In this document: in pieces, positions 1 to 54,176 of the stretch
How positions within the stretch are numbered: position 1 is the stretch's first letter
How the letters are laid out: every line of letters starts with the position of its first letter
Notes under the pieces: model-generated
Seen by the model: only the letters and a program-made list of their open reading frames with translations
Databases searched by the model: none
Told to the model about the DNA's origin: nothing
Made by a program: the position numbers and the translations under genes
Assembly: GCF_002441695.1 (NCBI RefSeq)
Contig: NZ_JXJW01000021.1
Span: 1 to 54,176 of the forward strand
From: Pseudolactococcus piscium
GTDB taxonomy: Bacteria; Bacillota; Bacilli; Lactobacillales; Streptococcaceae
Reading direction: 5' to 3'
DNA length: 54,176 nucleotides

Positions 1-12
1 ATTGTATAATTT

Positions 13-93
13 GGAAGGGTAGCGAAGTGGCTAAACGCGGCGGACTGTAAATCCGCTCCTTCGGGTTCGGGGGTTCGAATCCCTCCCCTTCCA
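13..93 (+). tRNA. tRNA-Tyr (anticodon GTA)
   Basis: Acceptor arms GGAAGGG (13-19) and CCCTTCC (86-92) pair, with discriminator A93. The anticodon loop reads CTGTAAA, giving GTA. The long variable arm is expected for a bacterial tRNA-Tyr. No CCA is encoded. It is the first of five tRNAs spaced 10 to 31 bases apart, so they are probably cotranscribed with genes upstream of the window. Confidence 0.96.
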
Positions 94-103
94 TATTACC
101 TTT

Positions 104-174
104 GCGGGCATAGTTTAAAGGTAGAACAAAGGTCTCCAAAACCTTTGGTGTGGGTTCAATTCCTGCTGCCCGTG
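104..174 (+). tRNA. tRNA-Trp (anticodon CCA)
   Basis: The acceptor arm GCGGGCA (104-110) pairs with TGCCCGT (167-173), with one G-U pair at the end, and discriminator G174. The anticodon loop reads TCTCCAAAA with CCA in the anticodon position. The T-arm GGGTTCAATTCC is normal. It lies 10 bases after tRNA-Tyr. Confidence 0.95.
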
Positions 175-187
175 TTTCACAATTTAT

Positions 188-261
188 GGCGGTCGTGGTG
201 AAGTGGTTAACACATCAGCTTGTGGCGCTGACACTCGCGGGTTCGATTCCCGTCGACCGCC
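188..261 (+). tRNA. tRNA-His (anticodon GTG)
   Basis: The ends pair as GGCGGTC (188-194) with GACCGCC (255-261), so the extra G(-1):C73 pair that identifies tRNA-His is encoded. The anticodon loop CTTGTGGC gives GTG. The T-arm GGGTTCGATTCCC is canonical. Confidence 0.95.
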
Positions 262-275
262 TTTGATTCATTTTT

Positions 276-347
276 TGGGGTATAGCCAAGCGGTAAGGCA
301 AGGGACTTTGACTCCCTCATGCGTTGGTTCGAATCCAGCTACCCCAG
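276..347 (+). tRNA. tRNA-Gln (anticodon TTG)
   Basis: The acceptor TGGGGTA (276-282) pairs with TACCCCA (340-346), with discriminator G347. The anticodon loop ACTTTGACT gives TTG. A gatCAB locus in the same window (34.1-37.3 kb) would make Gln-tRNA by transamidation of misacylated Glu-tRNA(Gln), as is usual in this family of bacteria. Confidence 0.95.
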
Positions 348-378
348 TTTAGTGGTTTTTTCCATATAATATGAATTT

Positions 379-462
379 GCCGGCGTGGCGGAATTGGCAG
401 ACGCGCTGGACTCAAAATCCAGTGTCTTCACGGACGTGCCGGTTCGACCCCGGCCGCCGGTA
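379..462 (+). tRNA. tRNA-Leu (anticodon CAA)
   Basis: GCCGGCG (379-385) pairs with CGCCGGT (455-461), ending in a G-U pair, with discriminator A462. The anticodon stem CTGGA/TCCAG encloses CTCAAAA, giving CAA. The long variable arm (TGTCTTCACGGACG) is typical of tRNA-Leu. It is the last tRNA of the cluster. Confidence 0.95.
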
Positions 463-484
463 TACATGCAAATTCGATTAATTG

Positions 485-504
485 AGACGTAAGTCTTTTT
501 TTTT
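485..504 (+). terminator. weak terminator after the tRNA cluster
   Basis: A short stem AGAC/GTCT with a GTAA loop is followed by eight or more T. The stem is only 4 bp, but the T-run directly after the last tRNA supports termination of the tRNA operon here. Confidence 0.5.
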
Positions 505-540
505 ATTCATCATAAGCTTTATGTTAGATTTGCAATGTTT

Positions 541-569
541 TTCATTAAGGCATTAGGATATGATATAAT
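541..569 (+). promoter_or_regulatory. extended -10 promoter of rocS
   Basis: TATAAT at 564-569 is preceded by TG at 561-562, an extended -10. TTCATT at 541-546 lies 17 bp upstream as a weak -35. Transcription would begin near 576, about 44 bases before the rocS start. Confidence 0.6.
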
Positions 570-619
570 GGGTATAAATGATTCAATATTAAGTATAAAT
601 GATATATGGAGAGATGAAT

Positions 620-1066
620 ATGACAAGCAATACTGTAACTGAGCTGGCTGAAGCATTTGGTGTAACACGTCAGGCCATTAATAACCGTGTCAAAAAACTT
701 GCTGAGGAATATCTTAGTAAGAATGATCGTGGTGTAACAGTCGTTAATGAAGCAGGCATTGAGATATTGGAACAACACTACGGTAAAAAGATTCTTGCAG
801 TAGAAACTGATCTTGAAGCAGATCATCATACTGATCAAGTAGACTTTGATAAGTTAATTAATCAATTATTAGCTGACAAGAATTTGGAGATAGCAAGACT
901 ATCTGAGCAGATTACGATAAAAGATGGTCAAATTGCAGAGAAAGATAAGCAACTAGATCAGCAACAACAATTGACAGCTAAGGCTTTGACTGAGCGGGAA
1001 CAGTCTTTGATTGAATTGGCTGATGAAAAATCAAAAGGTTTTTTTGCTAGATTATTTAAAAAGTAA
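620..1066 (+). CDS. rocS: RocS-like chromosome segregation protein (HTH, coiled coil, amphipathic C-terminus)
   Basis: A 148-residue protein. Residues about 1-40 are a helix-turn-helix (VTELAEAFGVTRQAINNRVK). Residues about 75-130 form a Gln/Lys/Glu-rich coiled coil containing EKDKQLDQQQQLTAKA. The C-terminus FFARLFKK is a short amphipathic membrane-binding segment. This architecture and the repeated motifs match pneumococcal RocS, which links DNA to the membrane and protects the nucleoid, and more widely the DUF536/plasmid pSK1 Par group. I chose ATG 620 because GGAGAG (608-613) is 6 bases upstream; the ATG at 614 touches that site. Assignment to RocS is from memory of the family motifs. Confidence 0.75.
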   Translation: MTSNTVTELAEAFGVTRQAINNRVKKLAEEYLSKNDRGVTVVNEAGIEILEQHYGKKILAVETDLEADHHTDQVDFDKLINQLLADKNLEIARLSEQITIKDGQIAEKDKQLDQQQQLTAKALTEREQSLIELADEKSKGFFARLFKK

Positions 1067-1082
1067 TCTAGTACAGTTTTTT
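1047..1082 (+). terminator. probable terminator of rocS
   Basis: CTAGATTA (1047-1054) pairs perfectly with TAATCTAG (1064-1071), overlapping the rocS stop codon. Four bases later comes TTTTTT. The stem is AT-rich and the T-run slightly displaced, so efficiency is uncertain. Confidence 0.5.
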
Positions 1083-1162
1083 ATTTATCTTTATTAGTCA
1101 ATTTTTTGTAGGTATTATTTAAACTGTTACAGTACAAAGTGTCGTAAATATAGCGTTTCTCC

Positions 1163-1191
1163 TTGCAAAAGTGAGATAAAAAAGGTATCAT
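1163..1191 (+). promoter_or_regulatory. probable promoter of gapA
   Basis: TTGCAA (1163-1168) and TATCAT (1186-1191) are separated by 17 bp, about 95 bases before the gapA start. The leader between them and the strong AGGAGG site at 1268-1273 is AT-rich. Confidence 0.5.
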
Positions 1192-1284
1192 TATATTGTA
1201 AGTTAAATAGTTAACTTTCAGTTGTTATAAATGCTTAGGCATTTAAATTAAAAGTTTTTGTTTCCATAGGAGGATTACTACAAA

Positions 1285-2295
1285 ATGGTAGTTAAAGTTG
1301 GTATTAACGGTTTTGGCCGTATCGGTCGTCTTGCTTTTCGTCGTATTCAAAACGTTGAAGGTGTTGAAGTAGTTGCAATCAACGATCTTACAGATCCAGC
1401 AATGCTTGCTCACTTGTTGAAATATGACACAACTCAAGGTCGCTTTGACGGTAAAGTTGAAGTTAAAGAAGGCGGATTTGAAGTTAACGGTAAATTCGTT
1501 AAAGTTACAGCAGAATCTAACCCAGCTAACATCAACTGGGCTGAAGATGACGCACAAATCGTTCTTGAAGCAACTGGTTTCTTCGCAACTAAAGAAAAAG
1601 CTGAATTGCATTTACACGCTAAAGGTGCTAAACAAGTTGTTATTACTGCACCTGGTGGAAATGATGTTAAAACAATCGTTTTCAACACTAACCACGAAAT
1701 CTTGACTGGTGAAGAAACAGTTATCTCTGGTGCTTCATGTACAACTAACTGTCTTGCACCAATGGCTGATGCTTTGAATAAAAACTTTGGTCTTAAAGTT
1801 GGTACTATGACAACTATCCACGGTTATACTGGTGACCAAATGACACTTGATGGTCCTCACCGTGGTGGAGATTTCCGTCGCGCACGTGCTGCAGCTGAAA
1901 ACATCACACCTAATACAACTGGTGCTGCTAAAGCTATCGGTCTTGTATTACCAGAATTAAACGGTAAACTTCAAGGTCATGCACAACGTGTACCAGTTCC
2001 AACTGGTTCATTAACAGAACTTGTTACTGTTCTTGACAAAAAAGTTACAGTTGAAGAAGTTAACGCTGCTATGAAAGCTGTCGCTAACGAATCTTACGGT
2101 TACAACGAAGATGAAATCGTTTCATCTGATATCGTAGGTATCTCTAACTCTTCACTTTTTGATGCTACTCAAACTGAAGTTACTGAAGCTAACGGCGTTC
2201 AATTAGTTAAAACAGTTGCATGGTATGACAACGAAATGTCTTACACATCTAACCTTGTTCGTACACTTGAATACTTCGCTAAACTCGCTAAATAA
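1285..2295 (+). CDS. gapA: glyceraldehyde-3-phosphate dehydrogenase
   Basis: A 336-residue cytoplasmic glycolytic enzyme that oxidises glyceraldehyde 3-phosphate to 1,3-bisphosphoglycerate with NAD+. The N-terminal Rossmann motif [10 protein letters not shown] is at residues 6-15. The catalytic cysteine is C152 in SGASCTTNC, and H179 (TTIHGYT) is the partner histidine. Length and motifs are those of the canonical NAD-dependent enzyme. Codon choice is strongly biased to GGT, AAC, GTT and CTT compared with its neighbours, as expected of a very highly expressed gene. AGGAGG lies 11 bases before ATG 1285. It is monocistronic, with its own terminator. Confidence 0.98.
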
Positions 2296-2313
2296 TTCTG
2301 TTATTTAACGTCG

Positions 2314-2346
2314 AAAACAGAGAAGCTTAGCTCCTCTGTTTTTTTC
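2314..2346 (+). terminator. terminator of gapA
   Basis: AAAACAGAG (2314-2322) pairs with CTCTGTTTT (2334-2342), followed by a run of T. It is a clear intrinsic terminator 19 bases after the stop codon. Confidence 0.85.
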
Positions 2347-2393
2347 TTGCTATTTTTTATGGTAAGATGTAAGAAAATGAATTGGAGATTATG

Positions 2394-2747
2394 ATGGAAA
2401 CACCAAAATGCGTTACCTGTGGAAGCGAGTTTACTTATGAGTTATCAGATACAACCTTTGGTTGCTCTGAGTGTGGTAATGAGTTTACAGCTTCAGATAT
2501 TACAGCTGCTACTGCTACTGAAAAATTCTCTGTAGTGGATTCTGTTGGTATTGCCTTAGCAGATGGAGATGATGTGATTATCATTCAAGATCTTGCTGTC
2601 AAAGGGATGCCTAAACCAATCAAAAAAGGAACTAAGGCTAAAAATATTAGACTCAATGAAAACGGTAAAAATGGTCATTTTATTGATGCTAAGATAGATG
2701 GCTTTGGTGCAATGGGTCTTAAAGGATCGGTTGTCAAAAAAGCATAA
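2394..2747 (+). CDS. yjdM: zinc-ribbon PhnA/YjdM family protein
   Basis: A 117-residue protein. The N-terminus has a zinc ribbon with two CxxC knuckles (CVTCG at about residues 5-9 and CSECG at about 24-28). The C-terminal PhnA domain carries GDDVIIIQDLAVKG and FGAMGLKGSVVKKA, both typical of the family. The E. coli homologue was once linked to alkylphosphonate use, but it is not needed for it and the true role is unknown. There are no phosphonate genes here. GGAG at 2384-2387 is 6 bases before ATG 2394; ATG 2391 is a possible alternative. Confidence 0.88.
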   Translation: METPKCVTCGSEFTYELSDTTFGCSECGNEFTASDITAATATEKFSVVDSVGIALADGDDVIIIQDLAVKGMPKPIKKGTKAKNIRLNENGKNGHFIDAKIDGFGAMGLKGSVVKKA

Positions 2748-2873
2748 CTGGCTAATGCCTATCTATTTTCTGGCTTAATCGGCTATAGTTTGTTAAAATA
2801 AAAGTGTTGGCCACATGAGGCACAAATTGTATGATAAGCATAATCAAGGATAATTGATTACAAAGGAGAAAAA

Positions 2874-3200
2874 ATGAATATCTATGACACGATGAACCAA
2901 CTCGAACGTGAATTACGCGCTTTACCAGAATATCAAGCAGTTGTTGCTGCACTTTCAGATGTAAAAGCAGATGAAGTTGCGAGTGACCTATATACTAAAT
3001 TTATGGCTGTCCAAATGAAGATGCAAGCTGGTCAACTTCAGGAAGAATCAGAGCAAAAAGAAGCTCAAGAATTATTCATGAGCTTGCAAGATAATGCTGT
3101 TATGGCTGAGCTTTTGACGAAAGAGCAAGCACTACAAACGATCACAGGTGATCTACAAGATATTATCTTTAAACCACTGCAAGAATTATACGGCCAATAA
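2874..3200 (+). CDS. YlbF/YmcA (DUF964) family protein
   Basis: A 108-residue all-helical protein. The pattern of Glu, Gln and Leu (LERELRALPEYQAVVAAL, FMAVQMKMQAGQ) and the length match the YlbF/RicF family. In Bacillus, RicF acts with RicA (YmcA) and RicT (YaaT) in mRNA processing through RNase Y. A second DUF964-like gene lies at 51209-51586 in this window; RicT is not in it. AAAGGAG precedes ATG 2874 with normal spacing. It is monocistronic, with its own terminator. Confidence 0.85.
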   Translation: MNIYDTMNQLERELRALPEYQAVVAALSDVKADEVASDLYTKFMAVQMKMQAGQLQEESEQKEAQELFMSLQDNAVMAELLTKEQALQTITGDLQDIIFKPLQELYGQ

Positions 3201-3221
3201 GCTTCATACCTACCATAGAGA

Positions 3222-3248
3222 AAAGGGACCGTGATGGTCTCTTTTTTT
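3222..3248 (+). terminator. terminator of the YlbF-like gene
   Basis: AAAGGGACC (3222-3230) pairs with GGTCTCTTT (3236-3244) with one G-U pair, followed by T's, 21 bases after the stop. Confidence 0.8.
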
Positions 3249-3332
3249 ATTTGGTATATTTTTGCTTTAAGGAAATAGAATAGTATAATAAAGTGAATAA
3301 GTATCTAGATTTTTAGGAGCAGAATAATAGAC

Positions 3333-3734
3333 ATGAATGATAGACTAAGCTTTCATCACATTGGCAAGCCAGTTGCCTTATCAGAGATAAAAGATAATCC
3401 AGCTACCCGCTATAGTACTTTATATGATATGTATACCCTGGATATCTTAAATGAGTTATCCTTACCGATTCAGTTACATGCTTTTGGTGAGAGCTCACCT
3501 CTTGACGAACGAATTCAGCAAGAAGCTCATGTTGCTTTTAAGGTAGCTAATATAAAGGAAGCACTGGCTAATAAAGAGGTGATCATGCCACTATATACGC
3601 CTTTTTCTGGTTATCAGTGTGCCATGGTCCTCATTAACAGCCAACCGATTGAGTTAATCGAGACCAGTTTATCTGAGCGAGAGATATGGGGAACTGGCAT
3701 TTTTCAGGATAGTCTGCTTTATTCGGATGACTAG
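3333..3734 (+). CDS. small conserved protein, VOC/glyoxalase-like
   Basis: 133 residues without signal or membrane segments. The start LSFHHIGKPV resembles the first strand of vicinal-oxygen-chelate proteins, with H8/H9 as a possible metal ligand. Later pieces PHVAFKV-type (AHVAFKVANIKEAL) and PIELIET fit the second betaalphabetabetabeta unit, with a Glu ligand. The overall fold is therefore suggested, but no substrate can be named. AGGAG at 3315-3319 is 13 bases before ATG 3333, rather far. A -10-like TATAAT lies further upstream near 3285. The next gene follows after 18 bases. Confidence 0.55.
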   Translation: MNDRLSFHHIGKPVALSEIKDNPATRYSTLYDMYTLDILNELSLPIQLHAFGESSPLDERIQQEAHVAFKVANIKEALANKEVIMPLYTPFSGYQCAMVLINSQPIELIETSLSEREIWGTGIFQDSLLYSDD

Positions 3735-3752
3735 AAAGCAGATGAGGTGAAA

Positions 3753-4109
3753 ATGATGAAAGTTGCATTGTTTGTCGATCATATCTATTCAAAAATGTGT
3801 TATCTATTTCTGGTTTTAGGAATCGGGTTTCTATGTACTACGATTTATTTATATATTAAACTGCCGAACGTCATTCCCGTACATTGGGGATCATCATTTA
3901 AGGTGGATAGCTGGGGGAGAAAAGAAATACTTTTCATACTGCCAGTATCGCTCTTTATTTGTTTGATGTTATCTGCCAAAAAATTTATCCATGCACATGA
4001 GACAAATCCGTTCAGAATCATGGCTGCTGAGCTGGTTTTGTTAGGTGTTTTGACCTTACTAGTCATTGCAATGAGTTACGTTTATGCCATTTATTTTTCG
4101 ATGCTATAA
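3753..4109 (+). CDS. DUF1648-domain membrane protein
   Basis: 118 residues with about three membrane segments (roughly residues 12-32, 50-68 and 85-110). The stretch NVIPVHWGSSFKVDSWGRKE is the DUF1648 signature (iPvHf...G..d.w..K). Proteins with this domain resemble the N-terminal part of SdpI-type immunity proteins, but this short form has no known function. GAGG (3744-3747) sits 5 bases before ATG 3753. It follows the VOC-like gene closely and probably shares its transcript. Confidence 0.65.
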   Translation: MMKVALFVDHIYSKMCYLFLVLGIGFLCTTIYLYIKLPNVIPVHWGSSFKVDSWGRKEILFILPVSLFICLMLSAKKFIHAHETNPFRIMAAELVLLGVLTLLVIAMSYVYAIYFSML

Positions 4110-4139
4110 GCTATTAACGTAAGGACAACTAATAGAGAG

Positions 4140-4163
4140 AAGACGTGTTTCACTGTCTTTTTT
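4140..4163 (+). terminator. terminator upstream of recG
   Basis: AAGAC-GTG (4140-4147), loop TTT, then CAC-T-GTCTT (4151-4159) and T's to 4163. The stem has a single bulged base. It ends the transcript of the DUF1648 gene. Confidence 0.65.
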
Positions 4164-4258
4164 GTTTGCTCACTTGAAGCAATACGATGGCAGTGCTAGC
4201 TTACCTTATCTTGTAAAGATGATACATAGTTATCAGCAAAGAGTTGTTGCTTAGAAAA

Positions 4259-4267
4259 TGGTATAAT
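4259..4267 (+). promoter_or_regulatory. extended -10 for leaderless recG
   Basis: TGG plus TATAAT (4262-4267) is a perfect extended -10. Six bases (TAAGCT) separate it from ATG 4274. There is no good -35 and no Shine-Dalgarno before the ATG. Transcription would start at or beside the A of the start codon. Confidence 0.7.
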
Positions 4268-4273
4268 TAAGCT

Positions 4274-6292
4274 ATGAATCTCACAGACTCGATCCAATTT
4301 TTGAAAGGTGTAGGACCAAAATCCGCCGAGCGATATCAGCAGCTGGGTATTTTTACTGTGTCTGACTTATTGACTTATTTTCCGTTTCGCTATGATGACT
4401 TTGCAGCAAAGCCAATATTTGAGTTACTAGATGGTGAAAAGACGACTATTGTCGGAACGGTAGTCACACCTGCAAATGTTAGTTACTATGGTGCACGACG
4501 AAATCGCTTAGTCTTTAAAATCAAGCAAGGTGAAGCGGTTATTTCAGTTAGCTTTTTTAATCAGCCTTATCTCCAAAGTAAGGTTGAGTTAGATGCTGAG
4601 ATTGCAATCTATGGTAAATGGGATGCTAAAAAGATGAGCATCACTGGTATGAAAATTTTAGCACAAGTAGAAAATAGTTTTCAGCCCGTCTATCATGTCA
4701 TGCAAGGGATCAAACAATCAGCCTTAGTCACACTTTTACAAACTGTTTTTGATGCAGGTGTGGGTGAGTTGATCACTGAAAATCTACCAGAGTCATTACT
4801 GCAAAAATATAGATTAATTGATCGAAAGACTGCTGTACATGATATGCATTTTCCAATAGATGAAGCAGCCCATCATCAGGCATTGCGTCGGATGAAGTTT
4901 GAAGAGTTGTTTTATTTTCAGCTGAAACTACAAGCCCTTCGTTTAAAAGATAAGGCGCTTGCCTTTGGCTTGACGATCAAAATCAATGAGCAGCTACTTA
5001 CGGCTAAAATGAGTGGTCTTCCTTTCGCATTAACAGGCGCTCAAAGTCAGTCGTTAAGAGAAATTCTAGATGACATGGCAAGTCCCTATCATATGAATCG
5101 CTTGCTACAAGGTGATGTCGGAAGTGGTAAGACGGTCGTTGCGAGTTTGGCCATGTATGCGGCTGTTCAGGCGGGCTTTCAAGCGGCCTTAATGGTACCG
5201 ACTGAAATATTAGCTAATCAACACTATGAAAGCTTGCAGGAGCTCTTTCCTGAGCTCTCAGTAGGTCTCTTAACAGGGGGCATGAAAACAGCGGAACGTC
5301 GCCTGTTATTAGCTGGTCTTGAGGACGGGTCAATTCAGATGGTCACAGGGACACATGCCCTGATCCAGGACGCAGTCAATTATCAGTCACTTGGGCTTGT
5401 CATCACGGATGAACAGCATCGCTTTGGTGTCAAACAGCGGCGTGTTTTTCGTGAGAAAGGACAGAACCCGGATGTCTTGATGATGACGGCAACGCCAATT
5501 CCAAGAACGCTTGCCATCACAGCATTTGGGGATATGGATGTTTCGATTATCAACGAATTACCTGCAGGTAGAAAACCGATCACGACACGTTGGGTCAAGC
5601 ATGAACAGCTGACACCTAGTATTTTACCTTGGGTTGCTGATGAAGTGCGCAAGGGTGCTCAAGTTTACTTTATCTCACCGCTTATCGAAGAAAGTGAGAT
5701 GATGGACTTAAAGAATGCAACGGATCTATTTGAGGAGTTAACAGCATTTTTCGGTGATAAAGCACGTGTTGCCTTACTGCATGGTAGATTAAAAAACACT
5801 GAAAAAGATCAGATTATGTTAGATTTCAAGGCGAAAAAATATGATGTTTTAGTCTCAACAACAGTTATCGAGGTCGGTGTTAATGTGCCCAACGCAACGA
5901 TTATGGTCATCATGGATGCTGATCGCTTTGGCCTATCACAGCTGCATCAATTACGTGGTCGTGTCGGCCGTGGTGAAAAAAAATCTTATACCATCTTGGT
6001 AGCGAATCCCAAATCTGATGGTGGTAAGCGTCGCATGCAAATCATGACAGAAACGCAAAATGGCTTTGTTTTAGCTGAAGAAGACTTGAAGATGCGGGGC
6101 AGTGGAGAGATTTTTGGGACACGACAATCTGGTCTCCCAGAGTTCTCTGTGGCAGATATCGTTAACGACTATCCGATTTTGGAGGTTGCGCGTGAGGAAG
6201 CAGTCGCGATTTTTCAAGATCCTCAGTGGTCTGAAAAACCTGAAAATCAACTGCTTGTTGCAAGTTTAACAGAAGATGATGTCTTTGACTGA
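4274..6292 (+). CDS. recG: ATP-dependent DNA helicase RecG
   Basis: 672 residues, normal length for RecG, which remodels stalled replication forks and Holliday junctions. The N-terminal wedge/OB region is followed by helicase motif I GDVGSGKT at about residue 280, the DEQH box at about 379, TATPIPRTL, and the C-terminal QLRGRVGRG motif VI. The gene appears to be translated from a leaderless mRNA: a perfect extended -10 ends 6 bases before ATG, and no ribosome binding site is visible. The SDR gene follows 11 bases after the stop and may be cotranscribed. Confidence 0.97.
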   Translation: MNLTDSIQFLKGVGPKSAERYQQLGIFTVSDLLTYFPFRYDDFAAKPIFELLDGEKTTIVGTVVTPANVSYYGARRNRLVFKIKQGEAVISVSFFNQPYLQSKVELDAEIAIYGKWDAKKMSITGMKILAQVENSFQPVYHVMQGIKQSALVTLLQTVFDAGVGELITENLPESLLQKYRLIDRKTAVHDMHFPIDEAAHHQALRRMKFEELFYFQLKLQALRLKDKALAFGLTIKINEQLLTAKMSGLPFALTGAQSQSLREILDDMASPYHMNRLLQGDVGSGKTVVASLAMYAAVQAGFQAALMVPTEILANQHYESLQELFPELSVGLLTGGMKTAERRLLLAGLEDGSIQMVTGTHALIQDAVNYQSLGLVITDEQHRFGVKQRRVFREKGQNPDVLMMTATPIPRTLAITAFGDMDVSIINELPAGRKPITTRWVKHEQLTPSILPWVADEVRKGAQVYFISPLIEESEMMDLKNATDLFEELTAFFGDKARVALLHGRLKNTEKDQIMLDFKAKKYDVLVSTTVIEVGVNVPNATIMVIMDADRFGLSQLHQLRGRVGRGEKKSYTILVANPKSDGGKRRMQIMTETQNGFVLAEEDLKMRGSGEIFGTRQSGLPEFSVADIVNDYPILEVAREEAVAIFQDPQWSEKPENQLLVASLTEDDVFD

Positions 6293-6303
6293 AAGGAATG
6301 ATG

Positions 6304-7140
6304 ATGAAAAAAGTAGTCGCGATTACTGGTGCAAGTAATGGGATGGGATTTGAAGCAGCTAAGCTGTTTGCAGCCAATGACTGGCTAGTTTATGGTGGTG
6401 CTAGACGTGTGGAGAAAATCCCGATAACACCTAATGTCCATGCCTTATCACTAGATGTAACGGATCATAGCTCAAATAAGGCATTCATCCAGACGATTTT
6501 AGCCGAAGCCGGCCGTATTGATGTGCTAATTAATAATGCTGGCTACGGAGAATATGGTCCCGTTGAAGATATACCGCTTGACAATGCTAGAAACCAGTTT
6601 GAAACTAACTTTTTTGGCGCCGCTGATCTCGCCCAATTAGTGTTACCGATTATGAGACAGCAAGGATCGGGTAGGATTATCAATGTCTCCTCTATTGGGG
6701 GAGATGTCTACATGCCCTTGGGTGCCTACTATCATGCAACGAAAGCAGCACTGCAGCATTGGAGTGACTCTCTTGATATGGAAGTCAGACAATTTGGTGT
6801 GCGGTCGATTACAGTCCAACCAGGCTTGACACGATCAGGATGGGGTGATATCGCGATGGCTAATGCTAAGAAAAACTTAAAATCAGCTTCAGTCTATACA
6901 CCCTTACTGGACCGAGTTGGTGGATTATTAAGCACAAACGCCCATGCCATCGGTGCAAGCTCAGAAAGCCTAGCAGCACTCTTTTATACGGCTACAACGG
7001 ATAAACGGGTAAAACGGCGTTACTTTCATAGCCTGAGTGATCGCACATTAGTTTGGCTAGCAAGATCACATCCCAATTTGTTTAAGAAGGGGTTTGAGGC
7101 TGTTTTCAAATATCTAGAAAAACGGTCGGATAAAGCATAA
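6304..7140 (+). CDS. short-chain dehydrogenase/reductase (classical SDR)
   Basis: 278 residues. It has the cofactor motif TGASNGMG, then NNAGYG, and the catalytic Ser (INVSS) and YHATK (Tyr-x3-Lys). The C-terminal 80 residues resemble SDRs annotated as general oxidoreductases; the substrate is unknown. I chose ATG 6304, 6 bases after AAGGA (6293-6297), over the two ATGs directly upstream at 6298 and 6301. The ribosome site overlaps the end of recG, suggesting translational coupling or at least shared transcription. Confidence 0.88.
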   Translation: MKKVVAITGASNGMGFEAAKLFAANDWLVYGGARRVEKIPITPNVHALSLDVTDHSSNKAFIQTILAEAGRIDVLINNAGYGEYGPVEDIPLDNARNQFETNFFGAADLAQLVLPIMRQQGSGRIINVSSIGGDVYMPLGAYYHATKAALQHWSDSLDMEVRQFGVRSITVQPGLTRSGWGDIAMANAKKNLKSASVYTPLLDRVGGLLSTNAHAIGASSESLAALFYTATTDKRVKRRYFHSLSDRTLVWLARSHPNLFKKGFEAVFKYLEKRSDKA

Positions 7141-7143
7141 GAG

Positions 7144-7165
7144 AACGCCATCCAGGTGTTTTTTT
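7144..7165 (+). terminator. terminator of the recG/SDR unit
   Basis: AACGCC (7144-7149) pairs with GGTGTT (7155-7160), including one G-U pair, followed by seven T. Confidence 0.7.
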
Positions 7166-7403
7166 ATCTACTTTTTTACTAGAATAGTGGGCTCTTCTAT
7201 GCTATTGTGTTTATCGTTAAGTGAGAGTTGCCAAGTGTCTTTAGTTATGATAGAATAAATGTTGATTTGAAAAAAATTATAAAAAGATTTATATGTTATT
7301 TTCATTAGAGCGAAATTTGAAATGAAAAATGATTATAGATAGTCCTTGTAAGTGGGCGTTTTTTGAGTTTATTTTTTTAAAAAAAATCAAGTTGTGCTAA
7401 GGG

Positions 7404-7432
7404 ACAAGTTACTTGTTGCGTATTGGTACACT
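7404..7432 (+). promoter_or_regulatory. possible operator and extended -10 before the peptide transporter
   Basis: The 316-base gap upstream of the transporter is AT-rich and has no gene. Near its end, ACAAGT-T-ACTTGT (7404-7416) is a perfect 13-bp inverted repeat. It lies 10 bases before TGGTACACT (7424-7432), an extended -10 with a T-A-C-A-C-T hexamer. Its position suggests a regulator overlapping the promoter; the protein is unknown. Confidence 0.4.
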
Positions 7433-7456
7433 TAAAAAATTTAAGGGAGATTTTCC

Positions 7457-8911
7457 ATGATAGCAGCAGAAGATGAGGAACAGCAAAAAGGCCTATTTGG
7501 CCTCGCCAAAGGATTTCCAACTATTTTAGGGACGGAATTTGCCGAGCGTTTCTCATATTATGGCATGAAAGCCATTCTACTTTACTATATTATTAATACA
7601 GCAGCACAAGGTGGACTAGGGCTACCACGGGCTGATGGTGTCGCAATTTCTTCTTTATATGGGGCACTTATTTATATGTCAACCATTTTAGGTGGGTGGC
7701 TATCAGACAGAATCTTTGGGGCTTCAAAGATTGTGATTATTGGTGGTGTCTTTATTTTAGCGGGTCATATTGTCCTTTCGCTACCTTTTGGTGAAATCAG
7801 TTTACTGATCTCACTTGCCCTATTGATTATTGGCACAGGGATGCTAAAACCTAATGTGTCTACTTTAGTCGGTAGTGTGGTCAAGGATGAAAAAGATGCT
7901 GATGTCGCCTTTTCAATCTTTTATGTCGCCATCAATATAGGTAGTTTTCTATCACCAGCTTTGGTTTCCGCCTTACAAATTCGCTACGGTTTCCACGTTG
8001 CTTTTTCAGCTGCCGCGATTGTAATGGGTCTCGGTCTCGCTATCTATACTTGGGGATATGCTAGATACTTGAGACATCAAATCGATGTTTCTGCTCCGAA
8101 TCCGATTTCAAAAGCAGAGCGGGGCAAAGTATGTTGGACAATTATTGGCCTGTGTCTACTAATTGGCGGCGCATTTTTCGCAAGTGTCATGACGCATACG
8201 TTTTCTGTTCAGTCCCTTTCAAAGGTGGTCACAGTTGCAGCAGTCTTGCTAACGATTTACTATTTTACACATATTTTAAGCAGTAAGCTTGTTACGTCTC
8301 CTGAAAAACGTAAGGTTGTCGCTTATATCCCTATCTTTCTATCAGGGGTTGCACTTTGGGCTGTAGAAGAAGGGGGCGGCACGATTGTGGCAGAGTTTGT
8401 GACGCGGTCTGACCATCATTTTATCGGCCTTAAAATTGCAGATGCCATGATCCAATCCGTCAATCCGTTTGTCGTCGTATTTGGTACAGCAGCTATGGCA
8501 GTCGTTTATAAGATGTTTGCAGACAAGTTACCCAACTTGTTTCAACGGTATGCGATTGGGATTGCCTTAGTTGGGGTGAGTTATTTACTCTTGCTACAAC
8601 CTGCTATGACTGGACGTGGGTTCTCAGCAAACTGGATTGTCCTATCTCTAACCGTTGTCGCCTTTGGTGAAGTATTAATTTCACCAATTTCACTGGCAGT
8701 AACCAATCGATTAGCACCAAAAGCATTTGAGTCACAGATGATGGCTATCTGGTTTTTATCTAATTCAGTTGGTCAAGGGATCAATGCCAGTTTATCAGGC
8801 TTTTATCTGAAGCATACGACACTTTATTTCGGTATCTATGCGGCAGTACCCATTTTATTTGCAGTTGGCTTGCTTTTTGGTGCCAAGAAGTTGACTGCCA
8901 TGATTGCTTAA
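7457..8911 (+). CDS. dtpT: proton-dependent di-/tripeptide transporter (POT/PTR family)
   Basis: 484 residues with about 12-14 membrane helices. The POT signature EFAERFSYYGMKAILLYY (residues about 24-41) contains the ExxER-type proton-coupling motif. GGWLSDRIFGA and the FYVAINIGSFLSP block are also diagnostic. It imports di- and tripeptides with protons, central to nitrogen supply in amino-acid-auxotrophic lactic acid bacteria. The lactococcal DtpT is of similar size. AAGGGAGA precedes ATG 7457. It is monocistronic and converges on mnmE through a shared terminator. Confidence 0.93.
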   Translation: MIAAEDEEQQKGLFGLAKGFPTILGTEFAERFSYYGMKAILLYYIINTAAQGGLGLPRADGVAISSLYGALIYMSTILGGWLSDRIFGASKIVIIGGVFILAGHIVLSLPFGEISLLISLALLIIGTGMLKPNVSTLVGSVVKDEKDADVAFSIFYVAINIGSFLSPALVSALQIRYGFHVAFSAAAIVMGLGLAIYTWGYARYLRHQIDVSAPNPISKAERGKVCWTIIGLCLLIGGAFFASVMTHTFSVQSLSKVVTVAAVLLTIYYFTHILSSKLVTSPEKRKVVAYIPIFLSGVALWAVEEGGGTIVAEFVTRSDHHFIGLKIADAMIQSVNPFVVVFGTAAMAVVYKMFADKLPNLFQRYAIGIALVGVSYLLLLQPAMTGRGFSANWIVLSLTVVAFGEVLISPISLAVTNRLAPKAFESQMMAIWFLSNSVGQGINASLSGFYLKHTTLYFGIYAAVPILFAVGLLFGAKKLTAMIA

Positions 8912-8970
8912 GTATGTACTTCTTGCACGCTGAGGTTATCTTAACGTGTATTACCAAACAGATGCAAAAA

Positions 8971-9010
8971 AGCAAAGTAGACTGATAGAGCGTCTACTTT
9001 GCTTTTTTTT
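8971..9010. terminator. bidirectional terminator between dtpT and mnmE
   Basis: AGCAAAGTAGAC (8971-8982) pairs perfectly with GTCTACTTTGCT (8992-9003), flanked by A's on the left and eight T's on the right, so it can act on both strands. Confidence 0.9.
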
Positions 9011-9014
9011 AGAC

Positions 9015-10382
9015 TTATTTTCCAAGACAGAATTGGCTAAATAATTGGGTGATTAATTCATCCGGTGCAGCATCTCCAGTGATTTCACCAAGAATTTCCC
9101 AAGTACGGGTCATATCAACTTGAACAAGATCGACAGGCATCCCGTTATCAAGACCAGTATTTACAGCATCTAGCGCCTCCAGTGCTTGCTCAATCAAGGC
9201 GATATGGCGAGAATTTGAGAGGTAGGTGGCATCTTGCTCAACAAGGCCAGCATTTTCAAAGAAGAGGTCATTTATCTTATCCTCTATCTTATCGATGTTG
9301 GTATCCTCTAGTACCGAAATCTTGATGACACCTTCTGGTAAGCTGTCCAGCTCAATCTTTTCAGGTAAGTCTGTTTTATTGAGTAAGATGATTCGGTTGC
9401 TATCTGCGCTGAGGGTTAACAACTGTTCATCCTGAGGTGTCAGCGCTTCATTTGCATTCAAGACAAGTAAGACTAAATCAGCCTCTTTTAGCGCTTTATG
9501 AGAGCGTTCTACACCAATCTTCTCGACGATATCATCCGTTTCACGAATACCAGCAGTATCGACAAGCTTCAAGGGAACACCGTTAATATTTACATACTCT
9601 TCGATGACATCGCGCGTGGTCCCCGCAACATCAGTAACGATGGCCTTATCTTCACGTAGCAAGTGATTAAGTAGGCTTGATTTTCCGACGTTTGGTCGAC
9701 CGATGATGGCCGTGGATAAGCCTTCTCGAAGAATTTTACCTCGTTTAGCAGTTTTTAATAAGTTATCCAGCAGTGTTCTGAAATCGGCCGTTTTTTCACG
9801 CAAGAGTTTTGTTGTGAGTTCCTCAACATCATCATACTCAGGATAGTCGATATTGACCTCGACTTGGGCCAGTGTTTCCAGAATATTTTGTCGTGTATTG
9901 TTGATCAAAGTAGATAGACTACCATCTAGCTGTTGGACAGCAATCGTCATCGCCTGATCGGTTTTGGCACGGATGAGATCCATGACAGCCTCAGCCTGTG
10001 ATAGGTCCATCCGACCATTTAAGAAGGCACGCTTTGTAAACTCGCCTGGTTCAGCCATTCTTGCACCATTCCGGAGTAAGAGTTGGAGGATTTCGTTCAT
10101 GACAGCAATCCCACCATGCGTGTTAATCTCAACGACATCTTCGCGCGTGAAGGTTTTTGGTGCCTTCATAACACCCACCATGACTTCATCAAGCGTGCGT
10201 GTTTCTTCTTTGATATGGCCATAGTTCAAGGTGTGACTATCGCATAAGCTCAGATTTTTTCCAGTAAATACCTTGTCTGCGATCGTAATCGCATCTTGTC
10301 CAGAAAGTCGGACGATACCGATAGCGCCCTCACCAAGTGGTGTCGAGATTGCAGCAATCGTATCAAATTCTTTAGTTATCAT
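9015..10382 (-). CDS. mnmE: tRNA modification GTPase MnmE
   Basis: 455 residues. The N-terminal formyl-THF-binding domain is followed by a helical domain ([20 protein letters not shown]). An inserted G domain carries GRPNVGKSS (about residue 227), [12 protein letters not shown] and NKTD, and the protein ends in the essential FCLGK with C452. With MnmG it places the aminomethyl-type group on U34 of several tRNAs. An upstream open frame extends 38 codons but lacks family similarity. I chose ATG 10382. It has AGGAGG only 1 base before it and a TAAAAT hexamer 7 bases before it, so the mRNA may be leaderless. Confidence 0.97.
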
Positions 10383-10389
10383 ACCTCCT

Positions 10390-10418
10390 ATTTTAGCGCA
10401 AAAAGAGGCAAACAGCAA
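10390..10418 (-). promoter_or_regulatory. promoter of mnmE, near-leaderless
   Basis: On the minus strand TTGCTG (10418-10413), a 17-bp spacer, and TAAAAT (10395-10390) form a good promoter. Only the 7 bases AGGAGGT separate the -10 from ATG 10382. Start of transcription would fall inside or next to that sequence, so the apparent Shine-Dalgarno may be largely absent from the mRNA. Confidence 0.6.
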
Positions 10419-10436
10419 TGACGCCGTATCAGGATT

Positions 10437-10473
10437 AAAAATACCGTAGAGATGGTTGTCCCTACGGTATTTT
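10437..10473 (-). terminator. terminator of the diacetyl reductase gene
   Basis: ATACCGTAG (10441-10449) pairs with CTACGGTAT (10462-10470), extended by A-T pairs on both sides. The T-tail is on the minus strand, 33 bases after the stop codon of the minus-strand gene. It lies upstream of the mnmE promoter and inside the non-coding stretch. Confidence 0.8.
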
Positions 10474-10505
10474 GTGTATAACAAGTGAATAGCCAAATGC
10501 GAGTA

Positions 10506-11315
<810 letters not shown>

Positions 11316-11331
11316 TTATTTAACAAGGTTA

Positions 11332-11349
11332 TTGTACAACAATATACAA
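11332..11349 (-). promoter_or_regulatory. Rex-like operator upstream of butA
   Basis: TTGTACAACAATATACAA reads TTGTA-N8-TACAA. This has the geometry of the Rex site TTGTG-N8-CACAA with one symmetrical change per arm. Rex senses NADH/NAD+ in Firmicutes and often controls fermentation genes, so control of butA is plausible. Affinity cannot be judged from the sequence. Confidence 0.4.
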
Positions 11350-11400
11350 AAAAAATGTTAATCAAACTGTAATTATTTACTAATAATTGTTTTATTTTAC

Positions 11401-11532
11401 AAAATAGGACAAACTATAGGACTAAAAAGTTGGCCATATGCAAAGTTAAAGGGACTTCTGATCTCTTGATAATTAGGCGATTAAACATAAAATCATACGT
11501 GGATATACTAATTTTCAAATATGTCCTATTTT
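11401..11532. repeat. 132-bp stretch bounded by an 11-bp perfect inverted repeat, within a gene-free region
   Basis: The 567-base gap between the divergent butA and flavin operon (11295-11861) has no convincing open reading frame. Within it AAAATAGGACA (11401-11411) is repeated inverted as TGTCCTATTTT (11522-11532). TAGGAC also recurs at 11416-11421. It could be a decayed miniature transposable element or paired regulator sites. A TATAAT at 11703-11708 has no matching downstream gene at the right distance. Confidence 0.35.
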
Positions 11533-11760
11533 TTCCTCAGAACAAGTTATCTCTATTCTGAGTATTTAGACAGACTATGTTTTCCTATTTAGTTGCTTAA
11601 ATTGGGTATATGGATAAGATGAAACGCTATTGATAAACACATGATCTGGCTGTTAATATTTGAATTTCGTTGTCATTGGATCAACTTTGCAATACAACCA
11701 CTGTATAATATGCGTAATTAAGCTATTCATAGATTTACCTCACCCCCCTTTTCACTTAAC

Positions 11761-11776
11761 GTTTACACTTGTAAAC
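11761..11776 (+). promoter_or_regulatory. cop box (TACANNTGTA) upstream of the flavin redox operon
   Basis: GTTTACACTTGTAAAC has 7-bp perfect arms around CT and contains TACACTTGTA, an exact match to the TACANNTGTA cop box bound by the lactococcal copper repressor CopR. It lies 28 bases before an extended -10 (TGTTATACT, 11804-11812), about 100 bases before the first gene of the operon. Confidence 0.6.
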
Positions 11777-11861
11777 AAATTATTTTACTTTGAGAATGGC
11801 CAATGTTATACTGTTGAGTATAAACAGTAGTAAAAAAAAATTAGAAATAGGTGGTAATAAC

Positions 11862-12413
11862 ATGTTGAAAATCGGGATTATTCTGAGTAGTGTACGTAAA
11901 GAACGAAATGGGTTAGCTGTGGCTAATTGGGCAGTTGAAAAGTCACAAGCATTTAGTGACAAAGAGAAAGTTACGTTTGAGCTGGTAGACTTAGCTAGCT
12001 ATGACCTGCCATTCCTAGGTGCCGAAACCTCTTCTGAACAAGCTAAAGAAATTCAAAGATGGTCAGAAAAAATTGACTCATTTGATGGCTATATATTCAT
12101 CACTGCTGAATATAACCATGGTGTAACGGGAGCATTTAAAAATGCATTAGATTTCTTAAAGCCTGAATTTAAAAACAAGGCAGTTGCTTTTGTTGGATAC
12201 GGTGGGGTAGGTGCTGCCCGTTCAATAGAAAATTTAAGAGTCATCGTGGCCGAGTTAGGTCTCGCATCTACACAACGTAATGTCAATTTGTCTCTAATGA
12301 CAGATTTTGAAAAAATGTCAATTTTTAAACCGGCATCGTTTCATGATTCTGAAATAAAAGAACTTCTTGAACAGCTTATTTCTTGGAGTACTGCACTAAA
12401 AACGATACGATAA
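11862..12413 (+). CDS. NAD(P)H-dependent FMN reductase (flavodoxin-like)
   Basis: 183 residues, flavodoxin-like fold. The N-terminal phosphate loop GIILSSVRKERNG (residues about 4-16) binds FMN phosphate. The block TAEYNHGVTGAFKNALDFL is the conserved P/E-Y-N...K-N-A-x-D motif of the NADPH-dependent FMN reductase family. It supplies reduced FMN or reduces quinones and other acceptors. It probably feeds the luciferase-like monooxygenase 24 bases downstream. The start at 11862 is supported by AGGTGG 8 bases before it; an in-frame upstream ATG at 11790 overlaps the promoter. Confidence 0.85.
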   Translation: MLKIGIILSSVRKERNGLAVANWAVEKSQAFSDKEKVTFELVDLASYDLPFLGAETSSEQAKEIQRWSEKIDSFDGYIFITAEYNHGVTGAFKNALDFLKPEFKNKAVAFVGYGGVGAARSIENLRVIVAELGLASTQRNVNLSLMTDFEKMSIFKPASFHDSEIKELLEQLISWSTALKTIR

Positions 12414-12437
12414 AACTATAATGGTAAAAAAGGATGT

Positions 12438-13520
12438 ATGACTATGCCAATACAAAATAACTTTGTTAAAAAGATTGATACAAAAAAGGGGATTGAATTT
12501 GGTATCTACTCTCTTGGGGATTTAATGGCTAATCCGCATAATAATGACTCTTTATCAGAAAAACAAAGACTCAATGAGTTTATTGAAATTGCAAAAATGG
12601 CGGAACAAGCAGGGATTGATGTTTTTGATCTTGGAGAAAGCCATCAAGAGTATTTTGTCTCACAGGCACAAAGTGTGATTTTAGCGTCAATTGTTCAAGC
12701 GACAAAGAAAATTAAACTCGTATCGGCTGCCTCATTAATTAGTATCCATGACCCGGTTAGAATCTGGGAAGATTTTGCGACGCTTGATCTCTTAAGTGAT
12801 GGTCGGGTTGAGCTAGTCGGAGGGAGAGCTTCTCGTGTAGGTGCATTCGACCTTTTTGGGATAGATTTGCAAAATTACGAGGATATATTTAACGAAAAAT
12901 TTGAATTACTACAGTTACTTAATCGTGAGGAGTATGTCACCTGGAATGGCAAGTACAGATCTCCCTTGAATAACGTTCGTGTGTTGCCTCGACCAGAAAG
13001 TGATCATCTGCAAATTTGGCGTGCTGTTGGCGGCCCCGCATCCAGTGCAATAGCTGCTGGATCCACTGGCACACCGATGGTCTTAGCACATTTAAGCGGC
13101 CCTACCTCTTATTATAAACGCACGATTGACCTTTATAGAAATGCTGCGCAACAAAATGGATATGATCCAAAAACGTTGCCTATCACAACAGCAGGATTCT
13201 TTTATACGGCACAAACGACACAACAAGCGCTACAAGAATATTACCCGCACATTTCTTCTGGTTTTAAGCTATCAAATGGACAAGATTTCCCTAAACAAAA
13301 TTTTGCACAAGCAACAGATCCAGACAGTATCATTAATGTTGGTGATCCAGAGTTGATTATCGAAAAACTGGTGCACCAACATGAACAGTTTGGTATGCAA
13401 CGTTATATGGCGCAAATAGATTTTGGCGGTGTCCCTATTGATAACATCAAGCGGAATATAGACATAATTGGGACTAAAATATTACCCGAAGTAAAGCGGA
13501 GGACAAGCCTTAAATCATGA
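12438..13520 (+). CDS. luciferase-like flavin-dependent monooxygenase (LLM class)
   Basis: 360 residues forming a bacterial-luciferase-type TIM barrel. Recognisable parts are IEFGIYSLGDLM, AEQAGIDVFDLGESHQEYFVSQAQ, HDPVRIWEDFATLDLLSDGRVELVGGRAS and GPASSAIAAG. The last resembles the FMN-phosphate-binding region. These features fit the LLM subgroup of SP_0267/Atu2307 type, whose members often sit beside FMN reductases. The substrate is unknown. The genes on both sides encode FMN reductases and the downstream one overlaps by 4 bases (ATGA). AAAAAGGA lies just before ATG 12438; ATG 12444 is an alternative. Confidence 0.87.
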   Translation: MTMPIQNNFVKKIDTKKGIEFGIYSLGDLMANPHNNDSLSEKQRLNEFIEIAKMAEQAGIDVFDLGESHQEYFVSQAQSVILASIVQATKKIKLVSAASLISIHDPVRIWEDFATLDLLSDGRVELVGGRASRVGAFDLFGIDLQNYEDIFNEKFELLQLLNREEYVTWNGKYRSPLNNVRVLPRPESDHLQIWRAVGGPASSAIAAGSTGTPMVLAHLSGPTSYYKRTIDLYRNAAQQNGYDPKTLPITTAGFFYTAQTTQQALQEYYPHISSGFKLSNGQDFPKQNFAQATDPDSIINVGDPELIIEKLVHQHEQFGMQRYMAQIDFGGVPIDNIKRNIDIIGTKILPEVKRRTSLKS

Positions 13521-14086
13521 AATATCTTTTATTAAATGGGTCTATAGTGGGCAAAAAAACTCGGACCATGCTTGATACGTTTAGCGTGTATTTAGAAAAT
13601 CAAGTTCTTGATAATGACCGAATTGAGCTGATCGACTTGCGTAATCAACAAATAAATTTTAGTGATGGGCGTAACTGGCAAGATAATCAAGGTGATACGC
13701 TTGAGGTGCTTCAAAAAATAATGGCTGCTGATGTTATTATCTTAGGAGTCCCTACCTATCAAGCGGCTATTCCAGCACCTTTGAAGAATCTTTTTGATTT
13801 ATTACCAGAGGGTGCTTTTTATCAAAAAACCGTCGGGTTTCTTGTATCAGCTGGGACAGCAAAACATTTCTTAGTAATGGAGTTTCAGTTAAAACCAATT
13901 TTAAGTTTTATGAAAGCAAATACGCTGTCTAATTATGTTTTTGCACAAGACTCAGATTTCAACGGCTCTAAAATCGATAGTGATGCGATACGCATGAGGT
14001 TGGCAAGTTATGCAGAGGATGTAAAAGTCATCTCAGAAACATATAGCAATCAAATTAAAAAACAAGAAAATAGTTATGGATTTTAA
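13517..14086 (+). CDS. NADPH-dependent FMN reductase, second copy in the operon
   Basis: 189 residues, flavodoxin-like. The N-terminus LLNGSIVGKKTRTMLD has the GS-x-R/K-T-type phosphate loop. VIILGVPTYQAAIPAPLKNLFDLLPEGAF is the FMN-isoalloxazine loop of SsuE-like reductases (P-T/V-Y...P-x-x-L-K-N). It differs clearly from the first reductase of the operon, so this is a partner pair rather than a duplication. Translation is coupled to the LLM gene by the ATGA overlap. It is the last gene before a strong terminator. Confidence 0.83.
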   Translation: MKYLLLNGSIVGKKTRTMLDTFSVYLENQVLDNDRIELIDLRNQQINFSDGRNWQDNQGDTLEVLQKIMAADVIILGVPTYQAAIPAPLKNLFDLLPEGAFYQKTVGFLVSAGTAKHFLVMEFQLKPILSFMKANTLSNYVFAQDSDFNGSKIDSDAIRMRLASYAEDVKVISETYSNQIKKQENSYGF

Positions 14087-14135
14087 AAGTAGTTGTGCTG
14101 TAAAAAATGTAGTTATTTGAGGCACATCTCAGTCA

Positions 14136-14184
14136 AAAACCACCATTTTATAGAGAAACTCTCTATAAAATGGTGGTTTTTTTT
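14136..14184 (+). terminator. strong terminator of the flavin operon
   Basis: A perfect 20-bp stem (14136-14155 with 14161-14180) with a 5-base loop AAACT is followed by eight T's. It is one of the longest hairpins in the window. Confidence 0.93.
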
Positions 14185-14238
14185 AGTTATACAAACTGTT
14201 TAAATAAAGTGTGGGATAACAACTGGCTACGATAATAA

Positions 14239-14294
14239 TTGACAAGCTGACTTTAAACATGTTATGATAAAATAAAAATAAACCGACCGTCGGT
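14239..14294 (+). promoter_or_regulatory. promoter and TetR operator of the efflux operon
   Basis: TTGACA (14239-14244), an 18-bp spacer, and TATGAT (14263-14268) preceded by TG make a strong promoter. The perfect palindrome ACCGACCGTCGGT (14282-14294) lies 13 bases after the -10, covering the start of transcription and reaching almost to the ribosome site. This is the usual place for a TetR autorepression operator. Confidence 0.75.
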
Positions 14295-14309
14295 ACAAAA
14301 AGGAGTAGC

Positions 14310-14954
14310 ATGAAATCAAAAAAAGGTGAAATAAGGCTGCATGAGATTTTAGATGCAGGTGAGCAGTTGTTTAGCCAAAAAGGATATGATGAGACAACGA
14401 TTAATGACGTCTTATCACGAGTTGATATCGGAAAGGGGACATTTTACCACTATTTTGATTCCAAGCTATCACTTATGACACGTATAATTGAACGCATGAT
14501 GGCACAACTTGCTCAGATGGTGACTGACATTGCTAACGATTCCAGTTTAGCAGCTCATGACAAAATGACACAGGTATTATTGCAGCTGAATCAATCCGGC
14601 AGCCAAGCCCATGGTATGATTGAGGGGCAATCGGCACCTCAAAATGCAATCCTGCATCAGGCTGGTATTGTGGCATCCGTGCACAGCATGACACCAATTC
14701 TAGCTAAAATCATCGAGCAAGGTATCGATGAGGGCGTCTATCATACTCCTTATCCGTTTGAGACAATCGAATTTATTCTTGCTAGCAATCAATTCTATTT
14801 TGATGTCAGCGCATTTGGCTGGCAGAAAGAGGAGATGTACCAAAAAGGAAAATCATTTATTCGTATCATGACCCTATCTCTTGGAGCCAAAGCAGGTAGT
14901 TTTGATTTTTTATTGCCCTTTTTCGAAGCTCAGGTTAACAAGGAGATGTCATGA
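14310..14954 (+). CDS. TetR/AcrR family transcriptional repressor
   Basis: 214 residues. The N-terminal TetR HTH is clear: LHEILDAGEQLFSQKGYDETTINDVLSRVDIGKGTFYHYFDSK (about residues 10-52, quoted in part by motif: GYDETTINDV and KGTFYHYF). The C-terminal ligand domain is unassigned. AAAAGGAG precedes ATG 14310. The palindrome at 14282-14294 directly upstream is the likely operator. The stop overlaps the start of the MFS gene (ATGA), so repressor and pump are translationally coupled and probably induced together by a pump substrate. Confidence 0.9.
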   Translation: MKSKKGEIRLHEILDAGEQLFSQKGYDETTINDVLSRVDIGKGTFYHYFDSKLSLMTRIIERMMAQLAQMVTDIANDSSLAAHDKMTQVLLQLNQSGSQAHGMIEGQSAPQNAILHQAGIVASVHSMTPILAKIIEQGIDEGVYHTPYPFETIEFILASNQFYFDVSAFGWQKEEMYQKGKSFIRIMTLSLGAKAGSFDFLLPFFEAQVNKEMS

Positions 14955-16225
14955 GTGCTTATCTAATTGAAAATAGTTCGCTCAAACAAATTCGAAAATC
15001 GATTGTTTCAAGTTTGGTTGGGCAACTTGGTTCTCAGTCTTTTAATTTTGCCTTAGGCTTGATGTTGTTAACCAAGACGGGGTCATCATTAAGTTTTGCC
15101 GCATCACAAGTCATCGGCCCAATCATCAGCCTGTTATTTGTGCCTATTGTTGGTCCCACTGTTGATAGACTAAGCAAAAAGCAGGTAATTGCGGTGTCAC
15201 AGATCGCTACGATTGGCGGTTTGATCGGGTATGCATTAAGCCTTCGATACTTTGCGGTTAACATCTTGCCACCGACCCTGATTTTGATCACGATTTTAGC
15301 AGTCTCAGATCAGTTTACCTTAACAGCCTACAATGCGGGCGCAAAAGGATTAGTGCTAGATGACCATCAGACCAAACTCAGAGGCTTACAGCAATCTGCG
15401 GCGGCTATTGGCCAGTTTATTGCACCGATACTGGGTGCAGCTCTCTACAGTGTCGTCCCCTTCACCTTATTTGTCATCATTGAAATAAGCTGTGAACTGG
15501 TAACACTAGGTATCGCTCTATCATTAAACTTCCAGCTCAATGTAGGCGTGGGAGAAAAGCAAATAGGTCAAGATGATTTATCATTTTCAGCTGGTCTAAC
15601 CTTTTTTAAAAAACAAAAGACCTTAATTTCGTTACTCGTTTTGGCCTTATTCATGAATTTTTGTGTGGGTGCCTTTACGATTGGGATCGCAAGTGTCTTG
15701 ATTACGAGCTTAAAATTTTCAGCGACGACTTATGGTTTTGTACAGTCTGCCTTTGTGTTCGGTAGTATGCTTTCGGGGCTTGTTATTTCTCAGGTGAAGG
15801 CTAGCAAGTATCCCTTGCAAAAGGTATGGGGTGCGATGATTGGTATTGCCTTGTGCTTGCTTGTATTTGGCGTTGTCCCCTTCATTTTTGAGAAATCAGT
15901 TTTGACGGCAGGCTTGATTATGCTGACTAGCTTCATACTTGCAGGTATTTCAAATTTAGTAAATGTCCCATTTTTTAGCTGGTTAGGTGAGCATATCCCA
16001 GAACAGATGCAAGGTCGTATATTTGGACTGGTCACAACATTTGCGACTGCGCTCACACCGATTAGTTTTGCTATTTTCGGTTGCTTATATGATGTGAGAA
16101 CACTGCCAACCCTCACGATGAATCTGTGGATTTTTTCCTGCTGTAGTCTAGGTGTTTTAAGTTTGTACGTCATTGGTAGAGTGATTTTGAAAATTGATTT
16201 GAAACATGTTACGATAGTTGACTAA
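14951..16225 (+). CDS. MFS transporter, probable drug/metabolite efflux pump
   Basis: 424 residues with about 12 hydrophobic helices. Early segments LLTKTGSSLSFAASQVIGPIISLLFVPIVG and VDRLSKKQVI place the conserved loop 2-3 motif (G-x-x-x-D-R/K) of the major facilitator superfamily. Overall it resembles the DHA3/macrolide-efflux-like group often paired with TetR regulators. The substrate is unknown. It starts within the stop codon of the tetR gene. No terminator was found directly after it; the next gene has its own promoter about 120 bases downstream. Confidence 0.85.
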   Translation: MSAYLIENSSLKQIRKSIVSSLVGQLGSQSFNFALGLMLLTKTGSSLSFAASQVIGPIISLLFVPIVGPTVDRLSKKQVIAVSQIATIGGLIGYALSLRYFAVNILPPTLILITILAVSDQFTLTAYNAGAKGLVLDDHQTKLRGLQQSAAAIGQFIAPILGAALYSVVPFTLFVIIEISCELVTLGIALSLNFQLNVGVGEKQIGQDDLSFSAGLTFFKKQKTLISLLVLALFMNFCVGAFTIGIASVLITSLKFSATTYGFVQSAFVFGSMLSGLVISQVKASKYPLQKVWGAMIGIALCLLVFGVVPFIFEKSVLTAGLIMLTSFILAGISNLVNVPFFSWLGEHIPEQMQGRIFGLVTTFATALTPISFAIFGCLYDVRTLPTLTMNLWIFSCCSLGVLSLYVIGRVILKIDLKHVTIVD

Positions 16226-16345
16226 GTTGTCTATTTAGGTGAGTAAGTCGTGCGCTAGCCTGCCTTCGTTTTAGTATTGATTTAGCACTATTTATAGGAA
16301 GTAGATAGAGGTGAAACTGAACTTTTAAAATACAAAAAATAAAGG

Positions 16346-16351
16346 TAAAAT
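16346..16351 (+). promoter_or_regulatory. -10 for leaderless isochorismatase-family gene
   Basis: TAAAAT at 16346-16351 is followed by AGAGCT and ATG 16358, the same 6-base spacing seen at recG, polA and argR. No -35 or extended -10 is visible, so support is weaker than for the others. Confidence 0.45.
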
Positions 16352-16357
16352 AGAGCT

Positions 16358-16936
16358 ATGACATCTTTAAACTTAAGCAAAACAGCTTATCTTGCAATTG
16401 ACTTGCAAGATGGGATTCTCAATAATGGCGTTTTAGCGCCTTATGCGCCTGATGCTGTTTTACTTGCGGCAAACCAATTAGCTGAAGCCTTTAAAAATAC
16501 AGAAGCGTTAATCACATTGGTAAATGTTGATGCGACTAGTTTTCATTATTTACACCCTGCTCGCTATACACGTGAACAAACAATTAAAGTACCAGACAGC
16601 TATATGCAGCTGTCAATGGCGATTGCAACTGATGACACAGCAAGCAATGTGGTGAAAATAACCAAACACAATCCAGGTGCCTTTTTTGGTACAGATTTAG
16701 ATTTACAGTTACGTCGTCGTGGCATCGATACAATTATCTTATCTGGTCTGACAACTAGTAATGGGGTTTATGCAACAGCGTTAGATGCTTTTCAACATGG
16801 CTATCACTTATATATCGTTGAAGACGCGACTTCTGACCGTGATCCAGGCCTGCATCACCTCTTCTTCGACAAACTCTATCCAAAACTTGGCACAGTAGTC
16901 ACACTTGCTCAAATCTTCTCTATGATAGGTAGATGA
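16358..16936 (+). CDS. isochorismatase-fold hydrolase lacking the catalytic cysteine
   Basis: 192 residues of the isochorismatase/cysteine hydrolase fold. The first triad residue is D15 (AIDLQDG) and the second is K103 in ITKHNPGAFFGTDLD. The nucleophile position, normally Cys in GxxTxxC, is G136 in GLTTSNGVYATALDA. True isochorismatases such as EntB and PhzD also carry glycine here, so it may hydrolyse vinyl ethers rather than amides, or be another activity altogether. No siderophore or menaquinone genes are adjacent. The mRNA seems leaderless. Confidence 0.82.
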   Translation: MTSLNLSKTAYLAIDLQDGILNNGVLAPYAPDAVLLAANQLAEAFKNTEALITLVNVDATSFHYLHPARYTREQTIKVPDSYMQLSMAIATDDTASNVVKITKHNPGAFFGTDLDLQLRRRGIDTIILSGLTTSNGVYATALDAFQHGYHLYIVEDATSDRDPGLHHLFFDKLYPKLGTVVTLAQIFSMIGR

Positions 16937-17003
16937 GCCGGTGTCGCAAAACAATTTGGGCTAGAGACATCATCAGCTATCAAAGAGATAGGCCAATACG
17001 ATA

Positions 17004-17040
17004 AAAAATCGACCAGTTTATTGCCCTAGTCGATTTTTGG
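17004..17040. terminator. terminator between convergent genes
   Basis: AAAAATCGAC (17004-17013) pairs with GTCGATTTTT (17029-17038) around a 15-base loop. The symmetry of A and T runs lets it serve the isochorismatase-family gene and, less well, the minus-strand ABC operon. Confidence 0.7.
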
Positions 17041-17088
17041 TTGAGTTGATTTATTGAGCAGCCTACATTGCAACTGAAACGTAACTGG

Positions 17089-17712
17089 CTATAACCCCAT
17101 TTTTTTATTAATTTTTATTGCGGCGATGTGCCGGATAAAAAAACTTTGTAAGATGAATAAAATCGAAAGTAGTACCATATAAAGTAAAACGTTTAGATAA
17201 ATAGAGACCATTGACTCATTGCTTAATTGATAGGGAAATAGGGTAGTTAAAGATGATGCCAGTTGGTTAAAAACAAGAATACCCATGCAACTGCCGATTA
17301 GTATAGCTTCAATATATGTGATACAAACTTCTACTAATAAATCAGAATAAATAGCGTTTGATTTAAAACCAAGCAGTACCTTGAGTTCACTCTCATCATG
17401 ACGCAAACTTTTTAAGAGGCTATATTTAGAGTTAAAACTAAATAAGATATAAATGAACAAGCTGAAGCATAGGATGCCAACTGAATAGGCTAGTATAGTC
17501 AAAAAAATAGTAGCGGGTGAAGTCCGACTAAGTTGTAGTTGCATATCGTCAGCCATGTCGTGATCTGAAATCAAAAATTTGAGTTTATTTAAAAATTGCA
17601 TCGACGAGAAACACAGGATATTAATAGCCTGTATGATACTTAAAATAACTATACTTTTAAAATCATTTCCCCTTTTAAAATTTCTCTTTATCATATATAA
17701 ATAATTAGCCAT
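17089..17712 (-). CDS. compact FtsX-like ABC transporter permease
   Basis: 207 residues with four hydrophobic segments (about 18-40, 68-95, 125-150 and 170-195). The single TM, small outside loop, then three-TM order is that of FtsX/MacB permeases. It is much smaller than the usual 300-400 residues because the extracellular domain is only about 25 residues. It overlaps the ATPase gene upstream by 8 bases, so the two subunits are made together. The protein is Ile/Leu/Ser-rich and its region is AT-rich compared with the flanking core genes, which may indicate transfer. The substrate is unknown. Confidence 0.7.
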   Translation of the reverse strand: MANYLYMIKRNFKRGNDFKSIVILSIIQAINILCFSSMQFLNKLKFLISDHDMADDMQLQLSRTSPATIFLTILAYSVGILCFSLFIYILFSFNSKYSLLKSLRHDESELKVLLGFKSNAIYSDLLVEVCITYIEAILIGSCMGILVFNQLASSLTTLFPYQLSNESMVSIYLNVLLYMVLLSILFILQSFFIRHIAAIKINKKMGL

Positions 17713-18355
17713 TTACTATCTTTCCATCCGCCAAAAGAATCGTTCTATATTGATACCTACGTTTTATATCTGTGTTATGAGTCGTCATGATAATGGTTGT
17801 GCCCTTCTGGTTTAATTCAGTCAAGATAGCCATGACATTCACTGCATTTTGGGGATCTAAATTGGCAGTGGGTTCATCTGCTAGAATGATAGATGGCTTG
17901 TCTACGATAGCTCTTGCAATCGCAACTCTCTGCTGTTCTCCACCAGATAGGTTTGCGGGGTATTCAGCTAAATATTGCGCTATCTTTAATCTCTTTGCCC
18001 AATACTGTACAATTTTCTTCACATTTTGTTTATTTTCCAACCCCCCTAACCTGTATGAAATATTTTCAAAAACGGTTTTATCTGCTATCAATTTGTAGTC
18101 TTGAAATATAATACCGATTTTCTGTCTGGTATGTTGTAGGCTATCAAAATCTAATACCTGTATATCTTGCCCATTAATTATGACAGTCCCTTCATAGCTT
18201 AAGAAATTGCCATAGATCAATTGATGAATAGATGATTTTCCTGATCCGCTTTTTCCTACCAGGTATGCGAATTCTCCATCTTGAATTTCCATACTGATAT
18301 CTCTCAAGACTAAGGCGTCTTTTAGTTTTAAAGTGACATTTTCAAATTGAATCAT
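17705..18355 (-). CDS. ABC transporter ATP-binding protein (FtsE/LolD/MacB type)
   Basis: 216 residues. Walker A GKSGSGKSS is near residue 34-42, the Q-loop is IIFQDYKL, the signature is LSGGEQQRVAIARA, Walker B is ILADEPTANLDP, and the switch His lies in MTTHN. The sequence type is the FtsE/MacB group whose permeases do mechanical work rather than import. It is the first gene of a two-gene operon with the mini-permease. AGGAGG (18363-18368) precedes ATG 18355. A perfect 24-bp palindrome lies 12 bases further upstream, and an Rgg-type regulator is divergent. Confidence 0.92.
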   Translation of the reverse strand: MIQFENVTLKLKDALVLRDISMEIQDGEFAYLVGKSGSGKSSIHQLIYGNFLSYEGTVIINGQDIQVLDFDSLQHTRQKIGIIFQDYKLIADKTVFENISYRLGGLENKQNVKKIVQYWAKRLKIAQYLAEYPANLSGGEQQRVAIARAIVDKPSIILADEPTANLDPQNAVNVMAILTELNQKGTTIIMTTHNTDIKRRYQYRTILLADGKIVNG

Positions 18356-18380
18356 GCTAGATCCTCCTAATGCGACATCA

Positions 18381-18404
18381 AATAGGAAACTTAAGTTTCC
18401 TATT
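18381..18404. repeat. perfect 24-bp palindrome between the ABC operon and rgg
   Basis: Half-site AATAGGAAACTT (18381-18392) is followed directly by its reverse complement AAGTTTCCTATT (18393-18404) with no spacer. The absence of a loop and of a T-run argues against a terminator and for a dimer-binding operator. It lies just upstream of the ribosome site of the ATPase gene, where a bound protein would block or reshape transcription. Confidence 0.65.
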
Positions 18405-18550
18405 CAATTTGTTAAGGCTTATATTTTTAGGGGTGTAATAATGAAGAGATAAAATAAAACACTGTATAATTAAATTGTAACACATTAGTACCTATTGGGT
18501 TGCATGCGCACGATTTTTGATAGGGCCTATTATCATCCTACCGCGCATTT

Positions 18551-18559
18551 TGATATAAT
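18551..18559 (+). promoter_or_regulatory. extended -10 of the Rgg-type gene
   Basis: TGATATAAT forms a consensus extended -10 about 50 bases before the proposed TTG start. A second TATAAT at 18465-18470 could be an additional start point. Confidence 0.5.
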
Positions 18560-18608
18560 GAATAAAAGATTAACAGTAGATGTTTACCACGTAAAAGGAG
18601 TAGTTAAT

Positions 18609-19427
18609 TTGATAACTTATGGTAAAGGGTTTAAGATACTTCGTGAACAGAAACAGCTTGCCTTGTCCTACTTTGAGAAAGTAGGGATTAATAAAGGCGA
18701 TTTATCTCGTTTTGAAAATGGGAAAGTCATGATGGGGTTTGAAAGAATCGACCTCATGCTCCAAGCCATGAATGTGAGTCTGTCGGAGTATGAATTTTTG
18801 CTGAATCATCACGTGATGGCTTATCAAGACGAATTTTTTAGTCAATTGGAAGCGGCGGATTTTTCTCAAGACCAAGTTAAATTAAGCAAACTCTATGCAG
18901 AGGCCTTAAGCTCAGGTGACCCTCACTTATCTGTAGCTGTAAAAGCCTGTCAACAAGCGCTTGATCCTAAATCCCGTGCTATGATTGCCGATTTATTGAA
19001 TAAAGTCAGTAAATGGGGCTACTTTGAACTATCTTTAGCCTATTTTACGCTCAGAAGTTTACCTACTTCTGAACTGCTCCTTTTTTGTCAAGAGTTTGAA
19101 AATAAATGTGGTAACTATATCACGATTCCAAAATATTATAGAAGAATCTACCAAATCGCCTATCGTGCGATAATCGTCTTGTCACTTCGCAAAGAAGTAG
19201 GACTTGCTCGGCACATTTTACAGTTAACCGATTATCCTCATCTTGGTCATACTGACTTTTACATAGCCACCCTAAAAGAATTGGCAGAGGGGGTCGTCAC
19301 TATGACCTTTGATGACCAGATGCTAGGTGAGCAGAAAATCAATGCTGCTTTTGACCTGATGGCACGTTTAGGCAGCCGTCACTTGGTTACTTATTATAAA
19401 AAAGAAATAGGCACTGATACTCTATAA
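18609..19427 (+). CDS. Rgg/GadR/MutR family transcriptional regulator
   Basis: 272 residues from the TTG at 18609, chosen because AAAAGGAG (18593-18600) is 8 bases before it. The frame is open further upstream to 18495, but that part has no family similarity and would include the promoter. The N-terminus is an XRE-like HTH (GKGFKILREQKQLALSYFEK...KGDLSRFENGK), and the rest is helical repeats as in Rgg proteins (about 280 residues). Rgg regulators often bind short peptides and control adjacent genes, here the divergent ABC operon. No obvious SHP pheromone gene was found. Confidence 0.75.
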   Translation: MITYGKGFKILREQKQLALSYFEKVGINKGDLSRFENGKVMMGFERIDLMLQAMNVSLSEYEFLLNHHVMAYQDEFFSQLEAADFSQDQVKLSKLYAEALSSGDPHLSVAVKACQQALDPKSRAMIADLLNKVSKWGYFELSLAYFTLRSLPTSELLLFCQEFENKCGNYITIPKYYRRIYQIAYRAIIVLSLRKEVGLARHILQLTDYPHLGHTDFYIATLKELAEGVVTMTFDDQMLGEQKINAAFDLMARLGSRHLVTYYKKEIGTDTL

Positions 19428-19458
19428 AATCCGTTGGGAAAAACCAACGGATTTTATT
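19426..19458 (+). terminator. terminator of the Rgg-type gene
   Basis: AAAATCCGTTGG (19426-19437) pairs perfectly with CCAACGGATTTT (19444-19455) around a 6-base loop. It overlaps the stop codon region. Confidence 0.85.
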
Positions 19459-19559
19459 AGTCCTTTCATCAAAAACAGATTACAATAGGCTTGTTACAAC
19501 AATCAAAAAAGGCACTTAACTTTTGTGCTTTACTGACAAACTTGAAAGGACAATCTCAC

Positions 19560-19958
19560 ATGCACACCTTAACTTATCGAAAAATCGTCAGACTCTCAGG
19601 ACTCTACGATTTTGTGTTCACCTTACCCTTTGTTACGCCCTGGACTTTCCAGATGCTCAATCAGGTTTTAAATGAGGTGTCACCTACACCTGCTTTTGAA
19701 CCGATTCATGTCGTCTTTGTTAATCTATTTGGGTCTATCGTCATTGTTTGGTCCATCCTTCGTATCCGTTCTCCCAAGGCCATCTATGGTGCTTATGATG
19801 CTGCTAGCCGCTTACTTTTTTTCACCTGGTTTATGACTTATCTCTTAACCTCTGATTTTCATCCTGCCATATTGATCTTCGGTCTCTTAGAAATAATCTG
19901 GTTTATCGTGCAAGGTTACGGGTTTTGGAAATTACCAAAATCAGAACGTTATCTCTAA
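19560..19958 (+). CDS. hypothetical four-helix membrane protein
   Basis: 132 residues with about four hydrophobic segments (roughly 14-34, 50-68, 80-100 and 104-122) and a positively charged start. I do not recognise the family. The sequence opens RKIVRLSGLYDFVFTLPFVTPW and ends GYGFWKLPKSERYL. AAAGGA lies about 12 bases before ATG 19560. A longer in-frame start at 19491 is possible but lacks a ribosome site. It lies between the Rgg terminator and a terminator shared with the convergent degV gene. Confidence 0.65.
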   Translation: MHTLTYRKIVRLSGLYDFVFTLPFVTPWTFQMLNQVLNEVSPTPAFEPIHVVFVNLFGSIVIVWSILRIRSPKAIYGAYDAASRLLFFTWFMTYLLTSDFHPAILIFGLLEIIWFIVQGYGFWKLPKSERYL

Positions 19959-19973
19959 ATGATTATGGTACTA

Positions 19974-20010
19974 AAAAAATCATATCAAAGTAAATTTGGT
20001 ATGATTTTTT
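19974..20010. terminator. bidirectional terminator
   Basis: AAAAAAATCATATC (to 19986) pairs with GGTATGATTTTTT (19998-20010) with one G-U pair. A's on one side and T's on the other allow action for both the membrane protein gene and degV. Confidence 0.75.
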
Positions 20011-20016
20011 TCGTTC

Positions 20017-20874
20017 TTAATCTAATAACTGTGCGCCAAGACCAATCAATCCTGGTCCAGTATGGACAACGAGCGCGGGTGATATTTGACCAAACAAGAC
20101 TTCGCTTGCTTGCGGAATAGCTGCTTTTAGGACCTCAACGAGAATCAAGGCTTCTTTTTCAGCATTCCCATGGGCGACAACGAGTCTTACTTTTTTGTGA
20201 TCACCAACATAGGCTTTGACGAGGCTAACCGTTTTCTCAAGGCTTTTTTTGCGCCCCCGTGATTTAGCGACGGTATGATAGATACCCTCGTCATTACATG
20301 AAATAATCGGGTTAAGCTTGAGCGCATTACCAAGGATAGAGCTGACAAGGCCGATACGACCCCCTTTTTGGAGATATTCAAGTGTTGCGACGCTAAAAAA
20401 GATTTTACTTTTAGTGACATCATCGGATAGGGTCTTTGTAATCTGCTCAAAAGTTTGACCTTCTGAAATGAGTTCAGCAGCGCGGACGGCTTGAACGCCA
20501 GCACCAATACCGATGTTTTTGGTATCAAACATGAAGGTCTCAAGATCTGGGAAATCTTTGGCAATCAGTCTGACCGAGTTAAATGTACCAGATAAACCAC
20601 TTGAAATCGTGATCGCAATCAATTGTTTATAGCCATCAGCAATGATTTGCTCGAAGATATTTTGAATGACGGCCCCTTCAGGCAGCGATGTTTTTGGGAT
20701 TTCGACTGGTAAGCGGTCATAAATCTCTTCCGCAGTAATATCCACTTTATCCGTAAATTCAGCATCTTTATAGATGATTTTCAAAGGAATCACATAAAGA
20801 TTGTCTGCTTGTGTTAGAGTTTGTGGGACATCACATCCTGAGTCTACAAGGATGGCAATTTTTTTATTTGTCAT
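20017..20874 (-). CDS. DegV family fatty-acid-binding protein (FakB type)
   Basis: 285 residues. Typical DegV pieces are KIAILVDSGCDVP, TSLPEGAVIQNIFE, TISSGLSGTFNSVRL, FDTKNIGIGAGVQ and the ATLEYLQKGGRIG strand. FakB proteins hold an exogenous fatty acid and present it to the kinase FakA, encoded at 42527-44203 in this window; firmicutes usually have several FakBs with different chain preferences. I chose ATG 20874, preceded by AGAGGAA, over an upstream in-frame ATG. It overlaps the DUF1836 gene by 11 bases, so the two form an operon. Confidence 0.88.
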   Translation of the reverse strand: MTNKKIAILVDSGCDVPQTLTQADNLYVIPLKIIYKDAEFTDKVDITAEEIYDRLPVEIPKTSLPEGAVIQNIFEQIIADGYKQLIAITISSGLSGTFNSVRLIAKDFPDLETFMFDTKNIGIGAGVQAVRAAELISEGQTFEQITKTLSDDVTKSKIFFSVATLEYLQKGGRIGLVSSILGNALKLNPIISCNDEGIYHTVAKSRGRKKSLEKTVSLVKAYVGDHKKVRLVVAHGNAEKEALILVEVLKAAIPQASEVLFGQISPALVVHTGPGLIGLGAQLLD

Positions 20875-21439
20875 TTGAGGGTTCCTCTTTATTTTCCATG
20901 AGTCTGCTATCAAAAGCAAGTTCAATGCTTTTTTGAGCTAATAGTTTTGCAGCAAGTGATGAGGTAGCAGCTGTGACGATAAAAAAGTCTGGTGAAACTT
21001 GCTTTGAGAACAAGCCAGCCGTCTCAACACCTTGTACTTGTTTGCCGACCACGTTGAGCGATTCCTCTAAGACATTACAAAAAATATTGTAAGCTTCATG
21101 GATACCACTGACGCGACCTTGATAGACGATACCAGTTTTGATTTCAGGTATGGTCAGCACTTGTTTTAATAGGGTAATTGCGATTAAAAAGGCAAGATGG
21201 ACACGAGAATATTTTTTCTTGACAGGTGCAGGAATCAGCGCCAACTTAACATAGTTGTTGACCATCGACTTGGTCAGCATCGGTTGTTCTTTCTGCGGTA
21301 AAATGGGTGAGAGGTATTTACTAACCAAGCTGATGACCTGGTCCATATAAAGTTCGATATCGGGTAACTCGTCCCAGCGTGGTAAGGTAGCTGTTTCGAT
21401 TTCATTCCCCCATTCAGAACCAGTGAATAATTTTGACAT
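20864..21439 (-). CDS. DUF1836 domain protein (MerR-like HTH)
   Basis: 191 residues. DUF1836 is seen in residues about 40-105, with a MerR-type winged helix (LTKSMVNNYVKLALIPAPVKKKYSR followed by HLAFLIAITLLKQVLTI; quoted by core motif LTKSMVNNYVKLALIP). Such proteins are found beside degV in many streptococci and lactococci, so a link to lipid metabolism is possible but unproven. No strong ribosome site precedes ATG 21439; an in-frame ATG at 21463 has none either. It precedes and overlaps degV. Confidence 0.75.
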   Translation of the reverse strand: MSKLFTGSEWGNEIETATLPRWDELPDIELYMDQVISLVSKYLSPILPQKEQPMLTKSMVNNYVKLALIPAPVKKKYSRVHLAFLIAITLLKQVLTIPEIKTGIVYQGRVSGIHEAYNIFCNVLEESLNVVGKQVQGVETAGLFSKQVSPDFFIVTAATSSLAAKLLAQKSIELAFDSRLMENKEEPSNDK

Positions 21440-21684
21440 AAGTAGTGTACTTTCTAGGTGCATGGTATGATATGTAGTTATAGATACTAGATATAGTTTA
21501 CTATAAAATGAAAATAAAGCAACTTATAACAATTGTGGGTTTTTTAACAAGTCTTGATAGGGGGCTTAAGGCAGGTTAAATGAAACACTTATTATAGTAG
21601 CAAATAGGAGAGAATGGATTAGCTGCTTGTATGAGCTAGTAGAGCTGGTGATAAGCTAGTTCATTTCAGGTTAATCTCATTACA

Positions 21685-21782
21685 TTTTAATATATAATCA
21701 ATAATCAGGTTTTTTTGAAAAAATATACAGAAAAACACTTGACTTATGTATTTTTATGCACTATAATGAATATATAATCAAA
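21685..21782 (+). promoter_or_regulatory. argG promoter with two or three ARG boxes
   Basis: The promoter is TTGACT (21739-21744), 17 bp, TATAAT (21762-21767). Box 1 TATGTATTTTTATGCACT (21745-21762) fills the spacer and differs from the ArgR/AhrC consensus WNTGAATWWWWATTCANW at two positions. Box 2 AATGAATATATAATCAAA (21765-21782) covers the -10 and start, with one mismatch. A weaker box lies at 21685-21702 and shares the core AATATATAATCAA with box 2. The remaining upstream gap from 21440 has several AGCT repeats but no gene. Confidence 0.8.
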
Positions 21783-21807
21783 AACAACTTATTTAGGAGT
21801 GATCATT

Positions 21808-23016
21808 ATGACAAAAGAAAAAATAGTACTCGCTTATTCAGGCGGCTTAGATACATCAGTAGCAATCAAATGGTTGGTAGACGAAGGATACGATGTTGTC
21901 GCAGCTTGTTTGGACGTAGGTGAAGGTAAAGATCTTGATTTTATCAAAGAAAAAGCCTTGACTGTCGGTGCAACAGAGTCTTACGTGATCAACGCCAAAG
22001 AAGATTTCACGCATAACTATGTCGGCTATGCCATCAAAGGTAACCTCATGTATGAGCAAAAATATCCGCTTGTGTCTGCCTTATCTCGTCCTTTGATTTC
22101 AAAAGCCTTGGTTGAAGTAGCGCGTGAAACAGGTGCTACTGCGATTGCCCATGGGTGTACAGGTAAAGGTAACGACCAAGTTCGTTTTGAAGTAGCCATT
22201 CATTCACTTGCACCAGACTTAAAAGTCTTAGCACCAGTGCGTGAATGGAAGTGGTCACGTGAAGCTGAAATCGAATATGCAAAAGCAAATGGCATTCCAG
22301 TTCCAGCTGACCTTGATAATCCTTACTCGATCGACATGAACTTATGGGGACGCGCGATCGAAGCGGGTATTCTTGAAAATCCTTGGAATGAATGTCCTGA
22401 AGAAGCATTTTTCATGACAACTTCTATCGAAAATGCACCAGACCAAGCAGAATTTATCGAGTTAACATTTGAAAAAGGGATTCCAGTTGCGCTAAATGGC
22501 AAAGCACTGCCTTTGTACCAATTGATAAATGATGTCAATGTGATCGCAGGTAAACACGGCATCGGCCGGATTGACCATGTGGAGAACCGTCTTGTTGGGA
22601 TTAAATCACGTGAAATTTATGAGTGTCCAGGGGCGACAGTGATTCTGAAAGCCCATAAAGACATTGAGGATATCACATTTGTTCGTGAAGTCTCTCATTT
22701 TAAACCAGTGATTGAAAATGAATTATCAAATACGATTTATAATGGCCTTTGGTTTAACCCAGCGACAGATGCCTTGAAAGCTTATATCGATAGCACACAA
22801 GAAGTGGTTAATGGGACTGTTAAAGTTAAACTTTATAAAGGGAATGCGATTTGTATTGGCCGGAAATCACCTAACTCACTTTATGATGAAAACTTGGCAA
22901 CTTACACAGCTGCTGATGAGTTCGATCAAGACGCAGCAGTTGGCTTTATCAAATTATGGGGCCTACCATCACAAGTGAATGCGCAAGTCTGGGATAAACT
23001 CAATAACGAAAAATAA
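21808..23016 (+). CDS. argG: argininosuccinate synthase
   Basis: 402 residues. It joins citrulline and aspartate with ATP to argininosuccinate, the penultimate step of arginine synthesis. The ATP-pyrophosphatase P-loop SGGLDTS is at residues 11-17. Other conserved blocks are [26 protein letters not shown] and [16 protein letters not shown] 21808 is 8 bases after AGGAG (21795-21799); the frame extends three codons to a GTG overlapping that site. Strong ARG boxes at the promoter predict repression by ArgR with arginine. argH follows after a 277-base gap with its own signals. Confidence 0.98.
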
Positions 23017-23158
23017 GCGACTTATAGCAAGGACTTCAAATAAACCAAGTCAGGGAACTGGATTTGAGCGAGTAGGACTAATAAACGCTACAGTGATTGC
23101 GATTAGTCAAAATAGGATCATGAAATTAAGTGTAGTCAGAGAATTACAATTTCATATT

Positions 23159-23183
23159 AAGGCGCTATGATAGGCGCTTTTTT
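23159..23183 (+). terminator. probable terminator of argG
   Basis: AAGGCGC (23159-23165) can pair with GCGCTT (23174-23179) with one bulged G, followed by T's. The stem is short. Between argG and this hairpin there is about 140 bases with no convincing gene. Confidence 0.5.
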
Positions 23184-23293
23184 GCTAAATCAAGCGATGC
23201 ATAACGCCCAGATGATTCAGATGATATAAATAGATTAAAAACCCTAATTTTAGGTATACTAGAAGTAAGATGATAGAAATGGTGGAGAATAAC

Positions 23294-24682
23294 ATGGCAA
23301 AATTATGGGGCGGTCGCTTTGAAGCTGGTTTGGATAAGAAAACAGAAGCTTTTGGGGCATCGATTACGTTTGATAAAAAGATGGCACGTCAAGACTTAAA
23401 AGGCAGTTTAGCGCATGTGACGATGTTAGCGTCAACTGGTATTCTAACTGAGCAAGAGGCCGACATCATCAAGACTGGTATTCAAAAAGTCGAAGCAAAA
23501 TATGAAGCCAACGAGATCGACTTCAAAATTGAGCATGAAGACATCCATATGAACATGGAAACCTATCTCCATGCTGAAATTGGTCCAGTTGCAGGGAAAC
23601 TGCATACAGCACGCTCACGTAACGATCAGGTCGCGACAGATATGCACCTTTGGGTCAAAGATACCTTGGATGAGACTTTAGATAAACTACAAAATTTAAG
23701 AGAAGTTTTAGTTAATCTGGCTTCTGAGCACGTTGAAACCATCATGCCTGGCTATACGCATCTGCAACATGCACAACCAATCTCTTTTGGGCATCATATC
23801 ATGGCTTATTACAGTATGCTGACGCGTGATGCAGAACGTTTTGCATTTAATATCAAGCATGCTGATATTTCACCCTTGGGTGCAGCAGCATTAGCAGGGA
23901 CCACTTTCCCAATAGACCGGAAAGAGACTGCTGAACTCATGGGCTTCAGTGACGTCTATGTTAACTCTATAGATGCTGTCAGTGACCGTGATTTTATCTT
24001 AGAATTTTTAAGTAATGCTAGCCTACTCATGATGCATCTGTCACGTCTTTGTGAAGAAATTATTCTGTGGTGTAGTCATGAATACAAATTTGTGACACTA
24101 TCGGATGCTTTTTCTACAGGCTCATCTATTATGCCACAGAAGAAAAATCCGGATATGGCAGAATTAATTCGTGGCAAATCTGGTCGTGTTTATGGGAATC
24201 TCTTTGGCTTGTTAACGGTCATGAAGTCATTACCACTTGCCTATAATAAAGATTTACAAGAAGATAAGGAAGGCATGTTTGATACAGCTGAGACGATCTT
24301 GACAAGTCTTGATGTCATGAGTGGGATGTTATCCACGATGACAGTCAACGAAGGGATCATGTCAGCTTCTACTGAAAAAGACTTCTCAAATGCGACTGAG
24401 CTAGCTGACTATCTGGCAGCTAAGGGCTTGCCTTTCCGCCAAGCGCATGAAATCGTTGGTGCAATGGTGCTAGAATGTACTAAGACCGGCAATTACTTGC
24501 AGGACGTGCCCTTATCACGCTATCAAGAAGTATCAGAATTGATCGAAGCTGATATTTATGACACCCTAAATTCAAGAACAGCTGTCGCACGTCGTAATTC
24601 TTTTGGTGGCACAGGATTTGAACAAGTCAAGCTGCAAATTGAATTAGCAAAAGCAACGTTGCAACAGGAGGTTAAGGCATAA
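23294..24682 (+). CDS. argH: argininosuccinate lyase
   Basis: 462 residues. It splits argininosuccinate into arginine and fumarate. The fumarase/lyase superfamily signature [12 protein letters not shown] is at about residues 276-287, containing the catalytic Ser loop. [16 protein letters not shown] and [11 protein letters not shown] are also typical. GGTGGAG (23281-23287) lies 6 bases before ATG 23294; an upstream in-frame ATG at 23270 is less likely. A TATACT hexamer at about 23253 may be its -10. It is downstream of argG, giving the usual argGH order. Confidence 0.98.
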
Positions 24683-24779
24683 TCTGTCTTAAAAATGGCC
24701 ATTATGACGAAAACGTAGGTAGGGCTAGATCATAAGTGAACAAATGTGTCTATAGCAAGATGCATTTTTTTCGCTTTTG

Positions 24780-24788
24780 TGGTAAAAT
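24780..24788 (+). promoter_or_regulatory. extended -10 of rnpA
   Basis: TGGTAAAAT (TGN plus TAAAAT at 24783-24788) lies 32 bases before the TTG start of rnpA. No clear -35 is present. Confidence 0.5.
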
Positions 24789-24820
24789 TACTTAGATAAC
24801 TTACTGTAGGAGAAACTAGT

Positions 24821-25165
24821 TTGGCACTCAAGAAAGCGTTACGTATTAAGAAAAAAAGAGACTTTGATACTATTTTTTCTGCCCGAAAATCGACTGCCAA
24901 TAAAAAATTTATTGTCTACGAAATCCCATCGCAAACAACACATTTTAGAGCTGCAGTATCTGTCAGCAAAAAAATCGGGAATGCGGTGGTTCGTAATCGG
25001 ATAAAACGGCTTGTCAGACATGCTTTGGTTCCCCTCTCATCAGAGTTGTCACAAACAGATTTTGTGATTATTTGTCGACAGGGTGTCGAGACGCTCAGTT
25101 TTGAAGAGGTTCAAAAAAACCTAGTACATGTCTTAAAAGTATCAAAAATATATAAAAAAGTCTAA
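24821..25165 (+). CDS. rnpA: ribonuclease P protein component
   Basis: 114 residues, basic. It is the protein subunit that helps the RNase P RNA bind and process tRNA precursors. The RNR signature (RNRIKRLVRHAL) is at about residues 62-73, and KKALRIKKKRDFDTIF is the usual N-terminus. Translation starts at TTG 24821, 8 bases after AGGAG; there is no in-frame ATG that fits the family. It heads the cluster rnpA-yidC-khpB-rpmH, the streptococcal order in which rpmH comes last. Confidence 0.95.
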   Translation: MALKKALRIKKKRDFDTIFSARKSTANKKFIVYEIPSQTTHFRAAVSVSKKIGNAVVRNRIKRLVRHALVPLSSELSQTDFVIICRQGVETLSFEEVQKNLVHVLKVSKIYKKV

Positions 25166-25225
25166 GTTATTTGACCTGATGCGCGTGTCACAGATCGGTT
25201 AGCTACAGAAGAAAAAGGAAGAAAC

Positions 25226-26041
25226 GTGAAAAGAAAAATTAAATTATCAGTGCTATTAGCTCTAGGGGTCCTCGTTTTAGCAGGATGTGGTCGTTCAGAT
25301 ATCACTGCACAAACAAGTGGTGTTTGGGAGAAGTTTGTTTATGGCTTTGCTCAAATCATCGACTTCCTATCATTTGGTGGTCTTGTTGGGGTTGGGATCA
25401 TCTTGTTCACGCTGATCATTAGAACGGTTTTATTGCCACTAATGCATATTCAGATGAAGTCGACGCGTAAGATGCAAGACGTACAACCTGAGTTGAAAAA
25501 AATTCAAGCGCAATATCCAGGAAAAGATACAGAAAGTAAACGTATCGTTGCTGAAAAAACGCAAGAAATTTATTCAGAAAATGGGGTTAACCCTTACATG
25601 GGCTGTCTGCCGTTACTGGTTCAAATGCCGATTCTATGGGCTTTGTTCCAGGCCATCACCCGCGTTGGTTTCCTAAGAGATGGTCATTTCCTTTGGTTTG
25701 ATATCTCGGGTCACGATCCATATTTCATACTTCCAGTTCTTGCGGCACTGTTTACATTTGCTAGCTCATGGTTAACCATGAAGGCAGCACCTGAGAAAAA
25801 CACGATGACAACCAGCATGACTTATCTGATGCCGATTATGATTTTTGTAATGGGAATCAGTGTCGCTGCAGGGGTTGCCTTGTATTGGACAGTTTCAAAT
25901 GCCTATCAAGTTTTCCAAACCTTACTTTTGAACAATCCTTTTAAGATTCAAGAGGAACGTGAGGCGAAACTCAAAGCTGAAAAAAATAAAGGGAAAGTCA
26001 AACAAAAAGCATTAGCAAACGCGAAAAAGAAAAAGAGATAA
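25226..26041 (+). CDS. yidC: membrane protein insertase YidC (lipoprotein)
   Basis: 271 residues. An N-terminal lipoprotein signal ends in the lipobox VLAGC (Cys about residue 21). Five core hydrophobic segments follow, including GGLVGVGIILFTLIIRTVLLPL with the conserved Arg in the groove, CLPLLVQMPILWALF and VALYWTVSN. The tail is very Lys-rich, as in proteins that bind the ribosome. It inserts membrane proteins with or without SecYEG. It starts with GTG 25226 after AAAGGAAG. Gram-positive cocci normally have two YidC paralogues; only this one is in the window. Confidence 0.95.
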   Translation: MKRKIKLSVLLALGVLVLAGCGRSDITAQTSGVWEKFVYGFAQIIDFLSFGGLVGVGIILFTLIIRTVLLPLMHIQMKSTRKMQDVQPELKKIQAQYPGKDTESKRIVAEKTQEIYSENGVNPYMGCLPLLVQMPILWALFQAITRVGFLRDGHFLWFDISGHDPYFILPVLAALFTFASSWLTMKAAPEKNTMTTSMTYLMPIMIFVMGISVAAGVALYWTVSNAYQVFQTLLLNNPFKIQEEREAKLKAEKNKGKVKQKALANAKKKKR

Positions 26042-26110
26042 TTAAAGTGTCATGTCTCGGCAGAATGAATGAGTTAAGCTGAGAGACCTATAAAAAGGAG
26101 TAGTTAATTT

Positions 26111-27001
26111 ATGGCTATTTTTACTGGGAATACAGTCGATGAAGCAATTGAACGTGGCTTGAAAAAGCTTGGTGTTAAACGAGAAACTGTCCATATTCAA
26201 ATCCATCAAAAAGATAAAAAAGGGTTTTTAGGCATTGGGAAAAAACGTGCCCGTATCCAAATTGACCCGATTCATGAAGAAACGGTTCGTCAGGCAGATC
26301 GATTAGCGACGCGTGGGCTTGATGCAGACTTCATAGCCGAATCACCAAGGGTGCAGTCGGCAATGGAAGCAACGGTTGAGTTATCACAGGTCATCAAGGC
26401 TGTAAAAGCTGCTGAAAAAGCAAGTACAGGCGACCTATCTCAGGAAGCTAAAGATGCGATTATCGAAGAAGCAAAACTTGAGATTGCTGAAAAGAAGTTA
26501 GTTGACCAAACAAATACGCCAGATATAGAGATAGATGATAGCCAATCAAGTCAGAACAAGGTCATCAAAGAAGTGGCCAAGTACTTGACGATTATTACCC
26601 AGGATATAGGTGTGCCTGCATCGGTTTCTGTTAGGCAAGATGGTAATCTCACGATTTTTACACTCAAGTCATCGCAAGATGGTTTGCTAATTGGTAAACA
26701 TGGTAAAATCTTACAGGCTTTACAGGTTCTGGCTAAGGCCTATGCCAATAGCTTGACTGATGAGCGTGTCACGCTAGCGATTAATGTTGGGGATTACCAC
26801 GAAAAACGAAAAGTTTACATCACAAGTCTAGCCCACCATGCCGCTAAACGGGCTGCTAAAGGCGAGGTCGTCTATATTAATGACTTACAAGGAAACGAGC
26901 GAAAGATCGTACATGCCATTATCGCGCGTGAGGCAGGCGTATCTAGTCATTCAACTGGACGGGAAAATGGCAGATATATTATCGTTACAAAAGAAAAATA
27001 A
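26111..27001 (+). CDS. khpB: RNA-binding protein KhpB/Jag
   Basis: 296 residues in three parts. The Jag-N domain (about 1-52) contains the KKGFLGIGKKRARI motif. An acidic linker follows. The KH domain (about 150-220) has LLIGKHGKILQALQVLA, and the R3H domain (about 225-290) has RKVYITSLAHHAAKRA and HRE-type residues. KhpB pairs with KhpA to bind many RNAs and affects cell elongation in streptococci. AAAAAGGAG lies before ATG 26111. It follows yidC after 70 bases and is likely cotranscribed. Confidence 0.95.
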   Translation: MAIFTGNTVDEAIERGLKKLGVKRETVHIQIHQKDKKGFLGIGKKRARIQIDPIHEETVRQADRLATRGLDADFIAESPRVQSAMEATVELSQVIKAVKAAEKASTGDLSQEAKDAIIEEAKLEIAEKKLVDQTNTPDIEIDDSQSSQNKVIKEVAKYLTIITQDIGVPASVSVRQDGNLTIFTLKSSQDGLLIGKHGKILQALQVLAKAYANSLTDERVTLAINVGDYHEKRKVYITSLAHHAAKRAAKGEVVYINDLQGNERKIVHAIIAREAGVSSHSTGRENGRYIIVTKEK

Positions 27002-27008
27002 GATCATA

Positions 27009-27037
27009 TTGACATCGCCCGTAAAAAGCGATATAAT
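27009..27037 (+). promoter_or_regulatory. consensus promoter of rpmH
   Basis: TTGACA (27009-27014), exactly 17 bp, then TATAAT (27032-27037): both hexamers are perfect. It starts right after the khpB stop and lies 100 bases before rpmH. Confidence 0.9.
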
Positions 27038-27136
27038 ATTAAGGTATGTTTAGTAACTGATCAAAAGCCTAGGCTAGACATAATGATTGTAGGTAATGCC
27101 TACAAACAAAAATTCTGTACAGGAGGAAAAAAACTT

Positions 27137-27271
27137 ATGAAACGCACTTTTCAACCAAGTAAACGTAAACGCCAAAAAACACATGGTTTCCGTAAACGTA
27201 TGGCAACTAAAAATGGCCGTCGCGTAGTCGCTAGCCGTCGTCGTAAAGGACGTGCAGTTTTAACTGCCTAA
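27137..27271 (+). CDS. rpmH: 50S ribosomal protein L34
   Basis: 44 residues, very basic, with the invariant L34 sequence start [12 protein letters not shown], then THGFRKRM and [14 protein letters not shown]. The upstream in-frame part (from 27083) belongs to the leader. AGGAGG at 27121-27126 is 10 bases before ATG 27137. It has a perfect consensus promoter and a strong terminator, fitting a highly expressed ribosomal gene independent of the rnpA unit. Confidence 0.97.
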
Positions 27272-27276
27272 CACAT

Positions 27277-27315
27277 AAAAAAGAACATGGAAACTCGAGT
27301 CCATGTTCTTTTTTT
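27277..27315 (+). terminator. terminator of rpmH
   Basis: AAAAAAGAACATGGA (27277-27291) pairs perfectly with its complement at 27300-27314, ending in seven T's. Confidence 0.92.
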
Positions 27316-27411
27316 ACACAATGAATTAATGACTACCATAGTTTTTTAGTGATAAACCAATCATTTTTTGATATAATTGAAACCGATTACACTATTTTAT
27401 AGGAGGCAATT

Positions 27412-28332
27412 ATGAAACAACTAAACATTGCAAATACAGAGATGAAGGCTAGCCAAATCGTCCTTGGCTGTATGCGGATGAATGAGCCGGGTAGAGACGC
27501 GGCTAAAATTATTCAAACGGCCTATGACCATGAAATCAATTTTTTTGACCATGCTGATATTTATGGGGGTGGTGAATGTGAGACAATTTTTGCTAAAGGG
27601 TTAAAAGAGACCTCGATTTCTCGTTCAGATATTTATCTACAGTCTAAGGTTGGCATCAGACCAGGTATTGCCTTTGATTTTTCAAAGCAACATATCATCG
27701 AAGCGGTGGAGGGGTCTTTAAAACGACTAGACACTGACTATCTAGATGCTCTGCTCTTACATCGCCCGGATACATTGGTTGAGCCAGAAGAGGTAGCAGA
27801 AGCTTTCTCTATGCTCGAAAAAGCAGGGAAAGTTAGGGCATTTGGTGTGTCAAATCAAAACCCTGGTCAAATCGAGCTATTGAAGACTGCTGTCAAACAG
27901 CCACTTCATATCAATCAACTACAGTTTGGTTTAAAACATACTGGAATGATTGATACAGGGATTAATGTTAATATGGACAATCAGGCTGGAATTGTCCGAG
28001 ATAGTGGTATTCTCGAGTATTCTAGAATACAAAATATGACCATCCAAGCCTGGTCGCCTTTCCAATATGGCTTTTTTGAGGGTCCTTTTGTAGGCAATAC
28101 TAAAAAATTCCCTGAGCTGAATACAAAATTAGCAGAGCTAGCTGACCAGTACGAGAGTACGCCATCAGGTATCGCGATTGCTTTTATCAATCGTCACCCA
28201 GCTAATATGCAAACCATCATTGGGACGATGACGACGTCACGCATCATTGAAGTGACTGATGCGGCTGATATTGTCTTAACACGTGACGAATGGTATGCCC
28301 TCTATCAAGCAGCGGGTAATCTATTACCATAA
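27412..28332 (+). CDS. aldo/keto reductase
   Basis: 306 residues forming an (alpha/beta)8 barrel. The catalytic tetrad is visible: Asp in DHADIYG (with Tyr), Lys in LQSKVGIR, and His in ALLLHRPD. It resembles YdhF-type NADPH-dependent oxidoreductases. The physiological substrate is unknown. GGAGGC lies 5 bases before ATG 27412. An extended -10 TGATATAAT (27369-27377) gives a leader of about 30 bases. Monocistronic. Confidence 0.9.
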   Translation: MKQLNIANTEMKASQIVLGCMRMNEPGRDAAKIIQTAYDHEINFFDHADIYGGGECETIFAKGLKETSISRSDIYLQSKVGIRPGIAFDFSKQHIIEAVEGSLKRLDTDYLDALLLHRPDTLVEPEEVAEAFSMLEKAGKVRAFGVSNQNPGQIELLKTAVKQPLHINQLQFGLKHTGMIDTGINVNMDNQAGIVRDSGILEYSRIQNMTIQAWSPFQYGFFEGPFVGNTKKFPELNTKLAELADQYESTPSGIAIAFINRHPANMQTIIGTMTTSRIIEVTDAADIVLTRDEWYALYQAAGNLLP

Positions 28333-28334
28333 TA

Positions 28335-28384
28335 AAAAAATGCTAAAGTCTATCTGTTTAGGAGATACGCTTTAGCATTTTTTC
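28335..28384 (+). terminator. terminator of the aldo/keto reductase gene
   Basis: AAAAAATGCTAAAG (28335-28348) pairs with CTTTAGCATTTTTT (28370-28383) around a 21-base loop. Confidence 0.85.
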
Positions 28385-28469
28385 AGTTTTTAAGTTCCTA
28401 ATTTGAAATTTTGAGCAAAATAACATATAATAAAACTAACTAGAAAATATCAGAAGGTGGGTGGCAACT

Positions 28470-28736
28470 ATGAGTTTTACAGATGAAACTGTACGTTTTG
28501 AGTTTGACGACTCGAGCAAAAAAGAGATTGGTGAAACTCTCGCCAGTGTTTATGTATCTCTTGGTGAAAAAGGGTATAATCCCATTAATCAGATGGTAGG
28601 GTATGTTTTGTCTGGTGATCCAGCATATATTCCACGTCATAATGATGCTAGAAATAAAATCAGACGCTTTGATCGCGATGATATCGTGGAAGAGCTAATC
28701 AAGAATTATCTCAGAGACCAAGGTATTGACCTGTGA
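28470..28736 (+). CDS. ireB: IreB family regulatory phosphoprotein
   Basis: 88 residues, formerly DUF965. Conserved pieces are [39 protein letters not shown] and NDARNKIRR. In Enterococcus, IreB is phosphorylated on N-terminal Thr residues by the Ser/Thr kinase IreK and limits cephalosporin resistance; a Thr pair is present here near residues 4 and 7. AAGGTGG (28454-28460) is 9 bases before ATG 28470. Its stop overlaps the ruvX start, and the order ireB-ruvX-DUF1292 is conserved across Firmicutes. Confidence 0.95.
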
Positions 28737-29158
28737 TGCAACGCATAATGGGGTTAGATGTTGGTAGCGTCACGGTCGGTGTTGCAGTCAGCGATCTTTT
28801 AGGCTATACCGCTCAGCCTGTCGAAACGATTCGGATTAATGAAGCAAAAAAAGACTACGGGTTTGACCGTATCGCGGAATTGGTAAAAGAATTCCAACCT
28901 GCTAAATTTGTCTTGGGTCTACCTAAGCACATGAATAATGATGAAGGCATTAGGGCGCAAGCAAGCCGTCATTATGGTGACTTACTAGTTGCTGAGTTTG
29001 GGATTCCTGTTGCATATCAAGATGAACGGCTCACGACAGCACAGGCAGAGAAGATTTTGATTCAAGGGCATACACGCCGTGAAAATCGAAAGAAATACAT
29101 TGATAAATTGGCTGCAGTATTGATTTTACAAAATTATCTTGAGAGCCATAACTTTTAA
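28736..29158 (+). CDS. ruvX: Holliday junction resolvase-like RuvX/YqgF
   Basis: 140 residues, RNase H fold. Likely acidic active-site residues are in [25 protein letters not shown] and the C-terminal [10 protein letters not shown] helix. The family takes part in 16S rRNA 5' end maturation and possibly in recombination. The ATG overlaps the ireB stop (TGATG); a GTG one codon earlier is an alternative. The two genes are translationally coupled. Confidence 0.94.
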
Positions 29159-29181
29159 AGAATAACATTAGGAGTCCAAAA

Positions 29182-29505
29182 ATGACTGAACATACACACG
29201 ACCACGACCATAACCACGAACATGAACAAGAGTTTATCACATTAGTTGATGATCAAGGGAATGAAACATTGTTTGAAATTCTATTGACGATCGATGGTCA
29301 AGAAGAATTTGGTAAAAATTATGTTCTTGTCGTACCTGCCGGTGCAGAAGAAGACGATAACGGAGAAGTTGAGATTCAAGCTTATGCCTACACACAAAGT
29401 GAAGATGGTACTGAGGGCGATTTGATGCCGATACCAGAAGATGCTAACGAAGAATGGGATATGATTGAAGAAGTATTCAATACATTTGTAGAAGAGCAAG
29501 ATTAA
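29182..29505 (+). CDS. DUF1292 family protein with His-rich N-terminus
   Basis: 107 very acidic residues. The start has eight His in the first 17 positions, alternating with Asp, Asn and Glu ([12 protein letters not shown]), which could bind metal ions. The DUF1292 core follows ([19 protein letters not shown] and YVLVVPAG). Function is unknown. AGGAG is 9 bases before ATG 29182. It is the third gene of the conserved ireB-ruvX-DUF1292 operon, ended by a strong terminator. Confidence 0.92.
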
Positions 29506-29510
29506 AGCTA

Positions 29511-29556
29511 AAAAACCCGCCCTATCTGGTGTTAAATCAGATAGGGCGGGTTTTTT
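29511..29556. terminator. terminator of the ireB operon
   Basis: An 18-bp GC-containing stem (29511-29528 with 29538-29555), including CCCGCCCTATCTG and its complement, followed by T's. Confidence 0.95.
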
Positions 29557-29599
29557 GTTTTGCTATGGGATATTTTTAGTGAGGCGACTATACCCATTC

Positions 29600-29652
29600 T
29601 TGACAATCAGGCGCTTAAATGATAAACTAACGTTAGCTAATTAAAACTAACG
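29600..29652 (+). promoter_or_regulatory. promoter with two AACTAACG elements upstream of the HTH/aminotransferase
   Basis: TTGACA (29600-29605), 17 bp, then TAAACT (29623-29628). AACTAACG occurs at 29625-29632, overlapping the -10 and lying within the 10-bp palindrome CTAACGTTAG (29627-29636). It occurs again at 29645-29652, 20 bp later and overlapping the ribosome site. Two same-strand copies two helical turns apart suggest cooperative binding by the HTH protein itself. Confidence 0.65.
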
Positions 29653-29663
29653 AGGAGTGTGGC

Positions 29664-31085
29664 ATGGAAAATAAGTTGATTGAACTCAGAGAAAAATCAG
29701 GATTTAGCCAAGCAGAAGTCGCCAGGAAGATTGGCGTTTCTAAGCCATCTTATTGGGCTTGGGAAAAAGGAAATGCGAAGCCAAAAGAAGAAAGTCTGCA
29801 AAAGTTAGCTGTTTTATATGACGTTGCCATAGAAGAACTAACGACAGAAACTAACGAAACGGAGAAAGTGATGTCAACATTTGAAAAATCGAGTAAATTA
29901 GAACATGTAGCCTATGATATTCGTGGTCCTGTTTTAGATGAAGCTAACCGCATGCGTGCAAATGGCGAAAAGATTCTACGGTTAAATACAGGCAATCCAG
30001 CTGAGTTTGGTTTTACTGCACCCGATGAAGTGCTTAGAGATCTAATCATGAATGCACGCGACAGTGAAGGCTACTCTGACAGTAAAGGTATCTTTAGTGC
30101 TCGTAAAGCAATCATGCAATATTGCCAGCTTCATGGCTTTCCAAATGTAGATGTTAATGATATCTATACGGGTAATGGTGTGAGTGAGTTAATCGCCATG
30201 GCCATGAATGGGCTTTTGAATACAGGAGATGAAGTCCTGATACCCATGCCTGACTATCCGCTTTGGACAGCATCTGTTAGTTTAGCAGGTGGGCATGCGG
30301 TTCATTATCTGTGTGATGAAGGGGCTGAGTGGTATCCGGATATTGCAGATATTAAATCAAAAATTACATCTAATACCAAAGCAATCGTCATCATTAATCC
30401 TAATAATCCAACGGGTGCGGTCTATCCACGTGATATTCTGCTAGACATTGTTGAAATTGCCCGTCAAAATGACTTGATTATCTTTTCAGATGAGATCTAT
30501 GACCGAATTATTATGGATGGCATCAAACATATTCCCATTGCCAGTTTAGCACCAGATTTATTTGTCGTGACGATGAATGGCTTATCAAAATCGCACCGTG
30601 TAGCCGGATTTCGTGTTGGGTGGATGGTGCTTTCAGGAGATAAAAGTCGCGCTAGAGGCTATATAGAAGGTCTAGATATGCTGGCTAATATGCGCTTGTG
30701 CTCAAATGTCTTAGCACAGCAAGTCATCCAAACCTCTCTGGGTGGGACACAATCCGTGGATGAACTCTTGTTACCGGGAGGTCGCATCTATGAGCAACGT
30801 GAATTTATCTATAAGGCCATGAATGAAATTCCAGGAATTTCAGCAGTCAAACCTAAGGCAGCATTCTATATTTTCCCTAAAATCGATACGGCGAGATATA
30901 ATATCCATAACGATGAACAATTTGTTTTAGATTTCCTCAAGCAAGAGAAGATTATGTTGGTTCATGGCCGCGGCTTTAATTGGAAAGATCCTGACCATTT
31001 CCGTATTGTTTATATGCCACGAGTAGATGAACTTGCTGTTATTCAGGAGAAGATGACACGCTTCTTACATAAGTATCGTCAGTAA
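29664..31085 (+). CDS. XRE-type HTH domain fused to class I/II aminotransferase (alanine aminotransferase-like)
   Basis: 473 residues. Residues 1-60 are an XRE HTH (LREKSGFSQAEVARKIGVS, AWEKGNAKPKEES). A linker of about ten residues leads to a complete fold-type I aminotransferase from residue 70: NPNNPTG, SDEIYD, PLP-binding K309 in GLSKSHRVAGFRVGW, and the C-terminal Arg region. The enzyme part resembles AlaA/AlaT, which interconvert pyruvate and alanine. GAGGAG precedes ATG 29664. An in-frame ATG at 29871 with GGAG 6 bases before it could yield the enzyme alone. codY follows. Confidence 0.92.
   Translation: MENKLIELREKSGFSQAEVARKIGVSKPSYWAWEKGNAKPKEESLQKLAVLYDVAIEELTTETNETEKVMSTFEKSSKLEHVAYDIRGPVLDEANRMRANGEKILRLNTGNPAEFGFTAPDEVLRDLIMNARDSEGYSDSKGIFSARKAIMQYCQLHGFPNVDVNDIYTGNGVSELIAMAMNGLLNTGDEVLIPMPDYPLWTASVSLAGGHAVHYLCDEGAEWYPDIADIKSKITSNTKAIVIINPNNPTGAVYPRDILLDIVEIARQNDLIIFSDEIYDRIIMDGIKHIPIASLAPDLFVVTMNGLSKSHRVAGFRVGWMVLSGDKSRARGYIEGLDMLANMRLCSNVLAQQVIQTSLGGTQSVDELLLPGGRIYEQREFIYKAMNEIPGISAVKPKAAFYIFPKIDTARYNIHNDEQFVLDFLKQEKIMLVHGRGFNWKDPDHFRIVYMPRVDELAVIQEKMTRFLHKYRQ
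29836..29873 (+). promoter_or_regulatory. two more AACTAACG copies and an internal translation start
   Basis: AACTAACG recurs at 29836-29843 and 29849-29856, in the DNA encoding the linker. GGAG (29861-29864) is then followed, 6 bases later, by ATG 29871. That ATG begins STFEKSSKLEHVAYDIRG, the usual N-terminus of stand-alone alanine aminotransferases. This looks like a retained promoter/start region of a formerly separate enzyme gene. Confidence 0.55.
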
Positions 31086-31112
31086 ATTGTGTTGAAATAA
31101 AAAACAATAAAT

Positions 31113-31156
31113 AATTTTCTGAATATTGTTGTATTTCTGAGTTATTTTGTTATAAT
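31113..31156 (+). promoter_or_regulatory. CodY box and extended -10 of codY
   Basis: AATTTTCTGAATATT (31113-31127) matches the CodY consensus AATTTTCWGAAAATT at 14 of 15 positions. TGTTATAAT (31148-31156) is an extended -10 about 20 bases downstream. The site therefore lies over the -35 region and predicts autorepression. Confidence 0.8.
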
Positions 31157-31189
31157 GAAGCTATCCAAACTTTATAAAACGGGAGAATC

Positions 31190-31978
31190 ATGGCTACTTT
31201 ATTAGAAAAAACAAGAAAAATCACAGCGATTTTACAAGAAGGGTTAAATAATTCAAGTGAAGAATTACCCTATAAAGGTTTATCAGAACGTCTATCAGCA
31301 GTGATCGACTGTAACTCTGTCGTTATTGACGGACACGGTGATGTACTTGGCTATGCAATGCCATATAAGACAAACAACGACCGTGTTGAGGCGATGTTTG
31401 ATAAACGCAAACTGTCGACTGAATATGTGCAAGTTGCCTCACGTACTTATGATACTGAAGCAAACCTATCATCAGATGCGCTGTTATCTTTGTATCCACA
31501 AGAAGTCGTAAAAGACTACCCAAATGGTAAAACAACAGTGGCACCGATTTACGGTAGTGGCTTACGACTAGGAACATTTATCATCTGGCGCAACGAAGGC
31601 GAGTTTGATGAAGAAGATCTTGTCTTGGTAGAGATGGCAACAACGGTTATCGGTATCCAATTATCAAATCTACAGATTGAAAAAATGGAAGAAAGTATCC
31701 GTAAATCAGCAGCTGTTAACATGGCAGTCAGCACTTTATCTTATTCTGAAATGAAAGCTGTTAAAGCGATTCTTGAAGAACTTGGTGGAGAAGAAGGCCG
31801 TTTGACAGCCTCAGTGATTGCGGATAAAATCGGTATCACACGTTCAGTTATCGTCAATGCATTACGTAAACTTGAATCAGCCGGTATTATTGAATCTCGT
31901 TCTCTTGGTATGAAAGGCACTTATCTAAAAGTTGTCAATACTGGTATCTACGAGAAACTTGAAGGCCGTAACTTCTAA
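31190..31978 (+). CDS. codY: GTP/BCAA-responsive global repressor CodY
   Basis: 262 residues, normal CodY length. Residues 1-155 are the GAF domain that binds branched-chain amino acids; residues about 180-255 hold the winged helix ([21 protein letters not shown]). It represses nitrogen and amino-acid genes when isoleucine, leucine and valine are plentiful; the lactococcal protein is reported not to respond to GTP. Likely local targets by knowledge of the regulon are its own gene and dtpT, but only its own promoter shows a good box. GGGAGA precedes ATG 31190. Confidence 0.98.
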
Positions 31979-31984
31979 AAATTG

Positions 31985-32190
31985 TAAACGAAAAATAGCA
32001 GTAGTCTTATACAAAATCAGTCTAGAGAACACCTGTCGCTGGAAATGGTGTCTGATCCATAAGATGAAAAACACTGTTTTTAGCTTAAAGTGAATAAAAA
32101 ATGAGGTTACTTGTCGATTGATCAGTAACGAATTAAGGTGGCACCACGATTCTCGTCCTTTTCAGACGATGTTTGTGGTGTTATTTTTAT
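31985..32190 (+). ncRNA. T-box leader upstream of aspS
   Basis: The T-box AAGGTGGCACCACG (32135-32148) is preceded by a stem III hairpin GTTACT...AGTAAC. It is followed by a terminator in which CACCAC (32142-32147) pairs with GTGGTG (32175-32180) and CGTC with GACG, then TTATTTTTAT. An AGAGAA bulge-like element and nested stems ATCAG/CTGAT and TCTTAT/ATAAGA form stem I. A GAT codon lies in the predicted loop, but the specifier cannot be fixed by eye. Uncharged tRNA(Asp) would stabilise the antiterminator and allow aspS transcription. Confidence 0.85.
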
Positions 32191-32261
32191 ATCAAAAAAT
32201 TAGCAAAAACCGCAACTTGAAAAATTAACAAACTAGTATGTATATATAAATAGGAGAAAAT

Positions 32262-34025
32262 ATGAGAACAAAAACAAGTGAGACGATTACCAAACAGGGT
32301 GAAACAGTTACAGTAAAAGGATGGGTGAATTCCCGTCGTGACCATGGTGGTGTCATTTTTATCGACTTACGCGACTATGCAGGCTTATTACAAGTCGTGA
32401 TTCAGCCTGAACATGTCACGAATTTTTCAGCAGCAGAGCACTTGCGTGATGAGTATGCGATTTCGGTTACTGGAACTATTCGCGCGCGTGGTGAAGGCTT
32501 AGCAAATCCAAATTTAGCAACTGGTGAAATTGAATTAGTTGCAGCATCTTTTGAAATCTTGAATGCGTCTAAACCACTCCCAATTTCGCTAAATGAAGCC
32601 AATAAATCTAGTGAAGACTTACGCTTGAAATACCGTTATTTGGATTTACGTCGCTCGAAAATGCAAGAGACCTTAAAGCAACGTGCCAAATATTTATCAT
32701 TTATCCGTCGTTTTATGGAAGACCAAGAATTTTTAGAAGTCCAAACACCTATTTTGGCCAATTCTTCTCCAGAAGGCGCGCGTGATTTCTTGATTCCAAG
32801 TCGTATTCATGCTGGTAAGTTTTATGCCTTGCCACAAGCACCACAACAGTTTAAGCAGTTACTCATGGTTGGTGGGATTGACAAGTACTACCAAATTGCG
32901 CCATGTTTCCGTGATGAAGATCCTCGTGCGGACAGACTTTACGGTGATTTTTATCAACTTGACTTAGAGCGTGCCTTTGTTGAAGACGGTGAAGAAATCC
33001 GTACTGAGATGGAAGTCCTCATCCAAAATTTAGTGACAGAGTTTGCTGGAAAAGCCTTAGTGACGTCTGAAATTCCGCGTATTGCCTATGAAGATGCCAT
33101 GAACATCTACGGAACAGATAAGCCTGACTTGCGCTTTGGTATGACCTTGGTTGACTTAGATGAGACGCTTGCGACAACAGAGTTTGCTGTCTTTAAAAAT
33201 GCTAAAAAAGTGAAAGCAATTTGTGTCAAAGGGGCAGCTAGTTTGTCACGTTCACAAATTGATAATTTTACTGAGATTGCTAAAAAAGAAGGTGCTGGTG
33301 GGCTTGCCTACTTAACCTTTGTTGATGGTGGCATCAAGTCACCCATCGCAAAATTCTTAACAGAAGCAGAGCTAGCTGAAATTACTGAAAAAACAGGTGC
33401 TGAAGATGGTGATATCGTCTTCTTTGGAGCTGGTAAACCTGCTATGGTTAATAAAGTACTTGGTAGAATGCGTAATGAATTTGCTGATTTCTATGATCTT
33501 AAAGATAAGAACCAAGTTGCCTTGTGTTGGGTTGTTGATTTTCCATTTTACGAGTATGATGAGAAAAATCGCAAAGTTGATTTTGGACACAATCCGTTTT
33601 CACTTCCTAAAGGAGGCCTGTCTGCTTTAGAAGCTGCCAAGACTGATGCTGATAAATTAGCAATCAAAGCAGACCAATTTGACATGGTCATGAATGGCTA
33701 TGAGATCTGTTCAGGTGCTGTTCGTAACTACAATCCTGAGGTCATGTATAAGGCATTCAATATCTTAGGCTATGATAAATTCTTTGTAGAAGAAAAATTT
33801 GGTGCCATGCTTGAAGCCTTCAAGTTTGGTGCGCCACCCCATGCTGGGTGTGCCTTTGGCTTGGAACGTATCTTCATGGTATTGACTGGTGAAGATAATA
33901 TTCGTGAAGTTGTTGCCTTTCCAAAAAGTGCAGCAGGTGTTGATTTGATGATGGACTCACCAAGTGATGTTGATCCAAAACAATTATCAGAATTGAAGTT
34001 GGTTTTGGATATTGATTTTGACTAA
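32262..34025 (+). CDS. aspS: aspartyl-tRNA synthetase
   Basis: 587 residues, class IIb synthetase of the bacterial type. The N-terminal OB anticodon domain (about 1-110) includes VKGWVNSRRDHGGVIFIDLRD. Motif 2 is FRDEDPRADRLYGDFYQLDLE, the bacterial GAD insertion lies in the middle, and motif 3 is GCAFGLERIFMVLTG. It charges tRNA(Asp). A T-box leader directly upstream controls it. TAGGAG lies before ATG 32262. gatCAB follows, but from its own promoter. Confidence 0.98.
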   Translation: MRTKTSETITKQGETVTVKGWVNSRRDHGGVIFIDLRDYAGLLQVVIQPEHVTNFSAAEHLRDEYAISVTGTIRARGEGLANPNLATGEIELVAASFEILNASKPLPISLNEANKSSEDLRLKYRYLDLRRSKMQETLKQRAKYLSFIRRFMEDQEFLEVQTPILANSSPEGARDFLIPSRIHAGKFYALPQAPQQFKQLLMVGGIDKYYQIAPCFRDEDPRADRLYGDFYQLDLERAFVEDGEEIRTEMEVLIQNLVTEFAGKALVTSEIPRIAYEDAMNIYGTDKPDLRFGMTLVDLDETLATTEFAVFKNAKKVKAICVKGAASLSRSQIDNFTEIAKKEGAGGLAYLTFVDGGIKSPIAKFLTEAELAEITEKTGAEDGDIVFFGAGKPAMVNKVLGRMRNEFADFYDLKDKNQVALCWVVDFPFYEYDEKNRKVDFGHNPFSLPKGGLSALEAAKTDADKLAIKADQFDMVMNGYEICSGAVRNYNPEVMYKAFNILGYDKFFVEEKFGAMLEAFKFGAPPHAGCAFGLERIFMVLTGEDNIREVVAFPKSAAGVDLMMDSPSDVDPKQLSELKLVLDIDFD

Positions 34026-34095
34026 CCTCCCTATAAACTGATATAATAAAACTTGCAATCAGTCAGTAAGCTGACGAATAAAAAAGGAGCAATCC

Positions 34096-34389
34096 ATGGA
34101 AATTACAAAAGAAGATGTCAAGCACGTGGCACATTTGTCTAAATTGGCATTTGACGAAACAGAAACAGCTGAATTTGCTGGCTCATTAACTAAGATAGTC
34201 GATATGTTTTTAAAACTAGAAGAAGTGGATACAACGGGTGTCCCATTTACGTCAAATGTGGCTGATAATATCAACACATGGCGTGAAGATGTTGCGGTTT
34301 CAGGCTGGAACAGAGATGAGTTATTTAAAAATGTCCCTGAAACTGAAGATGGCTTTATTAAAGTCCCAACGATTATGGAGGACAACTAA
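34096..34389 (+). CDS. gatC: Asp-tRNA(Asn)/Glu-tRNA(Gln) amidotransferase subunit C
   Basis: 97 residues. GatC wraps around GatA and stabilises the complex with GatB. EDVKHVAHLSKLAFDETE is the conserved N-terminus, and the DV/REDV segment WREDVAV is also typical. AAAAGGAG precedes ATG 34096. An extended -10 TGATATAAT (34039-34047) directly after aspS drives the operon, with a small GTCAG/CTGAC hairpin in the leader. The stop is immediately followed by the gatA ATG. Confidence 0.96.
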   Translation: MEITKEDVKHVAHLSKLAFDETETAEFAGSLTKIVDMFLKLEEVDTTGVPFTSNVADNINTWREDVAVSGWNRDELFKNVPETEDGFIKVPTIMEDN

Positions 34390-35832
34390 ATGACAACGAT
34401 TAAATCACTCCATGACCAATTGGTCAACAAGGAAATTTCAGCAGTTGAGTTAACAAAAGCAACCCTGAAAAATATGAGGGATCGTGAAGGCAAAGTAGAT
34501 AGCTTTATCACGATTACAGAAGATCAAGCACTTGCACAAGCAGCGGCTATCGATGCACGTGGGATTGATGCAGCTAATCCAGTATCTGGTATTCCATTAG
34601 CGGTCAAAGATAATATCTCAACTAAGGGGATCTTAACGACAGCAGCTTCTAAAATGCTCTATAACTACGAGCCTATTTTCGATGCAACAGCTGTGGAAAA
34701 ACTGTATAGCAATGACATGATCGTGGTTGGTAAAACCAACATGGACGAGTTTGCAATGGGTGGCTCAACTGAGAATTCAGCCTTTAAACCAACTAAAAAT
34801 GCGTGGGATCAATCTAAAGTACCTGGTGGCTCATCTGGTGGGTCTGCGACAGCTGTTGCAGCCAATCAAGTGTTGTTATCGCTTGGGTCTGATACTGGTG
34901 GGTCAATTCGTCAACCTGCATCATTTAATGGTGTTGTTGGCTTGAAACCAACCTATGGTCGTGTTTCGCGTTTTGGCTTGATTGCATTTGGGTCATCACT
35001 TGACCAAATTGGTCCGTTTTCACAAAATGTGACAGACAATGCGCTGTTACTTAATGCGATTTCAGGTCATGATCCTAAGGATTCTACCTCTTCAAAAGTG
35101 GCTGTGCCTGATTTTTCATCAAAAATTGGTCAAGACATTAAAGGTCTTAAGATTGCCTTGCCTAAAGAATACTTAGGTGAAGGAATTGATCCAAAAGTTA
35201 AAGAACAAGTCTTAGCTGCAGCTAAGCACTTTGAAAAGCTTGGGGCAACAGTTGAAGAAGTCAGTCTCCCACATAGTAAATATGGCGTAGCTGTCTACTA
35301 TATCATTGCGTCTTCTGAAGCAAGTTCTAACTTGCAACGCTTTGATGGGATTCGTTATGGTTTCCGTGCTGAGGATGCGGTCGACTTAGAAGACATTTAC
35401 GTTAAGACACGTTCACAAGGTTTTGGTGAAGAAGTGAAACGTCGGATCATGCTAGGGACATTTAGTTTGTCATCTGGTTACTATGATGCTTACTTCAAAA
35501 AAGCAGGTCAAGTTAGAACCTTAATCATGCAAGATTTCCAAAAAGTATTTGAGAACTATGACTTAATCATCGGCCCAACAGCACCAAGTGTTGCCTATGA
35601 TTTGGATACACAAGGTCATGATCCAGTTGCCATGTACTTAGCCGATTTGTTAACGATTCCTGTCAACTTAGCTGGACTACCAGGTATTTCAATTCCTGCA
35701 GGTCAGGTTGAAGGATTGCCAGTTGGTTTGCAAATCATTGGTAAAGCCTTCGATGAAGCAACGATCTATCAAGCAGCAGCAGCTTTTGAAGCGACTACTG
35801 ACTTCCATAAAGCCAAACCACTTATCTTTTAA
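34390..35832 (+). CDS. gatA: Asp-tRNA(Asn)/Glu-tRNA(Gln) amidotransferase subunit A
   Basis: 480 residues, amidase-signature enzyme that releases ammonia from glutamine. The catalytic triad is K73 (AVKDN), S148 in GGSSGGSA and S172 in [10 protein letters not shown]. The ammonia passes to GatB, which amidates misacylated Glu-tRNA(Gln) or Asp-tRNA(Asn). It starts directly at the end of gatC with its GGAGG inside gatC, so translation is coupled. Confidence 0.98.
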
Positions 35833-35848
35833 GAAAGGACTTTGATCT

Positions 35849-37279
35849 ATGAATTTTGAAACAGTCATCGGACTTGAAGTCCATGTTGAATTAAATACGA
35901 ACTCAAAAATCTTCTCACCTGCTCCAGCTCATTTTGGTGCGGGACCAAATGCCAATACCAATATTGTCGATTGGAGTTTTCCTGGTGTTTTACCAGTTAT
36001 GAATAAAGGGGTTATCGAGTCGGGAATTAAAGCCTCACTTGCCCTAAACATGGCTATCCATCAAGATATGCACTTTGACCGTAAAAACTATTTTTATCCA
36101 GATAATCCCAAAGCTTACCAAATCTCACAATTTGATGAACCAATTGGCTATAATGGCACGATTGAGATTGAACTTGAAGATGGGACTAAAAAGACTTTAC
36201 GTATTGAACGTGCGCATCTAGAAGAAGATGCGGGTAAAAACACACATGGGACAGACGGCTATTCTTATGTCGATTTGAACCGTCAAGGTGTGCCACTCAT
36301 CGAGATTGTATCAGAAGCTGATATGCGCTCACCTGAGGAAGCCTATGCTTACTTGACGGCGATTAAAGAAATTATCCAGTATACTGGCATTTCTGACGTC
36401 AAGATGGAAGAAGGCTCAATGCGTTGTGATGCCAATATCTCACTTCGTCCTTATGGACAAGAAGAATTTGGTACGAAAACAGAATTGAAAAACTTGAATT
36501 CCTTTAACTTTGTTCGCAAAGGGTTAGAATATGAAGTTGCCCGCCAAGCAAAAGTATTACGCTCAGGTGGTGTCATTCAACAAGAAACACGTCGTTATGA
36601 TGAAAAAACGGGCGAAACGACTTTGATGCGCGTTAAAGAAGGCTCATCAGATTACCGTTACTTCCCAGAACCTGATTTACCACGCTTTGAGATCTCTGAT
36701 GAATGGATTGATGAAGTTCGTCAAACTTTACCAGAATTTCCAAAGGCGCGTCGTGCCAGATATATCGCTGAGTTAGACTTATCTGACTATGATGCAGCAC
36801 AACTGACAGCGTCTAAAGAAACAGCTGATTTCTTTGAAGCAGCGATTGCTGCCGGTGCAGATGCCAAACTTGCATCGAACTGGTTGCAAGGTGAAGTGGC
36901 GCAATATCTCAATGCTGAGGGTAAAAAACTATCAGAAATCGGCTTAACACCTGAAAACTTGACTGAAATGATCCAGTTAATTTCAGATGGTACGATCTCA
37001 TCTAAAATCGCTAAAAAAGTATTTGTTGAGTTGGCTAAAAACGGTGGCTCTGCGGATGCCTTCGTTAAAAAAGCTGGCTTGATCCAAATTTCAGACCCAG
37101 CTGTTCTAATCCCAATCATCTCAGATGTATTGGCTAAGAATGAAAAAGCGGTCACTGACTATAAAGGTGGCAACAAAAATTCTGCCAAAGCTTTAATCGG
37201 TCAACTGATGAAAGCAACAAAAGGACAAGCTAATCCACAAGTTGTTCAAGAACTTTTGTATGCTGAATTAGATAAATAA
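35849..37279 (+). CDS. gatB: Asp-tRNA(Asn)/Glu-tRNA(Gln) amidotransferase subunit B
   Basis: 476 residues. The kinase-like catalytic cradle is at the N-terminus ([18 protein letters not shown] and [10 protein letters not shown] with [15 protein letters not shown]). The C-terminal helical YqeY-like tail (about 330-476) grips the tRNA. It phosphorylates and amidates the misacylated tRNA. AGAAAGGA precedes ATG 35849, 16 bases after gatA. It ends the gatCAB operon, followed by a strong terminator. Confidence 0.98.
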
Positions 37280-37296
37280 GTAGCAAAATGGCTAGT

Positions 37297-37340
37297 AAAA
37301 AAGCTCAGGAATCGTGTGTTCACGATCTCTGAGCTTTTTA
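37297..37340. terminator. bidirectional terminator after gatB
   Basis: AAAAAAGCTCAG (37297-37308) pairs with CTGAGCTTTTT (37329-37339), with a second nested stem ATCGTG/CACGAT. It serves gatB and the convergent monooxygenase-like gene. Confidence 0.9.
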
Positions 37341-37359
37341 TTTTGTGATGAAAACTTTT

Positions 37360-37644
37360 TTATTTTCCTGAACTGACCACAACACGGAGGTCTTCAACGA
37401 GAAATTGTTTAATCTCACCAGCAAATGTTTTGAAGTGGGCACTTTCGTTATGAGCAGCAATAGCTGTCTCATTTTCCCAGTTTTCGATGATGACAAATTT
37501 AGTGTCATCTTTTGGATCAGCGAACAAGTTGTAAAACTGAGCTCCTGCTTCTTTTTGAGAGTGAGAGACTAAGACGTCCATCGCTGCTAAATAAGCATCT
37601 CTTTGTTCTTTTTTGATATGGAAAAATACATTAATGACGATCAT
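37360..37644 (-). CDS. antibiotic biosynthesis monooxygenase (ABM) domain protein
   Basis: 94 residues with the ABM dimeric ferredoxin-like fold: INVFFHIKKEQRDAYLAAM, SHSQKEAGAQFYNLFADPKD, VIIENWENETAIAAHNESAHFKTF. Relatives include quinol monooxygenase YgiN and small stress proteins. The role is unknown; no cofactor site can be seen. AAAAGGGG lies about 7 bases before ATG 37644. Monocistronic, convergent with gatB. Confidence 0.88.
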   Translation of the reverse strand: MIVINVFFHIKKEQRDAYLAAMDVLVSHSQKEAGAQFYNLFADPKDDTKFVIIENWENETAIAAHNESAHFKTFAGEIKQFLVEDLRVVVSSGK

Positions 37645-37714
37645 TTTCGACCCCTTTTCTTAGATGAAAGTTCATTATACAATGTTTCTTAGCAGAAGTA
37701 AACTATTTGAAATC

Positions 37715-37847
37715 TGTTAAAATCAGACGATTTATGATCCTTTTACAGTCTGGTCGTGGTGACAGTGGCTAGGAGGGGTTGCATTTCAAAAGAATAGGAG
37801 GTAGACTTATAGATAAGCAGTGCTATGCGCTAGTGCTGATCGCTTAA
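37715..37847 (+). promoter_or_regulatory. leader with a possible 22-codon upstream ORF
   Basis: TGTTAAAAT (37715-37723) is an extended -10. The following leader of about 150 bases holds AGGAGG at 37771-37776, just before a TTG-started open frame of 22 codons (37779-37847, ending ...ALVLIA). A second AGGAGG at 37796-37801 has no usual start codon after it. The true gene then has its own GAAGGAG. Whether the small frame is translated is unknown. Confidence 0.3.
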
Positions 37848-37878
37848 CCGGTTATTCAGAACTGGTAGAAGGAGAATT

Positions 37879-38109
37879 ATGTTGACAAAACAGGAGATAA
37901 AAGGCCGTTTTGAGCGGACAACTGGCGGTGCATTTCAAGGCATCGATATCATCACAGATAAAGCAACAGGTGTCCAGTATTTATTGGCTAGTAAAGACAC
38001 AGGTTGTGGCCTAACGCCCTTGATAGATGCTGAAGGGAAACCTGTGATAGCAGCTAGATCAGAACTGAACACAAAGGCCGTAAGTGATCAAACAATCTCC
38101 CCTTTTTGA
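37879..38109 (+). CDS. DUF6440-like small protein
   Basis: 76 residues without membrane segments. The block TDKATGVQYLLASKDTGCGLTPLIDAEGKPVI matches the DUF6440 pattern (tG.nYl....g..g.tpLiD..GKp); here it is described by its parts GVQYLL and GLTPLIDAEGKPVI. Such proteins are small, often single-domain, and of unknown function. GAAGGAG precedes ATG 37879. It ends shortly before the polA terminator-promoter region. Confidence 0.65.
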   Translation: MLTKQEIKGRFERTTGGAFQGIDIITDKATGVQYLLASKDTGCGLTPLIDAEGKPVIAARSELNTKAVSDQTISPF

Positions 38110-38187
38110 TCAAGGCGTCTTTTGCTGGTCTGCTGCTCACGATAAATCAGCGCGTTTATATCTTTTTCACTAACTCAGTATACTAAC

Positions 38188-38215
38188 ACCCATCTTGAAT
38201 GAGATGGGTCTTTTT
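38188..38215 (+). terminator. terminator directly before polA
   Basis: ACCCATCT (38188-38195) pairs with AGATGGGT (38202-38209), followed by CTTTTT. The polA -10 begins only two bases after the T-run, so terminator and promoter are fused. Confidence 0.85.
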
Positions 38216-38216
38216 A

Positions 38217-38225
38217 TGTTAAAAT
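38217..38225 (+). promoter_or_regulatory. extended -10 for leaderless polA
   Basis: TGTTAAAAT (TAAAAT at 38220-38225) ends 6 bases (AGAGAC) before ATG 38232. TTGAAT at 38195-38200, within the terminator loop, is a distant -35 at 19 bp. No Shine-Dalgarno is present. Confidence 0.65.
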
Positions 38226-38231
38226 AGAGAC

Positions 38232-40847
38232 ATGACAAATACAGAAAAAAACTTACTCTTAATCGATGGTTCCTCGATCGCCTTTCGTGCTTTTTTTGCA
38301 CTTTATACACAGATTGATCGCTTTGTTGCACCATCAGGGTTGCATACTAATGCCATTTTTGCCTTTCATACGATGTTACGAAATGTCTTAGATAAGGTGC
38401 AACCGACCCATGTCTTGGTTGCTTTTGATGCTGGGAAAACGACCTTTAGAACTGAGATGTTTGCAGATTACAAAGCTGGCCGTGCTAAGACGCCAGATGA
38501 ATTTAGGGAGCAGATGCCTTTTATTAAGGAAATGCTTGAAGCACAAGGGATTACCCATTATGATCTTGCTAATTTTGAGGCAGATGATATTATCGGCACC
38601 TTGGCAACCCAAGCTGAAAAAGCTGGCTTTGACAAAGTCACAGTCGTATCTGGTGACCGAGATTTAACCCAATTAACGACAGAGAAAACAACGGTTGAAA
38701 TCACGATCAAGGGGGTTGCGGAACTTGAGACCTACACACCAGCTTATCTGAATGAGAAACTTGGCTTAACGACTGAACAATTTATTGATTTGAAAGCCTT
38801 GATGGGAGATAAATCAGATAATATTCCGGGTGTGACCAAAATCGGTGAAAAGACGGGTATAAAACTCTTGCTTGAGTATGGGTCTTTAGCAGGTATCTAT
38901 GATCATGTTGATCAGATGAAGACCTCTAAAATGAAAGAGAATTTGATTAATGATCGTGAGCAAGCCTTCCTATCAAGGGAGCTTGCAACGATTGATTTGG
39001 ATTCACCTATCAAAATCGGCCTTGATGACACCCTCTATCAGGGGGCTGACTACGATAAACTCAAAGCATTCTATAAGGAAATGGGCTTCCATAAATTCCT
39101 AGAAGACTTGGAAGGTGTGACAGAAAAAGTTGTTGAAGTCATTGAGTTTACTGTGATAACCGATAAACCAAGCCCTGATATGTTCCATGAGGATCAATTC
39201 TTCTATCTAGAAATTTTAGGAGATGACTATCATCGGGATGAGATTATTGGTTTTGCCTGGGGAGATGACAAACGGATCTATGTGGCCAAAGATACAAGCC
39301 TACTAGCAGATATTTCTTTCCCTAAAAATACATTTGACTTCAAGAAAAATAAAGTCTTACTAGCACGTCAAGGGATTGATTATCCACTGGTTAGTTTTGA
39401 TACCATGTTGGCCAAATATCTTTACTCGACGATTGAGAATAACAAAATCTCAACCATCGCCGATTTGTTTGGCTATGATTTAGCTGATGATGAGTTGGTC
39501 TATGGTAAGGGGGCCAAGCGAGCTGTGCCAGAAGATGCTGTCTTATTTGATCATCTGGCTAGGAAAATAGCTGCCCTTGTTAAGACGAGAACACCATTAG
39601 TGGATAAATTACGAGAAAATGACCAAGAAAAACTCTTGTCTGATATCGAATTGCCCCTAGCAAATGTCCTGGCTAAGATGGAAATCACAGGAATCAAAGT
39701 GTCTGGTGGTGTCTTAAGCGAGATTGGGTTAGAAAATGAGCAAGTCATCAAGGCCTTAACGGCAGAAATTTATGAGCTTGCGGGTGAACCATTTAATATC
39801 AATTCTCCTAAGCAGTTAGGCGTCATCTTATTTGAAAAAATGGGCTTACCTGTCATCAAAAAAACAAAGACGGGTTATTCGACAGCTGTTGACGTACTTG
39901 AACAACTCGCAGCTCAAGCGCCGATTGTAGATAAAATTTTAAAATTCCGTCAGATTTCTAAAATTCAGTCTACCTATGTGACCGGACTCCTAGGTGAAAT
40001 CATGGCAGATGGCAAGATTCATACACGCTATGTCCAGGATTTGACGCAAACAGGTCGTTTATCTAGTGTCCAACCGAATCTACAAAATATTCCAGTTCGT
40101 TTGCCCGAGGGACGTAAAATTCGTAAAGCCTTTCTACCGGAAAATGCAGACTCAGTTTTGTTATCAAGTGACTATTCACAAATCGAGTTGCGCGTGTTGG
40201 CCCACATCTCAGGAGATGAACATCTGATTTCAGCCTTCCAAAAAGGGGCTGATATTCATACGTCAACAGCCATGCGTGTATTTGGGATCGACAAACCAGA
40301 AGATGTGACAGCAAATGATCGTCGCAATGCAAAAGCGGTCAACTTTGGTGTAGTTTATGGCATCTCAGACTTTGGTCTATCCAATAATCTTGGTATTTCT
40401 AGGAAAGCAGCCAAGACCTATATCGAGACCTATTTTGAACGGTATCCAGATATCAAAAGCTACATGGAAAATAGTGTTCGAAGTGCTAGAGATACAGGTT
40501 TTGTCGAAACGCTCTATCACAGACGCAGAAATTTACCAGATATCAATGCTAGAAATTTCTCTGTTCGCTCATTTGCTGAACGGACGGCGATTAATAGCCC
40601 GATTCAAGGCTCAGCAGCAGATATTCTTAAAGTAGCGATGATTAACCTGGACAAAGCCTTAAAAGCCGGTAACTATCAGGCTAAGATGTTACTTCAGGTA
40701 CACGATGAAATTGTCTTAGATGTACCTAATGAAGAACTTTCAGAGATACAAGCACTCGTGAAAACAACGATGGAAAATGCGATTTCTCTCGCTGTTCCTT
40801 TACTAGTTGATGAAAATAGTGGCAAAACGTGGTATGAAGCTAAATAG
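38232..40847 (+). CDS. polA: DNA polymerase I
   Basis: 871 residues. The 5'-3' exonuclease (about 1-290) starts DGSSIAFRAFFAL and includes the acidic FEADDIIGTLA. The middle 3'-5' exonuclease-like domain (about 300-470) lacks the usual DxE motif, as in many Gram-positive Pol I enzymes, so proofreading is probably absent. The polymerase has motif A DYSQIELR (about 647), motif B RRNAKAVNFGVVYG (about 695) and motif C HDEIVLD (about 824). It fills gaps in Okazaki fragment and excision repair. The mRNA appears leaderless. Confidence 0.98.
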   Translation: MTNTEKNLLLIDGSSIAFRAFFALYTQIDRFVAPSGLHTNAIFAFHTMLRNVLDKVQPTHVLVAFDAGKTTFRTEMFADYKAGRAKTPDEFREQMPFIKEMLEAQGITHYDLANFEADDIIGTLATQAEKAGFDKVTVVSGDRDLTQLTTEKTTVEITIKGVAELETYTPAYLNEKLGLTTEQFIDLKALMGDKSDNIPGVTKIGEKTGIKLLLEYGSLAGIYDHVDQMKTSKMKENLINDREQAFLSRELATIDLDSPIKIGLDDTLYQGADYDKLKAFYKEMGFHKFLEDLEGVTEKVVEVIEFTVITDKPSPDMFHEDQFFYLEILGDDYHRDEIIGFAWGDDKRIYVAKDTSLLADISFPKNTFDFKKNKVLLARQGIDYPLVSFDTMLAKYLYSTIENNKISTIADLFGYDLADDELVYGKGAKRAVPEDAVLFDHLARKIAALVKTRTPLVDKLRENDQEKLLSDIELPLANVLAKMEITGIKVSGGVLSEIGLENEQVIKALTAEIYELAGEPFNINSPKQLGVILFEKMGLPVIKKTKTGYSTAVDVLEQLAAQAPIVDKILKFRQISKIQSTYVTGLLGEIMADGKIHTRYVQDLTQTGRLSSVQPNLQNIPVRLPEGRKIRKAFLPENADSVLLSSDYSQIELRVLAHISGDEHLISAFQKGADIHTSTAMRVFGIDKPEDVTANDRRNAKAVNFGVVYGISDFGLSNNLGISRKAAKTYIETYFERYPDIKSYMENSVRSARDTGFVETLYHRRRNLPDINARNFSVRSFAERTAINSPIQGSAADILKVAMINLDKALKAGNYQAKMLLQVHDEIVLDVPNEELSEIQALVKTTMENAISLAVPLLVDENSGKTWYEAK

Positions 40848-40855
40848 GTATAAAA

Positions 40856-40883
40856 AAAATCAGACTGCCAAGTCTGATTTTTG
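40856..40883. terminator. bidirectional terminator after polA
   Basis: AAAATCAGACT (40856-40866) pairs with AGTCTGATTTTT (40871-40882) around GCCA. It serves polA and the convergent DUF1129 gene. Confidence 0.88.
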
Positions 40884-40899
40884 CTATGTTGTTAGGCGC

Positions 40900-41571
40900 T
40901 TACTTCCTAACAGGTTGGGTTGCCATAGCAGATTTGATATGGTATTTGCGTTTAAGTAGATACCTACCACCAAGAGAAATCAAGCCTATTGCTAGTACGA
41001 TATAACTATTTAGCGCAATATTGATTGTTTTAGGTAATAATGACGTTAGCGTGAAAAGGGCAATCCAAACGAGAAAAGTTAGGGTTAAAAGGCCGATCGC
41101 TTTAAATCCAGGTCTTTTTCTACCTTCGCTCTGTGGTTTATAGACAAGGCGGTACATAAGATAGATGACAAAACCAGCAGCTAGGCTCATGGTAACCAGT
41201 GTGATGATACCATATACGATGGCACTTTTGCTAAAGAGGGACATCACACCGTTTAAAATGGCGATAAATCCGAGCATTAAGAGGGAACTATCAAGCCACA
41301 TCAAGACAGGTGTTTCATTGCTGTTGTTATCCACTTTACCGCTGTTTTTATTGGCGATTTTTGGCGCATATTTTGCAGTGAACTCCGAAGGCGTACCTAG
41401 AATATCCTTAGCAAGAATCCGTTGCTCCTGCGCTTCGACAATCTGTGGGAGAATTTCAGATAAAATGACCTTAATTTCCTCGTCTGATTTGCCCACTTTA
41501 ACAAGTTCACGTGTGATCACATGAACATATTCACTATTTTTTGCTGTTAACTGTTCGATATAATTTTCCAT
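40900..41571 (-). CDS. DUF1129 family membrane protein
   Basis: 223 residues. The N-terminal helical part (TAKNSEYVHVITRELVKVGKSDEEIKVILSEILPQI, given by its core NSEYVHVITRELVKVGKSDE) and the following LGTPSEFTAKYAP are the DUF1129 signature. Four to five membrane helices follow after residue 90. The cytoplasmic N-terminal domain and helices suggest a small membrane regulator, but function is unknown. There is no ribosome site; a -10 lies 6 bases before ATG 41571, making this another leaderless candidate. It is divergent from rpmB. Confidence 0.82.
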   Translation of the reverse strand: MENYIEQLTAKNSEYVHVITRELVKVGKSDEEIKVILSEILPQIVEAQEQRILAKDILGTPSEFTAKYAPKIANKNSGKVDNNSNETPVLMWLDSSLLMLGFIAILNGVMSLFSKSAIVYGIITLVTMSLAAGFVIYLMYRLVYKPQSEGRKRPGFKAIGLLTLTFLVWIALFTLTSLLPKTINIALNSYIVLAIGLISLGGRYLLKRKYHIKSAMATQPVRK

Positions 41572-41577
41572 ATCCCT

Positions 41578-41586
41578 ATTCTAACA
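41578..41586 (-). promoter_or_regulatory. extended -10 for the leaderless DUF1129 gene
   Basis: On the minus strand TGTTAGAAT (-10 TAGAAT at 41583-41578) is followed by AGGGAT and ATG 41571. The spacing equals that of recG, polA and argR. AGGG is only 2 bases from the ATG, too close to act as a Shine-Dalgarno. Confidence 0.55.
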
Positions 41587-41700
41587 GAAAAAGTAGCATT
41601 TTTCATTACTATATTGAAAAAATGATATCGGTTTCATGTAAGCTATCCCGCTTCTTTTACATACGAGACTGAACGTATAAAAATAAATCTTTAAAACGAC

Positions 41701-41728
41701 TTGATTTTAAGCCAAAACATGGTATAAT
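41701..41728 (+). promoter_or_regulatory. promoter of rpmB
   Basis: TTGATT (41701-41706), 16 bp, TATAAT (41723-41728) with TG extension (41720-41721). A strong promoter 54 bases before the rpmB start. Confidence 0.8.
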
Positions 41729-41781
41729 GTTCTAGTATGTTATGAAATGACTAACAAAAAAAACTCGAGGAGAAATATATC

Positions 41782-41970
41782 ATGGCTAAAGTATGTTACT
41801 TTACAGGTCGTAAGACTTCATCAGCTAACAACCGTTCGCATGCAATGAACAAAACGAAAAAACAAGTGAAACCAAACTTGCAAAAAATTAAAATCGTTGA
41901 AAACGGCAAAGTTAAATCAGTATGGGCATCTGCTCGTGCACTTAAAAACCTTTCAGTTGAACGTGTTTAA
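41782..41970 (+). CDS. rpmB: 50S ribosomal protein L28
   Basis: 62 residues, basic. [23 protein letters not shown] is the L28 N-terminus (seen as [17 protein letters not shown]). [16 protein letters not shown] is the conserved end. CGAGGAG precedes ATG 41782. It has its own strong promoter and a terminator; codon use is biased like gapA. The order rpmB, Asp23-like, fakA on one strand is common to Firmicutes. Confidence 0.97.
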
Positions 41971-41984
41971 TTAGTATAAAACTG

Positions 41985-42010
41985 CCGTGAAATGACTTCA
42001 CGGTTTTTTT
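41985..42010 (+). terminator. terminator of rpmB
   Basis: CCGTGAA (41985-41991) pairs with TTCACGG (41997-42003), followed by seven T's. Confidence 0.88.
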
Positions 42011-42162
42011 ATTGGCTAGAGTATGATAAAATGAGGAAGAGAGCATTCATTAGTGATCACTTTGTTTAAGTGAGTTAGTCCGATGGATGACTAAAAATAT
42101 GCGCGCCGCTTTTAAGTTAAGTAGGCTTGTTGATAATTTAGAGTGTAAAGCGAGGGAAAATT

Positions 42163-42525
42163 ATGTCTGTGACAATTAATACAAAAAATGGAACAGTTGA
42201 AATTGAGAATGATGTTATTTCAACAATTGTTGGGGCATCAACGACTGAGATTTTTGGTGTGGTCGGTATGACAAGTAAACATGCAGTGAAAGATAATTTC
42301 AAAACACTGTTACGCCAAGAAAATTATGCTAAGGGTGTTGTGATTTCAGCAACAGATAATGGCGTTGATGTTGACATTTATGTGATTGTATCATTTGGTG
42401 TTAAAATTTCTGAAGTGGCAAAAAATGTACAAGAGCGCGTTAAATTTAATTTGGAGAACCAACTGAGCGTGACAGCAAACTCAGTTAATGTCTTTGTACA
42501 AAATGTGAAAGTGGTGGCTGATTAA
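42163..42525 (+). CDS. Asp23/Gls24 family protein (YloU-like)
   Basis: 120 residues. The family core is visible: IENDVISTIVGASTTEIFGVVGM at the start and VDVDIYVIVSFGVKISEVAKNVQERVKFNLE later. Asp23-type proteins are cytoplasmic, sometimes membrane-attached, and are associated with envelope stress. It sits directly before fakA with 1 base between stop and start, the conserved yloU-yloV pair. GAGG precedes ATG 42163. An extended -10 (TGATAAAAT near 42024-42032) gives a leader of about 125 bases containing the 10-bp palindrome AGTGATCACT. Confidence 0.9.
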   Translation: MSVTINTKNGTVEIENDVISTIVGASTTEIFGVVGMTSKHAVKDNFKTLLRQENYAKGVVISATDNGVDVDIYVIVSFGVKISEVAKNVQERVKFNLENQLSVTANSVNVFVQNVKVVAD

Positions 42526-42526
42526 T

Positions 42527-44203
42527 ATGGGAAATACAATTAATGCTGGCCAGTTTAAGGAAATGATACAGGCGGCTAGTACACGCTTAAATAGTCGTGC
42601 TGAATATGTCAATTCTTTAAATGTTTTTCCAGTACCTGATGGTGATACTGGCACAAATATGGGCATGACGATCACAAATGGTGCCAAAGCTGTTTCTGAT
42701 AAGCATGCCGAAACTGTAGGTGATGTGGCAGCAGTTTTATCTAAAGGGCTTCTGATGGGGGCGCGCGGTAACTCAGGTGTTATTTTGTCTCAAATTTTCC
42801 GTGGTTTTGGTCAAGTCATCAAAGATGAAACTGAATTCACTGCAGAAAACTTAGCAAGTGCTTTTCAAAATGGGATGGAAGTTGCTTACAAAGCAGTCAT
42901 GAAACCAGTTGAAGGCACGATTTTAACGGTTGCTCGTGGTGCTGCAGCGTTTGCTGGTAAAAAAACGACTGAATCTGATGATGCGATTGACGTACTTAAA
43001 GCAGCACTTGAGGGTGCTAAGGTTGCACTAGCTAAAACGCCAGATATGTTACCTGTCTTAAAAGAAGTTGGCGTTGTTGACTCAGGTGGTCAAGGCTTAG
43101 TCTATATCTTAGAAGGCTTTGTTGCAGCTGCAACAGGTGAATACCTAGATTCAGAAGAGTTCCAAGCGACACCTGCTGTTATGGATGAGATGGTAAATGC
43201 AGAACATCATAAATCAGTAGCAGGGCATGTGGCCACTGAAGATATTAAGTTTGGCTACTGTACGGAAATTATGGTTGGCTTAGGTCAAGGACCTACTGTA
43301 ACTAAATCTTTTGACTATGATGAATTCCGTAATTACTTAAATGAAATCGGTGATTCATTACTTGTCGTCAATGACGATGAGATTGTTAAAGTCCATGTCC
43401 ATACAGAAGACCCTGGTATTGTCATGCAAGAAGGCCTGAAATACGGGGCTTTGGTCAAGGTCAAAGTTGACAACATGCGTGAGCAACATGATGCGCAAGT
43501 TATCAAGGAAGCAAACGCGCCTACAAAAGCAGCTGAAATCAAGGAATTTGGTGTGATCGCCATTGCTGCCGGAGAAGGATTAGCCAAAATTTTCAAAGAT
43601 ATGGGTGTTGATTACGTGATTTCTGGTGGTCAAACGATGAACCCATCAACTGAGGACATCGTGAAAGCAATCGAACTTGTCAATGCGCGTAATGTCATCA
43701 TTCTTCCAAATAATAAGAATATCTTCATGGCAGCGCAATCAGCTGCAGATGTTGTTGACATTCCTGCCAAGGTCGTTGAATCTAAGACTGTATCACAAGG
43801 ATTGACAGCTTTATTAGCTTTTGAAGGAAATAAAACCTTAGCCGAAAACGTAGCAGATATGACTGAAAACTTATCAGAAGTGATAAGTGGCCAGGTAACG
43901 AATGCGGTTAGAGATACAGCTATCGATGGGCTTACAATTCATGAAAATGATTGGCTTGGTATGATCGATAACAAGATTGTGATATCAGATAAAGATATGT
44001 TAGGTGTCTTAACCGAAACTTTCTCTAAAATGATGACTGACAATGAAGACGCAGAAATCATTAGCATCTACATTGGTGCTGATGGGACGCGTAAGTTAGT
44101 TGACAAACTAAGCAAAACGCTTGAAGCTAGCTATCCAGATGTTGACATTGAAATTTTTGAAGGTGGACAGCCTGTTTACCCTTATCTATTTTCAGTTGAA
44201 TAA
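42527..44203 (+). CDS. fakA: fatty acid kinase catalytic subunit FakA (YloV)
   Basis: 558 residues. The N-terminal DhaL/DAK2 kinase domain (about 1-200) has NVFPVPDGDTGTNM with metal-binding Asp residues and LMGARGNSGVILSQIFRGF. The middle and C-terminal domains (about 210-558) are the FakA-specific parts that bind FakB. FakA phosphorylates fatty acids held by FakB, feeding exogenous fatty acids to PlsX/PlsY phospholipid synthesis. A FakB-type DegV gene is at 20017-20874. GGTGG lies just upstream, at the end of the Asp23-like gene. Confidence 0.95.
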   Translation: MGNTINAGQFKEMIQAASTRLNSRAEYVNSLNVFPVPDGDTGTNMGMTITNGAKAVSDKHAETVGDVAAVLSKGLLMGARGNSGVILSQIFRGFGQVIKDETEFTAENLASAFQNGMEVAYKAVMKPVEGTILTVARGAAAFAGKKTTESDDAIDVLKAALEGAKVALAKTPDMLPVLKEVGVVDSGGQGLVYILEGFVAAATGEYLDSEEFQATPAVMDEMVNAEHHKSVAGHVATEDIKFGYCTEIMVGLGQGPTVTKSFDYDEFRNYLNEIGDSLLVVNDDEIVKVHVHTEDPGIVMQEGLKYGALVKVKVDNMREQHDAQVIKEANAPTKAAEIKEFGVIAIAAGEGLAKIFKDMGVDYVISGGQTMNPSTEDIVKAIELVNARNVIILPNNKNIFMAAQSAADVVDIPAKVVESKTVSQGLTALLAFEGNKTLAENVADMTENLSEVISGQVTNAVRDTAIDGLTIHENDWLGMIDNKIVISDKDMLGVLTETFSKMMTDNEDAEIISIYIGADGTRKLVDKLSKTLEASYPDVDIEIFEGGQPVYPYLFSVE

Positions 44204-44219
44204 GGTAGATAAACAGATT

Positions 44220-44246
44220 AAGAATCAGGATATCCTGGTTCTTTTT
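44220..44246 (+). terminator. terminator of fakA
   Basis: AAGAATCAGG (44220-44229) pairs with CCTGGTTCTT (44234-44243) with one G-U pair, then T's. Confidence 0.8.
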
Positions 44247-44312
44247 GTCTTGTCAGCCATAAAGTGAGGTCTAAATCAAGACTAAGGCATGACAAAACAA
44301 TAAACAAAATAG

Positions 44313-44362
44313 TTGAAATCGATTTGTGCTTCTTGTATTCTTAAGTAAGAAAGCGTTTTATT
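44313..44362 (+). promoter_or_regulatory. promoter and cre-like site of the NADH oxidase gene
   Basis: TTGAAA (44313-44318), 17 bp, TATTCT (44336-44341). AAGAAAGCGTTTTATT (44347-44362) matches the CcpA consensus WWGAAARCGYTTTCWW at 15 of 16 positions and starts at the predicted +1. This location predicts repression by CcpA in glucose. Confidence 0.65.
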
Positions 44363-44411
44363 TACTGAATCGTCAGTATAAGATGGCTACTAAATAAATA
44401 AAGGAAAAAAC

Positions 44412-45770
44412 ATGAAAGTTATTATAATCGGCGCAAGCCACGGTGGTCACCAATCAGCATTGGAGTTACTAGACAAGCATCAAGGTGCTGATGTGACGAT
44501 TTATGAAAAGGGAGACTTTGTCTCATTCCTATCATGTGGCATGCAATTGTTCTTGGAAGACAAAGTATCAGGTGTTGATGATGTGCGTAACTTCCGTCCG
44601 GAAGATATCGAATCGCGTGGTGGTAAAGTGAAGTCGCAGCATGAAGTATTAAGTTTTGATGCGGCTAAAAAAGAAGTGACTGTCAAAAATCTAGCTACGG
44701 ATGAAATAGTTACAGATACTTATGATAAACTGATTTTGTCTTCAGGTGTGACACCTGCAGCACTGTCAGTTCCAGGTGCAGACAAAGAGAATGTTTTCTT
44801 CATGAGAGGCCGTGCTTGGGCGCTCAAAATTAAAGAAAAAATGCAAGACGCAGCAGTTAAAGATGTCGTTGTGATCGGGTCAGGTTATATTGGTGTTGAG
44901 GCAGCAGAAGTCTTTGCTAAAGTAGGTAAACATGTCACAATTATCGATATGATTGATGATGTGCTTGGTAATTACCTAGATAAAGAATTAACAGATATTC
45001 TAGCACCAGTCTTCAAGAAAAATAATATTGATCTCGCATTAGGTGAAACAATCTCTGCCTTCACGGGTGATACAGCAGTTACTGGTGTTGAAACAGCTAA
45101 CGGTGTTATCGATGCAGATCTTGTTATCGTTGCGGCAGGTGTGACACCAAATACAACTTGGCTTGAAGGACTTGTAGACTTAGAACCTCGTGGTCAAATT
45201 AAAGTAGATGCTTACTTGCGGACATCTGCTCCAGACGTTTATGCTGTGGGAGATGCGATTCTGCCATTAAGTATTGCAAGTGGCAAACATGCACCAGTTG
45301 CCTTAGCATCATCAGCACGTCGTGAAGCCCGTTATGTCATCCGTAACATCGACAAAGCAACACCGACTGAAACATTCCGTGGTGTCTTAGGCACAAGTGC
45401 TTTGAGTGTTTTTGACTATAAATTTGCTATGACTGGCTTGAACAACTTTACTGCTGAACGTTCAGGTGCGCGTGTAACAGGTAGCTTCTTCACAGATACA
45501 TTACGGCCAAGCTTTGTGACGAATGATGGGAATACAGACGTCTATGTCAAATTGAACTTTGACGCTGACACACACAAAATATTGGGTGGTCAAGTGATGT
45601 CAACTTATGATGTGACCGCACATATTAACACCCTTGCCTTGGCCATTACGACAGGTTTAACTTTAGAAGATCTTGCAGAAGCAGATTTCTTCTTCCAACC
45701 TGGCTTTGACCGTCAATGGTCTCTCTTGAACCTAGCAGCACAAGCTGCATTAGGCGAAACTAAATTCTAA
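44412..45770 (+). CDS. nox: FAD-dependent NADH oxidase/peroxidase family enzyme
   Basis: 452 residues, pyridine nucleotide-disulfide oxidoreductase. The FAD Rossmann motif is at residues 3-8 (VIIIGASHGG). The single redox cysteine C42 in SFLSCGMQ cycles through a sulfenic acid in this family. The NADH site is VVIGSGYIGVEAAE (about 155-168), and the second FAD contact is PDVYAVGDAI. It reduces oxygen to water (oxidase) or peroxide (peroxidase); which one cannot be decided here. Its cre-like site links expression to sugar supply. It is monocistronic. Confidence 0.88.
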   Translation: MKVIIIGASHGGHQSALELLDKHQGADVTIYEKGDFVSFLSCGMQLFLEDKVSGVDDVRNFRPEDIESRGGKVKSQHEVLSFDAAKKEVTVKNLATDEIVTDTYDKLILSSGVTPAALSVPGADKENVFFMRGRAWALKIKEKMQDAAVKDVVVIGSGYIGVEAAEVFAKVGKHVTIIDMIDDVLGNYLDKELTDILAPVFKKNNIDLALGETISAFTGDTAVTGVETANGVIDADLVIVAAGVTPNTTWLEGLVDLEPRGQIKVDAYLRTSAPDVYAVGDAILPLSIASGKHAPVALASSARREARYVIRNIDKATPTETFRGVLGTSALSVFDYKFAMTGLNNFTAERSGARVTGSFFTDTLRPSFVTNDGNTDVYVKLNFDADTHKILGGQVMSTYDVTAHINTLALAITTGLTLEDLAEADFFFQPGFDRQWSLLNLAAQAALGETKF

Positions 45771-45787
45771 TCAGTTAAAATAATAGC

Positions 45788-45831
45788 AAAAACACCTCTG
45801 GTGGTCATGATGTGACCGCAGGGGTGTTTTA
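45788..45831. terminator. bidirectional terminator after nox
   Basis: AAAAACACCTCTG (45788-45800) pairs with CAGGGGTGTTTT (45819-45830), with an inner GGTCA/TGACC stem. It serves the convergent LytTR operon too. Confidence 0.85.
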
Positions 45832-45869
45832 TTGCGTCAGGTTTTAGATATCTGACAGGACTAACAAAC

Positions 45870-46253
45870 TTAGTACTTGTTGTTCAGTTTTTCTAGTTGC
45901 TGATTCAGTTCTTTTACTGTGACTTTTGTATTCACCGTCGCAACGATGTAGGCTAGTAAATAAATGAGGAAAATACTGACCAGTAAGTGACTGTAACTAC
46001 CAGAAAATCCCATCATTTTGTTGGCTACGATCACAAAAATATTAACTGTTAGATAATGAATGAGCAAGCAAACCATGAAATTCAACGCATCGACATTAAA
46101 AATATAACTTGATATGCCAACGAAAATAGAGAGCAGAAACACGTAAACAATAGCAGTGATGTCTACGACAGCACCATTGTTGAATAAGAGGACTAATAAG
46201 TAAATAAAAGAACCGATGCCTAGGGCTTTGAAACTGCGTTGGATTATATCCAT
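45870..46253 (-). CDS. small membrane protein, DUF3021-like, LytTR-associated
   Basis: 127 residues with four hydrophobic segments and a charged, probably coiled C-terminus (KVTVKELNQQLEKLNNKY). The size, topology, final coiled tail and position in a LytTR operon match DUF3021-type proteins. In LytTR regulatory systems a membrane protein of this kind restrains the regulator. AAGGAACA precedes ATG 46253. It is the last gene of the operon. Confidence 0.65.
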   Translation of the reverse strand: MDIIQRSFKALGIGSFIYLLVLLFNNGAVVDITAIVYVFLLSIFVGISSYIFNVDALNFMVCLLIHYLTVNIFVIVANKMMGFSGSYSHLLVSIFLIYLLAYIVATVNTKVTVKELNQQLEKLNNKY

Positions 46254-46279
46254 TTGATTGTTCCTTGCTATAAAATGTA

Positions 46280-46789
46280 TTATGCGAGTAGGCGTGACTG
46301 AGCACGAATTGCGCGAATAGTATTGCCGAAAAATAGGCCAACAGTAAAGCCTGCGATGATGCCATAGCTGATATTAAATGAGACCTGACTATATAATGCA
46401 GGCTGGGCAGATAAGAGGACATTTAAGGCATACTTGATACAAAAATTGATGATCATGATACATAATGGTATCTGACTACCTGTTTGCATTAGCACAGTAT
46501 GCTCGACATAAAAGGTCTTGTTGCGGTAGATATAGAGGCTAGCAAAAGCGCCAAAAGTTAAAAAGATCAGGTAGCATGGGATTAAATAAAGTGGATAGCT
46601 AAACTTTGTAGCAATCGTGTCCACGCTCCATAAAATGAAGATGGCTGGCATGAGACAGGATTTGCCGACAGACACCTCAGTGTCTTTTAAGAGGGTTATC
46701 CCCTTCTTGATGATGATCAGTAAGACGATCCAAACCCAGATGGGCGTGTGTGTGATGATTGACAGGACTAGTGTGTATAACTCAGACAT
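46280..46789 (-). CDS. hypothetical membrane protein, DUF6622-like
   Basis: 169 residues with about five membrane segments. The start YTLVLSIITHTPIWVWIVLLIIIKKG and the following charged loop resemble DUF6622 proteins, of unknown function. It stands between the LytTR gene and the DUF3021-like gene, 26 bases from the latter, so it probably belongs to the same regulatory unit as a sensor or additional inhibitor. GAGG lies before ATG 46789. Confidence 0.55.
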   Translation of the reverse strand: MSELYTLVLSIITHTPIWVWIVLLIIIKKGITLLKDTEVSVGKSCLMPAIFILWSVDTIATKFSYPLYLIPCYLIFLTFGAFASLYIYRNKTFYVEHTVLMQTGSQIPLCIMIINFCIKYALNVLLSAQPALYSQVSFNISYGIIAGFTVGLFFGNTIRAIRAQSRLLA

Positions 46790-46895
46790 GAATAACCTCT
46801 TTTCTTTTATGTCCCAATTATAGGCAATCGGTGCATAAAAAGATATAGGGTTTCACACATGTTGCGTTAATTGCGACACTTCAGGTAAAAAAGAT

Positions 46896-47363
46896 TTAAG
46901 AAGCTTTGCCTAGATAGTCCTTAAATGCCTTGATATATCTTCGGCTAACCACTAATTTCTCGTTAGTAGACAGTTTGATCAGTAAATTGCCGCCGATATT
47001 CGTCTCAACTGACTGTACTTCATAAATATTAACGGCATTGTTTTTAGAAATTTGTATAAAGTTACTCGGTAATATATCCAACATTTTGATAAACGATTTC
47101 TTGAGCCAGTAAGTCCCGTCTGTCGTATATAAGCAAATGTTTCTATCTACGTAATCAATATACAGCACATCGGCATACTTGATTTTGTGCTGTGTATTTT
47201 CGTGCAAATCTGTTACCAGAATGGTTGCACTGGATTGCGTTAGCATGCTGATGACTTTATCAATCGTTGCATTAAGAGAAAATAAGTTGAAAATCACAGA
47301 TTCTTGATCTGATTGATTGGTTAATTGGTTAATTTTGATTTTGATATGTTCAGCTACGGTCAT
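46896..47363 (-). CDS. LytTR-type DNA-binding regulator without receiver domain
   Basis: 155 residues. Residues about 55-150 form the LytTR domain (IKYADVLYIDYVDRNICLYTTDGTYWLKKSF...NFIQISKNNAVNIYEVQS...VSRRYIKAFKDYL; recognised by ISKNNAVNI and VSRRYIKAFK). There is no response-regulator receiver, so it is not a classical two-component regulator. Together with the two membrane genes it resembles a LytTR regulatory system as described in Streptococcus mutans (HdrRM, BrsRM). ATG 47363 follows AAAAGGTG; a GTG at 47372 is possible. Confidence 0.85.
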   Translation of the reverse strand: MTVAEHIKIKINQLTNQSDQESVIFNLFSLNATIDKVISMLTQSSATILVTDLHENTQHKIKYADVLYIDYVDRNICLYTTDGTYWLKKSFIKMLDILPSNFIQISKNNAVNIYEVQSVETNIGGNLLIKLSTNEKLVVSRRYIKAFKDYLGKAS

Positions 47364-47424
47364 TTTTGTCACCTTTTCAATAGGAGTGCCCTATAAATCC
47401 TGTATGTGTATTGGCTTATTAGTT

Positions 47425-47521
47425 AAGTATACTTTATTTTTTAAAAAAAGTTAACCGATGATCTATCAAGTAAAAGTATTAAAATAAAATAGACAGTTAG
47501 GTTAATACTTATTAGTATACT
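47425..47521. promoter_or_regulatory. array of AGTAT elements in the divergent LytTR/oxidoreductase intergenic region
   Basis: The palindrome AAGTATACTT (47425-47434) and TAGTATACT (47513-47521) bracket an inverted pair AAGTATTAA (47474-47482) and TTAATACTT (47502-47510). These four related elements fill the 215-base divergent gap. They may bind the LytTR protein, although the sequence is not the typical 9-bp LytTR direct repeat. Confidence 0.4.
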
Positions 47522-47578
47522 TTTTCTTTTTTGAAGTGTAAACTATAAGATAGACGACATAAAAAGAAAGCAGTAACT

Positions 47579-48100
47579 ATGAAGATATTAGTTCTTATCG
47601 CCCATCCCAGCCTATCGACATCGCGATTCAATCAAACTTGGAAAATCGCATTAGCTCATCATGAAGTGACTGTGCATGATCTCTATGCCAGCTATCCAGA
47701 TGGGAAGATAGATCCTCAAAAAGAGCAAGACTTGTTGATCCAGCATGACCGTATCGTTTTTCAATTCCCCCTGTATTGGTACAGTACACCTGCTTTACTT
47801 AAGCAGTGGCAAGATGAGGTGTTAACCTATGGCTTTGCTTACGGCTCAAAAGGAACATACTTACAAGGTAAGGAGCTGATGCTAGCTATTTCCGCAGGGT
47901 CATCTGAGGCAGACTATCAAACAGATGGCCGTAAAGGGTATACCATGACTGAGGTATTGCGTCCGCTTGAGATGATGAGCCAACTATGTAGCTTGGTCTA
48001 TACTCGACCATTTATCGCTTATGGCGCTAATGAGGCAACTGATGAGGAAGTGAAGCAAAGTAGTAAAGAAATGATTGCACATATTTTAAAAGTAAATTAG
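47579..48100 (+). CDS. NAD(P)H dehydrogenase (quinone)-like flavodoxin-fold protein
   Basis: 173 residues. LVLIAHPSLSTSRFNQ is the FMN-binding start typical of NQO1/MdaB/KefF-type proteins. VFQFPLYWYSTPALLKQWQDEVLTYGFAYG is the conserved active-site stretch of the family (core FPLYWYSTPALLKQW). It likely reduces quinones with NAD(P)H. The ribosome site is weak (AAAGAAAGCAG). It diverges from the LytTR operon and may share operators with it. Confidence 0.87.
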   Translation: MKILVLIAHPSLSTSRFNQTWKIALAHHEVTVHDLYASYPDGKIDPQKEQDLLIQHDRIVFQFPLYWYSTPALLKQWQDEVLTYGFAYGSKGTYLQGKELMLAISAGSSEADYQTDGRKGYTMTEVLRPLEMMSQLCSLVYTRPFIAYGANEATDEEVKQSSKEMIAHILKVN

Positions 48101-48132
48101 GTGATATGTCCCTCAAAATATAACTGTTTGAA

Positions 48133-48159
48133 ATTAAGTATGGCCTGCTTGATTTTTTT
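48133..48159 (+). terminator. terminator of the quinone reductase-like gene
   Basis: ATTAAG (48133-48138) pairs with CTTGAT (48148-48153), with one G-U pair, followed by seven T's. Confidence 0.55.
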
Positions 48160-48281
48160 GTAGCCATTTCTTAATCAGGTCATCTCCTGTATCTTCACAA
48201 CTAGAAAGACTGTATTTGCTACCCTACAAGCACTAAAATATGGTAAAATAAAGTAAATACTCTTTTGAAGGACATGTGATA

Positions 48282-49976
48282 ATGATAAATGATAAACAAC
48301 TAGCAGCGCAAGCATTGGCGGCTGTTTTGGATAACGCACTAAGTGAAGCAGAAATTACGAGCTTACTTGAAACACCCAAAAAATCAGAGATGGGTGATTT
48401 GGCCTTTCCTGTTTTTTCATTGGCAAAAACATTACGCAAAGCACCAAATATGATTGCCCTTGATCTTGTGGAAAAAATAGCGACAACTGGTTTTGAAAAA
48501 GTGGTTGCAACAGGACCTTATGTGAACTTTTTCTTGGATAAATCGGCTACAGCGACAGCGGTCTTGTCAGGTATTCTTACCCAGGGCACGGCTTATGCAA
48601 CCCTAGCTAAAAATGGGGAGAATGTCGCAATTGACATGTCTTCACCAAACATTGCCAAACCTTTCTCTATCGGTCATTTGCGCTCTACGGTCATCGGAGA
48701 TGCGCTTGCTGAAATCTATAGCAAAATCGGCTATAAACCGGTTAGGATCAATCACCTGGGAGACTGGGGCAAGCAGTTTGGCATGTTGATTGTTGCCTAT
48801 AAAAAATATGGCAACGAAGCAGCGATTCGTCAAAATCCGATTTCTGAATTGTTGAAACTCTATGTCCAGATCAATGCTGAAGCAGCTGAAGATCCTACGG
48901 TCGATGAAGCGGCGCGTGAGTGGTTCCTAAAACTGGAAAACGGAGATGCGGAAGCACTGGCATTATGGCAATGGTTCCGTGATGAATCACTTGTCGAATT
49001 TGATCGCATTTATAAAGAATTAGATGTGACATTTGATAGTATGAATGGCGAAGCGTTTTATAATGATAAGATGGATGAAGTCATCGATATCCTGTCTGAA
49101 AAACAGCTTTTGACGACATCAAATGGGGCAACGGTTGTTGAACTAGAGGGATTTGAAAATCCTGCTTTGATCAAAAAATCTGACGGTGCAACGCTTTACA
49201 TTACCCGTGATTTAGCGGCTGCCCTTTATCGTAAGCGGACTTACAACTTTTCGAAATCACTTTATGTGGTCGGTCAAGAACAGTCTGGACACTTTAAACA
49301 ACTCAAAGCAGTGCTTAATAAAATGGCCTACGACTGGTCTGATGATATTCATCATGTGCCATTTGGCTTGGTCACAAAAGATGGTAAAAAATTATCAACG
49401 CGTAAAGGGAACGTCATCTTATTAGAGCCAACAATTCAGGAAGCGGTCAAACGTGCTGCTGCACAGATAGAAGCTAAAAATCCCGATTTAGCTAACAAAG
49501 CAGCAGTTGCACATGCTGTCGGAGTTGGTGCCATTAAATTCTATGATTTGAAAAATGAACGCCTAAATGGCTATGATTTCAATCTAGAGGAGATGGTCTC
49601 ATTTGAGGGAGAAACTGGTCCTTACGTCCAATACGCACATGCACGGATTCAATCTATTCTCAATAAAGCTGCCTTCAAACCTGAGGCAGTACTTGGCCAA
49701 ACCTTATCACTTTCGGACGATGAGAGCTGGGAAATCATCAAACTCTTGCAAGCTTTTTCTGATGTGATTGCCAGAGCCGCGAGAACGTTTGAGCCATCAG
49801 TTGTTGCTAAATATGCAATTAACTTAGCGCAAGCCTTTAACAAATATTATGCACATACGCGTATTTTAGAAGAGAGTGACGAAAGAGATGCACGTTTGTC
49901 ACTTGCCTATGCAACCGGTGTTGTCTTAAAAGAAAGTCTCAGACTTTTAGGTGTTGAAGCACCAACAGAAATGTAA
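48282..49976 (+). CDS. argS: arginyl-tRNA synthetase
   Basis: 564 residues, class I synthetase. The N-terminal Add-1 domain is followed by [16 protein letters not shown], with the HIGH-equivalent SIGH at about 129-133. The KMSKS equivalent is KKLSTRKGN at about 369. The C-terminal helical anticodon domain ends in EM. It charges tRNA(Arg). GAAGGA (48267-48272) is 9 bases before ATG 48282; the frame extends to a GTG two codons upstream. An extended -10 TGGTAAAAT (48241-48249) lies upstream. No T-box is present. Confidence 0.97.
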
Positions 49977-50046
49977 GATGATAAGCTAGTTACCTGTAGT
50001 GTTAAGCTGTAGATGACCGTTTATAAAGTCTGATCATCACCATAAT

Positions 50047-50094
50047 AAAGAAACTCCCCCAAGCTATATGAGAATAGTTTGGGGGAGTTTCTTT
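50047..50094. terminator. bidirectional terminator after argS
   Basis: A 16-bp stem (AAAGAAACTCCCCCAA, 50047-50062, with its complement at 50079-50094), with an inner CTAT/ATAG pairing. It separates argS from the convergent DUF1398 gene. Confidence 0.88.
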
Positions 50095-50110
50095 GCTTTA
50101 GTGATGGCAG

Positions 50111-50518
50111 TCATGTGATTGGGAGGTACCCCTCTTGATAGTGTGTGTTGTCAGCAGCATAATAAGTAACAGAGCGATGGGTGAAATCGACAGTATACAC
50201 CACTACACCAGCTGACCAGATATTTTTGAGAAAAGCAGGGAATGTCGTTTGACCTGCTTGATCTAGTTTTAAAGCCTTGATTAGCGCAGCTTTATTAAAC
50301 GGTGGGCATGAGCTAGGTGCTTTGATTAAAGATGTGCCAGGGATGACTAGTGCGTCATCACTGGTAAAATAAAAGCTATCACCTGAAGGCAGATACCAGG
50401 TGTTTTTTAGAAAGCCCGCTTGTCGTAAACAGTCAGCTAGATAAGGGAATCCCCCGACTGCTGGCCGTATTTTTTGAGACTTCTCCATGGCTTGTTGTAA
50501 TTGCTGTTCAATTTTCAT
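50111..50518 (-). CDS. DUF1398 (YbcV-like) protein
   Basis: 135 residues. DUF1398 motifs run along its length: VGGFPYLADCLRQAG, TWYLPSGDSFYFT, ALIKALKLDQAGQTTFPAFLK, WSAGVVVYTVDFTHRSVTYY. Function is unknown across bacteria. AAAGGAGCC precedes ATG 50518. Monocistronic, convergent with argS and divergent from argR, with about 230 bases between the two starts that show nothing beyond the argR promoter. Confidence 0.9.
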   Translation of the reverse strand: MKIEQQLQQAMEKSQKIRPAVGGFPYLADCLRQAGFLKNTWYLPSGDSFYFTSDDALVIPGTSLIKAPSSCPPFNKAALIKALKLDQAGQTTFPAFLKNIWSAGVVVYTVDFTHRSVTYYAADNTHYQEGYLPIT

Positions 50519-50715
50519 TTTTGGCTCCTTTCAGGATTAAAGATAAGCTAATGATATAGCTATTAAACCATATTTTGAAGGGAAATACACGGGATATGCT
50601 ATGGTTGGCAAGCATCACTCAGGACTTAACTTTTTTTAACAGGTGAAGGTATTGCTCATGCACTATTGTAACTTTTGTGATTACCATTTTTAAATATAGC
50701 GTTTTCAGTTGTCTA

Positions 50716-50745
50716 TTGCGGTCTCAAGCGGTTAAATGGTATAAT
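50716..50745 (+). promoter_or_regulatory. promoter for leaderless argR
   Basis: TTGCGG (50716-50721), 18 bp, and TATAAT (50740-50745) with TGG before it. GGGCTT (6 bases) then separates the -10 from ATG 50752. No Shine-Dalgarno is present. No ARG box was found here. Confidence 0.7.
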
Positions 50746-50751
50746 GGGCTT

Positions 50752-51228
50752 ATGAAGAAACAAGACCGTCAAGAGATTATTCGCGAATTAATTCGTAATA
50801 ATAAGATAGATACACAAGAAGAATTATCACAGCGCCTGATTAAAGTCGGTGTGACGACAACACAAGCTACCTTATCCAGAGATATTAGAGAACTCGGCAT
50901 CATTAAGAATCGCTTTGATGAAGGGAATTTTTATACGCTCTTTGAACAGGCTGATAGTGCGGAAAATAGCGGGTTTATCAGAGCCAGCATGAGTTTGTCA
51001 GATACCTTATCTGCTTATGTATCAAGTGTCAGCAGGGCTGTTTTTATTATCATCGTGCATACAGGCCTAGGGGAAGCTGATTTATTGGCAACTGCTATAG
51101 ATGGCTCAGGCCGTCCAGAGATATTAGGGACGATTGCAGGTGCAGATACCTTACTTATCACTTGTCAAGATGAAGCAAGTGCAGCAAACTTTGAAAGAGA
51201 AATACAAAATGCCATCCAATCAAACTGA
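50752..51228 (+). CDS. argR: arginine repressor ArgR/AhrC
   Basis: 158 residues. The N-terminal winged helix (about 1-65) has KKQDRQEIIRELIRNNKIDTQEELSQRL and TTQATLSRDIRELGIIK, the ArgR hallmark (core QATLSRDIRELG). The C-terminal arginine-binding hexamerisation domain includes VIIVHTGLGEADLLATAID and GTIAGADTLLI. It represses synthesis genes such as argG when arginine is present. Lactococci often need two ArgR-type proteins (ArgR and AhrC); which this is cannot be told. The open frame upstream to 50677 is not part of the protein. Leaderless start at 50752. Confidence 0.95.
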   Translation: MKKQDRQEIIRELIRNNKIDTQEELSQRLIKVGVTTTQATLSRDIRELGIIKNRFDEGNFYTLFEQADSAENSGFIRASMSLSDTLSAYVSSVSRAVFIIIVHTGLGEADLLATAIDGSGRPEILGTIAGADTLLITCQDEASAANFEREIQNAIQSN

Positions 51229-51586
51229 TCGTGCCTTAAGTGACTACGATCTCACAGTTAACAGCCTCTTGAGTAAGTTAGCACAACATCCCACAGTGAT
51301 ACAATTCCAGGCTGCTGAAAGCAAATTAAAAGCAACAAGTGCGCTCTATGCCCTTGAGGTAGAAATGAAAGCATTAGCCAAAGATGCTGTGCTATATAAG
51401 AAAATCGGCAAAGTCAAAGCCTATCAGGAAACGATGGCACGCTCAAAAGTGGTTGAAGCACAGCTAAATAATGAGCCAATACTCATCGATTACCGACGGA
51501 AAATGACGGCTGCTAACGAGCTATTACAGCATCTCTTACAAAATTTAGAAACACAGATTAACGAGGAACTTCATCGTGAAAATTGA
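51209..51586 (+). CDS. YlbF/YmcA-like (DUF964) helical protein
   Basis: 125 residues, almost entirely helical and charged. [29 protein letters not shown] and the following Ala/Lys/Glu-rich helices resemble the YmcA/YlbF family. It overlaps argR by 20 bases and mutS by 11, so argR, this gene and mutS form a translationally coupled operon; the same trio order occurs in streptococci. In Bacillus, YmcA (RicA) is part of the RNase Y specificity complex. Family assignment is tentative. Confidence 0.65.
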
Positions 51587-54125
51587 CAACACACAGGCAA
51601 AACCGGTCGAGAAAATCTCACCGGGTATGAAGCAGTATCTGGATATTAAGCAAGACTATTCAGATGCTTTTTTACTATTTCGGATGGGTGATTTTTATGA
51701 ACTCTTTTATGAGGATGCTGTTAAGGCAGCACAAATTCTTGAGCTGACTTTAACGTCACGAAATAAGAACTCTGAAAATCCGATTCCGATGGCAGGCGTC
51801 CCGCACCATAGTGTCCAACAATACATCGATACCCTGATTGATTTGGGGTATAAGGTTGCGATTGCCGAACAGATGGAAGACCCTAAGCAAGCTGTTGGCG
51901 TTGTCAAACGTGACGTTGTCCAAGTGATTACACCTGGGACTGCTGTAGATGCCTTAAACACAGACAAAGCCAATAATTTTTTAGTGGCGATTGATCAAAA
52001 TCAAACAGGCTATGCGTTGAGCTATCTGGATTTGGCCACGGGAGAATTTTTTGTCACATCTCTGCCAGATTTTGAGACAGTTGTAGATGAGATAGCCTCT
52101 CTTAAAGCTAGGGAAGTTGTCGTCGGCTATGACCTAGCAGACAGTCAGCGTCAGGTACTTGAAATCCAGCTAAATGTCTTGGTGTCATCTGAGCAAACAG
52201 GGTTTGATAATGCTGAGCTTGTTAGCGACACACTAGCCGTATTAGAAATTGCAGTAGCGTCTAAGCTATTAAACTATGTGATGACGACACAAAAACGTCA
52301 GTTAAGCCATTTACAAGCGGTGCAGCATTATGAGATAAAAGATTTTCTCTTGATGGATGCGGCCAGTAAGAGAAGCTTAGACTTACTCTATAATGCACGA
52401 ACGGGTAAGAAATTTGGTAGTCTTTATTGGTTGTTAGATGAAACCAAAACGGCCATGGGCACACGGATGCTAAGGATGTGGATTGATCGACCTTTAGTAA
52501 GTGCAACTGCTATTCATAAACGTCAAGCGATCAGTCGGGTCTTCTTAGATCACTTCTTTGAGCGATCAGATTTGACAGAGACACTTAAGGGCGTTTATGA
52601 CATAGAGCGATTGGCCTCACGTGTTTCATTTGGGAAAGCTAATCCTAAGGATTTGCTACAGTTAGCACAGACCCTATCAAATGTACCCGCGATTAAGACT
52701 GTCCTGACTCAGATGGCATCTGCCGAGCTTGAGACCTTAATCTCCCAATTAGATCATATGCCAGATTTACTTGAGCTGATTACTAGCGCGATTGACGAGC
52801 ATGCTTCTGCAAGCATTACAGATGGCAATATCATCAAAAATGGCTTTAATCAAACCTTGGATGACTACCGGGTTATCATGCGTGATGGGACGAGTTGGAT
52901 CGCTGAACTTGAGGGTAAAGAACGCTTGAATTCAGGGATTAATAATCTTAAAATCGATTATAACAAGAAAGATGGCTATTTTTTCCATGTCACCAATGCC
53001 AATCTGACACAAGTGCCAAGTCATTTCTATAGAAAAGCAACCTTGAAAAACTCGGAGCGTTACGGGACTGAGGAACTAGCACGTTTAGAAAGCCAGATGT
53101 TGGATGCGCGTGAGAATTCTGCCAGTCTGGAATATGATCTCTTTCTTAAAGTACGTGATCAAACTGCTGCCTTCATCTTACGCATTCAAAAATTAGCTAA
53201 AGTCATCGCTGAAATTGATGTGCTCCAATCCTTAGCAGTTGTTGCTGAAAATAACCACTATATACAGCCTATTATCGCCAAAAATGGCCAAACGATCAAT
53301 ATTTTAAATGGGCGTCATGCAGTGGTCGAAAAAGTGATGGGTGCACAAGAATACGTACCGAATTCTATCGTGTTTGATCAGGATACGATGATCCAGTTGA
53401 TCACAGGCCCTAACATGTCTGGTAAGTCGACTTATATGCGTGAGTTAGCCCTGACTGTGGTCATGGCGCAGATGGGCAGTTATATCCCAGCTGATCAAGT
53501 AGATCTACCGATTTTTGATGCCATTTTCACAAGAATTGGTGCTGCTGATGATCTAATCAGTGGGCAGTCAACCTTTATGGTGGAAATGATGGAGGCCAAC
53601 CACGCCATTCGTCGAGCAACTCAAAACTCATTGATTTTATTTGATGAATTAGGTCGTGGCACAGCAACCTATGATGGCATTGCCCTAGCCCAATCGATCG
53701 TTGAATATATTCATGAACGTGTGGGGGCAAAAACACTATTTGCAACACACTATCATGAATTGACAGCACTTGAAACGTCCTTAGCAAACTTAAGAAATGT
53801 CCATGTGGCGACCTTAGAAAAAGATGGAGAAGTGACCTTTCTCCATAAAATCGAATCAGGTCCCGCGGATAAGTCATATGGTATCCATGTCGCCAAAATT
53901 GCTGGTTTACCAGCAGATTTACTTGATCGCGCTAAAACCATCTTATCCGAATTAGAGACGGATATGCCAAATCAGCCGCTAGTTCAACAAGCGATTGAAC
54001 CAGAGCAATTAGCACTTTTCCAAGAAACAGATGAACTTGCAGCAGTAATCAAGCAAATTGATGTGATGAATCTCACACCGATGGAAGCCATGAATCAGCT
54101 CTATGAGCTTAAAAAAATGGTGTGA
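51576..54125 (+). CDS. mutS: DNA mismatch repair protein MutS
   Basis: 849 residues. The mismatch-binding domain near the N-terminus has [10 protein letters not shown], preceded by FLLFRMGD with the Phe-x-Glu-type contact region. The ATPase has Walker [10 protein letters not shown] at about 611-619, [12 protein letters not shown] and ATHYHELT. It recognises mispairs and recruits MutL. It starts with GTG 51576 after GAGGAA, overlapping the preceding gene. The protein is complete, ending at 54125. mutL would be expected further on, outside the window. Confidence 0.97.
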
Positions 54126-54148
54126 GGTTTCTACATAAACAAAAAAAT

Positions 54149-54176
54149 GGCTCTATAATAAATCGTGTGGGAAATA
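54149..54176. mobile_element. possible terminal inverted repeat of an ISL3-like element at the window edge
   Basis: After mutS the sequence runs AAAAAAAT then GGCTCTATAATAAATCGTGTGGG to the end of the window. Starting with GGCTCT after an AT-rich octamer is how many ISL3-family ends look in streptococci and lactococci. Only 28 bases are visible, so this is a suspicion; TATAAT at 54155-54160 may instead be a promoter for the next gene. Confidence 0.3.

Follow-up and report, generated by a model that had tools for sequence, protein, structure and literature searches.

Can a metabolic enzyme act as the repressor of its own gene? This question is raised by an open reading frame of Pseudolactococcus piscium in which a helix-turn-helix (HTH) domain precedes a complete aminotransferase, with identical octamers both at the promoter and in the DNA that encodes the linker. 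The gene was analysed within a stretch of 54,176 nucleotides (here: the window). In the initial annotation it was proposed that the HTH binds these octamers and represses the gene, perhaps depending on pyridoxal phosphate (PLP) or amino-acid binding. Overall, the case for the promoter has become stronger than first stated, the cases for the linker and for a second isoform have become weaker, and the position next to codY turned out to be ordinary.

Anatomy of the fusion and identity of its enzyme

The upstream genes are closed by a strong terminator, so that the fusion has its own promoter. The gene and its surroundings comprise the following features.

29510–29556, + strand: intrinsic terminator of the upstream genes; 20-pair stem with 9 G-C, T run
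29664–31085, + strand: HTH-aminotransferase fusion, 473 aa, by open reading frame and domain matches
29679–29840, + strand: HTH_3 domain, residues 6–59 by Pfam, kin to HTH-S24 repressors by the HTH tree
29871–31085, + strand: AlaA-type aminotransferase domain, end to end with 4cvq (E 9.6e-178)
31190–31978, + strand: codY (TIGR02787, E 6.7e-109), outside the proposed device

The match to HTH_3 (E 1.5e-12) establishes the presence of an XRE-type HTH, while the match of residues 103–453 to Aminotran_1_2 (E 3.5e-48) does the same for a fold-type-I PLP domain. The N-terminal domain matched HTH_3, HTH_31 and HTH_19 only. In the Pfam domain search, neither a GntR-type winged HTH nor a Peptidase_S24 domain was found in the protein, and a shikimate-kinase-like domain is likewise absent, its place being taken by the aminotransferase domain. 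In a structure model generated with AlphaFold from 8 sequences, the HTH is confident (blocks of 76–90) and contains five confident helices; the enzyme part was poor (mean pLDDT 47.3) and was left out of further use.

The 404-residue part that starts at Met70 aligns over residues 1–404 with residues 27–430 of AlaA from E. coli (4cvq). Its catalytic stretches GLSKSHRVAGFR align with GLSKTYRVAGFR of AlaA, and the presumed catalytic residues N248, D276, Y279, K309, R317 and R447 are invariant in all ten fused proteins of the genus. The best family is PRK08363, the NCBIfam equivalog of alanine aminotransferase. As the score of 344.6 bits lies below the equivalog cut-off of 534, the name of the enzyme rests on its similarity to AlaA. 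Judged from its sequence, the domain is predicted to be a glutamate-pyruvate aminotransferase of the AlaA type and looks intact.

The position right before codY had been taken as a hint of a role in amino-acid homeostasis. This adjacency says little about the fusion, because it is common without it: outside the genus, 18 of 31 unfused loci have codY within 1.5 kb, as do 12/12 loci within the genus. Unlike the rest of the genus, L. insecticola (L036 / L128) has about 1.3 kb between the fusion gene and codY. Upstream of codY, at 31113–31127, stands AATTTTCTGAATATT, presumably one mismatch away from the CodY box; a similar sequence occurs in the other downstream stretches listed, except that of L. 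insecticola. This suggests that codY may be autoregulated via AATTTTCTGAATATT.

Half-sites at the promoter and in the linker

The locus was compared in 12 genomes of the genus, the own genome included. Ten carry the HTH fusion, and two (G006 and G007) carry the enzyme without HTH. In seven of the 11 others the locus is identical to that of Lactococcus raffinolactis, L. plantarum, L. chungangensis, an L. plantarum MAG, L. laudensis, L. insecticola or a Streptococcaceae MAG. In 2025 this group was transferred to Pseudolactococcus (PMC12281737). The features of the promoter and of the linker DNA are listed below.

29600–29628, + strand: promoter TTGACA-17-TAAACT (-35 at 29600–29605, -10 at 29623–29628), 10/12 consensus bases
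29625–29632, + strand: half-site 1, AACTAACG, overlapping the -10; exact octamer in 10/10 fused genomes
29631–29638, - strand: half-site 2, inverted (CGTTAGCT on the + strand, AGCTAACG on the - strand, one mismatch); GTTAG core in 10/10
29645–29652, + strand: half-site 3, AACTAACG; CTAACG core in 10/10, exact octamer in 7/10 fused genomes
29836–29843, + strand: half-site 4, AACTAACG, in the linker DNA
29849–29856, + strand: half-site 5, AACTAACG, in the linker DNA
29861–29873, + strand: possible internal start, GGAG-6 bases-ATG (GGAG at 29861–29864, in-frame ATG at 29871; -6.6 kcal/mol)

The annotated promoter, with the first octamer over its -10, was found as described. Its consensus match is weak by itself, since shuffles of the promoter stretch gave 0.6 equally good hits. 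The four annotated copies of AACTAACG are likewise all present on the + strand (29625, 29645, 29836 and 29849), and the window contains no others. Two of them had been assigned to the promoter; a third, inverted half-site between them (29631–29638) had been missed. The resulting order is direct-inverted-direct, TAAACTAACGTTAG-N-CTAACG, and half-site 3 ends directly before the Shine-Dalgarno sequence AGGAG (29653–29657). Half-sites 1 and 2 directly adjoin each other, an arrangement that the S24 operators do not show, and together form CTAACGTTAG.

The raw count of AACTAACG in the window is mildly unusual: 100 shuffles contained 1.39 copies on average, and two of them reached four. The own genome (2.405 Mb) holds 46 copies, compared to 249 of the reversed octamer, and 42 of the 46 lie away from the fusion gene. 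At this rate about 0.004 copies would be expected per 232 bp. The octamer is thus unremarkable genome-wide, whereas its cluster at the fusion gene is exceptional. The idea that an octamer at chance rate would speak against a function is answered in two parts: the frequency is indeed near or below chance, yet the cluster is unique and conserved in homologues. A scan of the 46 places for close pairs, as had been proposed, revealed a sole other one, the inverted pair at C13:27481/27503 (G000:C13:27481–27510). It was discarded as a terminator hairpin, with a T run behind it and convergent genes on either side.

TAAACTAACGTTAG is identical in 10/10 fused genomes, while the surrounding DNA varies between species. 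The pattern CTAACGTTAG-N9..12-CTAACG has exactly one match per fused genome (10/10), always at the fusion promoter, and none in the unfused G006 and G007; the reversed control has none in the 12 genomes. The 4.2-kb loci of G006 and G007 are also devoid of AACTAACG. The spacer between GTTAG and CTAAC at the fusion promoter is N10 in six genomes and N11 in four, and never N9. Conservation in related genomes, the check that had been suggested for all four octamers, therefore holds for the promoter and, in part, for the linker: the octamer at 29849 is kept in 9/10 fused genomes (absent from the Nc350 MAG) and that at 29836 in 4/10. In 3/10 there is an additional octamer where the HTH coding region begins.

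A regulon beyond the own gene was not found with AACTAACG and CTAACGTTAG in the own genome or in the 12 genomes. CTAACGTTAG is unique in the own genome, the flanks of 30 of the 46 AACTAACG places were examined, and hits of AACTAACGTTAGTT with up to two mismatches were outnumbered by those of its reversed control in all 12 genomes. As there is no second target gene, binding cannot be deduced from a regulon.

The two linker octamers stand in different reading phases and are therefore not a coding repeat. In simulations, the chance that codon choice gives the HTH-linker region one or more octamers was 2–11% per gene. Where all nine genomes that have the linker site share a residue, the Thr codons are identical in all nine in 1/12 columns, this one being the ACT of the linker, and the Asn codons in 9/18. 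Conservation of the linker octamer beyond codon choice is suggestive, not strong, and a role of this half-site as auxiliary operator is plausible.

The linker also contains the possible internal start, where GGAG, 6 bases and an in-frame ATG were correctly noted to open a complete aminotransferase (404 aa, AlaA end to end). Its Shine-Dalgarno energy is matched by 8.6% of the 269 internal ATGs of window open reading frames. The ATG is invariant in 10/10 fused genomes, although neighbouring residues vary. The energies range from -6.4 to -7.3 in six of them (reached by 6–9% of the 269) and from -2.7 to -3.9 in four (32–47%); in L. plantarum the internal site, at -7.3, is the stronger of the two (main site: -3.6). 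Of the predicted pair of isoforms, the start codon thus stands throughout, and a strong ribosome site in six of ten. For the window's species and L. plantarum a pair of isoforms is plausible, whereas for the raffinolactis group it is doubtful; overall, the short isoform is speculative. It had also been supposed that the linker sites reflect the operator of a once separate enzyme gene. Modest support comes from 8/10 genomes (not L. insecticola and the Nc350 MAG), where no stretch of the enzyme is as similar to the main leader as the linker is. The octamer accounts for most of this resemblance. The linker may have originated as a 5' leader.

HTH-S24 repressors and the proposed autorepression

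Within the genus, the nearest HTHs are those of HTH-S24 (LexA/HdiR-like) proteins of about 230–240 aa; a Pfam run on two paralogues gave Peptidase_S24 at E 2.9e-21 and 7.7e-21. They fall into class 1 (motif NTSYFAWE), for which 11/11 listed promoters of the own gene carry GTTAG-N9-CTAAC immediately after the -10, and class 2 (motif RPAY), with GGTAAGT-N5-ACTTACC at the own gene in 6 listed promoters. The latter operator, more fully (GT)GGTAAGT-N5-ACTTACC(AC), also lies behind the own -10 (L075–L078, L083, L084). The fused HTHs cluster together in the HTH tree (96/95), and their group is placed with class 2 (97/95). Their mean identity is 48% to class 2 (8 rows) and 42% to class 1 (11 rows). 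The half-site of the fusion is of the class 1 type, whereas that of class 2 is CTTACC.

The sequence GTTAGT-N7-ACTAAC occurs at 29 places in the 12 genomes (0–4 per genome), compared to 6 for the reversed control, and 20 of these were examined as loci. Seven precede dinB, the box starting 39–40 bases before the start codon (G000, G001, G005, G007, G009, G010, G011); three belong to umuC-like genes, one each to uvrA (G006) and recA (G004), and four to a class 1 S24 gene. Three more stand before a 150-aa protein of no assigned family, and one before no clear gene. Pfam agreed for one example each of dinB, umuC-like, uvrA and recA, the other copies being judged by sequence, and gave no match for one example of the 150-aa protein. 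The boxes of the latter lie near 123196 of G000:C45 and at L185 and L193 (G003). The GTTAG-N9-CTAAC boxes of the own genome include G000:C11:9402–9420 and C3:7516–7534; others are found at L180–L196. Very probably, AACTAAC is the half-site of the SOS-type repressor of the genus, this repressor being an HTH-S24 protein, and GTTAG-N9-CTAAC is its SOS box. In the fusion gene, a metabolic gene appears to have taken over such a half-site. For the fusion HTH, binding is predicted from its kinship and the matching half-site, while the spacing differs from that of the SOS box.

In the mechanism that we propose, the XRE HTH of the fusion would bind the AACTAAC(G) half-sites. Since the three promoter sites cover the -10, the presumed transcription start and the leader, the bound enzyme would block RNA polymerase and set its own level via negative feedback. 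The aminotransferase dimer, replacing the S24 domain as the dimerising part, would most likely position one HTH on each of the inverted half-sites 2 and 3, spanning the transcription start, with half-site 1 in the -10 assisting. The linker half-site would probably strengthen binding or serve as a roadblock. The new dimerising domain would also explain the inverted spacing of 10 or 11 instead of 9. We infer, with a probability of roughly three in four, that the fused HTH represses its own gene in this manner, where binding, repression and dimer geometry are all predicted. The claim of self-binding and autorepression made at the outset is well supported on comparative grounds, namely the cluster in 10/10 fused and 0/2 unfused genomes and the kinship with HTH-S24. 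Because the ten genomes are related, their co-occurrence counts as few independent events. Other points against the claim are the abutting half-sites 1 and 2, the placement of the fused HTHs with class 2 despite their class 1 half-site, and the gaps in conservation of the linker octamers.

Three other explanations were weighed against this autorepression. The locus could belong to the SOS regulon, with the class 1 HTH-S24 repressor binding the AACTAAC half-sites and the fused HTH idle or secondary; the half-site is identical to those of the SOS-like boxes, and one of these boxes, that in C3, accompanies a class 1 gene of the own genome. This is improbable, however. The fusion spacing is never N9, the HTH is under purifying selection, and G006 and G007 retain the class 1 gene and its N9 box but lack both the fused HTH and an operator at the aminotransferase gene, which makes the S24 repressor unlikely as the main binder. 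It is less probable again that the sites are fossil, i.e. that HTH, promoter and sites arrived together and persist by descent without function, the enzyme being made mainly from the internal ATG. Two lineages do live without HTH and operator, and the invariant internal ATG, together with the favourable internal Shine-Dalgarno of L. plantarum, would fit. Nevertheless, the HTH has a dN/dS of 0.16, the core operator is identical in 10/10 genomes although the codons of these genes are only about half identical in most species pairs, and the internal Shine-Dalgarno is weak in 4/10.

The least credence is given to an action at the RNA level, in which the repeat would form a hairpin in the leader ahead of the Shine-Dalgarno sequence, or to a minus-strand terminator. 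Half-sites 2 and 3 do form an inverted repeat in the leader, which scores terminator-like on the minus strand. The leader, however, folds no better than its shuffles (z 0.60; 150/200 as good), half-site 1 lies in the -10 and is for the most part not transcribed, the linker site has no pairing partner, and the DNA-repair genes of the genus are preceded by the identical half-site.

Autorepression by the fused HTH thus remains the preferred reading. A bolder version, which we regard as possible but rather doubtful, holds that the fusion is a working natural equivalent of the laboratory-built link between enzyme and regulator, in which a fully active aminotransferase dimer took over an SOS-type HTH with its half-sites and re-spaced them to suit its own dimerisation. 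Its catalytic state (PLP or PMP form, or alanine, pyruvate or glutamate bound) would release the promoter, and the HTH-free isoform would provide plain catalysis. Modulation of the promoter by substrate or PLP, as first suggested, is speculative.

History of the fusion and comparison with known systems

The survey covered 59 relatives and a family search of 335 genomes, 322 of which had a match at E <= 1e-150. Among the matches listed, those starting from residues 1–3 come exclusively from this genus (10 genomes, the own one among them); as the family count derives from the matches listed, a lower-scoring fusion outside the genus may exist. On the DNA tree of the enzyme, a single clade of fused genes was rejected (log-likelihood 50.2 lower, AU p 1.8e-5). 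The protein tree places G006 and G007 in the same way, but its best-supported branches alone do not reject one fused clade. The simplest reading would be a single acquisition at the root of the genus followed by two losses of the HTH together with its operator; several gains are also possible. This history is provisional, since G006, G007 and the raffinolactis group share, by eye, an upstream promoter region. In the raffinolactis group, a degenerate second promoter-like region lies about 140 bases upstream of the fusion promoter (L034, L035, L037), which on visual inspection seems to be intact and in use in the unfused G006 and G007.

In the fused genes, dN/dS is lowest in the enzyme (0.022), followed by the HTH (0.16) and the linker (0.53), which indicates that both domains are kept under purifying selection. 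The same-codon divergence is 0.537 for the HTH versus 0.498 for the enzyme (55 of 350 enzyme windows are as high). The HTH codons have thus diverged as much as those of the enzyme, and the module is old and kept. A recent spread of the HTH, suggested by a low dS of the HTH (0.30 versus 0.90), was dismissed because the same-codon rates of the two domains agree.

In the literature searched, no published description of an HTH-aminotransferase fusion was found. The protein has, at the level of sequence, what an enzyme-repressor chimera requires, and the fusion apparently represents a real, undescribed variant of such chimeras. Unfused orthologues of Streptococcaceae and AlaA (4cvq) match the enzyme over its whole length, and codY is often adjacent to the orthologues; they differ in having neither the HTH nor the AACTAACG operator. 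With the HTH-S24 repressors the fusion shares a related HTH, the class 1 half-site and the placement of the operator immediately after its own -10. In contrast, it contains no S24 domain, its spacing is N10/N11 instead of N9, and it has an extra abutting half-site. For HdiR of Lactococcus lactis, the accessible part of one paper quotes a different consensus, tttATCAGtTtttCTGATaaa (PMC1592510), and the accessible part of another does not contain the HdiR operator (PMC5742171).

The MocR/GabR/PdxR regulators combine a GntR winged HTH with an aminotransferase fold, as far as the consulted parts of the sources describe them (PMC5320631, PMC6677901). In both systems a DNA-binding domain precedes a fold-type-I PLP domain. 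The fusion, however, carries an XRE/HTH_3 domain instead of the GntR winged HTH, and its PLP domain is a full relative of AlaA.

The closest parallel is found in BzdR, as described in the available text of PMC3602430. BzdR is without kinase activity and controls a catabolic promoter, whereas the engineered Q1 chimera, an XRE-type HTH joined to shikimate kinase, retained both catalysis and promoter repression. BzdR-like regulators are thought to begin as enzymes that gain a DNA-binding domain, an intermediate that was built in the laboratory (PMC3602430). As in BzdR and Q1, the XRE HTH of the fusion stands ahead of a metabolic enzyme domain. Q1 is laboratory-made, while the fusion is natural, contains a PLP aminotransferase and would, in our proposal, act on the promoter of the gene that encodes it. 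Restricted to one genus among those examined, with two apparent losses, it looks like a natural intermediate on the way from enzyme to regulator: an enzyme held by strong purifying selection, a recruited HTH and an operator of its own. It makes testable what Q1 combined by design, i.e. catalysis and repression together, and in addition gating by substrate and the re-spacing of an operator after a swap of the dimerising domain.
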